Below are positions 1 through 64,000 of a stretch of 64,000 nt of DNA, in pieces (the first letter of the stretch is position 1; each line of letters begins with the position of its first letter). The stretch covers positions 3,162,001 to 3,226,000 of the forward strand of contig NZ_CP097332.1 of NCBI RefSeq assembly GCF_023516435.1, read 5' to 3'. The translations under genes were made by a program, and so were the position numbers. Under the pieces are notes generated by a model that did no database searches, had not been told where the DNA came from, and was given only the letters and a program-made list of their open reading frames with translations. Origin of the DNA: Jatrophihabitans telluris (GTDB taxonomy: Bacteria > Actinomycetota > Actinomycetes > Mycobacteriales > Jatrophihabitantaceae).

Positions 1-33
1 GGGCCGGGCGAACCGTGAAGGTTCGCCCGGCCC
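1..33 (-). terminator. GC-rich hairpin downstream of sahH
   Basis: A perfect inverted repeat with a 14-bp stem (1-14 with 20-33) and a 5-base loop lies 24 bases beyond the sahH stop codon. This is the usual form of a strong actinobacterial intrinsic terminator. No T tract can be seen because the window ends here, so the terminator role is inferred from position and stem strength. Confidence 0.65.
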
Positions 34-57
34 GTCGCCGAACGGTGTCGGTGTGGA

Positions 58-1947
<1,890 letters not shown>

Positions 1948-1952
1948 CTAAG

Positions 1953-1980
1953 ACTCTACCAGAATCGTGTCAGATTTCTG
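1953..1980 (-). promoter_or_regulatory. Possible -10 box and dyad before the MerR-SahH frame
   Basis: TAGAGT (minus strand, 1958-1953) fits the actinobacterial TANNNT -10 pattern. Just upstream are CAGAA and TTCTG arms 11 bases apart (1960-1964 and 1976-1980), with a smaller CAGA-TT-TCTG palindrome at 1971-1980. MerR regulators bind dyads next to or within promoters, so autoregulation is conceivable. No convincing -35 was found. Confidence 0.3.
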
Positions 1981-2075
1981 AATCCCGTCCCGAGTCGCTC
2001 GGCAGTGTCGCGATGCTTACATTTTGTTAACACCGCCAGGGTCAGGTCTTCACTGCTCGTGACGATCTTCGAGGT

Positions 2076-3386
2076 GTGCAGCTACACAGGGTGACGATTG
2101 CGGTCGTCTCGGCCGTGATCCTTCCGCTGCTGGCTGCCTGCGCCGCCGATCCCGGCTCGGTCAACGAGGCCCGAGCCGGAGCATCGGCCGCGCCGTCCGC
2201 CCACTCCGCTGTTCTCCCGTCGCCTCCGCCGACCACGGGGCCCAGCGCAACGCCAAGCGGAACACTCAGCGGAACACTCAGCGGACCGGAGCGTTCCGGT
2301 GCCCGCTCCCTGACCGGGGCACCGAAAGACATCCAAGAGCGAGAACTCGCGATCGACCCGACGCCCGACTCGGCTACCCCGGTGCCGCCCGCGTCCGCGG
2401 CCGGTTCCCTGACCGCGACGATCCCCCGTTCCCCGACGTGCGGCCGGCCCGCGCCGACGACCCCCGCCGGATACCAGCGCGCGCTCGCGGAACTGCCCGC
2501 GGCCGAATGGGGGGCGGCCGACCTGTCGCTGTCCGTCCCGATGCCCGACGGCCGGGTGGTGTGGCTCTACGGCGACACCGTCACCGGAACCGACTCAAGG
2601 CACCTGACGAGCTTCGTGCACTCGAGCGCCGTCGTTCAAGACGGCGGCTGCTTCCACGTGTCCCGACACGGCGCCCAGGTGCTGCCTGACGACAGCCTGA
2701 GCGTCGTGTCCTGGATCTCGGCCGCGGTGGCCCTTGATGCGACTCACCTACTCGTCGCAACCGGCCAGCAACAGCTCACCGGCGACTGCGCACTCTGTTT
2801 CCGTTCGGTCGGGGTACGCGCGGCGGTGCTGACGCTCAACTCCCACGGAGACGTCGGTTTCCAGCGCTGGCTCACCCGCTGGGCTCCGGCCGGGGGCGTC
2901 GGCGGGGTGAACTGGGGTGCTGGAATGAGTCGCGACGCTCGAAACATCACCGTCTACGGCATTTCCCGCACCGGCTATGCCCGCGACGTCTACGCGGCCA
3001 CGGTGCCGGTCGCCGGCGTGCTGCACGCAACGGGCTGGGAGTTCGGGTCCCGCCCCATCGCCACTGGCATCGATCCGGCGGGTGTGTCCGCCTGGCATGA
3101 CGCCGCCGGCTGGCATTTCACCACGGCGCGCGGCGGCACGGTCGTTCGCTACGACACCTCGGCCGGACTCGACCGTTCCCGCACGCAGCCTGCCGCATAC
3201 ACCAGTGCTGCCGTCGGCGTGCTGCCGGCGCCGCGGCCCCGCCAGTTGCTCTACTACGCCGCCGCGCACCCGGAGGCGCACCTCACCGGCGGCGGCCTGC
3301 TGGTCACGATCTGCCGGAATTGGCTCAGCAACGACCAGCACAGCATCGCCTCCTACCGGCCGCTGTACCTGTCCGCACGTCGCTGA
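2076..3386 (+). CDS. Lipoprotein with a DUF4185-like propeller domain
   Basis: Likely exported lipoprotein of 436 residues. A short signal peptide ends in the lipobox LLAAC with the lipidated Cys at residue 22, then comes a low-complexity Ser/Pro/Thr linker to about residue 120 and a globular domain. The motif VWLYGDTV near residue 165 and repeated Trp/Gly-rich strands suggest the DUF4185 / beta-propeller glycosidase-like fold, but I cannot confirm the family. Start GTG 2076 follows GAGGT; GTG 2091 would also leave a workable signal peptide. It is the only plus-strand gene between two minus-strand genes, so it is probably transcribed alone. The function is not known; a surface carbohydrate-binding or hydrolase role would fit the fold. 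Confidence 0.75.
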   Translation: MQLHRVTIAVVSAVILPLLAACAADPGSVNEARAGASAAPSAHSAVLPSPPPTTGPSATPSGTLSGTLSGPERSGARSLTGAPKDIQERELAIDPTPDSATPVPPASAAGSLTATIPRSPTCGRPAPTTPAGYQRALAELPAAEWGAADLSLSVPMPDGRVVWLYGDTVTGTDSRHLTSFVHSSAVVQDGGCFHVSRHGAQVLPDDSLSVVSWISAAVALDATHLLVATGQQQLTGDCALCFRSVGVRAAVLTLNSHGDVGFQRWLTRWAPAGGVGGVNWGAGMSRDARNITVYGISRTGYARDVYAATVPVAGVLHATGWEFGSRPIATGIDPAGVSAWHDAAGWHFTTARGGTVVRYDTSAGLDRSRTQPAAYTSAAVGVLPAPRPRQLLYYAAAHPEAHLTGGGLLVTICRNWLSNDQHSIASYRPLYLSARR

Positions 3387-3462
3387 GCACACCGCCGCCG
3401 CGGTTGTGGCCCCCTGCGTTGCGCGGTTGGCAGCCGTTCGACGGTCCGCGCGGCGTGCTGCG

Positions 3463-4767
3463 CTACCCCCCGACAGCGGCCAGGAAGCCGTGTGCGGACT
3501 GGGCGCGTACCTGAGGCGGACCGTTGCGAGCGGGCACGAAGACAGATTGCCCTTGCGCGACCGAGACAATCTCGCCCGCCGCGCGAACCTGCAGACTTCC
3601 CGCGGTGCACACCACAAGGCTCGGACCGGCCACGGCCACCGGGGTGAACTCGGCCATGTCCTGCAGGACGACGAGTTCGAAGTCCGGGACCGGCACGACG
3701 AACGCCGGCTGGCCTGACGGTAGGGACGTCCGCGGCCACAACGGCTCGTCCAACGCTCGGAAGTCGGTGACCTTCAACAGTTCGGCCACGTCGATGTGCT
3801 TTTCGGTCAGCCCGCAACGCAGCACGTTGTCGCTGTTGGCGAGGATCTCCACTCCGAAACCGCGCAGGTAGGCATGGACATTGCCCGCGCGAAGGAAAAT
3901 CGCTTCGCCGGGATTGAGGCGGACGTAGTTCAGCAGCACGGCCAGCACCACCCCGATGTCGCCGGGAAAGTCGCCGGCGGCCAGGACGGAGGCTCGCGCC
4001 GCACCACTCCACCGGCCACCCTCGGCGACCAGGGCACGCGCCGCGGCCGTCGTCTCGGCCACGATCACCTCTCGCGACGGCCCGGACAGCTCCAGCAGCT
4101 CGGTGAACGCGGCGCGCAACGGGTCGCGGCCGCCGAGCAGCTCGCGCAGCCCGGCAAGGCGGCCGGCGCCGGCTCCGATGAGGGCGCCCAGATAGTCGAG
4201 CGTGGCAGCCACCGGACGAAACCCGCACAGCGCCTCGAACTCGGTCAGCGCACACAGCAGCTCGGGTTTGTGGTGCGGATCGGTGTAGTTGCGGTGGCCG
4301 GCGTCGACCGCCGGGCCGCCACCCACCTCGGCGTCGTACCCGGCACGGGCTTGCTCCTGGTTGGGATGGACCTGGATCGACAGGCACTTTCCAGCCGCCA
4401 GCAGCTTCAGCAGGTATGGCAGCCGGGCGCCGTACCGCTGCCGGGTCGGCGCTCCCAGCAGGCCGATCGGATCGGAGGCGATCAGCTCGTCCAGGCCGGC
4501 TCCGCCGCGCTGGTCCCTGGCGCGTGACGGCTGATCCGGGTGCGCGCCCATCCAGAGCTCGGCCACCGGTTCGCCGGTGACCGGTAGTCCGAGCAACCGC
4601 GGAATGTCGGTCGTCGAACCCCAGGCGTAGTTGCGGATTCCGTTGTCCAGTCGAATGATCGCCGGCGCGCTGTCCGCGCGGTCCGCGCGGTCGGCGCGGT
4701 CGGCGCTCTCTGCCGCGGCCGCGGCCGCCGCACTGCCCTCGCTCATGGGCGGGCTCTCCTCGCTCAC
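3463..4767 (-). CDS. manA: Mannose-6-phosphate isomerase, class I
   Basis: Zinc enzyme interconverting fructose-6-phosphate and mannose-6-phosphate (EC 5.3.1.8), the entry step to GDP-mannose. Class I signatures are present: LDNGIRNYAWGS at the start of the domain, IQVHPNQEQARAGYDAE (Gln and His metal ligands), HKPELLCAL (Glu ligand) and RAGNVHAYLRGFGVEILANS (His ligand and active-site Arg region). The 434-residue length includes a low-complexity Ala/Asp-Arg N-terminal tail encoded by 9-bp repeats. GTG 4767 overlaps the stop of the upstream cation-transporter gene by four bases; ATG 4746, preceded by GAGGAG, is an equally good start. It is the last gene of a minus-strand set with manB and two small sugar-phosphate-associated genes. 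Confidence 0.93.
   Translation of the reverse strand: MSEESPPMSEGSAAAAAAAESADRADRADRADSAPAIIRLDNGIRNYAWGSTTDIPRLLGLPVTGEPVAELWMGAHPDQPSRARDQRGGAGLDELIASDPIGLLGAPTRQRYGARLPYLLKLLAAGKCLSIQVHPNQEQARAGYDAEVGGGPAVDAGHRNYTDPHHKPELLCALTEFEALCGFRPVAATLDYLGALIGAGAGRLAGLRELLGGRDPLRAAFTELLELSGPSREVIVAETTAAARALVAEGGRWSGAARASVLAAGDFPGDIGVVLAVLLNYVRLNPGEAIFLRAGNVHAYLRGFGVEILANSDNVLRCGLTEKHIDVAELLKVTDFRALDEPLWPRTSLPSGQPAFVVPVPDFELVVLQDMAEFTPVAVAGPSLVVCTAGSLQVRAAGEIVSVAQGQSVFVPARNGPPQVRAQSAHGFLAAVGG
4667..4711. repeat. 9-bp tandem repeat inside manA N-terminus
   Basis: Five tandem copies of a 9-base unit near GCGCGGTCC/G encode the Arg-Ala-Asp repeats of the ManA N-terminal tail. Such short in-frame repeats can change copy number by slippage; the tail is outside the catalytic domain. 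Confidence 0.6.
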
Positions 4768-5831
4768 GGGTGGGCCACATCTCCGTCCGCGAAGGGTTCG
4801 CCCGGCTGGATCCCCCGATCGAGATCGGGTTCGAGGTAGATGACCCTGGCGGCCGGCACCGCGGCACGCACTCGGGCTTCGGCGGCGTCGATGATCTTTG
4901 CCACCTCGCTGAGGGTGGCGTCCTCACCGATCGCGACCTTCGCTCCGACCAACAGCTCCTCAGGCCCCAGGTGCATGGTGCGCAGGTGGATGACCCGCAG
5001 GATGCCGGAGCCCGGCGCGGCATTCGGCACGTCACCCGGCACGTCACCCGGCACGGCACCCGGCACGGCACCCGGGGCAGCCACCGGGGCAGGCACCGTG
5101 GCCACGGCCGTACTTTCCGCAATGCCGATCAGGGCATTCTCGATTTCTTCATTGACCTCGGGGCTGGCTGCCTCACCGAGCAACAGGCTCTTGGTCTCGA
5201 TGACCAGGACCACGGCCACCGCGATGAGAAGCACGCCGATCGCGGCCGTGCCGACTCCGTCCCACACCGCGTCGCCGGTGGCCGCGGTCAACCCGACTCC
5301 GGTCAAGGCCAGCACGAGGCCGATCAGCGCGGCGAAATCTTCCAGCAGCACGACCGGCAGCTCCGGGGTCTTGGCGTGCCGGATGAAGGCCACCCACGAC
5401 GAATCGCCCTTCAGCTCGGCCGATTCGTGGATCGCGGTGCGAAACGACCACGATTCCAGACCGATCGCGATGAACAGCACCAGCACCGCGATGAGCGGAC
5501 TGTCCAGATGATGTGGGTGCCGGATCTTCTCCACACCCTCGTACAGCGCGAACAGACCACCGACCGAGAACAGGCACAACGCCACGAGGAAGCCGTAGAC
5601 GTAGCGGTTTCGGCCGTAACCGAAGGGGTGTTCGGGCGTGGCGCGCTGCTTGGCCCGGTTGGCGCCGAGCAACAGCAGCCCTTGGTTGCCCGAGTCGACC
5701 AGCGAGTGGACCGATTCGGCCAGCATCGAGGACGAGCGGGTGAGCAGGAAGGCGACGAACTTGATCACGGCGATGCCGAGGTTGGCGCTCAGCGCCGCGA
5801 CGACGGCCTTGGAACCGCCGGATGCGCTCAT
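4764..5831 (-). CDS. Cation diffusion facilitator (CDF) family transporter
   Basis: Inner-membrane divalent metal/proton antiporter of the CDF family (355 residues). It has about six hydrophobic segments between residues 10 and 215 and a soluble C-terminal domain. The second segment carries AESVHSLVDSGNQ. In the fifth, the common HxxxD metal site is replaced by LLEDFAALIGL, as in the ZnT9-like branch, so the metal is uncertain. The C-terminal domain is split by a Pro/Gly/Val-rich insertion encoded by 12-bp tandem repeats (5025-5072). ATG 5831 has AAGGAG at good spacing. It overlaps manA by four bases and follows the SIS-domain gene, so it probably shares their transcript. Its link to mannose metabolism is unclear. 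Confidence 0.88.
   Translation of the reverse strand: MSASGGSKAVVAALSANLGIAVIKFVAFLLTRSSSMLAESVHSLVDSGNQGLLLLGANRAKQRATPEHPFGYGRNRYVYGFLVALCLFSVGGLFALYEGVEKIRHPHHLDSPLIAVLVLFIAIGLESWSFRTAIHESAELKGDSSWVAFIRHAKTPELPVVLLEDFAALIGLVLALTGVGLTAATGDAVWDGVGTAAIGVLLIAVAVVLVIETKSLLLGEAASPEVNEEIENALIGIAESTAVATVPAPVAAPGAVPGAVPGDVPGDVPNAAPGSGILRVIHLRTMHLGPEELLVGAKVAIGEDATLSEVAKIIDAAEARVRAAVPAARVIYLEPDLDRGIQPGEPFADGDVAHP
5025..5072. repeat. 12-bp tandem repeat in the CDF gene
   Basis: Four consecutive 12-base units (CGGCACGTCACC twice, then CGGCACGGCACC twice) encode the repeated Pro-Gly-Asp/Ala-Val of the transporter's cytosolic domain. The two halves look like successive duplications. Confidence 0.65.
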
Positions 5832-5900
5832 CGGTACTCCTTCGGTGCGGACGGCCGAATCTCGGCCACTGTCTCGGTCCCGTATCCGGCTGGTGCGCCG

Positions 5901-5927
5901 GCGGCCAGGTCAGCCGTGGCTGGCCGC
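5901..5927 (-). terminator. Hairpin between SIS-protein gene and CDF gene
   Basis: An 8-bp perfect stem (GCGGCCAG with CTGGCCGC) with an 11-base loop sits in the 126-base gap after the SIS-domain gene. It could end or reduce the upstream transcript before the CDF gene. There is no T tract, so the role is uncertain. Confidence 0.3.
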
Positions 5928-5957
5928 GTCCGTCAGCGGTGTGTCGGAACCTGGCGG

Positions 5958-7088
5958 TCAGTGTGGCAGTTCCCCCAGCCGGGGAGCGGCCGGATCGATG
6001 CCCCGCCCCAGCGCCAGGTAGCTGGCGGCGAAGTCGCCCACCGCGGCGGCAGCGGCAAAGCGCACCAGGGCGTCGGCGTCCGGGACGTCGATGCGGGAAC
6101 AGCCGATGCCACGGCTGGTGGCCAGCTCGGCCAGGGCTCGGCCGGCTCGCCGGGCGGCCTCGCCCGAGAGCGGATCCCGGGTCGGGGACAGCTCGGCGGC
6201 GAACGGCTCGTCGTCGCCGATCAGCACCAGCCGCGGCAGAGCCCGGGTGTCGGTGACCCGGTCGGCGAAGAAGTCGCTTTCCGCAGAGGCGAATTCCAGC
6301 AGCGATCCGACTCGCGCGACGTCGTCGGGCAGCGAGGCCGCCATCGCCGTCGAGCCGCCGATCAGCTGGATCGCGCCGGCGACCCGCCGGGCAGCGACCG
6401 TCGCGCCGCGGCCGGCTCCGGCGACGACGGGCACCGCCTCGGCAAGGTCGGTGGCCAGCATCTTGGCGGGGCCGGTGAAGGCCGAGGAATCAGGACGGTT
6501 CGCCTCGGCCACGGCGTCCAGCGCATCGGCCACCTCGATCAGCTCGCCGCTGACCGAGGTGAGGTTCATGGCCTCCAGCGCCAGCAGGACCGGGGTTGCC
6601 AGCGCCCACCACAGCGCCCGGCGCGGGCTGTCGGTGAGATATCCGATGTCGGCCAGGGGATGCCGCGCTGCCGATACCGAGACCGGCGTGCCCGCCGGCG
6701 CGACCGCGGCCACCGACAAGCCCCGCCGGTCGGCTTGCTCGGTCAGCTCCGCCAGTCTGGGATGACGTCCGTCGGCCGAGCACACGACGAGGGCATCGGC
6801 CGGTCCGGCCCACCGGGGCAGGGCCGGCTCGCGCCAGTCCACGACCGGAACCTGGTCCCCAGCCAGCACCGTCAGCAGGTTGGACAGGTAGGGCACATGC
6901 GCATCGGTTGCTACCAGCAACGCACGCGGCGTGAAACCGGCCAGCCGCTGCAGTTCCATCTCAGCGACGGTGGCCAGTGCTCGCCGGACGTGCGCGCCGG
7001 CCCCGGCCAGCGCGCGAAGCAACGCCGAGCGGTCGATCTGCTGCAGGGTCTCTGGATTCTCCAGCACCTCAGGATCAAAGGCGGGCAC
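5958..7088 (-). CDS. SIS-domain protein of the PGI/PMI-like family
   Basis: Protein of 376 residues resembling the bifunctional phosphoglucose/phosphomannose isomerase-like family found between manA and manB in actinobacteria. A SIS-type sugar-phosphate fold is suggested by ALLVATDAHVPYLSNLL near residue 55, PADALVVCSADGRHPRLAEL near 95 and the C-terminal isomerase-like part (LLEFASAESDFFADR, VLIGDD). Typical archaeal catalytic motifs are not obvious, so activity is uncertain. It starts at GTG 7088, six bases after the Trm112-like gene, which implies coupling. The position inside the manA-manB group points to hexose-phosphate metabolism. Confidence 0.75.
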   Translation of the reverse strand: MPAFDPEVLENPETLQQIDRSALLRALAGAGAHVRRALATVAEMELQRLAGFTPRALLVATDAHVPYLSNLLTVLAGDQVPVVDWREPALPRWAGPADALVVCSADGRHPRLAELTEQADRRGLSVAAVAPAGTPVSVSAARHPLADIGYLTDSPRRALWWALATPVLLALEAMNLTSVSGELIEVADALDAVAEANRPDSSAFTGPAKMLATDLAEAVPVVAGAGRGATVAARRVAGAIQLIGGSTAMAASLPDDVARVGSLLEFASAESDFFADRVTDTRALPRLVLIGDDEPFAAELSPTRDPLSGEAARRAGRALAELATSRGIGCSRIDVPDADALVRFAAAAAVGDFAASYLALGRGIDPAAPRLGELPH

Positions 7089-7094
7089 GGCGGA

Positions 7095-7316
7095 TCAGTC
7101 TTGTTCGGTGGCTGCGGAGACGGCGACGCCGAGACCGTTCGGCCCAGGCCTCGCCTCGTCGGGCAGCAGGACCGGGATGCCGTCCCGCACGGCGAAGCGG
7201 CTCAAGCACACCGTGCAGACCAACTCCTCGACCCCGTCGTGGGTCTCCGAACGCAGCGGTGCGTGATCGGGACTCGGACAGGCCAGGATGGCCAGCAGAT
7301 CTGCGGCGACGGACAT
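7095..7316 (-). CDS. Trm112-like small zinc-ribbon protein
   Basis: Protein of 73 residues with the Trm112 pattern: LLAILACPSPDHAPL, then LVCTVCLSRFAVRDGIPVLLPDEA. Three of the usual four Cys are present (13, 34, 37); the second position of the first pair is replaced. Family members are small partner or activator proteins of methyltransferases, or are found beside sugar-nucleotide genes. It lies between manB and the SIS-domain gene on the same strand. A specific partner cannot be read from the sequence. Confidence 0.8.
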   Translation of the reverse strand: MSVAADLLAILACPSPDHAPLRSETHDGVEELVCTVCLSRFAVRDGIPVLLPDEARPGPNGLGVAVSAATEQD

Positions 7317-7381
7317 CAGCGGATTCCTTCTCTGGTCGGGCGATGGCGACTACGACGGTGACGATGACGCACCGGGACGGC

Positions 7382-8779
7382 TCAGCCCCGGATCACCGAC
7401 AGGGCCTCATCGCGCAGCTCGCTCATGCGCGCCGCGGTGCCCGCCTCGACATTGAGGCGCAGCAACGGCTCGGTGTTCGAGCCGCGAACGTTGAGCCAGG
7501 ACCCATCGGGCAGGCTCATCGTCAGCCCGTCGAGCTCATCGAATTGCGCACCCTGCGCCGCGAAGTGATCGGTGATCGCCGCGAGCACGCGGTCGCGGTC
7601 GGTGACCGTCGAGTTGATCTCGCCTGAGGCCGCATACCGCTCGTACTCCGCGGTGAGTGCGGCCAGCGGGCGGTCCTGCTCCCCGAGCGCTGCCAGCACG
7701 TGCATGGCCGCCAGCATGCCGGTGTCCGCGCGCCAGAAATCCCTGAAGTAATAGTGCGCCGAGTGTTCGCCGCCGAAGACCGCGTCCGTCTCGGCCATCT
7801 GCGCCTTGATGAAGGAGTGGCCGACCCTGGTCCTGATCGGACGGCCGCCGTGTTCGGCGATGATCTCGGGAACGGCACGCGAGGTGATGAGGTTGTGGAT
7901 CACCGCCGAACCGGGCGCCTTGGCCAGCTCCCGCACCGCCACCAGTGCTGTCACGGCCGACGGTGACACGGCGTTGCCATCGGCGTCGACGAAGAAGCAG
8001 CGGTCGGCGTCGCCGTCGAAGGCCAGCCCGATGTCGGCACGCTCGGCCACCACCGCCTTCTGCAGGTCGACGAGGTTGGCCGGTTCCAGCGGGTTCGCCT
8101 CGTGGTTGGGGAAGGTGCCGTCCAGTTCGAAGTAGAGGGGCACGATCTCCAGCGGCAGCGCGGGCAGCGGCTGCGCGGCCGCGTTGTCGGAGCCGCTGAC
8201 CCCGAGGACAGCCGGCACGGTGTGGCCGGCCATACCGTTGCCTGCGTCCACGACCACCTTGAGCGGGCGGATGCCGCGCAGGTCGACGAGACCACGCAGG
8301 TAGCGGGCGTAGTCGAGAAGGACGTCGTGCCGCGACACCGCGCCGCGGGTGGCCGCACTCTCGGGCGGGCCATCGTCGAGGTAGGACTGTGCGCGCCGGC
8401 GGATCTCGACGAGGCCGGAGTCCTGCCCGATCGGCTGGGCGCCGGCACGGCAGAGCTTGATTCCGTTGTACTGGGCCGGATTGTGGCTGGCGGTGAACAT
8501 CGCCCCCGGCAGCGCGAGTTGGCCGGAGGCGAAGTACAGCTGGTCGGTCGAGCACAGGCCGATGTCGACCACGTCGGCTCCCTGGCTGTTCGCGCCCTCG
8601 GCGAAGGCGGCGAGCAGACCCGGGCCGGAGTCCCGCATGTCGTGTCCGGCGGCGATCCGTTCGGCGCCGGTCACGGCTACGAACGCGGCGCCGACTGCTC
8701 GGGCCACCGCCTCGTTGAGTTGGTCCGGGACGATCCCGCGGACGTCGTAGGCCTTCACGATCTGGGTCAGGTCCACCAT
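7382..8779 (-). CDS. manB: Phosphomannomutase/phosphoglucomutase
   Basis: Alpha-D-phosphohexomutase family enzyme (465 residues) converting mannose-6-P to mannose-1-P (EC 5.4.2.8) and possibly the glucose pair. It carries the phosphoserine loop TASHNPAQYNGIK near residue 106, the metal-binding loop DGDADR, the sugar-recognition loop GGEHSAHYYF and the phosphate-binding loop RGSNTEPLLRLNVEA near the C-terminus. The start ATG 8779 precedes the standard VKAYDVRGIVPDQLN. It is the first gene of the manB - Trm112-like - SIS - CDF - manA set, and its product feeds the guanylyltransferase encoded at 19116-20201. Confidence 0.95.
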   Translation of the reverse strand: MVDLTQIVKAYDVRGIVPDQLNEAVARAVGAAFVAVTGAERIAAGHDMRDSGPGLLAAFAEGANSQGADVVDIGLCSTDQLYFASGQLALPGAMFTASHNPAQYNGIKLCRAGAQPIGQDSGLVEIRRRAQSYLDDGPPESAATRGAVSRHDVLLDYARYLRGLVDLRGIRPLKVVVDAGNGMAGHTVPAVLGVSGSDNAAAQPLPALPLEIVPLYFELDGTFPNHEANPLEPANLVDLQKAVVAERADIGLAFDGDADRCFFVDADGNAVSPSAVTALVAVRELAKAPGSAVIHNLITSRAVPEIIAEHGGRPIRTRVGHSFIKAQMAETDAVFGGEHSAHYYFRDFWRADTGMLAAMHVLAALGEQDRPLAALTAEYERYAASGEINSTVTDRDRVLAAITDHFAAQGAQFDELDGLTMSLPDGSWLNVRGSNTEPLLRLNVEAGTAARMSELRDEALSVIRG

Positions 8780-8844
8780 GACCCGCAGCCTACCCAGGCA
8801 GGGGGTGGCTGTCGGGCAGATGGGTCAACCCGGTGGGGATCGGA

Positions 8845-9213
8845 TCAGACCGAGGGCGGGACGACCCGCAGGTGCCCGCGCCGTCCGACGGCCGAGGCCG
8901 CGGCCGGCGTCTGGGAGGCCGGCTGGAAACCGCGCGGCTCGACCCGGGCTGCTTCACGGACTGCGTCGGCCAGTGCCTCGAGGTCGTCGGCGTGGGGCAG
9001 CGGGGAGGGGAACTCGCCCGCGTGCCGAACGACTTCCCAGCCGCGCGGCACGGTGAGCCGGACGGCGTGTTCCTCGCACAGGTCGTAGGAGTGCGGTTCG
9101 GCGAAGGCGGCGAGCGGTCCGACGACCGCGGTCGAGTCGGAATAGATGTAGGTCAACGTCGCTACGGCGGGTTGCACGCAGGCGGGCCGCGTGCAGCGAC
9201 GGACATGTCTCAC
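8845..9213 (-). CDS. DUF3499 family protein
   Basis: Actinobacterial protein of 122 residues. It starts at GTG 9213 (VRHVRRCTRPAC), which gives the standard family N-terminus; AGAGG lies just upstream. Cysteines at CTRPAC and the SYDLCEEHA motif could bind a metal. The family has no known function but is conserved between manB and the metallopeptidase-like gene in many actinobacteria, as here. The frame is open further upstream but has no family-like sequence there. Confidence 0.85.
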   Translation of the reverse strand: MRHVRRCTRPACVQPAVATLTYIYSDSTAVVGPLAAFAEPHSYDLCEEHAVRLTVPRGWEVVRHAGEFPSPLPHADDLEALADAVREAARVEPRGFQPASQTPAAASAVGRRGHLRVVPPSV

Positions 9214-9324
9214 AACCTCTGACCCTACTTGGCCTCGAGGACGGGACCGCTCAGGCGAGACCGATCCGCACAAGCGTGTCGCGGGCTTCGGGCTCCAGGC
9301 CGTGGCGGCACTAGGCTGCTGCGC

Positions 9325-9804
9325 GTGAGCACTCCCGCGCCAGGCCGAGCCGGTCGCCCCCCGCGTCGCGTCGGAGGCCGTCGGGACCGCCGGGGACGCG
9401 GCGTGCGCGGCATGCTGACCCCGCTCGGGCTGCCCGTCAGCGCCTCGCGCTCGGACCGGTTCGACGCGATGGTGCTGGCCGCGGTCGAGCACGTCCAACC
9501 ACGGGTCGGCGAGCGACTGCGAGAGGTGGAGTTCGCGGTGGAGGACGTCCCCGGCTTCGCGGCGGACGGCACCAACGCCGACGAGTGGGACGTCCTCGAC
9601 GACAACGAGGTTCCCCTGTCGCGGCTCTACCGCACCGGCCTGCCGGAACTCAAAGGGCCGGTGGTCGTTCTCTACCGACGACCACTGGAGACCCGGGCGC
9701 GGCGGCCGGAGGAACTGGCCGACCTCATCCACGACATCGTGGTGGAGCAGGTGGCCCGGCTGTTCGACATCTCCCCGGACGACATCGACCCGCCGCTGGC
9801 CTAG
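9325..9804 (+). CDS. Metallopeptidase-family (zincin-like) protein lacking HExxH
   Basis: Protein of 159 residues matching the actinobacterial 'metallopeptidase family' beside whiB2: an Arg-rich N-terminus, SRSDRFDAMVLAAVEHVQPRV, VPLSRLY, PVVVLYRRPLETRAR and the helix ELADLIHDIVVEQVARLFDI. The place where a zincin HExxH would stand reads HDIVVEQ, so peptidase activity is doubtful. GTG 9325 is chosen because it gives the basic N-terminus usual for the family; ATG 9415 is the alternative. It is divergent from the DUF3499 gene (111-base gap) and convergent with whiB. Confidence 0.78.
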   Translation: MSTPAPGRAGRPPRRVGGRRDRRGRGVRGMLTPLGLPVSASRSDRFDAMVLAAVEHVQPRVGERLREVEFAVEDVPGFAADGTNADEWDVLDDNEVPLSRLYRTGLPELKGPVVVLYRRPLETRARRPEELADLIHDIVVEQVARLFDISPDDIDPPLA

Positions 9805-9844
9805 CGGCGGGTCGATGGATAGATCGACGAAGGGGCGATCCCCC
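9790..9844. terminator. Bidirectional terminator between convergent genes
   Basis: Three hairpins lie in a row: an 8-bp stem, 5-base loop at 9790-9810 that includes the stop codon of the metallopeptidase-like gene; GTCGAT/ATCGAC at 9811-9828; and GGGG/CCCC at 9832-9843, followed by a short pyrimidine run. They separate the plus-strand gene from the minus-strand whiB gene. Confidence 0.6.
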
Positions 9845-9867
9845 GTCTTTCGAAGCGGGAGGTCAGG

Positions 9868-10149
9868 TCAGACGGCGCGCCGCTTCACCCGACGGCGCTC
9901 CCGCTCACTCAGACCGCCCCAGATCCCGAAGCGTTCGTCATTGGACAGCGCATATTCCAGGCACTCGCCCCGAACCTCGCAGCCGACGCAGATTTTCTTC
10001 GCCTCGCGGGTGGAGCCGCCCTTCTCGGGGAAGAACGCCTCCGGGTCCGTCTGAGCGCACAGGGCGCGTTCTTGCCAACTCTGCTCTTCGGGAAGCCCGA
10101 AGATCGAAGGCAGGTCCGCTTCGGCCAGGTGAGCCGGCATGTCCGTCAC
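9868..10149 (-). CDS. whiB2: WhiB-family iron-sulfur transcription factor (WhiB2/WhmD type)
   Basis: Small 93-residue regulator with a [4Fe-4S] cluster held by Cys31, Cys54, Cys57 and Cys63, the GIWGG turn (75-79) and a basic C-terminal DNA-binding tail (SERERRRVKRRAV). WhiB proteins bind the primary sigma factor. The WhiB2/WhmD/WhiB branch controls septation and cell division. Assignment to that branch rests on the synteny with DUF3499, the metallopeptidase-like gene and fbiA/fbiB. GTG 10149 has AGGAG six bases upstream. A clear promoter and a dyad lie upstream (10246-10287). Confidence 0.93.
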   Translation of the reverse strand: MTDMPAHLAEADLPSIFGLPEEQSWQERALCAQTDPEAFFPEKGGSTREAKKICVGCEVRGECLEYALSNDERFGIWGGLSERERRRVKRRAV

Positions 10150-10245
10150 GGTGTGCTCCTACGGATGTTGATTGCGGATGGTGCGCCGGGGACTGATTCG
10201 CCCGGCATGCCGGCCACCGAACGGTTAGTTCGGCGTTCAGTGAAT

Positions 10246-10287
10246 GACACGCATCGAATTACACTCGTGTCGTTACCGATAAGTCAA
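10246..10287 (-). promoter_or_regulatory. Promoter of whiB with overlapping inverted repeat
   Basis: On the minus strand TTGACT (10287-10282) and TGTAAT (10263-10258) are separated by 18 bases, a good sigma-70-type promoter about 110 bases before the whiB start. An inverted repeat GACACG-N14-CGTGTC (10246-10271) covers the -10 box and is a candidate operator. Confidence 0.6.
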
Positions 10288-10370
10288 GCCGAAGCCTGCT
10301 ATCCGCGTGACTTTTTACCTTGCCGGGCCCCGCGGGCCATCCCGATCGCCGAATCAGCCGGGTCGGGGAC

Positions 10371-12875
10371 TCAGACCAGGTCATACAGCGTGGTGCGCTG
10401 GCGGGCGGGGCGGCCGGCCCGGGCGGCCAGTGCGTGCAGGTCCTCGACCGACTTCCGAGAGCCGTTCTCCGAGCCCGCCATCCGGGAAATGGTCTCCTCC
10501 ATCAGGGTCCCGCCCAGATCGTTGACGCCGCTGCCGAGCATGTCGACGACCCCTTCGTCGCCGAGTTTCACCCAGCTCGTCTGGATGTTGCGGATCCGCC
10601 CGTGCAGCAGGATCCGGGCCATGGCGTGCACTGCCTTCGTCTCGCGCTGACTGGCGCCGGCCCGGGCGAGGCCGGCCAGGTAGATCGGGGCCTGCTGGTG
10701 CACGAAGGGCAGCAGGACGAACTCGGAGAACCCGCCGCTCTCGCTCTGCAGCCGCGCCAGCAGTTTCAGATGGGCGACCCAGTGCCGCGGATGGTCGACG
10801 TGGCCGTACATCATCGTGCTGGTGGTCGGCAGGCCGATCCGGTGAGCCGTCGTCACGACCTCGATCCAGGCCGAGGTCGGCAGCTTGCCCTTGGTGAGCA
10901 CCCACCGCACCTCGTCGTCGAGGATCTCGGCCGCGGTACCGGGCAGGGATCCCACGCCGGCCTCCTTGAGCCCGATCAGGAATTCCTCGATCGACAGGTT
11001 CGCCCGGCTGGCGCCGTTGACGACCTCCATCGGACTGAACGCGTGCAGGTGCATCCCCGGTACCGCCGCCTTGACCGCACGGGCCAGGTCGAAGTACGCG
11101 CTCGCGGGCAGTTTTGGGTCGATGCCACCCTGCATGCAGATCTCCGTCGCGCCGTCCGCGGCCGCCTCGATGACCCGGTGCGCGATCTCGTCCGTGGACA
11201 GGGTGAAGGCGTCGGCGTCGGTGGCCCGCTGGGCGAAAGCGCAGAATCGGCAACCGGTGTAGCAGATATTGGTGAAGTTGATGTTCCGGTTCACGATGTA
11301 GGTGACGTCGTCGCCGACGGCGTCGCGGCGCAACTCGTCGGCCAGCGCCGCCAGCGCCCTCAGACCGTCGCCGTCGGCCATCATCAGCGTCAGCGCCTGC
11401 TCGTCGCTGAGGCCCGCGGGGTCTCGCTCGGCCGCGCGCAGGGCCGCCGAGACCTCGGATGCAAGGGCGCTGGCCCCGGGGGTGAAGACCTTGTCCCGCA
11501 GGGCATCCCAGTCGCCGTAGACCTCGTCGAAATCGCTGCGGCGATCCGCGCTGCGACCCTCGGTGTCCACCGCGGTGTTCAGGTCGATGCGCCCGGAGGA
11601 CACCCATTCCGAATCCGGCTCCTGCCACGCCAACCCGCTCGGTCGTAGCGGCGTACCGCGGTCACCGAGAGCGGCCAGACCGCTCGTCCGGTCGGCCAGC
11701 GCGCGCACGTGTGGCAGCACCCGGGGGTCCAGCCAGGGCGTCTCGGCCCGCACATAGCTCGGGTGCACGGTGAGGCGCTCGGTCAGGCTCAGCCCGCGAT
11801 CGGCCAGCAGCCGGCTGAGCTTGTCGAGCTCCGGCCAGGGACGTTCGGGGTTGACGTGGTCCGGAGTCAGGGGCGAGATTCCGCCGAAATCGTCGACCCC
11901 GGCGTCGAGCAGCAGCAGGCATTCGGTGATGTCCACGAGATTGGGTGGGGCCTGCAGGCGCAGCTTGGGTCCGAGGACGAGGCGGGAGACCGCCAGCGTG
12001 GCCAGGTACTCCTCCAGGTCCAGGTCGGGGTCGTTGCGCATCGCCGTGTCGTCCTTGGCCCGGAAGTTCTGCACGATCACTTCCTGGATGGCCCCGAACT
12101 GGCGCGCGCTGCCCCGAATGGCGAACAGCGACTCGGCCCGCTCGAGCCGGTTCTCCCCGATTCCGACGAGGATGCCGGTCGTGAACGGGATGTTGAGCCG
12201 GCCCGCGTCGGTCAACACCCGCAGCCGGACCTCAGGATCCTTGTCCGGGCTGCCGTAGTGCGGGCCGCCCGGCTCGGTGAACAGGCGCCGAGCCGTCGTC
12301 TCCAGCATCATGCCCATGCTCGGGGCCACGGGCTTGAGCCGCTGCAGCTCGGTCCAGCTCATGACGCCCGGGTTGAGGTGAGGAAGCAGTCCGGTGCGTT
12401 CCAGGACGGCGATCGCGGCGGCCCGGACGTAGTCCAGAGTCGAGTCGTAGCCCCGTTCGTCGAGCCAGTCACGGGCGGCCGTCCAGCGTTCCTCGGGTCG
12501 ATCGCCCAAGGTGAACAACGCCTCCTTGCAGCCCAGCGCCGCACCCTGCTCGGCGATGGCGACCACCTCGTCGATCTCCAGGTAGGCCGACGCGACCCGG
12601 TGCGGAACGGTGGCGAACGTGCAGTAGTGGCAGCGATCCCGGCACAACCGGGTCAGCGGGATGAAAACCTTGCGGGAGTAGGTGATGACGCCGGGGCGAC
12701 CGGCCTGCACCAGGCCGGCGTCCCGGACCCCGACGGCCAGCCCCATCAGCTCGGTCAACTGCTCGCCGCGGGCGGCCATCAGCACCGCGGCCTCCCCGGT
12801 GTCCAGGGCGGCGCCGTCTCGGGCGCGGCGCAGGGCGCGGCGCAGGGCGGACTCGGACGGCTGTTCGACGCTCAC
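10371..12875 (-). CDS. fbiC: FO synthase (bifunctional CofG/CofH)
   Basis: Makes 7,8-didemethyl-8-hydroxy-5-deazariboflavin (FO), the chromophore of F420, from tyrosine and a ribityl-pyrimidine intermediate. The 834 residues contain two radical-SAM halves. The N-terminal CofG-like half has [11 protein letters not shown] (Cys78, 82, 85); the C-terminal CofH-like half has [10 protein letters not shown] (Cys538, 542, 545). This fused form is normal for actinobacteria. GTG 12875 is the first start and has only a weak ribosome site. It is on the opposite strand to fbiA and fbiB, which follow about 2 kb away. Confidence 0.97.
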
Positions 12876-12902
12876 CCGGTCGAGCCTAGGCGCTGCCGAC
12901 GG

Positions 12903-13118
12903 TCATGGTGCAGTGGAGGCTGACCTGCTCACAGTGTCGACCGTCCGGGATGAACCCATCGCGGCCGCGGGTTGAACGATGCTCACGACGTCGGCCACCC
13001 TGGGCCCGGCGGGCCGCAGCTGGATCTGGTCGGCGGCCGAGGCGGCGACACCACAGCCGATGACGAAACAGGCGCTGGCCGTCAGCGCGGCGGTGGCGAG
13101 TCCGAGGACGAGCTTCAC
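12903..13118 (-). CDS. Small secreted protein, function unknown
   Basis: Predicted 71-residue product with a typical signal peptide (basic start, hydrophobic core LVLGLATAALTASACFVIG, Ala-rich end near residue 29) and a short polar mature part of about 42 residues. GTG 13118 has AGGA eight bases upstream. It is not a family I recognise. It lies 28 bases upstream of fbiC on the same strand and is divergent from the PPOX gene. Coding status rests mainly on the signal-peptide pattern. Confidence 0.5.
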   Translation of the reverse strand: MKLVLGLATAALTASACFVIGCGVAASAADQIQLRPAGPRVADVVSIVQPAAAMGSSRTVDTVSRSASTAP

Positions 13119-13276
13119 GTGTGGGTCCTGACGAATCGAATGCGGTACCCGTGGGGGGCGGGACGGCGAAAGCGTAGCGATGTAGAACCTTCGTTAAGTG
13201 GAGGTTGATGATCTTCGGCGCGTCCTGCCCGGTCGGCGTCGGAATATCCGCCCAACCCCTGTCGGATAATGGGTTC

Positions 13277-13939
13277 ATGGCCGCCGTCCCGCCCGAACAG
13301 CCCGCCCCCTCGGCACCGTCCGAGCCGACCGTCGAGATCCACAGCGAGGCCGAACTCACCGAAATACTCGGCATCGCACTGCCCGCCGCGGCGAACAAGG
13401 TTCGCCCGGCCCTGCACGATCTCGATCGACAGTGGCTGGCCGCCTCACCGTTCTGCCTGGTCGCCACCTCTGACGCGCACGGACACTGCGACGTCTCCCC
13501 CAAAGGCGACCCCGCCGGTTTCGCGCTCGTGCTGGACGAGACCACGCTGGCCATCGCCGAACGCCCGGGCAACCGGCGCGCGGACGGCTTCCGCAACGTC
13601 CTCGCCAACCCGCACGTCGGGCTGATCTTCCTGGTACCGGGCCGCACCGACACCCTGCGCGTCAACGGCCGCGCCCGGCTGGTGCGCCAGGCGCCGTTCT
13701 TCGACCGGATGACGGTGCGAGGGCACCGTCCAGCGCTGGCTCTCGTGGTCGACGTGGAGGAGGTCTTCTACCACTGCTCCAAGGCTTTTCTGCGGTCGAA
13801 GCTGTGGGATCCGCAGGCGTGGCACCCCGAACAGGTGCCGGACCGAGCCGACATCGTGCACACCGTCGAACGCCCACACGAGGACCTGGCCGCCATCCGC
13901 GAGCACTACGGCCCGTCCTACGCCGAGAACCTCTACTGA
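13277..13939 (+). CDS. PPOX-type flavin-binding oxidoreductase (MSMEG_1061-like)
   Basis: Protein of 220 residues with the split-barrel fold of the pyridoxamine-5'-phosphate-oxidase superfamily: PFCLVATSDAHGHCDVSPKGDPAGF near residue 58, then DETTLAIAERPGNRRADGFRNVLANPHVGLIFLVPG and the late helix SKAFLRSKLWDP. These match the FMN-dependent MSMEG_1061 group; some relatives in this superfamily use F420, which is notable beside fbi genes. ATG 13277 follows a GATAAT -10-like box by six bases, suggesting a very short leader. It overlaps the next gene by one base (TGATG). Confidence 0.85.
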   Translation: MAAVPPEQPAPSAPSEPTVEIHSEAELTEILGIALPAAANKVRPALHDLDRQWLAASPFCLVATSDAHGHCDVSPKGDPAGFALVLDETTLAIAERPGNRRADGFRNVLANPHVGLIFLVPGRTDTLRVNGRARLVRQAPFFDRMTVRGHRPALALVVDVEEVFYHCSKAFLRSKLWDPQAWHPEQVPDRADIVHTVERPHEDLAAIREHYGPSYAENLY

Positions 13940-14919
13940 TGCCGACCTACGTCGACACCGTCCGCGACTATCCCGACGCGGGCCTTCGCTACACCCGCTT
14001 CTGCCATCTGCTCGCCGATGAACGCGACGAACTGCACGCCCTGGCCGCGCACCTGGGCATGCCGCGCCGGTTCTTCCAGGACCACCCGTGGCGCTGGCAC
14101 TACGATCTGCCCGAGCACCTGCGTGCAAAGGCGATCTCGCTCGGCGCGGCCGAGGTCGAGATGCACTTCGTGGGCCGACTCCTGCGCAACCGTCGCGAGA
14201 CGGCCCTGCGCATTCCGGCGCAACGGTCGCCGCGACTGGCGACGAGCCAGCCTGAGCACGCCGCGCTCGACGGTGAACACCTGCCGCTGGCGTTGCGGGT
14301 CGCCCGACTGTGCCTGGATCCGGCCAGCGGCTCGATCACCCATCGCCAGCACGTCGGCATGGCCATCCGGGGCGCGTTGCTCGTCGAGTTGGCCGAGGCG
14401 GGACTGCTCGTCGGGCCCCGGGTCGCTCACGCGCAACCAGGGACCCCGCCGCATCCGATGCTGGCCTCGGTGCATCGAGCCGTTGGCGGGCGCCCCGGCC
14501 TGCCCTTCGGGCGGTGGTTCTCCCACGTCGACGCCGACCTCAGGGCTGCGGAAACCGCCTTGCTGGACAACGGGATCTGGGTCTGCGGGCCGGACGGGCG
14601 GTTGACCGACGGGTCGGCGGGAGCGGTGCTGGTCCGGGCGCAGGAGATCGAGGGTCTGCTTGCCCCAGCCAGCCCAGCCAGCCCGGGCAGCCCAGCCAGC
14701 CCGGGCAGCCCGACCAGCCCGGGCAGCCCGGGCAGCGCACGGATCGAGGGCCTGCTCGCGCTCGGCGGCGGCCTGTCCGGCGGTCGACCTCGTCCGCGGC
14801 TCGCGCTGGACTGGGGCAAGACCGCCGGATTCGAGGGCAACCCGACGGTCGCCGCGATCGTCGAACAGACCCTGCGCAAGCAGCGCGGCCTGGCCCTGTT
14901 CCGGGTGCTCTCCGGCTGA
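13939..14919 (+). CDS. DUF4031 domain fused to a GPP34 (GOLPH3)-like domain
   Basis: Protein of 326 residues. Residues 1-80 match DUF4031 (MPTYVDTVRDYP, HLLADERDELHALAAHLGMPRRFFQDHPWRWHYDL), usually a stand-alone small protein. After a linker, residues 110-320 resemble the GPP34/GOLPH3 phosphoinositide-binding fold seen in actinobacteria: LPLALRVARLCLDPASGSI, the helix MAIRGALLVELAEAGLLVG, PFGRWFSHVDADLRAAETAL and a C-terminal helix TVAAIVEQTLRKQRGLALF. A Ser-Pro-Gly/Ala repeat (14665-14736) interrupts this second domain. ATG 13939 overlaps the PPOX stop, so the two are translationally coupled. The GPP34 call is tentative; no enzymatic role can be stated. Confidence 0.65.
   Translation: MPTYVDTVRDYPDAGLRYTRFCHLLADERDELHALAAHLGMPRRFFQDHPWRWHYDLPEHLRAKAISLGAAEVEMHFVGRLLRNRRETALRIPAQRSPRLATSQPEHAALDGEHLPLALRVARLCLDPASGSITHRQHVGMAIRGALLVELAEAGLLVGPRVAHAQPGTPPHPMLASVHRAVGGRPGLPFGRWFSHVDADLRAAETALLDNGIWVCGPDGRLTDGSAGAVLVRAQEIEGLLAPASPASPGSPASPGSPTSPGSPGSARIEGLLALGGGLSGGRPRPRLALDWGKTAGFEGNPTVAAIVEQTLRKQRGLALFRVLSG
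14665..14736. repeat. 9-bp tandem repeats coding a Ser-Pro-Gly linker
   Basis: Eight 9-base units (CCAGCCAGC or CCGGGCAGC types) in tandem encode a Pro-Ala/Gly-Ser repeat inside the DUF4031/GPP34-like protein. Confidence 0.65.
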
Positions 14920-14947
14920 CCCGCGCAGACCCAGTAGGTTTTGACGA

Positions 14948-15928
14948 GTGCGCATCACTGTGTTGGCCGGCGGCATCGGCGGAGCGAAATTCCTGACCGG
15001 CGTGCGCGCCTTCGCCGAGCAGCGCGGGCAGGACGGCGACCCGAGCGAGGTCACCGCGATCGTGAACACCGGCGACGACGTCACCATGCACGGCCTGCGG
15101 ATCACGCCGGACCTGGACAGCGTGCTCTACACCCTCGCGGGCGTGATCGACACCGAGCGTGGCTGGGGCCGGGCCGGCGAAAGCTGGCGGATCAAGCAGG
15201 CACTGGCCGAATACGGCGCCGAGCCGAGCTGGTTCGGCCTCGGCGACCTCGACATCGCCACCCACCTCGTCCGCACGCAGATGCTCGACGCCGGCTATCG
15301 GCTCTCCGACGTCACCGCGGCGTTATCGCAACGATGGCAACCCGGCGTCCGTCTGCTGCCCATGACCGACGAACGCTGCGAAACCCACGTCGTGGTCAGC
15401 GGCCCCGGTCCTGAGGACCCGCGCCGCGCCATTCACTTCCAGGAATGGTGGGTGCGTTATCGGGCCGGACTCGCCGCCGAAGCCTTCGTCCAGGTCGGGC
15501 TGGACCAGGCCAAACCCGCTCCGGGGGTGATCGAGGCGATCGCCGGAGCGGACCTGGTCCTGGTGGCCCCGTCCAACCCCGTGGTCTCGATCGGCACGAT
15601 CCTGGCGGTCGACGGTATCGGCGAGGCGGTGCGGACGACCTCCGCCCCGGTCGTCGGTCTGTCGCCGATCGTCGGGGGCGCCCCGGTCCGCGGGATGGCC
15701 GATCGATGTCTGGCGGTGATCGGCGTACCCACGACCGCCGAGGGCGTCGGGTTGCACTACGGGTCCCGACGGGACGGCGGGCTGCTCGACGGCTGGCTCG
15801 TTCACAGCGGGGACAGTGCGGTCGTCCCGGGGGTCTCGGTGCGCCAGCGCCCGCTGCTGATGACCTCCGCGGAGGTCACCGCCGAGATGGTGGCCGACGC
15901 GGCCGGTCTCGTCGGGATCAGCACGTGA
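14948..15928 (+). CDS. fbiA: F420 biosynthesis transferase FbiA/CofD
   Basis: Transfers the enolpyruvyl-phospho (EPPG) or 2-phospholactyl (LPPG) group to FO, giving dehydro-F420-0 or F420-0; in actinobacteria EPPG is the expected donor. The 326 residues show the CofD start [15 protein letters not shown], the NTGDD motif, the [16 protein letters not shown] region and the substrate segment [18 protein letters not shown] 14948 is the only sensible start and has a weak AGG upstream. It ends in a GTGA overlap with the fbiB-type gene. The CofC/FbiD enzyme that makes the donor is not in this window. Confidence 0.96.
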
Positions 15929-17283
15929 GCCGGCCGGGTGCCGCGCCCCCCGACCGCATCGAGATCCTGCCGGTCCTCGGGCTCGGCGAGATCCGGCCCG
16001 GGACCGATCTGGTCGCCGAGCTGGCCGCCGCCGCCGGTTGGTTGCGCGACGGCGACGTCCTGGTCATCACGTCCAAGATCGTGTCCAAGGCCGAGGGCCG
16101 GCTGGTCGCGGCGGGAGTGACCGACGCCGAACGCCAGGCGGCCCGCGACCAGGCGATCGTGGCCGAGACCGCGCGAGTCGTGGCCAGGCGCGGGAGCCTC
16201 ACCATCGCCGAGACCCGGCAGGGCTTGGTGATGGCCGCGGCCGGGGTGGACGCCTCGAACGTGGCCGCCGGCGAGATCGCGTTGCTGCCCGTGGATCCCG
16301 ACGCCTCGGCGGCGGCGTTGCGTGCCGGCCTGGCCGACCGGCTCGGCGTGAACGTCGGCGTCGTCGTCTCCGATTCCTTCGGGCGGCCGTGGCGGCACGG
16401 CATCACCGACATCGCCATCGGGGTGGCCGGGCTGACCGCCGTCACCGACGAACGGGGCGCCGTGGACAAGTTCGGCAACACTCTGATCGTGACGGAGGTC
16501 GCGGTGGCCGATGAACTCGCCGCCGCGGGCGACCTGGTCAAAGGAAAGCTGAACGACATTCCCGTCGCCGTGGTCCGCGGCTGGCGCTACACCGACGACG
16601 GTCTCGGAACCCGCCGGCTCATCCGGGGCGCGGGTGAGGACCTGTTCCGGCTCGGCACGAACGAGGCGATCGCCCTGGGCCAGGCGCAGGCCTCGGGCGC
16701 GGATCCGGACGGCGTGACGGCGGCGGTCACCGCGCTGCACGCCGACACCCTGGCCACCCTGGCCGCGATGCCGCTCGACGCCGCCGACGGCACGGGGCAG
16801 GCCGCGATCCGGGAAGGCTTCTACGCCCTGCTGGCCGCGCGGCCCGACGCCACCCGGCGGGCCTGCGCGCCCGGACACGTGACCGCCAGCGTGCTCGTCT
16901 TCGACCACGACCGCACCCACGTGCTGCTCACCCTGCACCCGCGAGTGGGTGCCTGGCTGCAGCTCGGCGGCCATGTCGAGGACGACGACGACTCGATCCT
17001 GGCCGCCGCCGCACGTGAGGCCGCCGAGGAGAGCGGTATCGCGGGGATCGCGCTGGAACCCTGGCCCTTCGACCTGGATGTGCACCCGATCACCTGCTCG
17101 CTGGGCGTCCCGACGCGCCACTTCGACGTCCGCTTCGTCGGAGTCGCCCCGCTGGGGGCCCAGGCGGTGATCAGCTCCGAATCCGACGACCTGCGCTGGT
17201 GGCCGGTCGACGCACTGCCGAGCGGCGTCGCTGCGGAGTTGCCGGCGCTCATCGCGCGGGCCCTGCGAACGGGACGCCGGTGA
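15925..17283 (+). CDS. fbiB: F420 gamma-glutamyl ligase (CofE) fused to a Nudix domain
   Basis: Protein of 452 residues. Residues 1 to about 270 are the CofE ligase, adding glutamates to F420-0 with [58 protein letters not shown] and [14 protein letters not shown]. In ordinary actinobacterial FbiB the C-terminal half is an FMN nitroreductase-like domain that reduces dehydro-F420. Here residues 310-445 are instead Nudix: [12 protein letters not shown], then a Nudix box near 349-372 ending REAAEESGI, with Asp where the first Glu is usual and one extra residue. No stop or strong internal start separates the parts. GTG 15925 overlaps fbiA by four bases. The expected reductase must be elsewhere or unrelated. 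Confidence 0.88.
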
Positions 17284-18131
17284 ATGCCCTGCAACAGCTG
17301 CGGTCCTGGCCGGTGACAAGAGCCGCGGCGGCGGTCGTGTCCGCGGCGGGTGTGATCGCCGGCCATGGCGACCTGGACGAGCCGTTCCTGCTCGCCTCGG
17401 TGACCAAACCGCTGACCGCGCTGGCCACCCTCGTCGCGGTCGAGGAAGGCGCCCTCGGCCTCGACGTGGCCCTCGGCGAGACCGGGCTGGTCGATGCGTC
17501 CGTCGCCGCGCAGCTGCCGGGCGCGACCCTGCGGCATCTGCTGGCGCACGCGTCGGGAATCGCGCCGGACAAGCCCATCCGGGCGGCGTCCGCGGGCACC
17601 CGCCGGATCTACTCCAACGCCGGCTACGACCTCATCGGGACCATGGTCGAGGCGGCCACGGAGATGCCCTTCGCCCAGTACCTGTCCGAGGCGCTGTTCG
17701 CGCCGCTTGCCATGTCGGCGGCCGAGCTGCGTGGTTCACCCGCCAAGGACGCCTGGGCCGGCGTGTCCGACCTGGCCGGCCTGCTCGCGCACCTGCTCGA
17801 CCCGGCCGGGCTGCTGCACGCCAGCAGCCTGCAGGCAGCGACCACCGTGCAGTTCCCCGGGCTGTCCGGTGTGCTGCCCGGCTTCGGACGTCAGGAACAC
17901 AACGACTGGGGGCTGGGCTTCGAGATCCGCGACCACAAGCAACCCCACTGGACCGGAGCGCGGAATTCGCCGGCGACGTATGGGCATTTCGGGCGCAGCG
18001 GCACCATGGTCTGGCTCGATCCGGCCGCCGGACTCGCGCTGGTGGCGCTGAGCGATCGGCCCTTCGACGAGTGGGCCGCGAACGCGTGGCCGGCGCTGTC
18101 GGACTCCGTCCTGGACGAATTCGGTCGTTGA
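17280..18131 (+). CDS. Beta-lactamase/serine hydrolase family protein
   Basis: Class C beta-lactamase-type serine hydrolase of 283 residues, possibly an esterase or peptidase. The catalytic tetrad SVTK is at 40-43, the YSN tyrosine motif at 111-113, and HFGRSG near residue 240 stands for the KTG box. No signal peptide is seen, so it is probably cytosolic, unlike true beta-lactamases. GTG 17280 overlaps the stop of the CofE-Nudix gene (GTGA), giving the run fbiA - fbiB-type - hydrolase. No link to F420 is known. Confidence 0.85.
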
Positions 18132-18152
18132 TCGGGCCGCTGTACTGAGAGC

Positions 18153-19109
18153 TCAGATGGCGCGGATGTCGTTCGGGCTGAAGCGCGGCCCGAACTTCTG
18201 CGGCGTCCGGCCGGACAGCTCGATCAGCCGCACGATGCGCGCCCGGTGTCCCCGCCACGGCGCCAGCAGTTCCAGCATCGTCTCGTCGGTGGTACGCACC
18301 GCACCGGCCAGCGCATAACCCACCAGGTTCTTCAGGTGAAAGTCCCCCACGCTGACGGCGTCCGGGTCGGCCCAGGCGCGCAGGGCGACCTCGGCCGCGG
18401 TCCACTCACCGACCCCGGGAACGACCCGAAGGCGTCGGGACGCCGAGGCCGGATCGCCGGACAGAGCCAGGGACACCGACTCCTCCAGACGGCGGGCGAC
18501 CGTACCGGCGGCACGGATGCTCCGGTACCGCTGCGAGTCCACCCCGAGCCGGTGCCACTCCCACGTCGGGATCGCGAGCAGGTCCGAGGGCGCTGGCATC
18601 AACCACAGTTCCGGCGCGTCGGCCCGGGCGGCCGGTACCGGGGCCGGCTCACCGAACCGGCGCAACAGCCCGCGCCAGGCCCGCCACGCCTCACCCCCGG
18701 TCACCCGCTGCTCCAGGCAGCCGGGGACGAGGGCCTCGAGCACCAGGCGGGTTCCGGACAGGTGCACACCGGCCCTCGTCCGTCGGACCTCGGCCAGGTG
18801 CGGGACCCTGGTCAGGTCCAGCTCGGCCCAGGCCGCTCGCTCCGCCTCGGTCTCGCCCACCAGCAGAGGCAGCCCGTCGAGGGTCCAGTCGGCGCCGGGA
18901 CCCCAGGCTCGGCCGGTGAGCACGCCGTCGCGCTGCGACAGGACCAGGGTCGCCGGACCGACCGGCGTCCGGCTCGCTCGCCACAGGCCGTCGAAGCGGA
19001 CGACCATGCTCGGATCGGCAGAGCTACGCCGGTGCAGGCCCAGCGTGCGGGCAAGGTCCAGCGGGCCGGACAACGGGAGCCGACGCAGGAGCTCGGGCGT
19101 GCCGGTCAT
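18153..19109 (-). CDS. DNA-3-methyladenine glycosylase 2 family (AlkA-like)
   Basis: Base-excision repair glycosylase of the HhH-GPD superfamily (318 residues). The helix-hairpin-helix and catalytic region read LRVVPGVGEWTAAEVALRAW followed by DPDAVSVGDFHLKN, with the conserved Asp before FHLKN. The N-terminal half lacks obvious extra motifs, as in other actinobacterial AlkA-like proteins. ATG 19109 is six bases after the stop of the sugar nucleotidyltransferase gene, so it lies at the end of the long polysaccharide transcription unit and is probably unrelated in function. Confidence 0.88.
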   Translation of the reverse strand: MTGTPELLRRLPLSGPLDLARTLGLHRRSSADPSMVVRFDGLWRASRTPVGPATLVLSQRDGVLTGRAWGPGADWTLDGLPLLVGETEAERAAWAELDLTRVPHLAEVRRTRAGVHLSGTRLVLEALVPGCLEQRVTGGEAWRAWRGLLRRFGEPAPVPAARADAPELWLMPAPSDLLAIPTWEWHRLGVDSQRYRSIRAAGTVARRLEESVSLALSGDPASASRRLRVVPGVGEWTAAEVALRAWADPDAVSVGDFHLKNLVGYALAGAVRTTDETMLELLAPWRGHRARIVRLIELSGRTPQKFGPRFSPNDIRAI

Positions 19110-19115
19110 CGAGGC

Positions 19116-20201
19116 TCAGCGGTCCGCCGAGAACCGGACGCCGCCATCGGGCAACTCCACCTCGGGCCAGACCCGCGCGCCCGCCAGCAGTTCGACATTG
19201 CGTCCGATCCGGGCCCGGTCCCCGATGACCACGTCGCACAGGACGCTGCCTTCTCCGATCCGGGCGTCGGTGCCGACGATGCTGTCGGTGATCCGGGCAC
19301 CGGCCGCCACGACCGCGCCGTCGAAGAGCACCGAGCCGATCACCACCGCGCCGGAACCGACCGTGCAGCCGCGCCCGACGGTGGTTCCACCGGTCAGGGT
19401 GGCGTCCGGCGCGATCGCGCAGCCCTCGAGCACGAGGGCCTCACCGGTACGCCCGGCCAGGACCGCGCTCGGGGCCAGCCCGCGCACCAGGTCGGCCGAG
19501 CCGGCCGCGAAGTCACTGGGCTTGCCGAGATCACGCCAGTACGTCGAGTCCACGTAGCCGACCAGCATGGCTCCGGACTCGAGCAGCTGCGGGAACGTCT
19601 CCCGCTCGACCGACACCGGCCGGCCCACCGGGATCGACTCGACGACCTCGCGGGTGAAGACGTACGTGCCGGCGTTGATCTGGTCGGTGACCGGGTCCGG
19701 ATCCTTCTCGAGGAACCCGGTCACCCGCCCGTCCGGGTCGGTGGGGACGCACCCGAACGCACGCGGGTCCGAGACTTTCGTCAGATGCAGCGTCACATCG
19801 GCCTGGGCTCGCTCGTGCCGGGCCAGTAGCGCCGACAGATCGCAGCCCGACAGCACGTCGCCGTTGAAGATCATCGCGGTAGAGCCGCGCAGCAGGTGCG
19901 CGACGTTGCCGATCGCCCCGCCGGTGCCGAGCGGCTCGGTCTCGATCACGTACTCCAGATCCAGCCCCAGGGACGCTCCGTCGCCGAAGTACTCGCTGAA
20001 CACCTCGGCCTGGTAGCTCGTGCCCAGGATGACGTGATCGACGCCGGCGGCCTTGATCCGGGACAGCAGGTGCGTCAGGAACGGCACACCGGCGGTCGGC
20101 AGCATGGGCTTGGGTGCCGAGAGGGTCAGTGGCCGTAACCGCGTGCCCTTCCCACCCACCAGGACGACGGCGTCCACGTCGTCGCGCCGCTGTGCGCTCA
20201 T
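19116..20201 (-). CDS. Mannose-1-phosphate guanylyltransferase-like NDP-sugar synthase
   Basis: Nucleotidyltransferase of 361 residues: signature VGGKGTRLRPLTLSAPKPMLP at residue 15, NGDVLSGCDLSALL metal-binding region, EKDPDPVTDQINAGTYVF, then a C-terminal left-handed beta-helix of hexapeptide repeats (about 250-350). The same position next to wbbL in Mycobacterium is held by the GDP-mannose pyrophosphorylase gene, so GDP-mannose synthesis from the ManB product is the best guess. Another NDP-hexose cannot be excluded. ATG 20201 has AGGGAGA upstream and overlaps the stop of the WbbL-like gene by four bases. Confidence 0.88.
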   Translation of the reverse strand: MSAQRRDDVDAVVLVGGKGTRLRPLTLSAPKPMLPTAGVPFLTHLLSRIKAAGVDHVILGTSYQAEVFSEYFGDGASLGLDLEYVIETEPLGTGGAIGNVAHLLRGSTAMIFNGDVLSGCDLSALLARHERAQADVTLHLTKVSDPRAFGCVPTDPDGRVTGFLEKDPDPVTDQINAGTYVFTREVVESIPVGRPVSVERETFPQLLESGAMLVGYVDSTYWRDLGKPSDFAAGSADLVRGLAPSAVLAGRTGEALVLEGCAIAPDATLTGGTTVGRGCTVGSGAVVIGSVLFDGAVVAAGARITDSIVGTDARIGEGSVLCDVVIGDRARIGRNVELLAGARVWPEVELPDGGVRFSADR

Positions 20202-21193
20202 GTCGATCTCCCTGTTTCTGAGGGTCCGCGGTCTACTGGGTCATCGTGTCGAGTCGATGTTTCGATCACGGAACCTCCGGCCGGCGCACCGCCCACACCG
20301 GGGGCCGGCCGGCGCGAGAGTCGTTCCAGCAGGCGTGCGCGCGCGCCCAGGCCCAGTCGCAGCGCCAGCCGCAGCGGTGCGTGGCGCAGGCCCGGATAAC
20401 GCCCGGCCAGGTACGTCATCGCGCTGTGGTGGTGCTCGGCCAGCATCGCCGAGCGGTGCCGGGACGTGGAGTGGCCGCCGAGGTGGACGATCTCGGCCGA
20501 GGGCACGTAGACGTTGAGCCAGCCGGCCCGGTCCAGTCGCTCGCCGAGGTCGACGTCCTCGAAGTACATGAAGAACTTGGGATCGAAGCCGCCGACCGCG
20601 TCGAAGGCCACCCGCCGCACCAACACGCACGAGCCGGACAGCCAGCCCGCTGTGCGCTCGGTGACCGCGTCCTTCTCCCGCCGGTAGGCCGACGTCCACG
20701 GGTTCGTGGGCCAGAACCAGCCGAACAACGCGTGCCCGACGCCACGCCCCAGGGACGGAAGGGCGCGGGCGGACGGGTAGATCGCGCCGTCGCCGGTTCG
20801 GATGAGCGGACCCAACGCGCCCGCCCGTGGCCACCGGCTCGTGGCGGCGAGCAGGGCATCGAGCGTGTCCTCGCGCAGGATCACGTCGGGATTGGCGATG
20901 AGGACCCATTCGGTGGCCGTGGCCGCAACGCCGCGGTTGGCCGCCTGCCCGAAGCCGAGATTGCCACCGGTGCGCACCAGTTGCAGGCCCGGACGGATCA
21001 CCGCGCGTTCGACCGAACCATCGGTCGAGCCGTTGTCGGCGACCACCACGGGCACCGTAGAGCCATCGGCGAGCCGGACCGAGTCCAGGAACGCCGCCAG
21101 GGTGTCCCCCGGCGAGTACGTGACCGTGACCACGGACACCGGAGCCGGCGGTGTCGGCTGGGCGGGCGGTGTCATCGGTGTGGGCGGCGTCAT
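20198..21193 (-). CDS. wbbL: GT2 glycosyltransferase, WbbL-like rhamnosyltransferase
   Basis: Family 2 glycosyltransferase of 331 residues. Motifs in order: VSVVTVTYSPGDTLAAFLDSV, VVADNGSTDGS, GGNLGFGQAANRG, NPDVILRED (metal/nucleotide site), GWLSGSCVLVRRVAFDAVGGFD, FFMYFEDVDLGERLDRAGW. These and the place beside the guanylyltransferase match WbbL, which adds rhamnose from dTDP-rhamnose to GlcNAc-diphospho-lipid to start the peptidoglycan-arabinogalactan linker; here a similar rhamnosyl step in a surface glycan is likely. ATG 21193 overlaps the upstream GT4 stop (ATGA); a second ATG follows six codons later. Confidence 0.82.
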   Translation of the reverse strand: MTPPTPMTPPAQPTPPAPVSVVTVTYSPGDTLAAFLDSVRLADGSTVPVVVADNGSTDGSVERAVIRPGLQLVRTGGNLGFGQAANRGVAATATEWVLIANPDVILREDTLDALLAATSRWPRAGALGPLIRTGDGAIYPSARALPSLGRGVGHALFGWFWPTNPWTSAYRREKDAVTERTAGWLSGSCVLVRRVAFDAVGGFDPKFFMYFEDVDLGERLDRAGWLNVYVPSAEIVHLGGHSTSRHRSAMLAEHHHSAMTYLAGRYPGLRHAPLRLALRLGLGARARLLERLSRRPAPGVGGAPAGGSVIETSTRHDDPVDRGPSETGRST

Positions 21194-22320
21194 CGGGAAA
21201 GCGCCGTCCGGAACGCGTGCAGATGCGCCTGGGCGGCACGGTCCCAGGTGAACTCCGCGGCCCGGGCGATACCCGCCGCGGCCAGCTGCAAGCGGCGCCC
21301 GGGATCGTCGAGCAGGCCGGTGAGCGCCGCCGCGATCGAAGCTGCGTCGGTCTCGGTGTAGGCCACCGCGTCCCCGCCCACCTCGGGAAGGGCCAGGCGG
21401 CGGGTGGTGAGCACCGCCGTCCCGCACGCCATCGCCTCGAGCACGGGCAGGCCGAAGCCCTCGCCGAGGGCGGGATAGGCCACCACCTCGGCGCCGCCGA
21501 GCAGGGCGCGCAGAGACTCGACAGGAAGGTAACCGGGCCGCAACAGACGCAGCGACGGGGCGCTGCGTGTGACGGCCGCGACGGCGTCGTCGATCTCGGC
21601 GTCCCACCCGCGTCCACCGGCCAGCACCATGGCCGGCGCCCGGTCCCGGCCGGACGCTGCCTGCTGCCAGCCGCGCACCAGGTTCACCAGGTTCTTCCTC
21701 GGCTCGATCGTGCCCAGGAACGCGACGTAGTCCTGCGAACCGAGGTCGAGATCGCGGCGCAGCTGCTCGATCTCCGCGTCGCTGGGCCGGTGGAAGGTGG
21801 CCGAGTCCACGCCGTGGTGGGCCACCACGGCTCGCGCGGCCGCCGGGGACACCAGCCGGACGAGCTCGTCCCGGGTGGCGGCGGAGGGCACCACCAGGGC
21901 CGCGGCTCGTCGCACGGCCAGCCGCGTCGCTGCCCGGAAGAAGTGCCGTTTGAGCGGTTGGTGCAGGTCGGGATTGGAGAAGAAGGTGGCGTCGTGAAGG
22001 GTGACCACTACCGGAACCCGGCACGCGAGCGGCATCGTGTAATGCGGTGAGTGCACCACCTGCGCCCCGACCCGGCGGGCAAGAGCGGGCAAGGTGGTCT
22101 GTTCCCACACCATCCGGTTTCGCCGGGAAGCGATCCGTCCGCTCGCCGCGACCACCTCGGCGCCGGTCCGGCCGAATGCCTCGGCATCGTGAGCCTGCGC
22201 GGCCACCACCAGCGCCAGCCCGTCGGTGCGCGCCAGCGCCGGGATCAGCTCCTCGAGGTAGCGGCCCACACCACGTCGGTCGACCGGGATGGCGGTGGCG
22301 TCGAGCAGTACACGCAACAC
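21190..22320 (-). CDS. GT4-family glycosyltransferase
   Basis: GT-B glycosyltransferase of 376 residues: LRVLLDATAIPVDRRGVGRYLEELIPALA at the N-terminus, VVTLHDATFFSN, FLGTIEPRKNLVNLVRGW for the second Rossmann domain, and the donor-binding VAYPALGEGFGLPVLEAMACGTAVL with the E-x7-E pattern. Acceptor and donor are unknown; relatives are mannosyl- or rhamnosyltransferases. GTG 22320 is preferred because GGAG stands six bases upstream; ATG 22332 is possible but has no ribosome site. It is coupled to the downstream wbbL-like gene. Confidence 0.88.
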   Translation of the reverse strand: MLRVLLDATAIPVDRRGVGRYLEELIPALARTDGLALVVAAQAHDAEAFGRTGAEVVAASGRIASRRNRMVWEQTTLPALARRVGAQVVHSPHYTMPLACRVPVVVTLHDATFFSNPDLHQPLKRHFFRAATRLAVRRAAALVVPSAATRDELVRLVSPAAARAVVAHHGVDSATFHRPSDAEIEQLRRDLDLGSQDYVAFLGTIEPRKNLVNLVRGWQQAASGRDRAPAMVLAGGRGWDAEIDDAVAAVTRSAPSLRLLRPGYLPVESLRALLGGAEVVAYPALGEGFGLPVLEAMACGTAVLTTRRLALPEVGGDAVAYTETDAASIAAALTGLLDDPGRRLQLAAAGIARAAEFTWDRAAQAHLHAFRTALSR

Positions 22321-22407
22321 CGCGAGCTCCATCCGTTCCGGCCGGACCGGGCCCCGCGGGCTGGTCGCGACCTGTCTGTCGACTGGCGTGCCGGCCCGGC
22401 GTGAGCC

Positions 22408-22446
22408 GTCCGGGCGAACCGTGGAAGTTTACCGTCCGGCCCGGAC
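22408..22446 (-). terminator. Hairpin between two GT4 genes
   Basis: GTCCGGGC (22408-22415) and GCCCGGAC (22439-22446) form an 8-bp stem with a long loop in the 134-base gap between the GT4 genes, the widest gap in this part of the block. It may attenuate transcription; no T tract is present. Confidence 0.35.
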
Positions 22447-22454
22447 GCCGGCGG

Positions 22455-23579
22455 TCAATTCGCGCCCCGGACCAGGCTCCGATACAGCGCCCAGGCTCGT
22501 TCGGCGACCTTCGGCCAGGTGTAGCTCGCCGCCTGTGCGCGTCCGGCTGCGCTCAGCGACTCGGCGAGGCCCGGTTCGGTCAGCACCCGCTCGATGGCCG
22601 CCGCCAACGCACCGGCGTCCTCGCGCGCCACGACCAGCGCGGCCTGGCCCGCGACCTCCACCAGGGCAGGCGCGTCGGAACTGATGACCGGCGTCCCCGC
22701 GGCCATCGCCTCGGCGACGGGCAGCCCGAAACCCTCCGCACGACTGGGCATCAGCAGCGCTCGGGCACCGCGCAGCAGCAGGTGCAGCTCCGGGTCGGAC
22801 ACGCGTCCCAGCAGCTTCACCCGCTCGGCCGGTAGCCCGAGCCGCGCGGCGGCACCGACCAGGTCGAGACCGCCCCAGCCCGGCTGTCCGACGATGGCCA
22901 GAACCGGTCCGCCCGCGGCGGTTAGGGCCAGCGCGGCGAGCGCGACGTCGAGTCCCTTGCGGGGTTCCAGGGTGGCCAGCGACAGCACGTAGGGCCGTTC
23001 GTCGAGACCGAAGGCGGTCACCGCGGCGGCGACCGCGGCCGGGTCCGGCTCGGCCCGGAACGCCGCCGAGACGCCGGCGCCGAGCACGTGGACCCGCGCG
23101 GGTTCCAAGCCGGGCAGCACGCCCAGCAGCTCACGCGCCACCACCTGGCTCGGCACCGCGATCGCGGCGGCCTGCTCGACGGCACGCTCGGCCATCTCGA
23201 TGTGCCACCTGACCCCGCGCGGGGTCAGGGTCTCCGGGTGGGTCCAGGGAACGGTGTCGTGGATGGTGACCACCAGCGGGGCGCGGCTCGGCGGGGGCAG
23301 CAGGGGTGTCGGCGCGTGGACGAGGTCCGCGCGGGAAAGCCGCGGGCCGGACCGATGCTCCCAGGCCAGCACGAGCCCGCGGGCCGGCAACGGGAGCCGG
23401 GTCAGCGGGACACCGGCCGCGCGGGCCGCGGTGAGATCGCGGTGCCAGGCGGTCACGCCACGAACCCGATCCGAGGGATCGGCGGACTGCGCGAGCGCCG
23501 CGGCCAGTTCGACGCTGTAGCGGCCCGTCCCGCCCGGAACCGGGGCCAGGGCCTGCTCCAGCAGGAAGTCGATCCTCAG
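22455..23579 (-). CDS. GT4-family glycosyltransferase, probable CTG start
   Basis: GT-B glycosyltransferase, 374 residues if begun at CTG 23579. The second domain has YVLSLATLEPRKGLDVALAAL and ALLMPSRAEGFGLPVAEAMAAGTPV. The first ATG/GTG/TTG in frame is GTG 23456, but that would delete the first Rossmann strand. The frame upstream reads RIDFLLEQALAP then GGTGRYSVELAAALA, the normal GT4 N-terminus, and the only codon that can start it is CTG at 23579, overlapping the TGA of the upstream GT2 gene (CTGA). Translational coupling would explain a weak start codon. A sequencing error is a less likely alternative. Confidence 0.78.
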   Translation of the reverse strand: MRIDFLLEQALAPVPGGTGRYSVELAAALAQSADPSDRVRGVTAWHRDLTAARAAGVPLTRLPLPARGLVLAWEHRSGPRLSRADLVHAPTPLLPPPSRAPLVVTIHDTVPWTHPETLTPRGVRWHIEMAERAVEQAAAIAVPSQVVARELLGVLPGLEPARVHVLGAGVSAAFRAEPDPAAVAAAVTAFGLDERPYVLSLATLEPRKGLDVALAALALTAAGGPVLAIVGQPGWGGLDLVGAAARLGLPAERVKLLGRVSDPELHLLLRGARALLMPSRAEGFGLPVAEAMAAGTPVISSDAPALVEVAGQAALVVAREDAGALAAAIERVLTEPGLAESLSAAGRAQAASYTWPKVAERAWALYRSLVRGAN

Positions 23580-24556
23580 GCCGAGACCCGCAGCTCGGCC
23601 TGGGACAGATCCTCGCCCTGGTTGAAGCGCATCTTCTTCGTATGTTCGAGGCTGTCCTCGATGAGCATGCGGTTCGTGCGGATCAAGTCGGAGAGGATGC
23701 CGATGATCACGCTCATGAAGGACATGATCAGCAGGACGGCACCGACGAGCAGCGACTGCAGGTGACTGCCCGGAGAGTTGGTGAACTGCAGGATCAGGAA
23801 GCGGAGGAAGGGCAGCAGCCCGAGCGCGCCGAGGACGCCGGCCAGCCAGCTGAAGATCACGTACGGCTTGTACATGATGTAGGAGCGCACGATCGCGCCC
23901 GCCGACTTCAGGACGTGCTGGTAGCTGGAGTTGAACAGGCGGGACTCACGAGTCTTGGGGTTGGTGAGGATCGGCAGGCTGGCGATCTTGAGCTTCTTGT
24001 TACCCGCCTGGATGATCGTCTCCATGCAGTAGCTGAACCGGGTGATCGTGTTCAGCAGCATGATGCTCTCGCGCGAGTAGGCACGAAACCCGCTGGCGGC
24101 GTCGGGCAGATCGGTGCCGGCGGCGCGGTTGACGATGTTGCTGCCGAACTTCTGCAGCGCGACCTTGCCCCGGGAGAAGTGCTCGACCAGGTGGACCTGC
24201 CGGTCGCCGATCACGATGTCGGCCTCGCCGCGGATGATCGGCTGGACCAGGTCGGTGATCCGCTCCTGCGGGTACTGGTTGTCGCCGTCGGTGTTCACCA
24301 CGATGTCGGCACCGAGTTCGAGCGCTCGCTGGACGCCGTCGTGGAAGGACCGGCCCAGGCCGCGGTTGCGCGCGTGACGGACGAAGTGCGTGACGCCGTA
24401 GGACTTGGCGACATCGACCGTCCGGTCGGAGGACCCGTCGTCGATGATCAACACGATGATCTCGTCGATACCGGGGATCGACTTCGGGATCGACTCAAGG
24501 ACGAGCGGCAGAGTCTCTTCTTCGTTCAGGCAGGGAACCTGGACCACGAGTCGCAC
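23576..24556 (-). CDS. GT2 glycosyltransferase, polyprenyl-phosphate type, membrane anchored
   Basis: Family 2 glycosyltransferase of 326 residues, like dolichyl/undecaprenyl-phosphate mannosyl- or glucosyltransferases: VQVPCLNEEETLPLVLESIP, IIDDGSSDRTVDVAKSYG, RNRGLGRSFHDGVQRALELGADI, NTDGDNQYP as the DxD region and ASGFRAYSRES. Two hydrophobic segments (about 225-250 and 262-285) anchor the C-terminus. It would make a lipid-linked sugar donor or modify a lipid-linked glycan on the cytoplasmic face. GTG 24556 is the start. It follows the YfhO-type gene by 93 bases and overlaps the next GT4 gene. Confidence 0.88.
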   Translation of the reverse strand: MRLVVQVPCLNEEETLPLVLESIPKSIPGIDEIIVLIIDDGSSDRTVDVAKSYGVTHFVRHARNRGLGRSFHDGVQRALELGADIVVNTDGDNQYPQERITDLVQPIIRGEADIVIGDRQVHLVEHFSRGKVALQKFGSNIVNRAAGTDLPDAASGFRAYSRESIMLLNTITRFSYCMETIIQAGNKKLKIASLPILTNPKTRESRLFNSSYQHVLKSAGAIVRSYIMYKPYVIFSWLAGVLGALGLLPFLRFLILQFTNSPGSHLQSLLVGAVLLIMSFMSVIIGILSDLIRTNRMLIEDSLEHTKKMRFNQGEDLSQAELRVSA

Positions 24557-24649
24557 GGAATGAACCTCACTTAGTCGTGAACCGGTCGCCGGGGCCCCAA
24601 GGGCCGCGGCCGCGGGTCAGCCGGCCACCGGTGGATAGCCGCAGTGATA

Positions 24650-27559
24650 CTACCGTGACCGCGCCGTGTCACCGGTTGTGCGCGCATGGGAAACCACGCG
24701 CCGACGCCGCCACCACAGCAGGACGAGCACGGCGAAGATCACCCAGGACAGGGCCGACGCCGCGGTTCCCAGCCTCAGTCCCGGCACCGTGTAACGCAGC
24801 ACGACCCGGTGCTGTCCGGCCGGAACGTCCACCGCGACCATCGCGTTGTTGGCCGGGACCAGGGGAACCGTCCGGCCGTCCACGCTCGCCGACCAGCCGG
24901 GCTGTTGCATGGAGTCGGCGACTACGAGATAGCCCGAGCCCTGAGCGTCCACATCGACATCGAGCGTGCTCTCGGCGTCATCGGCGACTGTGACCTTGGC
25001 GCCGCTCCCGGAGGCGGCCGGGGCAGCCGAATCCAGGATCACGCCGCCGTCGGGCAGGCCGGCCTTCAGCGCGGCCAGGCGCTGAACGGGGTCGGTGACC
25101 ACGCTCGACCGGGAGGCCCAGTGGACGCGCGACACCGCCGACAGACGCCGGTACACGATCGCGCCACCATCGCTGTGGACGAGTTTGAGGTTGTCCTTGA
25201 CCGGGGCGATCGTGCCGCACGACGGGACGCCCGCCGCCCCGGAGACGTCGAACGTGCCCGCGGCACCGGTCGTCCAGACCTTGGCCGTCACCGCGGTACC
25301 GGCCGGGATGTCCTCGCCGGGAACCGCGATCGAGATCTGGTTGGGGGATGAGAAACCGCCGCCGAGCGAGCGGGCCCCCGAGATCGTCCCGGTCGGGGTC
25401 TGGACCTCGGCATGCACGGTCACCCCGGGCTCGGCGGTGCCGGGCAGTCCGTGCGGGAACGCCACAGTCACCGCGCGCAGCGGCCCGGCCAGCGACGGGC
25501 AGGTGAGCTGCTGGCCGTTGCCGGCGGGGAAGGTCGTCGCGGTCGGCGGCACGGCCACGACGGTCCCCGGAATCTCGTAGTCGTCGCCCACGAAGTACTT
25601 CACCGCCAGCTGGTCGAGCACCTTGAGATCGCCGGCCGTCTTGGCGTTCAGCGCCGCTTCGTGGAACTGGGAGAACGTGGGGGTGAGCATCGCCTGCGGG
25701 TCGACGCTGGTGAGCAGCTCCTTCCAGGAATCCTGGGTGAACTCGTGCCCGACCGGAGTGCGCAGCCCGTAGTACACCGACGTCGCCGGGTACAGGATGT
25801 TGTCGCTGGAGGCGAAGCGATCACCGCCGAGGTTGGCCTCCAGGAAGGAATGGGTCGTCGTCACCGGGTAGAAGTTGTCGCGGTTGTTGGTGGGCATCGC
25901 CTCGCGGAAGAACGTGACGCTCTGGCCCACCGCCAGCACCGGCAGCAGCACGATCGCCACGATCCGCAGCCAGCGCGGGCCGATCAGCGCCCCGGCCAGC
26001 AGCAGGAAGCCGGCGATCAGCAGTTCCACGCCGGCCCGGGTGGCCTTGGAGAAGTAGTGCAGCTGCCGGGCGACGGCAGCCTGGGTGTGGGCGTCCTTGA
26101 GCGCGGCCGCCAGGACGAGCGCGATGACGGCGGTGAGCAGGCCGCCGGCGATCCACCCGCCCGGGCCCTGCAGCACGCGGGCCAGCGGACCCCGGCCCTG
26201 GGCGCCGATAGCCGACAGCACCCGGGAATCGGTTTCCGGCTCGTCGGCAGCTTCCTCGATCGGTTGCGCCTCAGCGGCGGCGGCGGTGTCAGTCGGCTCG
26301 GCCGGACCGATCAGGCCGTTGATCCGCATCAGCCGGTCGAAGCCGAGACCGGCCAGGGCGGCGACCAGGAAGCCGAACAGCGAGCGGATCCGCCCGATGG
26401 CGTTGTTGGAGAAGACCGGCAGGTGCTGCAGGGCCGCCAGTGGCGGGCCACCGAACCAGCACACGACGACGACCACGACCAGGGTGACGGTCAGGATCGC
26501 GCCGGCGCTGCGGGCCACACCATCGCTGCCGCGCATACGCGAGCGCGCGAAGACCGCGGCCAGGGCCAGCACGATGGTGATCGCCCCGATGTATGCGACG
26601 TTCTCGATCGGGTTGGTAGGAGTCAGCGACTGCCCGTTGACGCAGGTGCCCTGGGAGTCACCCGCGAAGGTGGTCACCAGACTCGACAGGCTGGAGTGGA
26701 AGCTCGGAAGCTGCTGGCGGTAGTCGAGGTTGACGGTCTTCAGCTGCTTGGCGAAGGGCCAGAGCTGGAAGGCCGACAGGCCGAAGCCCAGCGCCAGCGC
26801 ACCGACCGCGTAACCCAGACCGGCGACGATCGGGCGCAGATCACGCCGGTGCAGCACCACCAGGCGTACGAGGAAGTACGGTGCCGCCGCGTAGATGGCC
26901 ATCCCGGTGACGGACGGGAAGCCGCCCAACAGCATCGACATCACGACCACGGCCAGCGGCAACATCGAGCTCGCCCGTTTGCGTTGCACCAACAGTTCGG
27001 TCGACCAGAACAGCGCCGGGATCAGCGCGGCGACTCTGGTCTGGGGCCAGTTGCTCCACATCACCATGAAGGAGCTGGTCGCGAAGATGATGCCGGCCAG
27101 GATGCCCGCCGCCCGGGAGGCCCGCAGCCGCCGCAGGTAGAGCACCATCCCGCCGATGGCGACGGCGAATTCGGTCAGCTTGACGAAGGCCGGGGCCAGC
27201 CAGAGCGGCAGGACGAAATACGGCCAGGACAGCGGGGAGAACTGGCCGCCGTTGGGGATGCCGCCGAGGGAGAAACCGCCCACCGAGCGCGTCGACCAAC
27301 TCGGAAAGTGCCCGTGCAGCAACGAGGTCCGGATCTGCGCCACGGTCGGCAAGATCGTGTCCAGGGTGTCGCCACGGCAGATGTTGCTGTTGGCGATGTC
27401 GACCCCGTTCGCCGACTGCCACGGCACGTAGCGGGTGAACAGGTTGGCGTCGATGAGGGTGGCCCCGCCGACCAGCGCCTGTCCGATGGTGGCGACGACG
27501 AACAACCCCAGAAGACCGAACATGAGCCTGTCGATCCAGCTCGATCGCATGCCACGCAC
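24650..27559 (-). CDS. YfhO-type large integral membrane protein
   Basis: Polytopic membrane protein of 969 residues. Many hydrophobic segments span residues 10-560, with a charged loop near 400-450 (TDTAAAAEAQPIEEAADEPETD). A large extracytoplasmic C-terminal domain (about 570-920, with the motif STLDVDVDAQGSGYLVVADSMQQPGWSASVDG split across two strands) is followed by a last transmembrane helix and a basic tail. This layout matches YfhO-family proteins, GT-C-like candidates for transferring sugars from polyprenyl-phosphate donors. The GT2 next door could make such a donor. Start GTG 27559; ATG 27550 is also possible. Confidence 0.78.
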   Translation of the reverse strand: MRGMRSSWIDRLMFGLLGLFVVATIGQALVGGATLIDANLFTRYVPWQSANGVDIANSNICRGDTLDTILPTVAQIRTSLLHGHFPSWSTRSVGGFSLGGIPNGGQFSPLSWPYFVLPLWLAPAFVKLTEFAVAIGGMVLYLRRLRASRAAGILAGIIFATSSFMVMWSNWPQTRVAALIPALFWSTELLVQRKRASSMLPLAVVVMSMLLGGFPSVTGMAIYAAAPYFLVRLVVLHRRDLRPIVAGLGYAVGALALGFGLSAFQLWPFAKQLKTVNLDYRQQLPSFHSSLSSLVTTFAGDSQGTCVNGQSLTPTNPIENVAYIGAITIVLALAAVFARSRMRGSDGVARSAGAILTVTLVVVVVVCWFGGPPLAALQHLPVFSNNAIGRIRSLFGFLVAALAGLGFDRLMRINGLIGPAEPTDTAAAAEAQPIEEAADEPETDSRVLSAIGAQGRGPLARVLQGPGGWIAGGLLTAVIALVLAAALKDAHTQAAVARQLHYFSKATRAGVELLIAGFLLLAGALIGPRWLRIVAIVLLPVLAVGQSVTFFREAMPTNNRDNFYPVTTTHSFLEANLGGDRFASSDNILYPATSVYYGLRTPVGHEFTQDSWKELLTSVDPQAMLTPTFSQFHEAALNAKTAGDLKVLDQLAVKYFVGDDYEIPGTVVAVPPTATTFPAGNGQQLTCPSLAGPLRAVTVAFPHGLPGTAEPGVTVHAEVQTPTGTISGARSLGGGFSSPNQISIAVPGEDIPAGTAVTAKVWTTGAAGTFDVSGAAGVPSCGTIAPVKDNLKLVHSDGGAIVYRRLSAVSRVHWASRSSVVTDPVQRLAALKAGLPDGGVILDSAAPAASGSGAKVTVADDAESTLDVDVDAQGSGYLVVADSMQQPGWSASVDGRTVPLVPANNAMVAVDVPAGQHRVVLRYTVPGLRLGTAASALSWVIFAVLVLLWWRRRRVVSHARTTGDTARSR

Positions 27560-27658
27560 GAGGGCGCCCTCACCACCAGACCATGTCGCGCGGCCCGGGG
27601 TGACTGCGCATCGGAGGGAGTCTAACGGACCGCCTCGGACGTCCGATCAGACGATCCG

Positions 27659-29593
27659 TCAGCCGATAGTGCGGCAGGACAGCAACCGATTACTGCCCGC
27701 GCCGGCCACGTTGATGCCGAAAACGCAGATCTGGTGGCGACCGGTGGGGACCGCGACCGGCACGCTGAAGCCGACCTGGTTGCCGGCCAGGTGATAGCGC
27801 GACTGGATGTCCGGACGGGCGGAGGACGCAGCGAAGGAATAGCCCTTCGCCCCGACGTAGACGTGTACCCGGCCGTTCGGGCCACCGTTGAGGTTGGGGT
27901 CGAAGGTCCACCCGCTGAACCGCACCGTGCCCGCCCCGCCCGGATGGCCGGACACCCTCGTCACCGATTCGGTCTGGCCGATCGGGCTGTCACTGGCCGT
28001 CAGCACGACGCAGCCCAGCAGGACGTCGGACTGGCCGCTGGCGGCGGCGAAGGCACACACCTTGTGCGCGCCGTTCGGCACCGGCATCGTGACCGAGAAG
28101 CCGAGCAGGTCGGATCCGGACCCGACGCTGGCCTGGACGTCCGGCCGGGCGAGTGCCGACGTACTGGACTTGCCGGTCCCGTCGACGTAGGTGTGAACGC
28201 GGCCGGTTCCCGCCGTGCTGGCCGGATCCCAGACCCAGCCGGTGAGGACTGCCGTGTGCCCGTCCTGCAACACCACGGAATCGAGGTGGCCGGTCAAGGA
28301 GTTCGAGGTGCCGGCGAACCAGGCCTGCGGGATGTTCATCGCGTCGGCCAGCTCGAAACCGGTCGTCGAGACCGACCGCGCCTGACCGCCGCCCGTGCCG
28401 TAGACGGTGGCCGCGGTGATCCGGCCGCCCCATTGGCCGTGCCCGTCCCGGGTGTTGATGACGATCTTGGCCAGGCTGCTCAGGCCGTAGTAGGAGGCGA
28501 CCGCGCGCTGGCTCACGGTCCTGGACCACCCGAGGTACGGGTCGCCACTGGAAGCCTCGTACGGGTCGGCCTTGGCGACCAGATACGGCTGGCCGCCGTC
28601 GGTGGTCCAGCCCCCGTTCGAGGCTGAGAACTGCGCGAAGATGGTGCTCGAGCCGTACCTGAGGACGCGGCCGGCGGTCGCGACGACCGCTGCCTCGGAG
28701 CCGGTCTCCTCGCCGTAGACCAGTCCACCGCCGGCGGCGTCGTGTTCCTTGCCCGCATAGACCTGGCAGGAGGTGGTGTCGCAGATGTCATAGCTGTTGG
28801 ACGCGTTGTGCTCCACCGCGTAACGCGCGTAGCTGCGAGCGGCGACCGCCTGGGCCTGCACCGCCGCAGCCTGCCAGGACGAGGGCATCTCGCGGGGGAC
28901 GACACCGCGCACGTAATCGTCCAGGCCCACCTTGTTGACCGTGATCTCGCCGGCGCCGGACCGGACCGCGCCCAGCGTCCCTCGATACACCGTCGAGCTG
29001 CCGTCGGACAGCCAGCGCCGCACCCGCCCGGAACTGGCGCTGAACGCGGCGCTGGTGGCCGCCACGGTGAAGGAGGTGTGCCAGGCCCCGGCGCTGAGAT
29101 AAGCCACCGCGAAACCCGATCCGGACGGCGTCAGGCGCCAGCGGCTGGCCCCGGCCACCGACAGGGCTTTGGAGCCGCCGCTCCAGCTGAGCGTCAGGCC
29201 CGCTCCGGTGCCGATGGTGGTGACGGCTCCGTCAGAGGTCAGACCCACCCGGACGGAGCTACCGGCGAGCGCGGCCAGGCTCGTGCCCGGATAGTAGAAG
29301 GCGAGGATCTGCTGGTAGGTCAGGCCCGCGCCGGCCGCGCCGCGCGCTCCGTACTGGCTCAGACCGTGGCCGTGGCCGTTGCCGTTGCCCACGATGGTCC
29401 AGCTGCCCGGGGCGGTGGCCTTGAGGTACTCGGCACCGGCCGCGGAACTCTGCGGTGTGAACGAGGCGAACGACAGGCCCGCCACGCTGAGGACAGCCAC
29501 CGCGGCCGCGACCGCCCGCTGCCGAGGGGTACGGCCGAGCCGGTGGGCCTTGCCGACCCGGTCGGGCCGGATCGCGAACGGTGACGCTGACAC
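27659..29593 (-). CDS. SpoIID/LytB-domain secreted protein with C-terminal repeats
   Basis: Exported protein of 644 residues. After a basic N-terminus and a signal anchor (AVAAAVAVLSVAGLSFASF) comes a SpoIID/LytB domain: IVGNGNGHGHGLSQYGARGA near residue 70, then VNKVGLDDYVRGVVPREMPSSW, AVQAQAVAARSYARY and FSASNGGWT. SpoIID is a peptidoglycan lytic transglycosylase that acts on denuded glycan. Two related modules of about 90 residues follow (GHLDSVVLQDGHTAVLTGWVWDP and ESVTRVSGHPGG with RFSGWTFDPN), probably wall-binding. GTG 29593 is chosen because GGAGG stands eight bases before it; GTG 29641 extends the frame without a ribosome site. The place inside a glycan-export block suggests a wall-remodelling role. 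Confidence 0.87.
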   Translation of the reverse strand: MSASPFAIRPDRVGKAHRLGRTPRQRAVAAAVAVLSVAGLSFASFTPQSSAAGAEYLKATAPGSWTIVGNGNGHGHGLSQYGARGAAGAGLTYQQILAFYYPGTSLAALAGSSVRVGLTSDGAVTTIGTGAGLTLSWSGGSKALSVAGASRWRLTPSGSGFAVAYLSAGAWHTSFTVAATSAAFSASSGRVRRWLSDGSSTVYRGTLGAVRSGAGEITVNKVGLDDYVRGVVPREMPSSWQAAAVQAQAVAARSYARYAVEHNASNSYDICDTTSCQVYAGKEHDAAGGGLVYGEETGSEAAVVATAGRVLRYGSSTIFAQFSASNGGWTTDGGQPYLVAKADPYEASSGDPYLGWSRTVSQRAVASYYGLSSLAKIVINTRDGHGQWGGRITAATVYGTGGGQARSVSTTGFELADAMNIPQAWFAGTSNSLTGHLDSVVLQDGHTAVLTGWVWDPASTAGTGRVHTYVDGTGKSSTSALARPDVQASVGSGSDLLGFSVTMPVPNGAHKVCAFAAASGQSDVLLGCVVLTASDSPIGQTESVTRVSGHPGGAGTVRFSGWTFDPNLNGGPNGRVHVYVGAKGYSFAASSARPDIQSRYHLAGNQVGFSVPVAVPTGRHQICVFGINVAGAGSNRLLSCRTIG

Positions 29594-29601
29594 AGCCGTG
29601 G

Positions 29602-29643
29602 CCTCCAGATGCAACGGGGCAGGGCGTGGCCGGAGGGCCACGC
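29602..29643 (-). promoter_or_regulatory. Leader of the SpoIID gene: ribosome site and hairpin
   Basis: GGAGG (29606-29602, minus strand) decides the SpoIID start. Immediately upstream is a perfect 8-bp hairpin, GCGTGGCC/GGCCACGC with a 4-base loop (29624-29643), between this gene and the glycosyltransferase before it. It could be a terminator for the upstream gene or an mRNA-stabilising element. Confidence 0.45.
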
Positions 29644-29686
29644 GATCCCCTCCCCTATCGGCGGGTGCGCTTGTCGATCAAGGAGC

Positions 29687-32176
29687 TTAGCGGAGCCCGA
29701 GCTTGCGGCGGATCCGTCCGGCCGCCCGCCGGGTGAGCTCCTCGACCCCACCTTCGGACAGGTACTTGCGGGCCAGCGCCAGGTCACCGCGGCCGCCGAC
29801 GGTCGCGCCCGACTTCCGCGCCTTGCGCCGGGCCGAACTGAGGATCTCGGCGTCGGGGGCCCGTTCGGGCGCCCGGCAGAACTCGATCAACGGCGCCAGC
29901 GCGGCCGACCACTGGAACTGCGGTGCGACCCGGGCGACGGCAGCCCGGCTCTCGGCGATGAAGGCCTCGTCGTAGAGGCAACGCTCCAGCGCCTCGGCCA
30001 GGGCGTCGACGTCCTGCTCGGGCACCGCGACCCCGAGCTTCTCGACGCGGACCAGATCTCCGAAGTTGTCGCCGTCGGTGACCACCACCGGCAGACCGGC
30101 CCAGAGATAGTCGAGGATCCGGGTACGGAAGGAGAACGTCGTCTCGATGTGCTCGAAGTGGGTGCTCACGCCCAGGTCGGCATCGAGGAGATAGTTCTTG
30201 CGGTCGGAGTAGTCGACCCAGCCCTCGTTGAAGAACACCACCTTGCCGGTCAGGCCCAACGAGTCGGCCAGGGCCCGGGTGCGCTCGACCATCCGCATCT
30301 TGGGCACCAGGGCGTTCGGGTGCTGGGTGCCCAGGAAGAACAGCCGCACATCCGGGTGTCGGGCCGAGAGCTTGTCGACCGCGCGCAGCAAGGTCAGCGG
30401 ATCGAACCAGTTGTAGATGCCGCCGGCCCACAGGATGACCTTGTCCTCGGCCGAGATGCCCGGCACCGAGCCGCCCTTGATCGGCGAGCGCTCCTGCACG
30501 GCCCGCTCGTCCGGCAGCCCGAACGGAACCACCGCCACCAGCGACGTCAGCGTGGAGTCGCGGTCATAGGTGCGAGGGTTCAGGCGGCCGACCGCGGCGA
30601 GCTGGCCGAGCCAGAAATGCCGTTGCTTGTCACTGGCGCACAGGAAGAAGTCTCCGCGGCGGAGCTGGTCGTTGAGCACCTTCGTGGTGGAGGCGACGTC
30701 GGCGGTTCGTTTGTGCGGCTCGTCGCCGCGCGTCTGCTCCAACTGCTCCAGGTGCATCGGGTCGTACAGATCCACGACCAGGATCTTCTCAGTGTCGGCC
30801 AGCCACGGGATCTGGTTCAGCAGGAAGCCCTGGAAGACCACGATCTCTGCCCACTCGACGTCGGCCTTGAGCTTGGCGATCGGTCGTTCGAGCACCTCGA
30901 AGCGGGTCTCGTCCAAGCTGCAGGAAGTGGTGGACACGAGCCGGACGTCGTGCTCGTCGGCCAGCGCCTCGGCGATGTGCAGCGCCCGGATGCCGGGACC
31001 GGCCATCTTGACCGACAGCGGATCGCCGGTGACGACGAGCACGCGGGAGCGGCCGGAGAACACCTCGGTGATGCCGAAGGCGTCGACCAGGGCCTGGTGC
31101 CCCGCGAGGTACCGCTCGTTCGGGATGGCCGGCTCGATGGCCTTGCGCATCAGCGGCATGATCTCGCGGTCGGTCCGCACGCGCTTGGCCTGCAGTTCGG
31201 CGCGGGACTTCTCCAGCGACGGCAGCTGATCCAGGAAGTAGTCGATCGCGAAGGCGCCGGTCAGGCCGCGTCGCGACACCTCGATGGTCTCGGCCGAATC
31301 GTCGCCGGTGCTGCGCCGCAGATCGAGCGAGCCGGTGTCGACGCCGCCGAGGGCGAGACCGCGCCGGACCGACAGCATCAACGCCGGGGCCAGCAGCTTG
31401 AGCAGGGTCTCGTCCTGAACGTTCTTGTACAGGCTCATCAGGGCGTTTCGTTCGAGCAGGTACCACTCGCGGTACGCGCCGAAGGCCTTCATGGACGCGT
31501 GGTGCTTGTGGAACACCACCGAGGTCGGGACGTAGCGGACCCGATGGCCGAGGATGTTGAGTCGCCAGCCGTAGTCGACGTCCTCGTAGAACATGAAGTA
31601 GCGCTCGTCGAAGCCGCCGACCTCGGCGAACAGGGCCGTGCGCGTGACCATGGCCGAGCCGGTCGCGAACAGTACGTCCTTGGGCTGCTCGGCATCACCG
31701 GTATACGGACTGCCGGCACCGGGCTTGTAACCCATGCCGTACCACGCCAGGGCGGCGTCGGTGAAGTCGACGTCCACGCCGTCCCAGTCGAGTACCTTGC
31801 TGGCGACACAGCCCACGGTCGAGTCGTCGGCCAGGGCGCGCACTGCCTCGACCAGCCACGCGCGGTCCGGCCGGGCGTCGTTGTTGATGAAGGCCAGGAA
31901 CTCACCTCGCGCCAGGCTCGCACCGAAGTTGCACCCGGCTGTGAAGCCGCCGTTGCTGCCGCTGGCAAAGACCCGTACCCCGGACGGCGCCTCCTGACTC
32001 AGGCGTTCGAAGCTGCCGTCGCCGGAGTCGTTGTCGACACAGATGATGTCGAGCAGCTCGCTCGGGTAGTCCAGTTCGGTCAGCTCGCGCAGGCAGGTGA
32101 GAGTGTCTTCGGCGCCCCGGAAGTTCAGGACCACGATCGAGACGACACCGTTGGTCAGCGCGCTCTGGTCGGTCAT
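29687..32176 (-). CDS. Two-domain glycosyltransferase, GT2 plus GT4-like
   Basis: Protein of 829 residues that probably carries two transferase activities. Residues 1-345 are GT2: VSIVVLNFRGAEDTLTCL, CVDNDSGDGS, SNGGFTAGCNFGASLA, NNDARPD and FMFYEDVDYGWRLNILGH. Residues 375-770 are a GT-B domain: VKMAGPGIRALHIAEALA, VVDLYDPMHLEQLEQ, RGDFFLCASDKQRHFWLGQL, WAGGIYNWFDPLTLLRAVD, FFNEGWVDYSDRKNYLLDAD, FRTRILDYLWAGLPVV. The GT-B half is a clear paralogue of the protein encoded at 37471-38871. ATG 32176 overlaps the Wzt stop (TGATG). Such dual enzymes often extend a repeating glycan backbone; the sugars are not known. Confidence 0.88.
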   Translation of the reverse strand: MTDQSALTNGVVSIVVLNFRGAEDTLTCLRELTELDYPSELLDIICVDNDSGDGSFERLSQEAPSGVRVFASGSNGGFTAGCNFGASLARGEFLAFINNDARPDRAWLVEAVRALADDSTVGCVASKVLDWDGVDVDFTDAALAWYGMGYKPGAGSPYTGDAEQPKDVLFATGSAMVTRTALFAEVGGFDERYFMFYEDVDYGWRLNILGHRVRYVPTSVVFHKHHASMKAFGAYREWYLLERNALMSLYKNVQDETLLKLLAPALMLSVRRGLALGGVDTGSLDLRRSTGDDSAETIEVSRRGLTGAFAIDYFLDQLPSLEKSRAELQAKRVRTDREIMPLMRKAIEPAIPNERYLAGHQALVDAFGITEVFSGRSRVLVVTGDPLSVKMAGPGIRALHIAEALADEHDVRLVSTTSCSLDETRFEVLERPIAKLKADVEWAEIVVFQGFLLNQIPWLADTEKILVVDLYDPMHLEQLEQTRGDEPHKRTADVASTTKVLNDQLRRGDFFLCASDKQRHFWLGQLAAVGRLNPRTYDRDSTLTSLVAVVPFGLPDERAVQERSPIKGGSVPGISAEDKVILWAGGIYNWFDPLTLLRAVDKLSARHPDVRLFFLGTQHPNALVPKMRMVERTRALADSLGLTGKVVFFNEGWVDYSDRKNYLLDADLGVSTHFEHIETTFSFRTRILDYLWAGLPVVVTDGDNFGDLVRVEKLGVAVPEQDVDALAEALERCLYDEAFIAESRAAVARVAPQFQWSAALAPLIEFCRAPERAPDAEILSSARRKARKSGATVGGRGDLALARKYLSEGGVEELTRRAAGRIRRKLGLR

Positions 32177-33507
32177 CACACTCCCGCTTCCTGCGCCGTC
32201 ACACCCGGCAGCGATGGCTGCCCGTTTGCGGCCACGGGGTCCGACGCTGACGCCGAGGTTGACGCTGACGTTGACGCCGACGCAGACGTTGACGCTGACG
32301 TTGACGCTGATGTTGACCACGTGCCGCCGAGAGCCAGGATGCCACCCGATTCGTGCGGTGTCCCGGCCCCCACCTCGAAGCGCAGCGCCTGCCGCCGGAA
32401 GTCGAACGTGTGATTGGTCGTGTAGTCGGTGATCGCGGCGAGGATGTCGAACGTCCCGGGTTGCAGCATGAGCCGCTCGACCCGCAGGTCCACCGTTCCG
32501 GTGCCGCTGATCGAGTCCGGCACGACGCCGCCGTCGCGAGAGTTGTGCGCCCAGGCGTAGACCCCTTCCAGGGTCTCGATCGCCAGTCCGAACACCGGCC
32601 GGCTGATCGGCTCGTGTGCGTTGTAATGCACCCGCAGCGCGACCGGGTCACCGGTGTGGACCCGGGTGGTGGGCTGACCGTCCCGCCCGATCAGCTCGAC
32701 ACGTTCGATATGGGCCTCGCCCGAACCCCATCGGCCGGACTCCTCCGGCTCCTCGGAGCGGTCCACGTGAACGGCGTCGACGTAGGAGTCCACCGTTTCG
32801 GTGGCCGGACCGTAGCCGACGACCTTGCCCTTCTGCAGCCACACGGCCTGGTCGCACATCGTGCGCAGCGAGCCCATCGCGTGGGACACGATCACCACGG
32901 TCTTGCCGGCCTCGCGGAACTGCGCGAACTTCTCCATGCACTTTTCCTGGAACGCCGCATCGCCGACGGCGAGCACCTCGTCGACGAGCAGGATGTCCGG
33001 GTCGACGTTGATCGCCACCGAGAATCCGAGCCGGACGTACATGCCGGAGGAGTAGTTCTTCACCGGCTGGTCGATGAACTCACCGATGTCGGCAAAGCCG
33101 ACGATGTCGTCGAAGCGGCGGTCGATCTCAGCCTTGCTCATGCCCAGGATCGAGCCGTTGAGGTAGACGTTCTGGCGGCCGGAGAGCTCCGGGTGGAAGC
33201 CGGAACCCAGTTCCAGCAGGGCGGCGAGGGTGCCACGGGTGGTGACCTGGCCGCTGTTGGCCCGGTAGATGCCGGCGATGACCTTCAGCAGCGTCGACTT
33301 ACCGGAGCCGTTCTCGCCGATCAGGCCGAAGGTCGAGCCCACCGGGATGTCGAAGGACACGTCCTTGAGCGCCCAGAAGTCCTCGTACTCGGCCCGGCGC
33401 CCACGCATCAGCGCCGCCTTCAGCGACTGGTTGCGCTCGTGGTAGAGCCGGAACCGCTTGGAGACCTCGTTCACCGAGATGGCGGGTGCATTCGTGTTGT
33501 CGGTCAT
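32176..33507 (-). CDS. Polysaccharide ABC exporter ATP-binding protein (Wzt)
   Basis: ATPase of 443 residues for an O-antigen/teichoic-acid-type exporter. Walker A is GLIGENGSGKST, the signature is NYSSGMYVRLGFSVA, and Walker B is ILLVDEVLAVGD followed by the switch His in VSHAMGS. The NBD ends near residue 250. Residues 265-400 form a Wzt C-terminal beta-sandwich (RVELIGRDGQ, FGLAIETLEGVYAWAHNSRD, GTGTVDLRVERLMLQPGTFDI), which in known systems reads the end modification of the glycan. A Ser-Thr-Ala repetitive tail follows, coded by 6-bp repeats. It pairs with the Wzm permease 8 bases upstream. Confidence 0.93.
   Translation of the reverse strand: MTDNTNAPAISVNEVSKRFRLYHERNQSLKAALMRGRRAEYEDFWALKDVSFDIPVGSTFGLIGENGSGKSTLLKVIAGIYRANSGQVTTRGTLAALLELGSGFHPELSGRQNVYLNGSILGMSKAEIDRRFDDIVGFADIGEFIDQPVKNYSSGMYVRLGFSVAINVDPDILLVDEVLAVGDAAFQEKCMEKFAQFREAGKTVVIVSHAMGSLRTMCDQAVWLQKGKVVGYGPATETVDSYVDAVHVDRSEEPEESGRWGSGEAHIERVELIGRDGQPTTRVHTGDPVALRVHYNAHEPISRPVFGLAIETLEGVYAWAHNSRDGGVVPDSISGTGTVDLRVERLMLQPGTFDILAAITDYTTNHTFDFRRQALRFEVGAGTPHESGGILALGGTWSTSASTSASTSASASTSASTSASASDPVAANGQPSLPGVTAQEAGV
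32243..32317. repeat. 6-bp tandem repeat in the Wzt tail
   Basis: About twelve near-perfect copies of a 6-base unit (GACGTT/GACGCT as read on the plus strand) encode the Ser-Thr/Ala tail of the Wzt protein. The opposite strand shows the same repeat as an Asn/Ser-Val run in another frame, which is not a gene. Confidence 0.7.
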
Positions 33508-33515
33508 GTCCGCGG

Positions 33516-34370
33516 TCAGAGCTCCTCCGCCAGGCGGCCTTCGAAGCGGATGAAGACCGAGAAACCCACGGCCAGGACGGCGAGCGGGACAACGATGCAG
33601 TACAACGTGGTCGGCAGGGACGGCAGCCGGTTGTCGTAGAGCAGATTGCGGAACGCCTCCGAGAAGCGCTCCATCGGGTTCAGCCGGAACGCCGTCAGCA
33701 CCCAGGGATGGCTCTTCTGGACCCGGTCGGCGACCTGGCTGACCGGGTACACGATCGGCGTCAGGTAGAACAGCACCTGCAAGAAGATGGCCACGAAGTG
33801 CTGGGTGTCGCGGAAGTAGACGTTGGCCACCGCGAGCAGGAAGCCCAGGCCAAGCGCCAGGGCCGTCAGCAGGATCATGAACAGCACCACGAACGGGATG
33901 TACAGGGTCGGGTTGCCGCCGAAGAGGTAGATCGCCACGATCAGGACGCCGAACTCGAACAGCGAGGTGAACAGGGTCGCCAGCGCGGTGGAGATCACCA
34001 GGCTCGAGCGAACGAAGTACACCTTCTTGAGCAGGTTCTCATTGGCCAGCAGCGACCCCATGGACCCGGTCAGCACGCCGGAGAACAGGATCCACGGCAG
34101 CAGCGCCGCGCTCAGCCACAAGGCGAAGACGTCCAGGCCGGACGGGTCGCCGGGCGAGTTGCGAGCGGGCAGGAAGAAGCCGAACACCAGGGAGTAGGTG
34201 AGCATCTGCGCCAGCGGGTTCAACAACGACCACAGCTGGCCCAGCGCGGTGCGCTTGTACTTGCCCCGGACCTCGCGCGAGGTCAGGTTGAAGAGCAGTT
34301 CCCGAGCCGAGAAAACCTCGGCGACCCCACGGAACAGCGTTGGTCGCCGGTTGACGGCAGTTATGGACAC
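33516..34370 (-). CDS. Polysaccharide ABC exporter permease (Wzm)
   Basis: ABC-2-type membrane protein of 284 residues with about six hydrophobic helices: ELLFNLTSREVRGKYKRTALG as the amphipathic N-terminal interface helix, then MLTYSLVFGFFLP, ALLPWILFSGVL, ALATLFTSLFEFGVLIVAIYLF, LLTALALGLGFLLAVANVYFRD and the re-entrant region LFYLTPIVYPVSQV. Together with Wzt it would move a lipid-linked glycan across the membrane. Relatives export the mycobacterial galactan and many O-antigens. The start is GTG 34370. Confidence 0.93.
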   Translation of the reverse strand: MSITAVNRRPTLFRGVAEVFSARELLFNLTSREVRGKYKRTALGQLWSLLNPLAQMLTYSLVFGFFLPARNSPGDPSGLDVFALWLSAALLPWILFSGVLTGSMGSLLANENLLKKVYFVRSSLVISTALATLFTSLFEFGVLIVAIYLFGGNPTLYIPFVVLFMILLTALALGLGFLLAVANVYFRDTQHFVAIFLQVLFYLTPIVYPVSQVADRVQKSHPWVLTAFRLNPMERFSEAFRNLLYDNRLPSLPTTLYCIVVPLAVLAVGFSVFIRFEGRLAEEL

Positions 34371-34400
34371 GATTGAGCAGTCTAACGGGCGGAAAGCCCG

Positions 34401-35357
34401 CTATCGGCCAACGCGGCCCATCAACCGCCGGGCCAGTCCCCCGGTGGCCGGCATCGCCGACCGCAGTTCGCGGACCTCGGCCAGCAGGTGATCGCGCTGC
34501 CGGACGGCCTCGTCATGGGCCGTTCGAAGCTGCTCGGTCTGCTCGGCCAGGCTCTGCCGATCCGCCCGCAGCGACGTGAGCTCGGCCGCCTGAACGGCCA
34601 GCTCACTCCGCGCGCGGTCGAGTTCGGCGGCCAGCTCGTCCACCCGAAGCGCCTGCTGAGTGACCATGACACCCGCGTCGTCGGGCACCAGCCGCGCCAC
34701 GAACTGGTAGGTGCTCGCCTCGTTGTCCGCCCGCAACCGGGCCACCAGCTCCGCGGGGAAATCGCTTTCGTTCACACCGATCTCGGTGGTGAACAGCTCG
34801 GCGCGGGTCCGGCGGAGCTCGGCGATCTCGAAGCCGGCGTCGCGCGCGAAGCTCACGAGGGACTCCGCGGTGAAGAAGCGAGTATGGGTCTCGTCGAGGA
34901 TGCCGAGCTTGTTGTAGCGGAACTGCCCGTGCAACAGGGCCAGTCGCACGTCGCCGTGGGCGATGTTGGGGGTGGACAGCAACACCGACCCGCCGGCGGC
35001 CAGCAGCCGCCGCGTCGATCGCAGCACCGGCAGCGGGTCGCGCAGATGCTCGAGCACGTCACCGAAGATCACGACGTCGAAGGATCCGGGTTCGAACACG
35101 CTCGCGAGGTCGGTCTGCTCCAGATCGCCCACCGCGCAGTCGACCAGGCGAGTGCGGGCCTGAGCCGCGGTGGCCTCGCTGATCTCGAAACCCCAGACCT
35201 TGTTGCCGACGGCGCCCAGTACCTCACCGAGATAGCCGGTATCGCATCCGACGTCGAGCACGCGCTTGTTGGAGCCCACCATGTCGACCAGAAAGCTGTG
35301 GCTGGTCCCGGGCTCTGCCACCTGCGCGGCTTCGATGTCGTATTTCGACAGTGGCAC
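34401..35357 (-). CDS. Class I SAM-dependent methyltransferase with coiled-coil tail
   Basis: Methyltransferase of 318 residues. Motif I is RVLDVGCDTGYLGEVL near residue 32, with FDVVIFGDVLEHLRDPLPVL and LLAAGGSVLLSTPNIAH as later motifs. Residues 225-305 form a heptad-rich coiled coil (QALRVDELAAELDRARSEL to AVRQRDHLLAEVRELRS). In O-antigen systems such methyltransferases with coiled coils (WbdD type) cap the chain end and set its length, working with a Wzt that reads the cap. The same gene neighbours here suggest that role. GTG 35357 has GGAG seven bases upstream. Confidence 0.82.
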   Translation of the reverse strand: MPLSKYDIEAAQVAEPGTSHSFLVDMVGSNKRVLDVGCDTGYLGEVLGAVGNKVWGFEISEATAAQARTRLVDCAVGDLEQTDLASVFEPGSFDVVIFGDVLEHLRDPLPVLRSTRRLLAAGGSVLLSTPNIAHGDVRLALLHGQFRYNKLGILDETHTRFFTAESLVSFARDAGFEIAELRRTRAELFTTEIGVNESDFPAELVARLRADNEASTYQFVARLVPDDAGVMVTQQALRVDELAAELDRARSELAVQAAELTSLRADRQSLAEQTEQLRTAHDEAVRQRDHLLAEVRELRSAMPATGGLARRLMGRVGR

Positions 35358-35426
35358 GCGGTGTCTCCTGTCAGCTCGTGAGTACCGGACGGATCCTGTC
35401 CGACGTCTGGGTCGACCCAGGATAGT

Positions 35427-36422
35427 TCACCGGACGGCCGGCGGAAGGGGCTTGGCTCCGACCAGCAGCCGAGACTGTACGGCCCGGCGACCCGCCGGCG
35501 TCTCCGTGGCGCGCCGACGCCGGAGCAAACCCGGCAACCAGCCCACCAAGGACGCCAGGGCCCGCACCCTCGCCCAGGCTTTGGGACGGGATTCGCCCAC
35601 CGCGACCGACAGCGTGGTCAGCGGGTAGCGGGCCAACGTCCGCACCACCAGCCCCGGAGTGGCGCACGTGATCAGGCAGGCCAGCCGGTTCCGCTCGGTG
35701 GAGAAGGTGTGCAGCATCGATCGGGTCGAGGTCGTCGCCGAATGCTGGTGCACCACGACCGCGCTCGGCTGGTAGCGCACCCGCCAGCCCGACAGCCAGA
35801 GTCGCCAGGACAGGTCGACGTCCTCGTAATAGAGGAAGAAGCGCGGATCGACGCCGCCGACTCCACGTACCGCCGCGACCCGGTAGGCGGCGGCGGCACC
35901 ACACGCGTAGGCGATCTCCGCGGGCTCGTCCCACCGGCCGTCGTCCGGCTCGCCGAAGCCCAGGTCGTGGCCGTAGCCGTTCGGCTCCAGGTATCCACCC
36001 GCGCTGTTGAGTCGTCCGTCCGGCAGCACCAGCTTGCTCGACACGGCGCCCACCTGAGCATCGGCCAGCGGCTCCAACAGCCGCGCAAGCCAGCCCTGGG
36101 CGACCGTGGCGTCGTTGTTGAGCAGCACCACGAACGGCGTCCGCACCAGGGGCAGCGCCAGCGCGACCCCACCGGCGAACCCGGTGTTGGTATTGCTGGC
36201 GACCACGTGAACCTGGGGGAAGCGCTGCGCGAGCAAGGCGGTCGTCTCGTCGACGGAGGCGTTGTCGACGACGATGATCCGAGCCGCCCCCTCGCCGGTC
36301 ACCGAATCGAGACAGTCCGCCAGCAGATGCGCGCCGTTGTAGGTGACGATGACGATCGTGGCGTGCTCGGGCAGCGGCCGAGCCGGTCCCGTGACGTCGG
36401 AGTGCCGGGCCGGTCCGGTCAC
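35427..36422 (-). CDS. GT2-family glycosyltransferase
   Basis: Glycosyltransferase of 331 residues: ATIVIVTYNGAHLLADCLDSV, IIVVDNASVDETTALLAQ, NTNTGFAGGVALALPLV, LLNNDATVAQGW, and RFFLYYEDVDLSWRLWLSGW. It belongs to the rhamnosyl/galactosyl-type GT2 group. It starts at GTG 36422 and overlaps the stop of the Stealth-like gene by four bases. The donor is not readable; dTDP-rhamnose is available from the linked rml genes. Confidence 0.87.
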   Translation of the reverse strand: MTGPARHSDVTGPARPLPEHATIVIVTYNGAHLLADCLDSVTGEGAARIIVVDNASVDETTALLAQRFPQVHVVASNTNTGFAGGVALALPLVRTPFVVLLNNDATVAQGWLARLLEPLADAQVGAVSSKLVLPDGRLNSAGGYLEPNGYGHDLGFGEPDDGRWDEPAEIAYACGAAAAYRVAAVRGVGGVDPRFFLYYEDVDLSWRLWLSGWRVRYQPSAVVVHQHSATTSTRSMLHTFSTERNRLACLITCATPGLVVRTLARYPLTTLSVAVGESRPKAWARVRALASLVGWLPGLLRRRRATETPAGRRAVQSRLLVGAKPLPPAVR

Positions 36423-37474
36423 GTCGACCGATCGGGACGGGCACGCTCGTCGTCGGAACGCTGCTGCTGAAGCCGGTTCAACTCCCCCGCGAGTTCCACC
36501 AGCTGAGTGCGCTCCTCCAGCGCGACGTACTCATACAGCTTGCGCACCCGGCGAAGCACACCGAACAGGGCCTTGCGCCCGGCGCTCGTCCGCCACGGAT
36601 CCTGTACCCCCGGCTGAAACCGCAGTCTTCCGGCCGCGAGATCAAAGGCGTACCAACGGCTTATCTTGCTGAACGCCTGGCGTTGCGGGTCCTGAGCATC
36701 CAGCGCGGTGTCGATGCCGGCAAACAACTGGCCGGCGACGTAGGACTCGGGATAGAAGTTCTCGAAGCTCAACTCCTCCGGCCGGCGCCAGAACGGCCAC
36801 TGATGGGGGTACTGCGGCCAGCCCACGGTGCGGAAGGTGCGCGGCGGGCTGTAGCGATCGGGGGCGATGAACCGGCCGTAGTTTAGCGGCAGCGACCATT
36901 CGCAGAACGCGGTCGAGCCGCTGAGCCCTCCGGCCGCCGCGAAGGCCGCCACGAAGATCTGGCGGTCGATGACCTGCGGCATGTGGGCCGCATAGCAGAG
37001 ATGATCGGCACCGAGGTAGCTCAGCGCAAGGTAGGAGGCGTGCTGGACCCGGTCGTAGCTGCTCTCGTTCTGCCGCCACAGCGCAAGGTCATAGCTGGCG
37101 TAGCTGTGCATACGACCGTCGGAGAGGAACTCCGAGACGGCGACGTCCTTCAGTGGGCGGTAGTCGTCGTCCGAGGCCAGGAACAGCTCGTCCAGCGGAC
37201 CGCGTTCGGCCAACCGGAGCCGCAGCAGCGCGTTGCGGGCGCCGTGATCGACCGGCACCTGCTCACCGGCCCCCAGCACGTCGGGCTCGGCCACCAGTTC
37301 GATCGGCCACGGGGCGAAACGCGCGAGACTACGGCGCATCGGCTCGATCGTCGCGGCCGGGGCCAGGACGACCGCCCGCCGCAGCCACGGCATGAAATGC
37401 CTTACGTAATCGAGGGTTTCGGCCAGCACGTCGGGACGGTTGGACAGGAAGGCGATCTGCTCCAGCTCGGTCAT
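36419..37474 (-). CDS. Stealth-like sugar-phosphate transferase or unknown glycosyltransferase
   Basis: Protein of 351 residues not clearly placed in a family. It begins IAFLSNRPDVLAETLDYVRHFMPWLRRAVVL. It has an acidic site LFLASDDDYRPLKDV (residues 98-109) followed by SDGRMHSYA, and a later HMPQVIDRQIF. This order resembles conserved regions 2 and 3 of Stealth proteins, hexose-1-phosphate transferases that build phosphodiester-linked capsules, but Stealth region 1 is not evident. It sits between two glycosyltransferase genes with four-base overlaps on both sides, so a role in the same glycan is very likely. The exact chemistry is inference. Confidence 0.6.
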   Translation of the reverse strand: MTELEQIAFLSNRPDVLAETLDYVRHFMPWLRRAVVLAPAATIEPMRRSLARFAPWPIELVAEPDVLGAGEQVPVDHGARNALLRLRLAERGPLDELFLASDDDYRPLKDVAVSEFLSDGRMHSYASYDLALWRQNESSYDRVQHASYLALSYLGADHLCYAAHMPQVIDRQIFVAAFAAAGGLSGSTAFCEWSLPLNYGRFIAPDRYSPPRTFRTVGWPQYPHQWPFWRRPEELSFENFYPESYVAGQLFAGIDTALDAQDPQRQAFSKISRWYAFDLAAGRLRFQPGVQDPWRTSAGRKALFGVLRRVRKLYEYVALEERTQLVELAGELNRLQQQRSDDERARPDRST

Positions 37475-38871
37475 GCCGACTCGCCGCCCGTCCTACGGGC
37501 TTTGCTCAACCGGCCCGCGACCCGCCGGGTCCGCGAGACGATCCGCTTTCCGAGCAGGGAGATTCCGCCCTCGCGGACGAGCGCGGAGAACCGGCGTAGG
37601 TCGGCCTCGGCCGGATTGCGGGGTGGCAACAGGTGGCGCGCCATTCGCCGCGGGTCGATGCTGCTGTCCGCGGCGCGGTGGGCGTCGGCGCAGAAGTCCA
37701 CCAGCGGCGCCAGCGCAGTCGGCCACGCGAAGCGTTCGCGTTCCCGCTCGACGGCGACGCGGCAGGCGCGGGCGAAGTCCTCGTCGTAGAGCACCCGGGT
37801 GATGGCCTCGGCCAGCCCGGCGACGTCCCCCTCCGCCACTGTCACCCCGAGACCGTTGGCGCCCACCAGGTCGCCGAGGCTGTCCCCGCCGGTGGACACG
37901 ATCGGCAGGCCTGCCCAGAAGTAGTCCAGGATCCTGGTCCGGAAGGAGAAGATCGTCTCCAGATGGGACAGGTGCGTGCTGACACCGGCGTCGGCGTCGA
38001 GCAGGTAATTGGCACGCTCGTCGTAGGGAACCCAGCCCTCGTTGAAGAACACGTGCTTGCCGGTGAGGCCCAGCGACTCCGACAGCTGCCGCGTGTCCCA
38101 GGCGGCCTTCATGGCCGGCACGTTCGGGTTCGGATGCTTCATGCCCAGGAAGAACAGGCGAAAGTCCTCATGCTCGGCCCGCACGAGATCCACCGCCCGG
38201 ATCAGCGTGACCGGGTCGAACCAGTTGTAGACACCGCCGGCCCACAACAGCACCTTGTCCTGCGGTCCGATCCCGTCCACGACCGACCTGATCCCCGGAC
38301 CCGAACGCGCCGGCGGTTGCGGGTCCACGCCGAACGGGCAGATCGCGATCAGCGACCGCAAGGACGGATCGGCCAGGTAGTTGTCCGGGTTCAACCGGCC
38401 GACGGCGGCGAGCTGGCCGAGCCACAGGTTGCGCTGAACCTCGCTGGCACACAGGAAGAAGTCGCCACGGACGAGCTGGGCGTTGAGCACCTGGGTGGTG
38501 AGGTCCGCGGTGGCCCGACGCTGGACCAGGGGTTGCCCGCTGAGCTGCTCGAGTTGCTCCAGGTGGATCGGGTCGTAGAGATCCATGACGAGGATCTTGT
38601 CGGTGCGCAGCAGCCACGAGGCGTGGAAGGACACGAAGCCCTGCAGGACGACGATCTCAGCATCGGCGACGGCGGCGCGCAGCTCGTCCCAGCCGGCGAA
38701 AAGGCAACGGTAACCCGGGCGGCTGATCTCGCACCGCAGAGTCGAGATCAGCGTGACGTCGTGGTCGAGGCTGAGCTGTTCGGCGATGTTGACCGCCCGG
38801 ATCGCCGGACCGGCCATCTGCCCGGCCAGCACGTCGGGCGTGATGACGGCGATGCGCCGGCGGGTCGGCAC
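37471..38871 (-). CDS. GT4-like glycosyltransferase, paralogue of the dual enzyme's C-terminal half
   Basis: GT-B glycosyltransferase of 466 residues: GQMAGPAIRAVNIAEQLS, VMDLYDPIHLEQLEQLSG, RGDFFLCASEVQRNLWLGQL, WAGGVYNWFDPVTLIRAVDL, FFNEGWVPYDERANYLLDAD and FRTRILDYFWAGLPIV. These blocks match the C-terminal domain of the protein at 29687-32176 almost segment for segment, so one arose from the other by duplication. It has an additional basic C-terminal tail. GTG 38871 lies three bases after the rmlD stop. Confidence 0.86.
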   Translation of the reverse strand: MPTRRRIAVITPDVLAGQMAGPAIRAVNIAEQLSLDHDVTLISTLRCEISRPGYRCLFAGWDELRAAVADAEIVVLQGFVSFHASWLLRTDKILVMDLYDPIHLEQLEQLSGQPLVQRRATADLTTQVLNAQLVRGDFFLCASEVQRNLWLGQLAAVGRLNPDNYLADPSLRSLIAICPFGVDPQPPARSGPGIRSVVDGIGPQDKVLLWAGGVYNWFDPVTLIRAVDLVRAEHEDFRLFFLGMKHPNPNVPAMKAAWDTRQLSESLGLTGKHVFFNEGWVPYDERANYLLDADAGVSTHLSHLETIFSFRTRILDYFWAGLPIVSTGGDSLGDLVGANGLGVTVAEGDVAGLAEAITRVLYDEDFARACRVAVERERERFAWPTALAPLVDFCADAHRAADSSIDPRRMARHLLPPRNPAEADLRRFSALVREGGISLLGKRIVSRTRRVAGRLSKARRTGGESA

Positions 38872-38874
38872 CCC

Positions 38875-39747
38875 TCAGGCTCCGCGCAGCGATTCGCCGA
38901 CCGTCGCGAAGGCGCGCGAGAGGGCGTCAGACCATTCCGGCATCGGGTTGAGCCCGGCTTCGCGCCACGTCCGGTCCGACAGCACCGAGTACGTGGGCCG
39001 ATTGGCGGCCATGCCGTAGGCCTCGCTGGTCGTGGGCAGCACCCGGGCCGGATCCGCGCCGAGCCGCGTGAAGATGGCCTGCGCGAAGGCGAACCAGGTG
39101 ATGTCACCGGTGCCGGTGCAGTGGTAGATGGCCGCGGGCGCATCGGACCGGGCCAGCTCGACGAGAGCGACCGCGAGGTCGAAGGACCAGGTCGGCGAAC
39201 CCCGCTGGTCGTCGACCACGGTGATGGTGTCCTTGGTCTTCTCCAGCCGCGCCATCGTCTTGACGAAGTTTCCCCCGCCCGCGCCGTAGACCCAGGCGGT
39301 CCGCACGACGTAACCGGTCTCGGGCAGCAGCTCACGCACGGCGCGTTCCCCGGCGAGCTTGGTGCGGCCGTAGGCGGACTTCGGAGCCGGCTCGTCGTCC
39401 ACCTCATAGGGCCGGTTGGCGTCGCCGGCGAAGACGTAGTCGGTGGAGACATGGATCAAGCGGATCCCGGCGCGGGCGGCCGCCGCGGCCAGGACGGCCG
39501 GTCCGGTCGCGTTGACCGCGTAGGCGGTGTCCTCGTCCTCCTCGGCGCGGTCCACCGCGGTGTAGGCGGCGGCGTTGACGATGACGTCGGGCGCGAACTG
39601 CTCCATCACGGCCTGAACGGCGGTCGAGTCGGTGATGTCGAGGACGTCGACGTCCACGGCATGCACGACGTCGGACGGAGTGTCCGCCAGGACCGTCTGC
39701 AGGTCGGTGCCGAGCTGTCCCTTGGAACCCGTGATCAGCCAGCGCAT
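38875..39747 (-). CDS. rmlD: dTDP-4-dehydrorhamnose reductase
   Basis: Last step of dTDP-L-rhamnose synthesis (EC 1.1.1.133), an NADPH-dependent short-chain reductase of 290 residues. The N-terminal MRWLITGSKGQLGTDLQTVL is the nucleotide-binding loop. VNAAAYTAVDRAEEDED, STDYVFAGD, and the catalytic Tyr-x3-Lys in YGRTKLAGE follow. It is four bases after rmlB and three before a glycosyltransferase gene, so all are co-transcribed. rmlA and rmlC are not in the window. Confidence 0.95.
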   Translation of the reverse strand: MRWLITGSKGQLGTDLQTVLADTPSDVVHAVDVDVLDITDSTAVQAVMEQFAPDVIVNAAAYTAVDRAEEDEDTAYAVNATGPAVLAAAAARAGIRLIHVSTDYVFAGDANRPYEVDDEPAPKSAYGRTKLAGERAVRELLPETGYVVRTAWVYGAGGGNFVKTMARLEKTKDTITVVDDQRGSPTWSFDLAVALVELARSDAPAAIYHCTGTGDITWFAFAQAIFTRLGADPARVLPTTSEAYGMAANRPTYSVLSDRTWREAGLNPMPEWSDALSRAFATVGESLRGA

Positions 39748-39751
39748 CAGG

Positions 39752-40765
39752 TCAGACCTTCTCGATGTGAGCCACGGCCGCGCGTTCCTTCAGGGGCTCC
39801 CACCAGTCACGGTTGTCCCGGTACCACTGAACCGTGAGGTCCAGCCCGTGTTCGAAGCTCACCTGCGGCGCATAGCCCAGTTCGGCGGTCTTGGAGTAGT
39901 CGACCGAGTAACGCAGGTCGTGGCCTCCGCCGCGCGGGTCGACGATCGGCTGCACGTAGGACCAGTCGCGGCCGGTCGCGGCCAGCAGCTTCTCGGTCAG
40001 CTCCCGGTTGGACAGCTCGCGGCCACCACCAATGTTGTAGAACTCGCCCGGCGCGCCCTTCTCGACGACGAGCTGGATGCCGCGGCAGTGGTCGGCGACG
40101 AACAGCCAGTCCCGGACGTTGGCTCCCTCGCCGTACAGCGGGACCTTCCTCCCGTCGAGCAGGTTCGTCACGAACAGCGGGATGACCTTCTCCGGGAAGT
40201 GATAGGGCCCGTAGTTGTTCGAGCACCGGGTGATCGAGATGTTGAGGCCATAGCTCTTGGCGTAGGCCCGTGCGATCAGGTCGGAGCCGGCTTTGGCCGC
40301 CGAGTACGGCGAATTCGGCTCGAGAATCTGGTCCTCGGTCCAGGAACCGTCGTCGATCGACCCGTAGACCTCATCGGTGGAGATGTGCACCACGCGGCCG
40401 ATGTCGTGGCGGAGCGCGGCCTCGAACACCTGCTGCGCCCCGAAGACATTGGTCTGGACGAAGTCGGCCGCACCGGTGATCGAGCGATCGACGTGCGACT
40501 CGGCCGCGAAGTTGACCAGCACGTCGTGACCGGGCAGGGCCTGGTCGAGATCGGCGGCGCTGCAGATGTCGCCCTGGAAGAAGCGGTAGCGCGGGCTGTC
40601 GGCCACCGGGGCGAGGTTGGCCAGGTTGCCGGCGTAGGTCAGCTTGTCGAACACGGTGACCTCGGCTCCGGCGAACGCCGGGAACTGGTCGGTCAGGAGA
40701 TCGCGGACGTACTGCGACCCGATGAATCCGGCACCGCCGGTGACTAGTACACGCATGGGGGCCAT
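39752..40765 (-). CDS. rmlB: dTDP-glucose 4,6-dehydratase
   Basis: Second step of dTDP-rhamnose synthesis (EC 4.2.1.46), an NAD-containing extended SDR of 337 residues. Features: RVLVTGGAGFIGSQYVRDLL, FAAESHVDRSI, STDEVYGSIDDGSWTED, catalytic YSAAKAGSDLIARAYAKSYG, and the substrate part RCSNNYGPYHFPEKVIPL. ATG 40765 is taken; ATG 40756 is also possible and begins the same Rossmann strand. It heads the long minus-strand glycan block, with the divergent LCP gene 89 bases away. Confidence 0.96.
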   Translation of the reverse strand: MAPMRVLVTGGAGFIGSQYVRDLLTDQFPAFAGAEVTVFDKLTYAGNLANLAPVADSPRYRFFQGDICSAADLDQALPGHDVLVNFAAESHVDRSITGAADFVQTNVFGAQQVFEAALRHDIGRVVHISTDEVYGSIDDGSWTEDQILEPNSPYSAAKAGSDLIARAYAKSYGLNISITRCSNNYGPYHFPEKVIPLFVTNLLDGRKVPLYGEGANVRDWLFVADHCRGIQLVVEKGAPGEFYNIGGGRELSNRELTEKLLAATGRDWSYVQPIVDPRGGGHDLRYSVDYSKTAELGYAPQVSFEHGLDLTVQWYRDNRDWWEPLKERAAVAHIEKV

Positions 40766-40854
40766 CGTTCCATATCGTGAGGCCGCCTGAGATCACCCTG
40801 AGCACACGGACGCGGCGCCGCTGCCCTCCCGGTTACGGCGGGTAACCTCGGTCG

Positions 40855-42552
40855 GTGCCTTCCAATTACGATCCGGGAACCGGCGGTCGCAATCCCGGCT
40901 CCGGTGCCTCCCGTGGGGACCTGCCGCCGGAGCTCGACCCGCGCCGTGGGCGCCGTCCGGGCTCCCCGAGCGGAAACCGGCCCTCGGACCTGCCACCCGG
41001 CCTCGACCCGCGAGGCCGCGGCTCCAACACTCGGTCCGCGCGCCGGGCCGCCGGTGGTGCCGGAACCCGCAGCACCCTGGCCGGGGTCGGAATCGGGGTG
41101 CAGATCGTCGCGGCACTGCTGTCGCTGACCGTCCTCGTCGGCAGTGGCTGGGCGTGGGCCACCTACCGAAGCTTCCGATCGAATCTGAACACCGTCAATG
41201 CGATTCCCGGCGACACCAACGCCGCGAAGAACAACATCGACGGTAAGGACCAGAACATCCTCATCGTCGGCAACGACGACCGCGACTCGGCCACCCCCAC
41301 CGAGCTCAAGCAGCTCGGCACGACCAAGGACGGGGGCAGCTACAACACCGACACGATGATGTTGATGCACGTCCCCGCCAACGGTTCCAAGGCCACGGTC
41401 ATCTCCTTCCCGCGCGACTCATACGTGTCCATTCCGGGCCACGGCATGAACAAGCTCAACGCCGCGTATCCGCTGGGAGTCAACGACGGCAACGGCGACA
41501 AGGCCAAGGGCGCGCAGTTGCTGGTCAAGACCATCGAGAACCTGACGAACCTCAAGATCGACCACTACGTCCAGGTCGACCTGCTCGGCTTCTACCGGAT
41601 CTCCAACGCCATCGGCGGCGTGACGGTCTGCATGAACCACGCGGTCGGACCGGCCACCTTCACCGGCCAGACCGGGAGCTACATCGATTCCGGTTATGAG
41701 AACGGTGTGTTCGTCAAGAGCTACTCCGGCATCGATCTGAAGAAGGGCAACAACACCATCAAGGGCCTGCAAGCACTGGCTTTCGTCCGCCAGCGCCACG
41801 GCCTGCCCAACGGGGACCTGGACCGCATCAAGCGCCAGCAGTACTTCCTGTCGGCGGTGTTCCGCAAGATGGCCTCGGCCGGCACCCTGCTCAACCCGTT
41901 CAAGCTGCAGAGCCTGCTCAGGGCGGTCACCAGCTCCCTCACGATGGACTCGGGGCTGGACCCGCTCAAGCTGGCCCAGCAACTGCAGAACCTGCAGGCC
42001 GGCAACGTCAAGTTCACGACCATTCCGACGAACGGGTTCAACGACAACACGCCGGTCGGCAGCGTCGTGGTCGTCAACACCTCCGCGATGAGTGACTTCA
42101 TCGATTCGCTCATGGGTACCGACGCCGCCAGCGCGCTGAAGAAGGCGACCGCGGCCGACCCGTTGACGGTGACGGTGTCGGTTGCCAACGACACCAACTC
42201 CAACGACGGCATCGAGTCGAAGAACGCGGCCGCCCTGCGCGCACTCGGCTTCAAGACGACGCTGCCCTCGGCCACCAGTGACGTGCTGGCCAAGACCACG
42301 ATTCGCTACCCGAGCGGTATGGAGAGCCAGGCCAAGGCTGTGCAGGCCCAGGTCCCCACGGCGGTCATGGAGCGCACCGGCACCGCCAAGGGCGTCGAGC
42401 TCCTGCTGGGCAACAACGGAGTACAGGTCAAGTCCCTGACGCCCAAGAGCTCGTCGAGCTCCACAGCACCGGCGCCCTCGACCTCGACCTCGACGTCCAG
42501 CTCGACCGCGACCACGGTGACGACCGCGGCCGACGCCGGCTGCATCAACTAA
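40855..42552 (+). CDS. LytR-CpsA-Psr (LCP) family cell-wall glycopolymer ligase
   Basis: Membrane-anchored enzyme of 565 residues that moves a glycan from its lipid carrier to peptidoglycan, outside the cell. A Pro/Arg/Gly-rich cytosolic tail (1-72) leads to one transmembrane helix (about 75-102). The LCP domain follows: NTDTMMLMHV, ISFPRDSYVSIPGHGMNKLN, VDLLGFYRISNAIGGV, and FVRQRHGLPNGDLDRIKRQQ with the phosphate-binding Arg residues. A LytR_C domain (about 410-500) and a Ser/Thr-rich tail end the protein. It is divergent from rmlB and is the natural ligase for the glycan made by that block. Confidence 0.93.
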   Translation: MPSNYDPGTGGRNPGSGASRGDLPPELDPRRGRRPGSPSGNRPSDLPPGLDPRGRGSNTRSARRAAGGAGTRSTLAGVGIGVQIVAALLSLTVLVGSGWAWATYRSFRSNLNTVNAIPGDTNAAKNNIDGKDQNILIVGNDDRDSATPTELKQLGTTKDGGSYNTDTMMLMHVPANGSKATVISFPRDSYVSIPGHGMNKLNAAYPLGVNDGNGDKAKGAQLLVKTIENLTNLKIDHYVQVDLLGFYRISNAIGGVTVCMNHAVGPATFTGQTGSYIDSGYENGVFVKSYSGIDLKKGNNTIKGLQALAFVRQRHGLPNGDLDRIKRQQYFLSAVFRKMASAGTLLNPFKLQSLLRAVTSSLTMDSGLDPLKLAQQLQNLQAGNVKFTTIPTNGFNDNTPVGSVVVVNTSAMSDFIDSLMGTDAASALKKATAADPLTVTVSVANDTNSNDGIESKNAAALRALGFKTTLPSATSDVLAKTTIRYPSGMESQAKAVQAQVPTAVMERTGTAKGVELLLGNNGVQVKSLTPKSSSSSTAPAPSTSTSTSSSTATTVTTAADAGCIN

Positions 42553-42561
42553 CGCCGAAGC

Positions 42562-43281
42562 ATGGCACTCACCGCCGAGTCGGCCTTCGACGCGAGGCTG
42601 ACCGCTGATCCGTCCGCGCCGTTGCTCACCTTCTACGACGACGAGACCGGGGAACGCGCGGAGTTGTCGGCCCGCTCGCTGGGCAACTGGGTGGCCAAGA
42701 CACACCACCTGCTCGGCGACGAGTTGGGGCTGGGCGTGGGCGACCGTGCCTATGTGAGCCTGCCGGTGCACTGGCTGGCCGCACCGATCCTGCTCGGGTG
42801 CTGGTTCGCGGGCCTGGAAGTGGTCAGTTCCGCCGGCTCCGCCTCGGTGGCCTTCGGCGACGCCGAGACGTTGCTCGGGACCGATCTGTCGGGTGTGGAC
42901 GAGGTCTTCGCGGTGTCGCTGCTGTCGATGGCCCGGTCGGCCGAGCCCCCGCCGCGGATGTCGGACTACGCCGCCACGGTCCGCCCGCACGCCGACGCGT
43001 GGGCCGGAGTGCGCCCCCAGGGTGCGCCCGACGAGGCCGCGCTCGACGGACTCAGCCGCACCGAACTCGGCCGGCGCGCGACCACGCGGGCCGGTGAGCT
43101 GGGACTGTCGGCCGGCGGCCGGCTGCTCTGGCAGCGCGCGGGTCGTTTCACCGCCGATGGCTGGGTCGATGCCCTGCTCGCCCCGCTGATCGTCGGCGGG
43201 TCCGTGGTTCTTGTGCGTCATGGCGACCCCGCCCGCTTGACGGACCGGGTCCGGACCGAGAAAGTCACCGTGACCGCCTGA
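42562..43281 (+). CDS. TIGR03089 family protein
   Basis: Actinobacterial protein of 239 residues matching TIGR03089, which looks like only the N-terminal part of an acyl-CoA synthetase/AMP-binding enzyme: LLTFYDDETGERAELSARSLGNWVAKTHHLL, GDRAYVSLPVHWLAAPILLGCWFAGLEVV. The AMP-binding P-loop and C-terminal lid are absent, so no ligase activity is expected. The conserved position behind an LCP gene is the same as in Mycobacterium. Its function is unknown. ATG 42562 lies ten bases after the LCP stop. Confidence 0.87.
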   Translation: MALTAESAFDARLTADPSAPLLTFYDDETGERAELSARSLGNWVAKTHHLLGDELGLGVGDRAYVSLPVHWLAAPILLGCWFAGLEVVSSAGSASVAFGDAETLLGTDLSGVDEVFAVSLLSMARSAEPPPRMSDYAATVRPHADAWAGVRPQGAPDEAALDGLSRTELGRRATTRAGELGLSAGGRLLWQRAGRFTADGWVDALLAPLIVGGSVVLVRHGDPARLTDRVRTEKVTVTA

Positions 43282-43324
43282 TCGGTCGCCCGTCGATGAC
43301 CGCTGTATGAAGGGATGTGCCACC

Positions 43325-44104
43325 GTGGACAAGGTCCTTGGGTCCGCTGCCGAAGCGGTGGCCGATGTCGGGTCCGGATCATCGCTGGCAGTCGGCGGCT
43401 TCGGACTCTGCGGCATCCCGCTGGTGCTCATCCAGGCTCTGCTCGCCCAGGGCGCCTCGGCGCTGGAGACGGTGTCGAACAACTGCGGGGTGGACGGCGC
43501 GGGCCTGGGGCTGTTGCTCGAAGCGGGCCGGATCGCCCGCACGGTGTCTTCCTACGTCGGTGAGAACAAGGAGTTCGCGCGTCAGTACCTGTCGGGCGAG
43601 CTGGAGGTCGAGCTGACTCCGCAGGGCACGCTGGCCGAGCGGCTACGGGCCGGGGGCTCCGGCATCCCGGCCTTCTACACGCCAGCCGGGGTGGGCACCT
43701 GGATCGCCGAAGGCGGACTGCCGTGGCGTTACGCCGCGGACGGCTCCGTCGCGCTGGCGTCACCGGCGAAACAGACGCGTGCCTTCAACGGTCAGGACTA
43801 CGTGCTGGAGGAGGCGATCGTGACCGACTTCGCCCTGGTGCGGGCGGCCGTCGGCGACCGGCACGGCAACCTCGTCTACGACGCGTCCGCCCGCAACTTC
43901 AACCCGCTCTGCGCGATGGCCGGACGCATCACCATCGCCGAGGTCGAGCAGCTGGTCGAGCCCGGCGAGATCGACCCGGCGCAGGTGCACACTCCGGGCG
44001 TCTTCGTCCAGCGCGTGGTCGAGGTGGGCACCGAGGGCAAGCGGATCGAGAAGCGGACGGTGCGACCTCACGAGGCCGGCCACGACCACGAACGGGGATT
44101 GTGA
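43325..44104 (+). CDS. scoA: 3-oxoacid CoA-transferase subunit A
   Basis: Alpha subunit (259 residues) of a succinyl-CoA:3-ketoacid CoA-transferase, used in ketone-body or short-chain acid breakdown. Family motifs: [76 protein letters not shown] and [16 protein letters not shown] 43325 gives the family start [12 protein letters not shown] and has AAGGG upstream; ATG 43307 would add six residues but has no ribosome site. It overlaps or abuts the B subunit gene. Confidence 0.92.
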
Positions 44105-44106
44105 GC

Positions 44107-44739
44107 ATGGCCTGGACACGGACGGAACTCGCGGCCCGGGTCGCTCAGGAGCTGTCGGACGGGCAGTACGTCAACCTGGGGATCGGCCTGCCGACGCTGG
44201 TCCCCAACTACGTTCCCGCCGGGGTGCACCTGGTGCTGCAGTCGGAGAACGGCATCCTCGGCGTCGGGCCCTATCCCTATGACGACGAGGTCGACGAGGA
44301 CCTCATCAACGCAGGCAAGGAGACGGTCACCGTGCTGCCCGGTGCCTCGTTCTTCGACTCCGCCCTGTCGTTCGGCATGATCCGCGGGGGTCACATCGAT
44401 GTGGCGATCCTGGGCGCGATGCAGGTTGCGGCCAACGGCGATCTCGCCAACTGGACCATTCCCGGCAAGATGATCAAGGGCATGGGCGGGGCGATGGATC
44501 TGGTGCACGGCGCGCGGCGGGTCATCGTCATGATGGAGCACACCGCCAAGGACGGCACCCCCAAGATCGTGGACACCTGCAGTTTGCCCCTGACCGGCAA
44601 GGGATGTGTCCAACAGATCATCACCGACCTGGCCGTCATCGACATCACCGGCGACGGCCTCGTGCTGCGAGAGACGGCCCCAGGGGTCACGGTCGAGGAC
44701 GTCCGGGCCGTGACTCAACCGGCGCTGCTCGCCGGTTGA
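44107..44739 (+). CDS. scoB: 3-oxoacid CoA-transferase subunit B
   Basis: Beta subunit (210 residues) carrying the catalytic glutamate, Glu47 in LQSENGILG, which forms the enzyme-CoA thioester. It has [42 protein letters not shown] and the [14 protein letters not shown] region. ATG 44107 follows GGGGA at good spacing; GTG 44101 overlaps the A-subunit stop and is the alternative. The two subunits form the active heteromer. Confidence 0.93.
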
Positions 44740-44791
44740 GGCCGGCCGGGGCTCGGGACTCGTTGTCGGAACCCTGGTGCAGACTGGCGCC

Positions 44792-45424
44792 ATGCTCTCG
44801 CTGCCGGGCCACGCTCTGCCCGCATCGACGGACCGACCTGAGACCGCGTTTCTGCTGTCGCTGCCGAGCCAGGTCGGCCCGCTGAACCTGGCCGTGACGC
44901 CCGTCGGCGTGGCCGCCCTGGGTTGGGGCACGCGCGAGTCGTTCGGGCGCTGGCTGGCCCTCGCTCCGGACCCGTCCCCGACCGCGCCGGTGCGCGCGCT
45001 GGCAGAGCAGGCCACCACCGAGCTCTCGGAATACTTCGCCGGCACCCGCACGCGGTTCACCCTGCCGCTGGACTGGCGACTGACGCGGCGCGTCCAGCAG
45101 ATCGTGCTGCGGTGCCTGTATGACACGGTGCCTTTCGGCGCCAGCATCACCTACGGCGCGCTTGCGCGACGCAGCGGTACCGGGGTGCCGGCGCGCGGCA
45201 TCGGCTCGATCATGGGGTCGAACCCGTTGCCGGTGATCGTGCCCTGCCACCGAGTGTTGTCGGCCTCCGGGCTCGGCGGCTACAGCGGCGGCCAACGCCC
45301 GAGCGAAACCGACACCGGTGGCTCGAGCCGCTATGGACTGGAGACCAAGCGCTGGTTGCTCACCTTCGAGCAGATCCTGCCGCCGACCCTGGGATGGGAT
45401 CCGGCCGCGCCCCTGCTCAGCTGA
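44792..45424 (+). CDS. ogt: Methylated-DNA-protein-cysteine methyltransferase
   Basis: Suicide repair protein of 210 residues that takes alkyl groups from O6-alkylguanine. The acceptor is Cys152 in IVPCHRV, followed by GLGGYSGG; the helix-turn-helix with the arginine finger is in the preceding SITYGALARRSGTGVPARGIGSIMGSNP. A segment TDTGGSSRYGLETKRWLL completes the domain. ATG 44792 is used; GTG 44777 would add five residues and neither has a clear ribosome site. Its end meets a GNAT remnant and cinA on the other strand. Confidence 0.92.
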   Translation: MLSLPGHALPASTDRPETAFLLSLPSQVGPLNLAVTPVGVAALGWGTRESFGRWLALAPDPSPTAPVRALAEQATTELSEYFAGTRTRFTLPLDWRLTRRVQQIVLRCLYDTVPFGASITYGALARRSGTGVPARGIGSIMGSNPLPVIVPCHRVLSASGLGGYSGGQRPSETDTGGSSRYGLETKRWLLTFEQILPPTLGWDPAAPLLS

Positions 45425-45521
45425 GGTTCGTCTCCACGACCGCGTTGAACTGCATTCCGCGGTAGCCGCTGTCCCCCGCGCACCGCAGGACATCCTGAAC
45501 CCCGCCGGGCAGGCCGATCAT
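45417..45521 (-). pseudogene. Remnant of a GNAT-family acetyltransferase
   Basis: A 34-codon frame beginning at an ATG that overlaps the cinA stop ends in VLRCAGDSGYRGMQFNAVVE then TNLS and TGA. GYRGMQFNAVVxTN is the acetyl-CoA-binding region of a common actinobacterial GNAT family, where it is followed by AVxLWxSLGF. Here the frame stops at that point, inside the 3' end of ogt, and there is no N-terminal domain. It is best read as the leftover of a gene that once followed cinA. A real 34-residue peptide is less likely. Confidence 0.5.
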
Positions 45522-46807
45522 GACGGCGATCGTTCCGCTTCGGTCAACAGCCGCCAGATGAGGTGCAGCGCCACAGCGACCGAACGCCTGCGGACATCGG
45601 CCCGGTCGCCGGGAAGCTGCACCCGTCGAGCCAGCCGGCTCCCCCGGCCGAGCACGCACAGCTCGACCAGGCCGACCGGCTTGCCGGGGCACGCGCCGCC
45701 GGGCCCGGCGATGCCGGTGATACCCACGCCGAGGTCCGTGCCGAGCCGGGCGATCACACCGCGAGCCATGGCCTCGGCCACCTCCGCGCTGACCGCACCG
45801 ACGGTCTCGAGCAAACCGACCGGCACGTCCAACAACGAGTGCTTGACCTCGTTGGCGTAGCTCACCACGCCGCCCTGCAAGTAGCTCGACGAACCTGGCA
45901 CATCAGCCAGCCGTGCCGCGAGCAGTCCTGCGGTGCAGGACTCCGCCGTGCCGATCGTCAGGCCTTGCTCGGTCAGCAACCTCCCGACGATCTCCTCCAG
46001 CGTCCCGCCGTCGACGGAGAAGACCGCGTCGCCATAAGTGGAAACGATCATCGCCGCGAAATCGTCGTAGCGCTGCTGGGCGACGGGGTGAAACCGGCTG
46101 ACGACCTCCAGCTCGCCGTCTCGCAGGCAGGTGGTGATCTCCAGGCCGGCCAATTTCTCCGCCTGCTCGCGCATGAGTCCGGCCAGCTCCGACTCCGACG
46201 TGCCCCACAGCCGCAGCGTGTGCTGCCGCAGTTCCTCCCGCCCCGCCAGTGCCTGCTGGACCATCGGCTGGGCGAGGGCCGCCGGCCACATCGCCTGCAA
46301 CTCATAGGGCGGACCGGGTAGGACCACCACCGGCGCTCCGGCCACCCCGGCGGCGGCCGGCACCACCAGGCCTGGAGCGGTCCCAACCGGCTCGAGCACG
46401 GCGGCGCCCTGCGGCACCATCGCCTGCTTGCGGGTGCCCGCGGCGGCCGAGGGTTCGGTCTGGCGACCGCGGGCGCGGTTCAACCGCTCGATGATGTCCC
46501 CGATGCGCGCGTGCAGAGCCGGATCCAGTTCCAGGGGCCGGGCCAGCACCTCAGCCACCACCTCCGCCGTCAGATCGTCGGCGGTCGGTCCCAGCCCCCC
46601 GGACGTGATGATCAGGTCCACCCCGGCGTTCTGCAGGAAACGCAGCGCGGCCGCAAGGTCGTCCGGGCGGTCCCCGACGACGACGACCTGGCCGATGTCG
46701 ACCCCGTGCCGCCGTAGTTGCTCAGCCAACCAGGGGCCGTTTCGATCGGTGACCCGCCCGGTCAGCACCTCGGTCCCGGTCACGACTACCCCTGCGCGCG
46801 CACTCAC
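45518..46807 (-). CDS. cinA: CinA family nucleotide amidohydrolase
   Basis: Protein of 429 residues with the two CinA domains. The N-terminal COG1058/MoCF-like domain has AGVVVTGTEVLTGRVTDRNGPWLAEQL, VVVVGDRPDDL, TSGGLGPTADDLT and VVVLPGPPYELQAMW. The C-terminal domain has TIGTAESCTAGLLAARLADVPGSSSYLQGGVVSYANEVKHSLLDV and DLGVGITGIAGPGGACPGKPVG, the NMN deamidase site (Ser-Cys-Thr-Gly). It recycles pyridine nucleotides and may act in ADP-ribose metabolism. GTG 46807 is the start; the gene is divergent from the MFS gene. Confidence 0.93.
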   Translation of the reverse strand: MSARAGVVVTGTEVLTGRVTDRNGPWLAEQLRRHGVDIGQVVVVGDRPDDLAAALRFLQNAGVDLIITSGGLGPTADDLTAEVVAEVLARPLELDPALHARIGDIIERLNRARGRQTEPSAAAGTRKQAMVPQGAAVLEPVGTAPGLVVPAAAGVAGAPVVVLPGPPYELQAMWPAALAQPMVQQALAGREELRQHTLRLWGTSESELAGLMREQAEKLAGLEITTCLRDGELEVVSRFHPVAQQRYDDFAAMIVSTYGDAVFSVDGGTLEEIVGRLLTEQGLTIGTAESCTAGLLAARLADVPGSSSYLQGGVVSYANEVKHSLLDVPVGLLETVGAVSAEVAEAMARGVIARLGTDLGVGITGIAGPGGACPGKPVGLVELCVLGRGSRLARRVQLPGDRADVRRRSVAVALHLIWRLLTEAERSPS

Positions 46808-46867
46808 TCCCGCATCCTAGGCAGCGCCGTCAGAGCGGCCCGGGCATGGTCGCCTGGTCGAAGGCAC

Positions 46868-46887
46868 ATCCCGACAAACGGCGGGAT
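46868..46887. promoter_or_regulatory. Inverted repeat in the cinA-MFS divergent region
   Basis: ATCCCG and CGGGAT arms with an 8-base spacer lie about 60-80 bases before both genes. It may be an operator; no promoter boxes could be placed with confidence. Confidence 0.25.
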
Positions 46888-46948
46888 CTCGCCGAAGGCC
46901 GTCCGGATCTGAACGGAGCGCGGGCGACCTGTCCGGCATCATGGACTC

Positions 46949-48316
46949 GTGACATCGGTCCAACAATCCAACTCACCCAGCTCGCGGACCCGCCGACGCC
47001 TGCACCGTGCCTGGTGGGTCGCGGGGATCACCTTCCTGGCCCTGATCGCCTCGGCGGCGTTCCGCTCGTCCACGGGTGTGCTGATCGAGCCGCTGGAGAA
47101 CGAGTTCGGCTGGAGCCGGTCGATCACCTCGTTCGCCATCACCGTCAACCTGGTGATCTACGGCTTGACCGCGCCGTTCGCGGCGGCCCTGATGCAGAAA
47201 TTCGGCATCCGAAGGATCGTGGCGCTGTCGCTGACGTTGGTGACGCTCGGGTGCCTGGCCACCATCGTCATGCGCGACTCCTGGCAGCTCGTCCTGGCCT
47301 GGGGATTCGCCATCGGGATCGGGACCGGTTCGATGGCCCTCGTCTTCGGCGCGATCATTGCCAATCGCTGGTTCGTCACGCGTCGGGGGCTGGTGACGGG
47401 AATCTTCTCGGCCGCCTCGTCGACCGGCCAGCTGGTGTTCCTGCCGTTGATGGCCGCCCTGATCGCGTCCCACGGCTGGCGTACGGCCGTGGCCGTGGTC
47501 GCAGGGTTCTCCCTGCTGCTGGTCCCGCTGGTGCTGTGGCTGCTGGCCGATTCCCCCGCCGACGTGGGCGAAATCCCCTACGGCGCCGAGCCGGGCTACG
47601 TCAGTCCCGACGTGATTCCGCAACGGCCCGCCCGGCTGGCCATCTCGACGCTGGTCTCCTCGTCGCGAAGCTGGACGTTCTGGGTGCTCATGGTGACCTT
47701 CTTCATCTGCGGTTGGTCCACCAACGGGCTGATCGGCTCGCATTTCATTCCTGCTGCCCACGATCACGGCATGCCGGCCACGACGGCGGCGAACCTGCTG
47801 GCCCTGATCGGGATCTTCGACATCGTCGGCACCATCGGGTCCGGCTGGCTGACCGACCGGGTGGACCCGCGCAACCTGCTGGTCGCGTACTACGGCTTGC
47901 GTGGGCTGTCCCTGCTCATCGTGCCGACCGTGCTCGGCTCCTCCGTCGATCCCCCGCTCTTCCTGTTCATCGTTTTCTACGGCCTGGACTGGGTGGCGAC
48001 GGTGCCTCCGACGGTCGCGCTCTGTCGTGAACACTTCGGGCTGCAGCGCTCCGGGGTGGTCTTCGGATGGGTATATGCCTCGCACATGGTGGGGGCGGGG
48101 ATCGCAGCGTCGTTCGCGGGGACCGTCCGAGCTCACACCGGCGACTACCGGATCGCGTGGCTCACCGCCGGCGCCCTGTGCGTCCTGGCCGCGCTGCTGT
48201 TCTTCACCGTGCGCGGGCGCGGCGAGTACTTCGCTCCGACCGAGATCTCGGTCGTTTCCTCCCCCGGCGGGAAGCACGAACCCGATCTGGCCGCCGAGGA
48301 AGGCGCGAGCCTGTGA
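46949..48316 (+). CDS. Major facilitator superfamily carrier (OFA-like)
   Basis: Integral membrane carrier of 455 residues with about twelve hydrophobic segments. The first helix is WWVAGITFLALIASAAFRSSTGVLIEPLENEFGW, typical of the oxalate/formate or monocarboxylate antiporter group. KFGIRRIVALSLTLVTLG is the loop 2-3 motif and ANRWFVTRRGLVTGIFSAASSTGQLVFLPLMA follows. The substrate may be a monocarboxylate, which fits the aldehyde/acid metabolism downstream. GTG 46949 is the start. It overlaps the next gene (GTGA), so the AMP-binding fragment is coupled to it. Confidence 0.88.
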   Translation: MTSVQQSNSPSSRTRRRLHRAWWVAGITFLALIASAAFRSSTGVLIEPLENEFGWSRSITSFAITVNLVIYGLTAPFAAALMQKFGIRRIVALSLTLVTLGCLATIVMRDSWQLVLAWGFAIGIGTGSMALVFGAIIANRWFVTRRGLVTGIFSAASSTGQLVFLPLMAALIASHGWRTAVAVVAGFSLLLVPLVLWLLADSPADVGEIPYGAEPGYVSPDVIPQRPARLAISTLVSSSRSWTFWVLMVTFFICGWSTNGLIGSHFIPAAHDHGMPATTAANLLALIGIFDIVGTIGSGWLTDRVDPRNLLVAYYGLRGLSLLIVPTVLGSSVDPPLFLFIVFYGLDWVATVPPTVALCREHFGLQRSGVVFGWVYASHMVGAGIAASFAGTVRAHTGDYRIAWLTAGALCVLAALLFFTVRGRGEYFAPTEISVVSSPGGKHEPDLAAEEGASL

Positions 48317-49017
48317 GCGCTCCCGACCCTTCCCCCAGCGATTCGGCTGCCGCCGCGGCCGTCCGCGCGGCTCGCGATCCGGCGGGCAACCCCGCGTGGA
48401 CGGCGCTGGACCGCAACGTCGCGCTCGGTCGCGCCGATGACCCGGCCCTGACCGGACCGTCGGTGCTGACCGGCAGGCTGGAAACGCTCGACTTCGCGGT
48501 GCTGACCGAACGCGTGGCCAAGCTGGCCGGAGTCCTGCGGGCCTCGCAGTTCGGTCCCGGGGACCGGGTCCTGATCTGGCTGCCGGATTCGGTGGAAGCC
48601 GTCATCGCCGTGCTGGCCTGCGTCCGAAGCGGGATGCCTCTGGCGCAGATTCCGGGCGCTACGAGTACGGCCGAGGTGCAGGCACTGGTCCTGCAGCTCG
48701 CTCCGAACCTGATATTCGCCCCGCGCGGGGGGCAGTTCGGCTCGCTGCCCTCGGTCGTCGTCCGCGCCTCGGAGCAGGATCCCACCGAGGCGGACGGCTT
48801 CGGCGAGCAGGACGTCGACTACCGCTCCTGGACGCGGTCGACGGCGGTGCAGCCGACCGAGCCGGTCCCACTGGCCGACGAACAATCCGTTGAACTGGAC
48901 GCCCCGGTCGAGCGTGGCGGGTCGCTGTCCGTCCCGGCCCTTTTGAACCGACTCGCCGCTGGGGAGCATCTCTCGGTCGGCGCTGGTGGTGCTTTCGCAG
49001 CCGGTGAGCTTCACTGA
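48313..49017 (+). CDS. Truncated AMP-dependent synthetase-like protein (N-terminal domain only)
   Basis: Protein of 234 residues resembling the first part of an acyl-CoA synthetase: WTALDRNVALGRADDPALTG, LDFAVLTERVAKLAGVLRASQFGPGDRVLIWLPDSVEAVIAVLACVRSGMPLAQIPGATS, then PNLIFAPRG. There the usual fold breaks off. The adenylate P-loop (TSG-TTG-PKG type), the YGxTE motif and the C-terminal lid are missing, and an acidic/polar tail follows. It is not adjacent to the missing part. Coupled translation with the MFS gene and close spacing to the GAF regulator (4 bases) suggest that it is kept. It parallels the TIGR03089 protein at 42562-43281. Confidence 0.7.
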   Translation: MSAPDPSPSDSAAAAAVRAARDPAGNPAWTALDRNVALGRADDPALTGPSVLTGRLETLDFAVLTERVAKLAGVLRASQFGPGDRVLIWLPDSVEAVIAVLACVRSGMPLAQIPGATSTAEVQALVLQLAPNLIFAPRGGQFGSLPSVVVRASEQDPTEADGFGEQDVDYRSWTRSTAVQPTEPVPLADEQSVELDAPVERGGSLSVPALLNRLAAGEHLSVGAGGAFAAGELH

Positions 49018-49021
49018 GCCC

Positions 49022-50365
49022 ATGACGGGGCCGCGCGATTTCGACGTCGCGAACACGAGCCGGGTCCACGAGCAATTTCTGTCCGGGCGCCCGCTGGCCG
49101 AGTTGGCACCCGGGTCGCTGCGGTCGGTCGTGGCGGACTCGTGGCTGCGATCCGCGGCAGCGGGGGTGGACGCCGACTCCGTCGCGCCGCCCATCACGCT
49201 CGAGAGGAGTTCGCTGGCCGACTATCGCGACGAACATCCGCTGTCGCGGGTCTTCCCGTTGCTCTACGACGTCCTCGGCCGGGCCGCCGAGGACTGCGAC
49301 AGCCTGATGGCGGTGGCCGACGAACAGGGCCAGCTGCTGTGGGTGTGCGGACAGCCCGGCGTGCTGCGCAGGGCCGAGGAGATCCTGTTCGTCGAGGGTG
49401 CCCGCTGGGACGAGGACCACGCGGGCACGAACGCCCCGGGCACCGCGCTGCGCCTGGACGCGCCGGTCACCATCCACGCCTCGGAGCACTTCGCCCGCTC
49501 CGTGCAGCCGTGGAGCTGCGCGGCTGCGCCGATCCACGACCCCGTGACCTCGGCCATCCTCGGCATCGTCGACGTCACCGGCGGCCCCGACATGGCCACG
49601 GTCCAGACCATCGCAATGGTGCGCGCCGCCGCACGGATGGCCGAGTCCGAGCTGGCCCGGATCAACGCGGTGGAGGGGATGCGGCTGGATCCGCGGACGA
49701 TCTCCGACGGGGGCGCACAGCTGGCGAGCTACCGGCGCTCGCCCAGCTACGCCAACCACGCCGACGGCTTCGCTCGCAGGAGCGCGGTGCGGCTGGAGGC
49801 CCTGGGCCGTCCGGACTGTGTCGCGACCATCGGCAGCCGCTCGGTCCGGCTGAGCCCTCGCCACAGCGAGATCGCGGTGATCCTGTCCTGCAACCCCGAC
49901 GGGCTGACCGGCGATCAGCTGGCCATCGAGCTGTATCCGGCGGACGTGACGTCCTCGACATTGCGGGCTGAACTGGTGCGGCTGCGGGGACTGCTCGGCC
50001 AGCAGGTGCTGGGCTCGCGGCCCTACCGGCTGACCGGTGACGTGGACTCGGACTGGTCGGCGGTAGCGGGACATCTGGCTGCCGGAAACCTGACCGAGGC
50101 GCTGCGGATGTACCGCGGACCGTTGCTGCCGCAGTCCGACGCGCCCGGCGTCGTCGCGCATCGCGAGGAGCTGGAACGCCGGCTTAGGGCCGCACTGCTT
50201 GCCTCCGACCGGGCCGAGCTGATGGTTGCCTGGACGCGGGCGCGGTGGGGAGCCCAGGATCTGGACATGTGGCGGCGCCAGTTGCAGGTGCTGCCGCTGG
50301 GCTCTCCGTTGCGTCCCCTGGCGGCCGCCGAGGTAGCCAGACTCGATGCGGAGTACCGCCGCTAA
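49022..50365 (+). CDS. GAF-domain transcriptional regulator with winged-helix C-terminus
   Basis: Regulator of 447 residues. Residues 60-220 form a GAF-type sensor as in AcoR/MimR-like activators (LADYRDEHPLSRVFPLLYDVLGRAAEDCDSLMAVADEQGQLLWVCG, DEDHAGTNAPGTALRLDAPV, SCAAAPIHDP, ILGIVDVTGG). The C-terminus has a winged helix near residue 280-330 (LSPRHSEIAVILSCNPDGLTGDQLAIELYP, LRAELVRLRGLLG) and a following helical part like SARP/BTAD regulators (ALRMYRGPLLPQSDAPGVVAHREELERRL). The sigma-54 AAA+ domain is absent. Genes of this type often sit beside acetaldehyde dehydrogenases, as here, so it probably controls the ald operon in response to an aldehyde, alcohol or volatile. Confidence 0.82.
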   Translation: MTGPRDFDVANTSRVHEQFLSGRPLAELAPGSLRSVVADSWLRSAAAGVDADSVAPPITLERSSLADYRDEHPLSRVFPLLYDVLGRAAEDCDSLMAVADEQGQLLWVCGQPGVLRRAEEILFVEGARWDEDHAGTNAPGTALRLDAPVTIHASEHFARSVQPWSCAAAPIHDPVTSAILGIVDVTGGPDMATVQTIAMVRAAARMAESELARINAVEGMRLDPRTISDGGAQLASYRRSPSYANHADGFARRSAVRLEALGRPDCVATIGSRSVRLSPRHSEIAVILSCNPDGLTGDQLAIELYPADVTSSTLRAELVRLRGLLGQQVLGSRPYRLTGDVDSDWSAVAGHLAAGNLTEALRMYRGPLLPQSDAPGVVAHREELERRLRAALLASDRAELMVAWTRARWGAQDLDMWRRQLQVLPLGSPLRPLAAAEVARLDAEYRR

Positions 50366-50366
50366 C

Positions 50367-50420
50367 CGTTGAGGTTGCCCTCGTTGCACGTCCCCTCGCG
50401 TTGAGGTTGCCCTCGTTGCA
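50367..50420 (+). repeat. Two copies of a 22-bp repeat at 32-bp period (upstream cluster)
   Basis: Two identical 22-base units containing GTTGAGGTTGCCCTCGTTGC begin at 50367 and 50399, exactly 32 bases apart, one base after the regulator's stop codon. The same unit recurs at 52497-52668 beyond the dehydrogenase operon. Within each unit GAGG-TTGC-CCTC is a small hairpin. Confidence 0.85.
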
Positions 50421-50456
50421 CACAGCGGCAATCCCAGTGCAACGTCCTTGCAACGT
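50414..50456. promoter_or_regulatory. TGCAACG motifs before the aldehyde dehydrogenase gene
   Basis: TGCAACGT occurs twice, at 50438-50445 and 50449-50456, with an 11-base step, one helical turn. The same heptamer in the opposite direction (CGTTGCA) ends both upstream repeat units. This arrangement about 100 bases before the ald start is typical of an activator site, and the GAF regulator next door is the obvious candidate. Binding is inference. Confidence 0.4.
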
Positions 50457-50555
50457 CGGCCCTCATAGCGTGGCGCCCATCACAGCCGCAGTCGTCCCCG
50501 CCGGTGCGCTGCTCTGGCCGTACCGGCGGGCGATGCTCACCAGATAGGAGCACGC

Positions 50556-52079
<1,524 letters not shown>

Positions 52080-52101
52080 TCCGCGCAGGGAACCCGAGCG
52101 C

Positions 52102-52491
52102 ATGAAGGACACCGAGTTGTCCCGCGTGACGTTGACCGAGGAGGCGGCGGACCTGCTCCGCCGCCTCACCGGGCGGCACGGCCCGTTGATGTTCCATCAG
52201 TCGGGCGGCTGCTGCGACGGCTCCTCACCGATGTGCTTCCCGGACGGCGACTTCATCATCTCCGATGCCGACGTCCACCTCGGCGATCTCGCGGTGCCCG
52301 ACCTGGAACGGCCCGTCCCGTTCTACATGTCCGTGTCGCAGTACGAGTATTGGAAGCACACCCACCTCACCGTGGATGTGGTTCCCGGTCGAGGCAGTGG
52401 GTTCTCGGTCGAGGCACCGGAGGGAGTCCGCTTCCTGATCCGTTCACGGCTGCTCACCGACGAGGAGTTGCGCCACTTCGACCTTGTCTGA
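52102..52491 (+). CDS. DUF779 family protein
   Basis: Protein of 129 residues with the DUF779 core: LTEEAADLLRRLTGRHGPLMFHQSGGCCDGSSPMCF near residues 10-47, a Cys-rich stretch, then VPFYMSVSQYEYWKHTHLTVDVVPGRGSGFSVEAPEGVRFLIRSRLLTDEE. DUF779 genes nearly always follow acetaldehyde dehydrogenase genes; the biochemical role is not established. ATG 52102 is chosen as the family start; an earlier in-frame ATG at 52051 lies inside the dehydrogenase gene. Confidence 0.9.
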   Translation: MKDTELSRVTLTEEAADLLRRLTGRHGPLMFHQSGGCCDGSSPMCFPDGDFIISDADVHLGDLAVPDLERPVPFYMSVSQYEYWKHTHLTVDVVPGRGSGFSVEAPEGVRFLIRSRLLTDEELRHFDLV

Positions 52492-52496
52492 CCCCA

Positions 52497-52668
52497 CGTT
52501 GAGGTTGCCCTCGTTGCTCGACAGCCCACGTTGAGGTTGCCCTCGTTGCTCAACACCCCACGTTGAGGTTGCCCTCGTTGCTCAACAACGAGGGCAACCT
52601 GAACACACGAACCCCGACACGAGGGCAACCTCAACACACGAACCCCGACAACGAGGGCAACCTCAACG
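52497..52668. repeat. Six-unit repeat array, three forward then three inverted copies
   Basis: Units containing GTTGAGGTTGCCCTCGTTGC begin at 52497, 52529 and 52561 (32-base period, about 11-base spacers). Three copies in the reverse direction follow (52586-52604, 52617-52635, 52649-52668; steps of 31-32). The third and fourth units form a hairpin with a stem of about 19 bp, one mismatch and a 5-base loop; the whole array can fold as one long cruciform. It lies directly after the DUF779 stop, so it may also end transcription, although no T tract follows. Confidence 0.9.
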
Positions 52669-52721
52669 TGGCGGGGGGTTTGGCCTTGGCGTGATTCGGT
52701 GATCTGTGTGACCGCCCGGTA

Positions 52722-52737
52722 GGTTTGACGTCGAACC
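52722..52737. promoter_or_regulatory. Near-perfect palindrome before the antiporter gene
   Basis: GGTTTGACGTCGAACC, a 16-base palindrome with one mismatched pair, overlaps a TAGGTT -10-like box and stands about 20 bases before the antiporter start. It has the size and position of a repressor site. Confidence 0.4.
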
Positions 52738-52756
52738 GACCCGGCGGAGGTGGTGG

Positions 52757-54418
52757 ATGGAGCAACTCGGCCTGGTCGCTGCCGTCATCCTGGCGACGGC
52801 GATCCTCATCCCTGTCTCCAGCCGGATCAATCTGCCCTGGCCCGTTCTCGTGACGGTGTTCGGCATCCTCCTGGCGGCCATTCCGCAGGTTCCGCAGGTG
52901 CACGTGGAACCCCAGTTCATCCTGCCCGTCGTCCTTCCGCCGTTGCTCTATGCCACCGCCCGGCGAACCTCCTGGCGGCAATGGGCCGCCAACGCACGGC
53001 CGATCCTGCTGCTTGCGGTCGCGCTGGTCATGGTGACGACCGCGGCCGTGGCCTTCGTCGCCACGCGCGTCGTGCCCGGCATCTCCATTGCCGGCGCGGT
53101 CGCGCTGGGGGCACTGGTGTCACCGCCCGACCCAGTCGCCGCGACGGCCATCGCCTCGAAACTGCACCTGCCCCGGCGGTTGGTCTCGATGCTCGAAGGC
53201 GAAGGTCTGTTCAACGACGTGGCGGCCCTGGTGCTCTACCAGGTGGCCATCTCGGCCGTGGTGGGCGGATCGTTCTCTCCCGGCGACGCGGCGGTGAAGC
53301 TCCTGCTGGCCGCCGTACTCGCCCTGGTCATCGGCTTCGCGTTCGGGTGGGGAGTGAACCGGCTGATCCTGCTGCTCGGCAATGCCGATCCACGCCCGCC
53401 CGTACTCATCTCCATCCTGGCCCCGACCGTCTGTTACGTGGCCGCCGAAGAGGTCCACGGTTCCGGAGTGCTGGCCGTCCTGGTCTACACGCTGTATTCG
53501 GTGTCGCGCCCGGTGGACGCGGCGGACGCGCAGGGCCGTCTCACCACCGACGTCTTCTGGTCGATGACCGAGACCCTGGTGACCGGCATCGCCTTCGGGC
53601 TGGTCGGCCTGGAGTTCCAGACCGCGTTCCAGGCCCTCAACGTCCCGTGGACGAACCTGGTCGGCGAGACGGTCGCGATCGTGGGTGTCGTGGTGGGAGT
53701 CCGCCTGTTGTACCTGCTCCCCTCGGTCTTGCTGGCCCGGCGCTTCTACCAACGACTTCAGGTCCACGCCCTGGCCGACGCGCTGCAGGGCGTCGCGGAC
53801 TCACCTCGCTTGCAACGCCAACGGGGCACCGACGTCCCGATCGGCTGGCGGGAAACGCTCGTCGTCTGGTGGGCCGGCATGCGCGGTGTCGCGACGGTGG
53901 CGCTGGCGCTGGCGATCCCGGTAACGGTCCATTCCGGCGCCCAGTTCCCCGCTCGTGACCGGATACTGTTCATCGCCTTCGCGGTTGTGCTGGTGACCCT
54001 GGTCCTGCAGGGTGTCACGCTCCCGACCCTGGTGCGCCTGCTGGGCGTGCGCGCCGGGGAACGCGACGGCGACGACGCGGAGAGCGTCCTGATCGAACGG
54101 GCCGCCCACGCTGCGGCCGAGGCACTCAACCACCTGCAGGACGACCTCGATTTCCAGGTCGAGGTCTGGGACCGGCTCAACGCGTTCCCGACCGACCTGC
54201 TCGCCCGGCTGCGACCGCAACTGAGCGGGGACGCCCACGCCCCGGGTACCGACGCCGAGCAGGACCGGGTCCAGATCCGGACGGGCCTGGAGCGGATGCT
54301 GACCGCGGCCCGGGAAGAACTTCTCGCCGCTCGGTCCGAACGGGGAATCGAACCGGAGATGGTCGATCACCTGGTGCGCCGGCTGGACCTCTACAGCCTG
54401 CCGAGCGCGCCCCGCTGA
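52757..54418 (+). CDS. CPA1-type Na+/H+ antiporter
   Basis: Monovalent cation/proton antiporter of 553 residues. About twelve hydrophobic segments cover residues 5-430. The ion site reads LGALVSPPDPVAATAIASKL (Asp in SPPDP) near residue 120, followed by LVSMLEGEGLFNDVAALVLYQVA, both CPA1 hallmarks. A helical cytosolic tail (about 440-553) is likely regulatory. It would help control pH and Na+ levels. The start ATG 52757 has GGAGG nearby. A palindromic site lies upstream, and the gene stands alone between the repeat array and a small hairpin. Confidence 0.92.
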   Translation: MEQLGLVAAVILATAILIPVSSRINLPWPVLVTVFGILLAAIPQVPQVHVEPQFILPVVLPPLLYATARRTSWRQWAANARPILLLAVALVMVTTAAVAFVATRVVPGISIAGAVALGALVSPPDPVAATAIASKLHLPRRLVSMLEGEGLFNDVAALVLYQVAISAVVGGSFSPGDAAVKLLLAAVLALVIGFAFGWGVNRLILLLGNADPRPPVLISILAPTVCYVAAEEVHGSGVLAVLVYTLYSVSRPVDAADAQGRLTTDVFWSMTETLVTGIAFGLVGLEFQTAFQALNVPWTNLVGETVAIVGVVVGVRLLYLLPSVLLARRFYQRLQVHALADALQGVADSPRLQRQRGTDVPIGWRETLVVWWAGMRGVATVALALAIPVTVHSGAQFPARDRILFIAFAVVLVTLVLQGVTLPTLVRLLGVRAGERDGDDAESVLIERAAHAAAEALNHLQDDLDFQVEVWDRLNAFPTDLLARLRPQLSGDAHAPGTDAEQDRVQIRTGLERMLTAAREELLAARSERGIEPEMVDHLVRRLDLYSLPSAPR

Positions 54419-54432
54419 CGGCTCAACCGCAG

Positions 54433-54447
54433 GCCCCGAAACGGGGC
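54433..54447 (+). terminator. Short hairpin after the antiporter gene
   Basis: GCCCCG-AAA-CGGGGC is a 6-bp perfect stem with a 3-base loop 14 bases beyond the stop. It is a plausible terminator without a T tract. Confidence 0.45.
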
Positions 54448-54500
54448 GGTCAGGCACCGGGCAGGGCGGGACCGGGGCTCGGGCACCGCAAGCGCTTAAC

Positions 54501-54610
54501 CGGGCAAGACCGGGCCGGGGCGTTATTGGAATGAAACCAAAATCCCTTGTTCTGCGCGCTTGTGAGCCACAACACTCATCCCACTCGGGCAAGACCGGGC
54601 GAGATGCTCG
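54501..54610. promoter_or_regulatory. Direct repeats before the DeoR-family gene
   Basis: CGGGCAAGACCGGGC occurs at 54501-54515 and again at 54596-54610. DeoR regulators bind direct repeats, often at some distance and with looping, so these are candidate autoregulatory operators. The rest of the 278-base gap (54419-54696) holds the hairpin above, an A/T-richer stretch near 54525-54560 that may contain the promoter, and nothing else that I recognise. Confidence 0.45.
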
Positions 54611-54696
54611 GCACACCGGGCGCAGGAAAACGCAAGGGAAAGCAGGCGGCAAGGTCGATGACGCGCACGATCAGAGGTTCGGCGAAGGGAGGCACC

Positions 54697-55458
54697 GTGT
54701 ACGCCATCGAACGACGCCAGTGGCTGATCGAGCGGGCCCGTACTTCTGGACGAATCGACGTCTCGACCATGTCGGAGGAACTGGGCCTGGCCCCCGAAAC
54801 GATCCGACGCGACCTGAACGATCTGGAGCGTCAGGGTCTCGTGCGCCGCGTGTACGGCGGCGCCGTACCGGTGGAACGGCTCGCATTCGAAAGTGGCCTC
54901 ACCATGCGGGCCCAGCGACGACAGGAGGAGAAGAACCGGATCGCCCAAGCGGCCGCCACCTACGTGCGGGCAGCCGAATCCATCTACATCGACGAGGGAA
55001 ACCTGCCGCAGCTCATCGCCGACCATCTGCGTCCCGAGCGCCCGATCACCGTCGTCACCCCCTCGCTGCCGATCGCGACCTCCCTGGTCGACCGGGACAA
55101 CGTCGAGGTCATCGTGCTGGGCGGGCGGGTACGGGCGACGACGCTGGGCGCGGTGGATCACTGGGCGGTGGGCATGCTCTCCACCCTGGTACTCGATCTC
55201 GCCTTCATGGGGGCCAACGGCGTCACCCTCGAGCACGGCCTCACCGTCCCCGACGGCGCGGTCGCTGCGGTGAAGAGCATGGCGATGCGGGTCAGCCGGC
55301 GGCGCATCTTCGTGGCCGACTCCAGCAAGTACGGCTCGGACTCCTTCGTCCGCTTCGCCGAACTGAACGAGTTCGAACGCTTCGTCACCGACGACGCCCT
55401 GTCGGTGGAGCACGCCGCAGAGTTGCACGCCCGCGGTATCGAGGTGACCCGCGCATGA
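54697..55458 (+). CDS. DeoR-family transcriptional regulator
   Basis: Sugar-responsive repressor of 253 residues. The N-terminal HTH is ERRQWLIERARTSGRIDVSTMSEELGLAPETIRRDLNDLERQGL, with the typical RVYGGAV wing. The C-terminal DeoR sensor domain (about 75-235) has YIDEGNLPQLIADHL, LDLAFMGANGVTLEHGLTVPDGAVAAVKSMAM and VADSSKYG, and binds a sugar phosphate. GTG 54697 is preferred because GGGAGG precedes it and the length is normal; ATG 54658 would extend it by 13 residues. It precedes and very likely controls the polyol operon. Confidence 0.9.
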   Translation: MYAIERRQWLIERARTSGRIDVSTMSEELGLAPETIRRDLNDLERQGLVRRVYGGAVPVERLAFESGLTMRAQRRQEEKNRIAQAAATYVRAAESIYIDEGNLPQLIADHLRPERPITVVTPSLPIATSLVDRDNVEVIVLGGRVRATTLGAVDHWAVGMLSTLVLDLAFMGANGVTLEHGLTVPDGAVAAVKSMAMRVSRRRIFVADSSKYGSDSFVRFAELNEFERFVTDDALSVEHAAELHARGIEVTRA

Positions 55459-55496
55459 GCACCGTCATCGTCCGGCGAACGCCGGCGCCTCAAAGC

Positions 55497-55579
55497 CCTT
55501 CCGAAAGACCTTCCGAAAGACCTTCGCCGCCCGCGACGACCGTCGAGGTCAGGGCACTCAGCGGCTGATTCCTCAGCCG
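55497..55579. promoter_or_regulatory. Candidate DeoR sites before the substrate-binding-protein gene
   Basis: A 12-base unit CCTTCCGAAAGA is repeated in tandem (55497-55508, 55509-55520), and a 7-bp hairpin (CGGCTGA/TCAGCCG, 55562-55579) follows. A further CCGTT/AACGG dyad is near 55610. The whole 219-base gap between the regulator and the transporter appears to be regulatory. Confidence 0.4.
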
Positions 55580-55677
55580 TCGCACCGCGATTACTTCGTC
55601 ACGACAACACCGTTTCCGTAACGGCCGCACCGATCCCGGTGCGCTGCCGCCATCCCCTCATGGAGGTAGGAAGAACA

Positions 55678-57048
55678 ATGCGATCCATTCGTGTGCGCAC
55701 CATGGCACTGATCGGGGTGACTGCCACCGCCGCCGGACTTCTCACCGCCTGTTCGGGTGCCGGTGGCGGCGGCAGCTCCAGCGGGGGCTCGAAGTCGATC
55801 AACGTGCTGATGGTCGGCAACTCCCAGATGACCGACATCCAGAAGCTGACCGCCGACAACTTCACCAAGGACAGTGGCATCAAGGTCAATTTCACGGTGC
55901 TTGACGAGAACAGCCTGCGCGCCAAGGTCCAGGACGACGTCGCCAACAAGACCGGCGCGTTCGACGTCGTGACCATCGGGGCGTACGAGGTACCGATCTG
56001 GTCGAAGAACGGCTGGCTGCACGAGGTTTCCAGCTACTCGGGCTCGGATTCGGAGTTCGATCAGGCCGACATCCTCAAGCCGATGCTGACGGCAGCCAGC
56101 GGCAGCGACGGCAAGCTCTACGGCATCCCCTTCTACGGCGAGTCCTCGATGTTGATGTACCGCAAGGATCTGCTGCAGGCCAAGGGCATCACGATGCCTG
56201 AGCATCCCACCTGGCAGCAGGTTGCCGACGCCGCGGCCAAGGTCGCCGACAAGAGCAGCGGGATGGCCGGCATCTGCCTGCGCGGCCTCAAGGGCTGGGG
56301 CGAGATGTTCGCGCCGTTGACCACGGTGGTCAACACGATGGGCGGAACCTGGTTCAACAAGGACTGGACGCCTCAGGTCAACGCCGCGGGCTTCACCAAG
56401 GCGGTCACGTTCTACACCAACCTGGTCAAGCAGTACGGCGAGCCGGATCCGCAGACCTCGGGCTTCACCGAGTGCCAGAACGCGATCGGTCAGGGCAAAG
56501 CGGCCATGTGGTACGACGCGACCTCGGGTGCGGGCAAGCTGGAGGACTCCACTCAGTCCAAGGTGGCCGGCAAGCTCGGTTATGCCTTCGCACCAGTGGA
56601 TCAGACCAAGTACTCCGGCTGGTTGTGGAGCTGGGACTGGGCCATGCCCTCGACGACCAAGCGGGCCGACTCGGCCTGGAAGTTCATCAGCTGGGCCTCC
56701 AGCAAGAAGTACGAGAACCTGGTGGGTACCAAGCTCGGCTGGAGCCGGGTGCCCGACGGCAAGCGTGAATCGACCTACTCGATCGCCGATTACCAGAAGG
56801 CCACCTCTGGCTACTACAAGATCGTCAAGGAATCCATCGAGAACGCCGATCCGGCCAACCCCGGAACACAGCCCCGCCCGGCCATCGGAGTGCAGTTCGT
56901 CGACGTCCCCGAGTTCGCCGACCTGGGTGACAAGGTTTCCTCCTACGTCGATGACGTCCTGACCGGTGCGAGTTCGGTCGCCGCCGCTCTCGACAAGGGA
57001 CAGAAGGACGCCGAGGCCGTGGCCAAGGTGTACCAGAAGACCGGCTGA
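55678..57048 (+). CDS. Polyol/sugar ABC transporter substrate-binding lipoprotein
   Basis: Extracellular binding protein of 456 residues, family 1 SBP, closest in character to sorbitol/mannitol (SmoE-like) transporters. The lipobox is LLTAC with Cys25, followed by a Gly/Ser linker. The mature part contains FTKDSGIKVNFTVLDENSLRAKVQDDVANKTGAFDVVTIGAYE, LYGIPFYGESSMLMYRKDLL and AMWYDATSGAGKLED. ATG 55678 has AGGAAG upstream; an earlier in-frame ATG would place the signal too far inside. It heads the transport operon and is followed by a 15-bp hairpin that may raise its expression above that of the permeases. Confidence 0.92.
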   Translation: MRSIRVRTMALIGVTATAAGLLTACSGAGGGGSSSGGSKSINVLMVGNSQMTDIQKLTADNFTKDSGIKVNFTVLDENSLRAKVQDDVANKTGAFDVVTIGAYEVPIWSKNGWLHEVSSYSGSDSEFDQADILKPMLTAASGSDGKLYGIPFYGESSMLMYRKDLLQAKGITMPEHPTWQQVADAAAKVADKSSGMAGICLRGLKGWGEMFAPLTTVVNTMGGTWFNKDWTPQVNAAGFTKAVTFYTNLVKQYGEPDPQTSGFTECQNAIGQGKAAMWYDATSGAGKLEDSTQSKVAGKLGYAFAPVDQTKYSGWLWSWDWAMPSTTKRADSAWKFISWASSKKYENLVGTKLGWSRVPDGKRESTYSIADYQKATSGYYKIVKESIENADPANPGTQPRPAIGVQFVDVPEFADLGDKVSSYVDDVLTGASSVAAALDKGQKDAEAVAKVYQKTG

Positions 57049-57072
57049 TCCCGCCGCGCCGTCGAGCAGGCT

Positions 57073-57111
57073 CCTCCCGGGTGGCACCGAGCACTCGTGC
57101 CACCCGGGAGG
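57073..57111 (+). terminator. Intercistronic hairpin after the binding-protein gene
   Basis: A perfect 15-bp stem (57073-57087 with 57097-57111) and 9-base loop lie between the binding-protein and first permease genes. Similar hairpins in other ABC operons act as partial terminators or protect the upstream message, so that more binding protein than permease is made. Confidence 0.6.
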
Positions 57112-57205
57112 CATCACCCACCGACAACGAGATCACCCCGACGCACCAAGGACGATCCGCTCGCTGGATGTCCGCACGCCGCACCCACTGTTGTTTGGAG
57201 TCACC

Positions 57206-58165
57206 ATGACCGCCGCCACCGTCGACCCCGGTGCGATAACCGCGCCACCCATTCGAAGTTCGGCCGAGGATTTCAAGGCCCGCATGCTCCGCCGGGCCCC
57301 ACTGCTCCCGGCGTTGATCTTCACCGTCATCGTCACCCAACTGCCGTTCCTGTACACCCTCTACATCTCCGTCATCGGCTGGGACCGCGACCACCCCGAA
57401 TTCGGGCACAAGTTCGTCGGTTTGAAGAACTTCCGGGCTGTGTTCTCCGACCACGCGCTCCGCGAGGCCGTCCTGGTCACGGTCGAGCTGACCGTGCTGG
57501 TCGTGCTGGTGTCGCTGGCCCTCGGTCTCGTGCTGGCCCTGCTGCTGGACCGCAGGTTCGCCGGCCGGGGCGTGGTGCGCACGCTGCTCATCGCGCCGTT
57601 CCTCATCATGCCGATGGCGGCCGCACTCCTCTGGAAGCACGCCTTCTACAACGCGCAGTTCGGCCTCATCAACGGGGTGATCAACGGGCTCCGCGGCTGG
57701 TTCGGCAACCACACCCCCACCAGCTGGTCCATCCTCACCGACCATCCGCTGCTCGCGGTCGCGATTCCCCTTATCTGGCAGTGGACTCCGTTCATGATGC
57801 TGATCCTGCTCGCCGGCCTGCAGAGCCAGCCCGGGGATGTGCTCGAGGCGGCGCGGGTCGACGGCGCCAGCGCATGGCAGATCTTCCGGACGATCACGCT
57901 GCCGCATCTGCGCCAGTACCTGGAATTGTCCGTACTGCTCGGCTCGATCTACATCATCCAAGCCTTCGACGCGATCTACACCGTCACCCGAGGGATCTCC
58001 AACACCACCAACCTGCCCTTCGCGATCTTCGAGACCCAGACCGAATCGGGTGACTACGGCGTCACCTCGGCCGAAGGGGTCCTTGTCGTCTTCGGCACCA
58101 TCGTCGTGGCCACCTTCGCCCTTCGCGTGGTGTCCTCGCTGTTCAAGGAAGAGGCCAACTCATGA
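57206..58165 (+). CDS. Sugar/polyol ABC transporter permease 1
   Basis: MalF-type permease of 319 residues. Hydrophobic segments begin with LLPALIFTVIVTQLPFLYTLYISVI; the EAA loop that contacts the ATPase is DVLEAARVDGASAWQIFRTITLPHL near residue 215. ATG 57206 has GGAG five bases upstream. Its end overlaps the second permease by four bases (ATGA). No ATPase gene is in the operon; a shared MsiK-like ATPase elsewhere is usual in actinobacteria. Confidence 0.92.
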   Translation: MTAATVDPGAITAPPIRSSAEDFKARMLRRAPLLPALIFTVIVTQLPFLYTLYISVIGWDRDHPEFGHKFVGLKNFRAVFSDHALREAVLVTVELTVLVVLVSLALGLVLALLLDRRFAGRGVVRTLLIAPFLIMPMAAALLWKHAFYNAQFGLINGVINGLRGWFGNHTPTSWSILTDHPLLAVAIPLIWQWTPFMMLILLAGLQSQPGDVLEAARVDGASAWQIFRTITLPHLRQYLELSVLLGSIYIIQAFDAIYTVTRGISNTTNLPFAIFETQTESGDYGVTSAEGVLVVFGTIVVATFALRVVSSLFKEEANS

Positions 58166-59052
58166 GCGCAACGACCTCTGATCTTCGCCCGACCGCGGCG
58201 CGCAAGCGACCCGCCGTCTCAGAACGAAGGGCGGTCACCCGCATGACGGGCGGCCTGGGCGGCACTCTCCTCAGCGCCCTGGCGTGGCTGATGGCACTGG
58301 TGTTCTTCTTCCCCATCCTGTGGATGCTGCTGCTGTCCTTCCGCTCGGAGAGCGACGCGGCCTCGCCGAGGCTTCTCGCCGCCTTCACCGGGGTGAACTA
58401 CCACGGACTGTTCTCCGGCGATGTCAAGATCGCACTGCTGAACTCCCTCAACGCCGCGGTCACGTCCACCGTGCTCGTCATTCTGCTGGCGGTGCCCGCG
58501 GCCTACGCCCTGTCGATCCGTCCGGTGAAGAAATGGACGGACGTCCTGTTCTTCTTCCTGTCCACCAAGATGATGCCCGCGGTGGCGGCCCTGCTGCCGG
58601 TGTACCTGATCACCAACAACCTCGGCTTCAACGACAACATCTGGGCCCTGATCGTGATGTACATGGCGGCGAACCTGCCGATCGCGATCTGGATGCTGCG
58701 GTCGTTCCTACTGGAGGTGCCGCGCGAGATCATCGAGGCAGCACAGGTCGACGGCGCGGGACTGCTCACGATCCTGCGCAAGGTGATCATGCCCGTCATC
58801 GCCCCGGGGCTGGCGGCCACCGCGCTCATCTGCTTCATCTTCTCCTGGAACGAGTTCCTGTTCGCCCTACGATTGACCGGGCAGAACGCCAAGACCGCGC
58901 CTGTCTTCCTCGCCGGATCCATCGCACCGGAAGGGCTGTTCCTGGCCCACCTCTGCGCGGTGGCCTTCGTCGTCTGCCTTCCGGTCCTCATCGCCGGCTG
59001 GGTGGCGCAGGACAAGCTGGTCCGGGGTCTATCGCTAGGAGCTGTCAAGTAA
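58162..59052 (+). CDS. Sugar/polyol ABC transporter permease 2
   Basis: MalG-type permease of 296 residues with six predicted helices, starting at GTLLSALAWLMALVFFFPILWMLLLSF. The EAA loop is EIIEAAQVDGAGLLTILRKVIMPVIAPG near residue 193. The N-terminal 30 residues are basic and cytosolic. ATG 58162 overlaps permease 1, and the TAA stop overlaps the next ATG (TAATG), so the three genes are tightly coupled. Confidence 0.92.
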   Translation: MSATTSDLRPTAARKRPAVSERRAVTRMTGGLGGTLLSALAWLMALVFFFPILWMLLLSFRSESDAASPRLLAAFTGVNYHGLFSGDVKIALLNSLNAAVTSTVLVILLAVPAAYALSIRPVKKWTDVLFFFLSTKMMPAVAALLPVYLITNNLGFNDNIWALIVMYMAANLPIAIWMLRSFLLEVPREIIEAAQVDGAGLLTILRKVIMPVIAPGLAATALICFIFSWNEFLFALRLTGQNAKTAPVFLAGSIAPEGLFLAHLCAVAFVVCLPVLIAGWVAQDKLVRGLSLGAVK

Positions 59053-60053
59053 TGAAGGCTGCAATCATCACGGGCGTCGGAGCGATCTCGGTCGAGACCG
59101 TCGACGATCCCAAACCCCAAGCGCGCCAGGTCGTGATCGAGGTGGCCGGTGCCGGCATCTGTGGCACCGATCTGCACATCCTCGAGGGCGAGTTCGCGCC
59201 GACGTTGCCGATCATTCCCGGTCACGAGTTCTCCGGGACGGTCGTCGAGGTCGGCAGCGAGGTGTCCGAGCTTGTCGTAGGCGATCGGGTGGCCGTCGAT
59301 CCGTCGCTCTACTGCTACGAGTGCTATCAGTGCCGGCGTGGTCGTAACAACATGTGCGAGCGGTGGGCTGCCATCGGCGTCAGCGTCGCCGGCGGCGCGG
59401 CGCAGTATGCGCTGGCGCCGGTGGCCAACTGCTGGAAGGTGCCGGACTCACTCGAACTGTCCGACGCCTCCCTCGTCGAGCCGCTGTCCTGCGCGGTTCG
59501 CGGCTTTGATGTGCTGCGGCCGAACCTGGGCGACACGTACCTCATCTACGGCTCGGGCACCATGGGACTGATGATGATGGAACTGGCCAAGCGCGCCGGC
59601 GCCGCCAGCGTGTCGATGGTCGACCTGAACCCGGATCGACTGGACACGGCCCGGTTGCTCGGGTGCACCGAAGCGGTGACCAGCGCGGAGGAGATCGTCG
59701 GTTCCTACCCCCATCTGTGGGACATAGTCATCGACTGCACGGGTGTGGAGGCCGCGATCGCCGATGGGCTCAACCGGGTGGGCAAGGGCGGCACGTTCCA
59801 GCAGTTCGGCGTCACCGCGTACTCGGCCCGGGCGACCATCGAGCCGTACAAGATCTACAACCAGGAGATCCGGATCGTCGGCTCGATGGCGGTGCTGCGG
59901 AGCTTCGAGCGCGCGGGAGATCTGCTGGCGATCGGGGCACTCAAGCCGGAGGTGATGATCTCCGACCGATTCTCCTTGGACGACTATCCGAAGGCCATCG
60001 AACAATTCAAGGCGGGCGTGGGACGCAAGATCCAGATCACCCCCAACCGCTGA
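59052..60053 (+). CDS. Zinc-dependent alcohol/polyol dehydrogenase
   Basis: Medium-chain dehydrogenase of 333 residues, sorbitol/threonine-dehydrogenase type. Catalytic zinc ligands are Cys37, His58 and Glu59 (GICGTD, PGHEFSG); the structural zinc is held by Cys88, 91, 94 and 102 (CYECYQCRRGRNNMC). The cofactor fold shows LIYGSGTMGLMMMELAKRAG with VDLN after it, suggesting NAD. Coupled to the permeases, it probably oxidises the imported sugar alcohol to a ketose. The exact substrate (for example mannitol, arabitol or another polyol) cannot be told. Confidence 0.9.
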   Translation: MKAAIITGVGAISVETVDDPKPQARQVVIEVAGAGICGTDLHILEGEFAPTLPIIPGHEFSGTVVEVGSEVSELVVGDRVAVDPSLYCYECYQCRRGRNNMCERWAAIGVSVAGGAAQYALAPVANCWKVPDSLELSDASLVEPLSCAVRGFDVLRPNLGDTYLIYGSGTMGLMMMELAKRAGAASVSMVDLNPDRLDTARLLGCTEAVTSAEEIVGSYPHLWDIVIDCTGVEAAIADGLNRVGKGGTFQQFGVTAYSARATIEPYKIYNQEIRIVGSMAVLRSFERAGDLLAIGALKPEVMISDRFSLDDYPKAIEQFKAGVGRKIQITPNR

Positions 60054-60180
60054 CCGAGCGGACCACCACGGCCGTCCGCCACCGAACATCCCGGCTGACG
60101 GTCGTGGCGGGCCTGGTAGCGTCGAAACAGGCCCAGCCCGGCGCCGATCTCTGCTTGTCGATCAGCGCGAAGGAGCCACC

Positions 60181-60846
60181 GTGGCCCACATCGAAGGCGT
60201 GCTCTTCGACGTCGACGGCACCCTGGTCGACACCACGTTCATCCACACGGTGTGCTGGTGGCAGGCCTTCCGGCAGGCTGACCTCGACGCCCAGATGGCC
60301 GTCATCCACCGTTCCATCGGCATGGGCGGCCCGCGGCTGATCGACAACGCGCTCGGCGAGCGGGCGTCCGGCGTCGACACCGATGCCCTGTCCGCCGCTC
60401 ACGACGCGCTGTATTCGGCCTACTGGCCCCAGCTTCGTGTCCTTCCCGGCGCCCGCGATCTGCTGCTTCGAACCAAGCGGGCCGGCCTGAAGGTCATCCT
60501 CGCCTCCTCGGCGAAGCAGAGCGATCTGGACGTCCTGCTCGGTGTCCTCGATGTGGGCGACGCGATCGACGTCGTGACGAGTTCCTCCGACGCCGAGGAC
60601 AGCAAGCCCGCGCCCGACATCATCGAGGTCGCGCTCACCAAGGCGAAGCTGCCGGCCGAGCGCACCGCCTTCGTCGGGGACGCGGTCTGGGACGTTCACG
60701 CCGCCGCCGCCGCGGGAGTGGCCTGCATCGGTCTGGAGTCCGGCGGGACCAGCGCCGCCGAGCTGACCGAAGCCGGCGCGGTCGCCACCTACCGGGACCC
60801 GGCTCACTTGCTGGAACACTTCGACGGCAGTCTGCTCGGCCGCTGA
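60181..60846 (+). CDS. HAD-superfamily phosphatase
   Basis: Haloacid-dehalogenase-type phosphatase of 221 residues, subfamily IA. Motif I is FDVDGTLVDTT (nucleophile Asp10, acid Asp12), motif II ILASSAKQS, motif III the Lys in DSKPAPD and motif IV FVGDAVWDVHAAAAAG. Substrates are likely small sugar or polyol phosphates. GTG 60181 follows GAAGGAG. The 127-base gap from the dehydrogenase contains only a weak GGGCCTG/CAGGCCC hairpin (60109-60134). It may be a second transcription unit of the same pathway. Confidence 0.9.
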   Translation: MAHIEGVLFDVDGTLVDTTFIHTVCWWQAFRQADLDAQMAVIHRSIGMGGPRLIDNALGERASGVDTDALSAAHDALYSAYWPQLRVLPGARDLLLRTKRAGLKVILASSAKQSDLDVLLGVLDVGDAIDVVTSSSDAEDSKPAPDIIEVALTKAKLPAERTAFVGDAVWDVHAAAAAGVACIGLESGGTSAAELTEAGAVATYRDPAHLLEHFDGSLLGR

Positions 60847-60901
60847 CCGCCGTCCGACTGACCTGGCTCGACCACCGTTACCGAACAGGAGCAATCTGCA
60901 G

Positions 60902-61879
60902 ATGACCCGCTTCGGCTACACCCTGATGACCGAACAGAGCGGACCGAAGCAACTGGTCCGCTACGCCACCGCCGCCGAACAGGCCGGATTCGACTTCGAG
61001 GTCTCCAGCGACCACTTCTTCCCCTGGCTGGAGGCGATGGGACATTCGCCCTACGCCTGGTCGGTTCTCGGGGCTGTGGCGCAGGTGACCGAGCGGGTTG
61101 AGCTGATGACCTACGTGACCTGCCCAACGCTGCGTTACCACCCGGCGGTGGTCGCCCAGAAGGCCGCCACCCTGGGCGTGCTCTCGGACAACCGGTTCAC
61201 GCTCGGACTCGGGTCGGGCGAGAACCTGAACGAGCATGTCATCGGCGAGGGCTGGCCGATCGCCGCGGTTCGCCAGGAAATGCTGGCCGAGGCCATCGAG
61301 ATCATCCGGACGCTGCACGCCGGTGAGCAGACGACGTGGGTCGGTGAGTATTTCCGGGTCGACTCGGCCAAGATCTGGGACCTTCCCGACGTCCCGGTGC
61401 CGCTGGCGGCGGCCGTTTCCGGCGGTGCCTCCATCACGCGGTTCGCCCCGCTGGCCGATCACCTGGTCGCCGTGGAGCCCAAGGCGGAGTTGATCACCCA
61501 GTGGGCGCACGAGCGCAAGAGTCACGGCCTGCCCGAAAGCCGCACGATCGGCCAGATCCCGATCTGCTGGGGGCCCGACAAGGACGCCGCCGTCGAACGC
61601 GCCCACGAGCTGTTCCGCTGGTTCGGTGGCGGCTGGTTCGTCAACGCCGACCTGCCGACTCCGGCTGCGTTCACCGCGGCCTCGCAGTTCGTCCGACCGG
61701 AGGACGTCGCCGCCTCGATCGCCTGCGGCCCGGACCTGGACGAGCTCGCCGAGTCCGTGAAGCCTTACCTCGACGCGGGATTCTCCGACGTCGCTCTGGT
61801 TCAGGTCGGCGATGAGAGCCAGGACGAGTTTCTGAGTACGGTCGCCGGCCCGTTGCTGGACAAGCTGCGGGCGCTCTGA
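60902..61879 (+). CDS. LLM-class oxidoreductase, probably F420-dependent (TIGR03557/Fgd-like)
   Basis: Luciferase-like TIM-barrel oxidoreductase of 325 residues: FGYTLMTEQSGPKQLVRYATAAEQAGFDFEVSSDHFFPWLEAMGHSPYAWSVLGAVAQVT, YVTCPTLRYHPAVVAQKAAT, RFTLGLGSGENLNEHVIGEGWP. The SSDHFFPW and GSGENLNEH motifs are those of F420-dependent glucose-6-phosphate dehydrogenase-type and TIGR03557 enzymes, where His binds near the deazaflavin. Located after a polyol dehydrogenase and HAD phosphatase, it may oxidise a sugar phosphate or related intermediate with F420. The window also carries fbiA, fbiB and fbiC. Confidence 0.88.
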   Translation: MTRFGYTLMTEQSGPKQLVRYATAAEQAGFDFEVSSDHFFPWLEAMGHSPYAWSVLGAVAQVTERVELMTYVTCPTLRYHPAVVAQKAATLGVLSDNRFTLGLGSGENLNEHVIGEGWPIAAVRQEMLAEAIEIIRTLHAGEQTTWVGEYFRVDSAKIWDLPDVPVPLAAAVSGGASITRFAPLADHLVAVEPKAELITQWAHERKSHGLPESRTIGQIPICWGPDKDAAVERAHELFRWFGGGWFVNADLPTPAAFTAASQFVRPEDVAASIACGPDLDELAESVKPYLDAGFSDVALVQVGDESQDEFLSTVAGPLLDKLRAL

Positions 61880-61909
61880 CCCTCGCCCAAATCCGGGAGC
61901 GTCCGGCCA

Positions 61910-63496
61910 CTACCCCAACGGCGAGTCGCTGCCGGACGGGCGATGAACGGCCAGCCGGTGCTGGAAGTCGGCCGCGGCACGCTCGGTGGCCGGTCCGGTC
62001 ATCGCACCCCACGCCCGCTCGGCCAGCGCGCACAACCGCGGGAAGGCCATGTAGTCGACCCGCTCTGGACTCGGCAGGTATTCCCCCCAGAGCTGGCCCT
62101 GGGAGCCGATGATCCGGTCGCGGACGGACTCGTCCTCAGCACCCGCGCGAACGTCGTAGTCGTAGACGTCGGCCAGTGTGGTCAGGCCGCCGATCGCCAG
62201 CGGTTCGTCGGGCGCCTGCGACTGGTACCAGTCGAAATAGCTGCGCTGCTGGGGCGTCATGATCACCTGGTGTCCGCGAGCCGCCGCGTCCAGACCGTGC
62301 TGCTCGTCCCGCCACGCCATGACCAGCACGTGCTGCGGCAACGCCTCCGTCGCCGCCTCGTCCCACACGATGGGGACCCGCCCCCGCTCGGTCAGGAACG
62401 CCACCAGGTGCTGGGAATACCAGTCCTGGACCGCGGATGCACCGTGTTCGCCGCGTTCGCCGAATCCCCCGGCGGCCAGCCCCCGTTCGGCCAGCCAAGC
62501 CTGCACGCGCGGGCTGGACTCCCACTCGGTCGTCGGGCACTCGTCGCCGCCGATGTGGATCCACGGCGACGGAAACACCTCGAGCACCTCGCTCAGCACG
62601 TCGTCGACGAACGCGACCGTCGCGGGCTCGACATTCAGCACGCTGGTGTGGATTCCCCAGCGGGTGGAGACCGGGATCGGCTGGGTGGCGTTGCCGAGTG
62701 CGGGATAGGCCGCGACGGCGGCCGTGACGTGACCGGGTAGATCGATCTCGGGCACGACGACTACCCCCCGGCGGCGCGCGAACTCGACGAGGTCCCGCAG
62801 CTCCTGCTGGGTGTAGAAGCCGCCGTGCGGCCTGCCGTCCCCGCGTGCTTGATCGGCATGACCGGCCGGGGACTCCGACCGCCACGCCCCGACTCGGGTC
62901 AGTTCCGGGTACCGGCGGATCTCCAGCCGCCAGCCCTGATCCTCGGTCAGATGCAGATGGAGGCGATTGAGCTTGTGCGCCGCGAGAGATTCCACGTACC
63001 GGTACAGGTAGTCCACTGGCTGGTACCACCGTCCGACATCCAGCAGCGAGCCCCGCCAGGGCAGCCGGGGCGAGTCGTGGATCCGCACCCCGGGGATCCC
63101 GGCGGCCCCACGGTCGTCGCCGAGCAACTGGCGCAGCGTCTGGACTCCGTGACGCAGACCGTCCACGGCACTGGCCGTGATCGTGACGGCGTCCTCGCCG
63201 ACATCGAGCCGGTAGGCCTCCAGGCGGGCATCGAGGTGGTAGGCCTGCCGGCCGGCGGCCTCGGCGACTCCGGTCTGAGGGAGCGGGTCGAGGCGAAGCT
63301 GAATGCGCCGTTCACCCTTACCGGTCAATGGGAAACCGGCTTCCCCCAGGTATTCCCGCAGCAGCTCGCCGACCTCCTCCGTCCCCGGGTCCAGGTCCAA
63401 GCCCGTGGTCTCGTCCAGCCAAAACAGCTCACCGGTCAGCTCGATGTGGCTCGGCATCGGCACCAGGCCGAGGGCGGCGACGTCAGCGACATCCAT
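61910..63496 (-). CDS. Beta-N-acetylhexosaminidase, GH20
   Basis: Glycoside hydrolase of 528 residues that removes terminal GlcNAc or GalNAc. An N-terminal GH20b domain (about 1-135) precedes the TIM barrel: SLAAHKLNRLHLHLTEDQGWRLEIRRYPELT near 175, VVVPEIDLPGHVTAAVAAYP near 245 and the catalytic pair Asp318-Glu319 in WIHIGGDECPTTEW. No signal peptide is evident, so the enzyme may act on imported chitobiose or wall fragments. ATG 63496 is the start; it is divergent from the thioredoxin-like gene. Confidence 0.93.
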   Translation of the reverse strand: MDVADVAALGLVPMPSHIELTGELFWLDETTGLDLDPGTEEVGELLREYLGEAGFPLTGKGERRIQLRLDPLPQTGVAEAAGRQAYHLDARLEAYRLDVGEDAVTITASAVDGLRHGVQTLRQLLGDDRGAAGIPGVRIHDSPRLPWRGSLLDVGRWYQPVDYLYRYVESLAAHKLNRLHLHLTEDQGWRLEIRRYPELTRVGAWRSESPAGHADQARGDGRPHGGFYTQQELRDLVEFARRRGVVVVPEIDLPGHVTAAVAAYPALGNATQPIPVSTRWGIHTSVLNVEPATVAFVDDVLSEVLEVFPSPWIHIGGDECPTTEWESSPRVQAWLAERGLAAGGFGERGEHGASAVQDWYSQHLVAFLTERGRVPIVWDEAATEALPQHVLVMAWRDEQHGLDAAARGHQVIMTPQQRSYFDWYQSQAPDEPLAIGGLTTLADVYDYDVRAGAEDESVRDRIIGSQGQLWGEYLPSPERVDYMAFPRLCALAERAWGAMTGPATERAAADFQHRLAVHRPSGSDSPLG

Positions 63497-63600
63497 CCAG
63501 CGACCCTATCGGCTCGGGCCGCCCGGACCTCGGGAATGTCCGGCGGCGCCGGATTGCTGAACCCAAGAACACCACCGAGACCCAGAGCTGGAGCAGTGCC

Positions 63601-64000
63601 ATGACCACCACCCTGACCGCGGAGACCTTCGAACAGACGGTCACCGGAAACGACATCGTGCTCGTGGACTTCTGGGCATCGTGGTGCGGGCCGTGTCGCA
63701 TGTTCGCGCCCGTCTACGAGCAGAGTTCGGCGAGCAATCCCGACATCGTCTACGGCAAGGTGGACACCGAAGCCGAGCAGTCCCTCGCCGCGGCCGCCAA
63801 CATCACCTCGATCCCTACGCTGATGGCCTTCCGCGAGGGCATCCTGGTCTTCTCCCAGCCCGGTGCGCTGCCCGCGCCGGCCCTGGAACAACTGGTCAGT
63901 GCCGTGCGTGATCTGGACATGGACGACGTGCGCCGTCAGGTCGAGGACGCACAGACCGCACAGGCCGCGCAGGCCGCGCAGGCCGCGCCCAGCACCCAGG
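63601..64000 (+). CDS. Thioredoxin-domain protein, 3' end cut by the window
   Basis: Thioredoxin fold with the redox motif WCGPC (Cys29, Cys32), the cis-proline in ITSIPTLMAF and a length of about 105 residues. It is followed by a helical Gln/Ala-rich extension (DVRRQVEDAQTAQAAQAAQAA) that runs past the window end without a stop. ATG 63601 has TGGAG seven bases upstream. The extension resembles the tetratricopeptide or Ala-rich tails found on some actinobacterial thioredoxins. The full length is unknown. Confidence 0.88.
   Translation, partial: MTTTLTAETFEQTVTGNDIVLVDFWASWCGPCRMFAPVYEQSSASNPDIVYGKVDTEAEQSLAAAANITSIPTLMAFREGILVFSQPGALPAPALEQLVSAVRDLDMDDVRRQVEDAQTAQAAQAAQAAPSTQ

Follow-up and report, generated by a model that had tools for sequence, protein, structure and literature searches.

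Actinobacterial FbiB, the mycobacterial enzyme included, is described as a two-domain protein in which a F420-0:gamma-glutamyl ligase (CofE) is joined to a nitroreductase (NTR) half (PMC12855090, PMC8764529, PMC8498797, PMC6450877). The archaeal CofE enzymes (2phn, 7uld) are single-domain ligases. A stand-alone NTR is known as a precedent in Thermomicrobium (PMC8498797), and a separate reductase, "CofX", has been predicted (PMC6450877). At the locus described here the ligase domain is fused to a Nudix hydrolase domain. The gene shares with fbiB (PRK13294, or TIGR01916 plus TIGR03553) the CofE half, the order fbiA-fbiB and, apparently, its ancestry, but it lacks the NTR half and carries the Nudix half in that place. 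With the archaeal enzymes it shares a ligase domain free of an NTR, although these have no Nudix half. No CofE-Nudix fusion was found among titles and abstract openings on FbiB, F420 and Nudix proteins.

The window, that is, the whole stretch of 64,000 nucleotides analysed, comes from Jatrophihabitans telluris, and the features of the locus are given in Table 1. Families are designated below by arbitrary labels (f1, f2 and so on), f1 being the family of the host.

Table 1. Features of the fusion locus and the stand-alone nitroreductase encoded elsewhere in the host genome.
Feature	Position	Strand	Remarks
cofE::nudix fusion gene	15925..17283	+	One intact frame, 451 aa, GTG start
CofE (F420-0:gamma-glutamyl ligase) domain, ~residues 10-251	15955..16680	+	PF01996, TIGR01916, 2phn alignment
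Nudix half, including its N-terminal helical extension	16711..17280	+	PF00293, separate Nudix gene of relatives, 3fcm
Nudix box (25 residues)	16966..17040	+	One residue longer than classical; REAxEESG intact
fbiA / cofD, 2-phospho-L-lactate transferase	14948..15928	+	TIGR01819 372 bits, over cut-off
fbiC (CofG-CofH, FO synthase)	10371..12875	-	PRK09234 1450 bits, over cut-off
beta-lactamase-family serine hydrolase	17280..18131	+	PF00144 E 1.6e-34; overlaps the stop of the fusion
Second NTR, locus L002	G000:C1:163315-163923 (outside the window)		PF00881, not FbiB-type

The GTG start of the fusion (15925-15927) overlaps the fbiA stop codon (TGA, 15926-15928) and the frame is uninterrupted up to its own stop (TGA, 17281-17283). 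Pfam finds F420_ligase (PF01996) at residues 19-218 (E 2e-50) and NUDIX (PF00293) at residues 317-433 (E 1.2e-11, over cut-off). The CofE half scores 246 bits against F420_cofE (TIGR01916; cut-off 180.65), as expected of an FbiB, whilst PRK13294 (FbiB) covers the protein only through profile positions 10-258 of 449. No nitroreductase domain is matched in the fusion by Pfam, nor is there a match to TIGR03553, the model of the FbiB C-terminal domain. An AlphaFold model built on 23 sequences (mean pLDDT 73.5, pTM 0.50) aligns in its CofE part with CofE 2phn (Z 26.5, rmsd 3.5, 227 aligned) and at residues 272-451 with the Nudix hydrolase 3fcm (Z 19.7, rmsd 2.8, 175 aligned). Residues 152-158, 171-191 and 232-265 fall below pLDDT 50, and the model therefore leaves the relative placement of the two halves free. 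Judged from domain matches and model, the C-terminal half is an intact hydrolase fold with its box, and the CofE half is expected to retain GTP-dependent glutamylation of F420-0. These data bear out the earlier note on this DNA, which had described a fusion of CofE with a Nudix domain in the absence of the FbiB nitroreductase half and had held the C-terminal half to be Nudix rather than nitroreductase. A nitroreductase hidden in the Nudix half is ruled out by the domain searches and the structural alignment of the model.

The same architecture is found in 22 of the 24 genomes of the host's family, 21 of them with a single near-full-length match and one (G416) with a match in two pieces within one open frame. 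In the remaining two, the match ends at a contig end (G401) or there is none (G394, 77% complete). CofE and Nudix share one frame in all 20 family loci fetched with flanks. Since so many genomes of the family hold the fusion in an open frame, a frameshift or an assembly error joining two genes is ruled out, and the fusion is no artefact. In G416 (locus L187) the linker between CofE and Nudix is enlarged by a short repeat (GRxEGxALGR...). Outside the family, the fusion is present in both f55 genomes fetched and in one of two from f58 (G425).

Surveying the CofE loci of relatives reveals a series of architectures. It begins with full CofE-NTR, followed by a shortened NTR in the sole f23 locus inspected (L228) and by CofE with a tail of ~90-120 aa in f17, f50, f5 and f3 (the exceptions being L205, with 173 aa, and L350, cut by a contig end). 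G469 has a tail of 221 aa, CofE has almost no tail in G334, G271 and G014, and the fusion itself occurs in f1, f55 and G425. Several of the tails keep, by eye, a stretch like the C-terminal NTR helix (LGAxVxxxLVxLxAEG). Because of these remnants, we infer that the NTR half was lost rather than gained; the short tails and the shortened NTR are possible intermediates of that loss. The history of the architectures was read from a tree of FbiA plus CofE (75 rows), which replaced a CofE tree that was too weak for the purpose, having only 3 supported pairs. On the combined tree at least 11 changes of the NTR state are needed, well-supported branches forcing 6 of them. A single origin of the fusion is neither shown nor rejected (AU p 0.109).

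The source of the Nudix half is suggested by gene order. In relatives of the same order, fbiB encoding CofE-NTR is directly followed by a separate Nudix gene whose product is 54-62% identical to the fused half (measured in f2 and f4). A separate Nudix gene lies within the 1.5-kb flanks in 17 of the 29 loci L006-L034. It is found no more than 800 bases after the CofE match in 12/15 f2, 11/11 f4, 8/9 f51, 2/2 f52, 1/1 f54 and 1/2 f58 loci and in all 4 testable f50 loci, and farther downstream in all 6 f3 loci. No Nudix gene was seen beside CofE in 5 f56 loci, in 3 f59 loci or, among other families of the class, in 25 loci that could be tested. Moreover, what appears to be the linker of the fusion corresponds to the N-terminal helices of the Nudix gene itself. 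Both observations argue that the fusion is CofE joined to its old downstream neighbour, as far as gene order and identity can tell. The locus is a well-supported domain rearrangement within a known pathway, and the best explanation is that the NTR half was lost and two neighbours were joined. The wording that a Nudix domain stands "instead of" the nitroreductase implies a domain swap; this comparison speaks rather for an NTR half that was lost and a CofE that was joined to a gene already next door.

Nevertheless, a Nudix gene so placed could have been joined to cofE by a deletion between neighbours with no functional meaning for F420, the Nudix half then being a passenger. Adjacent genes such as these would be joined by a deletion or by read-through; the fusion requires at least 3 changes on the FbiA plus CofE tree, 2 of them forced by well-supported branches; and in f5 the NTR half is gone, yet none of 9 loci has a Nudix gene within the ~5 kb searched. 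Against this, the Nudix gene is found next to fbiB time and again across several families of the order, and G-G-H-x-E and REAxEESG are invariant in all 23 fusions aligned, as they are in all 29 Nudix sequences aligned. We regard the passenger explanation as a serious but doubtful alternative. Given the old neighbourhood and the fusion, an F420-related job for the Nudix half is at most plausible.

The classical Nudix signature carries metal ligands in the motif REUxEExGU. The fused box has D where that signature has its first E, and its extra residue is shared by 25 of the 29 Nudix sequences aligned. The box is altered, as had been claimed, but in a manner that is the norm of its family, with REAxEESG unaffected, and so is nothing special to the fusion. 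The best PDB sequence matches of the Nudix profile, 3fcm and 3f6a, are both named only as NUDIX hydrolases. The Clostridium perfringens protein 3fcm shares the Nudix fold and the N-terminal helical extension with the fused half, although identity in the structural alignment is 16%, and we know of no link between 3fcm and F420. The most likely substrate of the Nudix half would be some pathway-linked nucleoside-diphosphate compound. One guess, along the lines of the by-product policing suggested in the earlier note, is the clean-up of a guanosine diphosphate compound, since instability is expected of EPPG (PMC6450877).

Loss of the NTR half raises the question of whether dehydro-F420 is formed at all. 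If 2-phospho-L-lactate (2-PL) or 3-phosphoglycerate (3-PG) fed the pathway, F420-0 or 3PG-F420-0 would arise directly and the NTR half would be useless and could be lost; 2-PL was accepted in vitro by several CofC enzymes, and organisms that make 3PG-F420 have no need of a reduction step (PMC8764529). Another group obtained no product from 2-PL with mycobacterial enzymes (PMC6450877). The host FbiD scores 119.5 bits against TIGR03552 (cut-off 105) and, aligned to 6bwg, keeps L92, T148, G163 and S166, with K17 replaced by R (residue numbers are those of M. tuberculosis, transferred by hand using an offset of 14). Ser or Thr at position 163 is a reported mark of 3-PG enzymes (PMC8764529), and the host has Gly there, its other retained residues also being unlike those of 3-PG enzymes. 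The 3-PG route is ruled unlikely on this account, and the host FbiD should use PEP or 2-PL. If PEP is the substrate, a reductase is required. Of the "different donor" that the earlier note offered as one way out, 3-PG is disfavoured and 2-PL stays in play. Searching the 24 family genomes with PF01983 gave an FbiD over cut-off in 9 and none in 10 even at E 0.1, the misses including fusion-bearing complete genomes; the host FbiD itself reaches only 31.8 bits, and nothing was drawn from the misses, this profile perhaps being too remote from bacterial FbiD. A pathway without any reductase would, moreover, give the second NTR described below no reason to track the loss of the NTR half, and we consider it improbable.

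A reductase of FbiB type could have moved elsewhere in the genome. The host has 3 PF00881 nitroreductases in total (L002, L003, L004), on which an FbiB-half profile scores at most 33.6 bits, true halves reaching 251-356. A search of the whole genome with one FbiB NTR half gave at best 28% identity (E 0.016). A relocated FbiB half was found by none of these searches. The search for a free FbiB-type nitroreductase proposed earlier therefore came back empty in the host, but a stand-alone NTR of another group (L002, the second NTR) tracks the loss of the NTR half.

The second NTR is present as one copy in each of 21 of the 24 family genomes, and is missing in the drafts G394, G395 and G400. Its score against TIGR03553 is 33 bits (cut-off 249.55), which places it outside the FbiB type. 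Its model (mean pLDDT 87.2) has an NTR fold, aligning with the FbiB C-terminal domain 4xom (Z 16.7, rmsd 3.0, 162 aligned) and with other NTRs up to Z 18.6. In a sample of 101 genomes of the order, it occurs in 42 of 44 CofE-only genomes versus 5 of 53 with full FbiB, where the copies have 41-50% identity, and in none of the 4 genomes without an FbiB match. One of the two CofE-only misses, G485, cannot be called because its contig ends inside the NTR half; without it, Fisher's p is 2e-20 with kinship ignored. Among 120 genomes with inspected loci (a further two, whose contigs break off within the NTR half, were set aside), the second NTR is present in 48 of 52 without the NTR half versus 6 of 68 with it. 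Within f51, G469 has lost the half and has the second NTR; the 8 other inspected genomes keep the half and lack the second NTR. In the class sample the fusion query matches 76 of the 77 genomes that carry the second NTR versus 1 of 64 others, a count made by eye with a query of both halves that does not distinguish which half matched, and it was not used as evidence.

Descent accounts for much of the raw complementarity. A tree-corrected test counting all copies yields 6 independent pairs on well-supported branches, of which 3-5 go the same way and 0-1 the opposite way (mean 4.2, median p 0.125). Discounting six distant copies in NTR-keeping genomes raises this to 5-6 of 6 pairs (median p 0.0625). 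However, that strict label was chosen after the data had been seen, and of the five f50 copies scored as present, four are roughly as distant (48-55% identity); the result with all copies is therefore the fair one, and the tree-corrected support is marginal. The exceptions run in both directions. The NTR half coexists with the second NTR in four f4 genomes, G434 and G085, and in the tree of second NTRs (in which G101 and G225 are labelled NTR-keeping by family alone) the f4 copies and those of G434 and G085 sit on long private branches. Neither is found in G334 and G271 of f30, in the f18 draft G014, or in the family drafts G395 and G400; the first three (loci L232, L233 and L221) may represent a third solution. 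There is no clustering of F420 genes around the second NTR, and such a gene lies nearby in only 1 of 36 loci. That locus is L338 (G248, f48), where fbiA is ~4 kb away on the other strand. In the one-contig genome G411, the match to the second NTR (G411:C1:856740-857348) holds one in-frame TAG.

Another flavoenzyme might reduce dehydro-F420, the second NTR correlating with loss of the half through descent or lifestyle, and the marginal outcome of the tree-corrected test leaves room for this, as do G334 and G271, which manage with neither. The host offers its two further NTRs, L003 and L004, and, between fbiC and fbiA, an MSMEG_1061-family FMN-dependent PPOX-type flavoprotein (13205-13939). Close relatives of L003 and L004, however, appear in only 2 and 0 of 29 family NTR loci, counting best matches only, and the PPOX gene has no match in the 23 loci compared (two of which repeat others, and some of which are short). 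Moreover, in the draft genome G413 (89% complete) PF00881 matches nothing but the second NTR. We therefore judge a different flavoenzyme unlikely, and the second NTR remains our best candidate for the missing dehydro-F420 reductase, and most likely the replacement. It resembles FbiE, the dehydro-F420 reductase of Thermomicrobium (PMC8498797), in being a stand-alone protein of the NTR superfamily proposed for the same step; the likeness is by description, and with its score below the TIGR03553 cut-off the protein may act as FbiE does but is not filed as FbiE. Reduction by another protein thus becomes the best supported of the options raised earlier, although the association is weakened once descent is allowed for.

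We propose that the ancestor had a two-domain FbiB and that a separate FMN nitroreductase took over reduction of dehydro-F420-0 in this lineage. The NTR half would then have decayed and been lost, and the shortened cofE would have become joined in frame to its long-standing Nudix neighbour, whose substrate would be linked to the pathway. The architecture and its conservation, the lack of a recognisable FbiB-type NTR, the kinship of the Nudix half with the neighbouring gene and the complementary occurrence of the second NTR are observations, whereas the sequence of events, the role as reductase, glutamylation and any substrate of the Nudix half are inferred. As a whole, this account seems to us reasonably probable. 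A bolder version, in which the second NTR is the founding member of a distinct and hitherto nameless dehydro-F420-0 reductase class, the predicted CofX, in many actinobacterial families that have lost the NTR half, and in which the fused Nudix is a dedicated hydrolase of the F420 pathway, removing EPPG or a guanosine diphosphate compound akin to it next to the ligase, we consider rather unlikely to hold in both its parts.

Several actinobacterial families thus break the CofE-NTR pattern of FbiB, raising the question of which dehydro-F420 reductase they use. The published expectation of a separate reductase (CofX, PMC6450877) gains a concrete candidate gene, which is a more valuable result than the fusion itself, whilst the fusion gives a hint that F420 metabolism includes the Nudix gene next to fbiB. 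In addition, the NTR half of mycobacterial FbiB is reported to be essential if the glutamate tail is to grow longer than the ligase half can make it alone (PMC6450877), and hence organisms with CofE only or CofE-Nudix may make F420 with shorter tails or use another route.

The surroundings of the fusion are also shared within the family. The beta-lactamase-family hydrolase directly follows it in all 20 loci fetched and fbiA precedes it in 19, the contig of the last (L173) ending before fbiA. Upstream of fbiA in the window lies a gene (13930-14919) encoding a DUF4031 domain followed by a GPP34-like domain, with a SPASPGSP repeat stretch; it is matched in 13 of the 20 loci, some stretches ending too early to tell. 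Downstream, the product of 18153-19109 shows a weak match to a DNA-3-methyladenine glycosylase 2 model (38.3 bits against a cut-off of 229) and is matched in 18 of the 20 loci.
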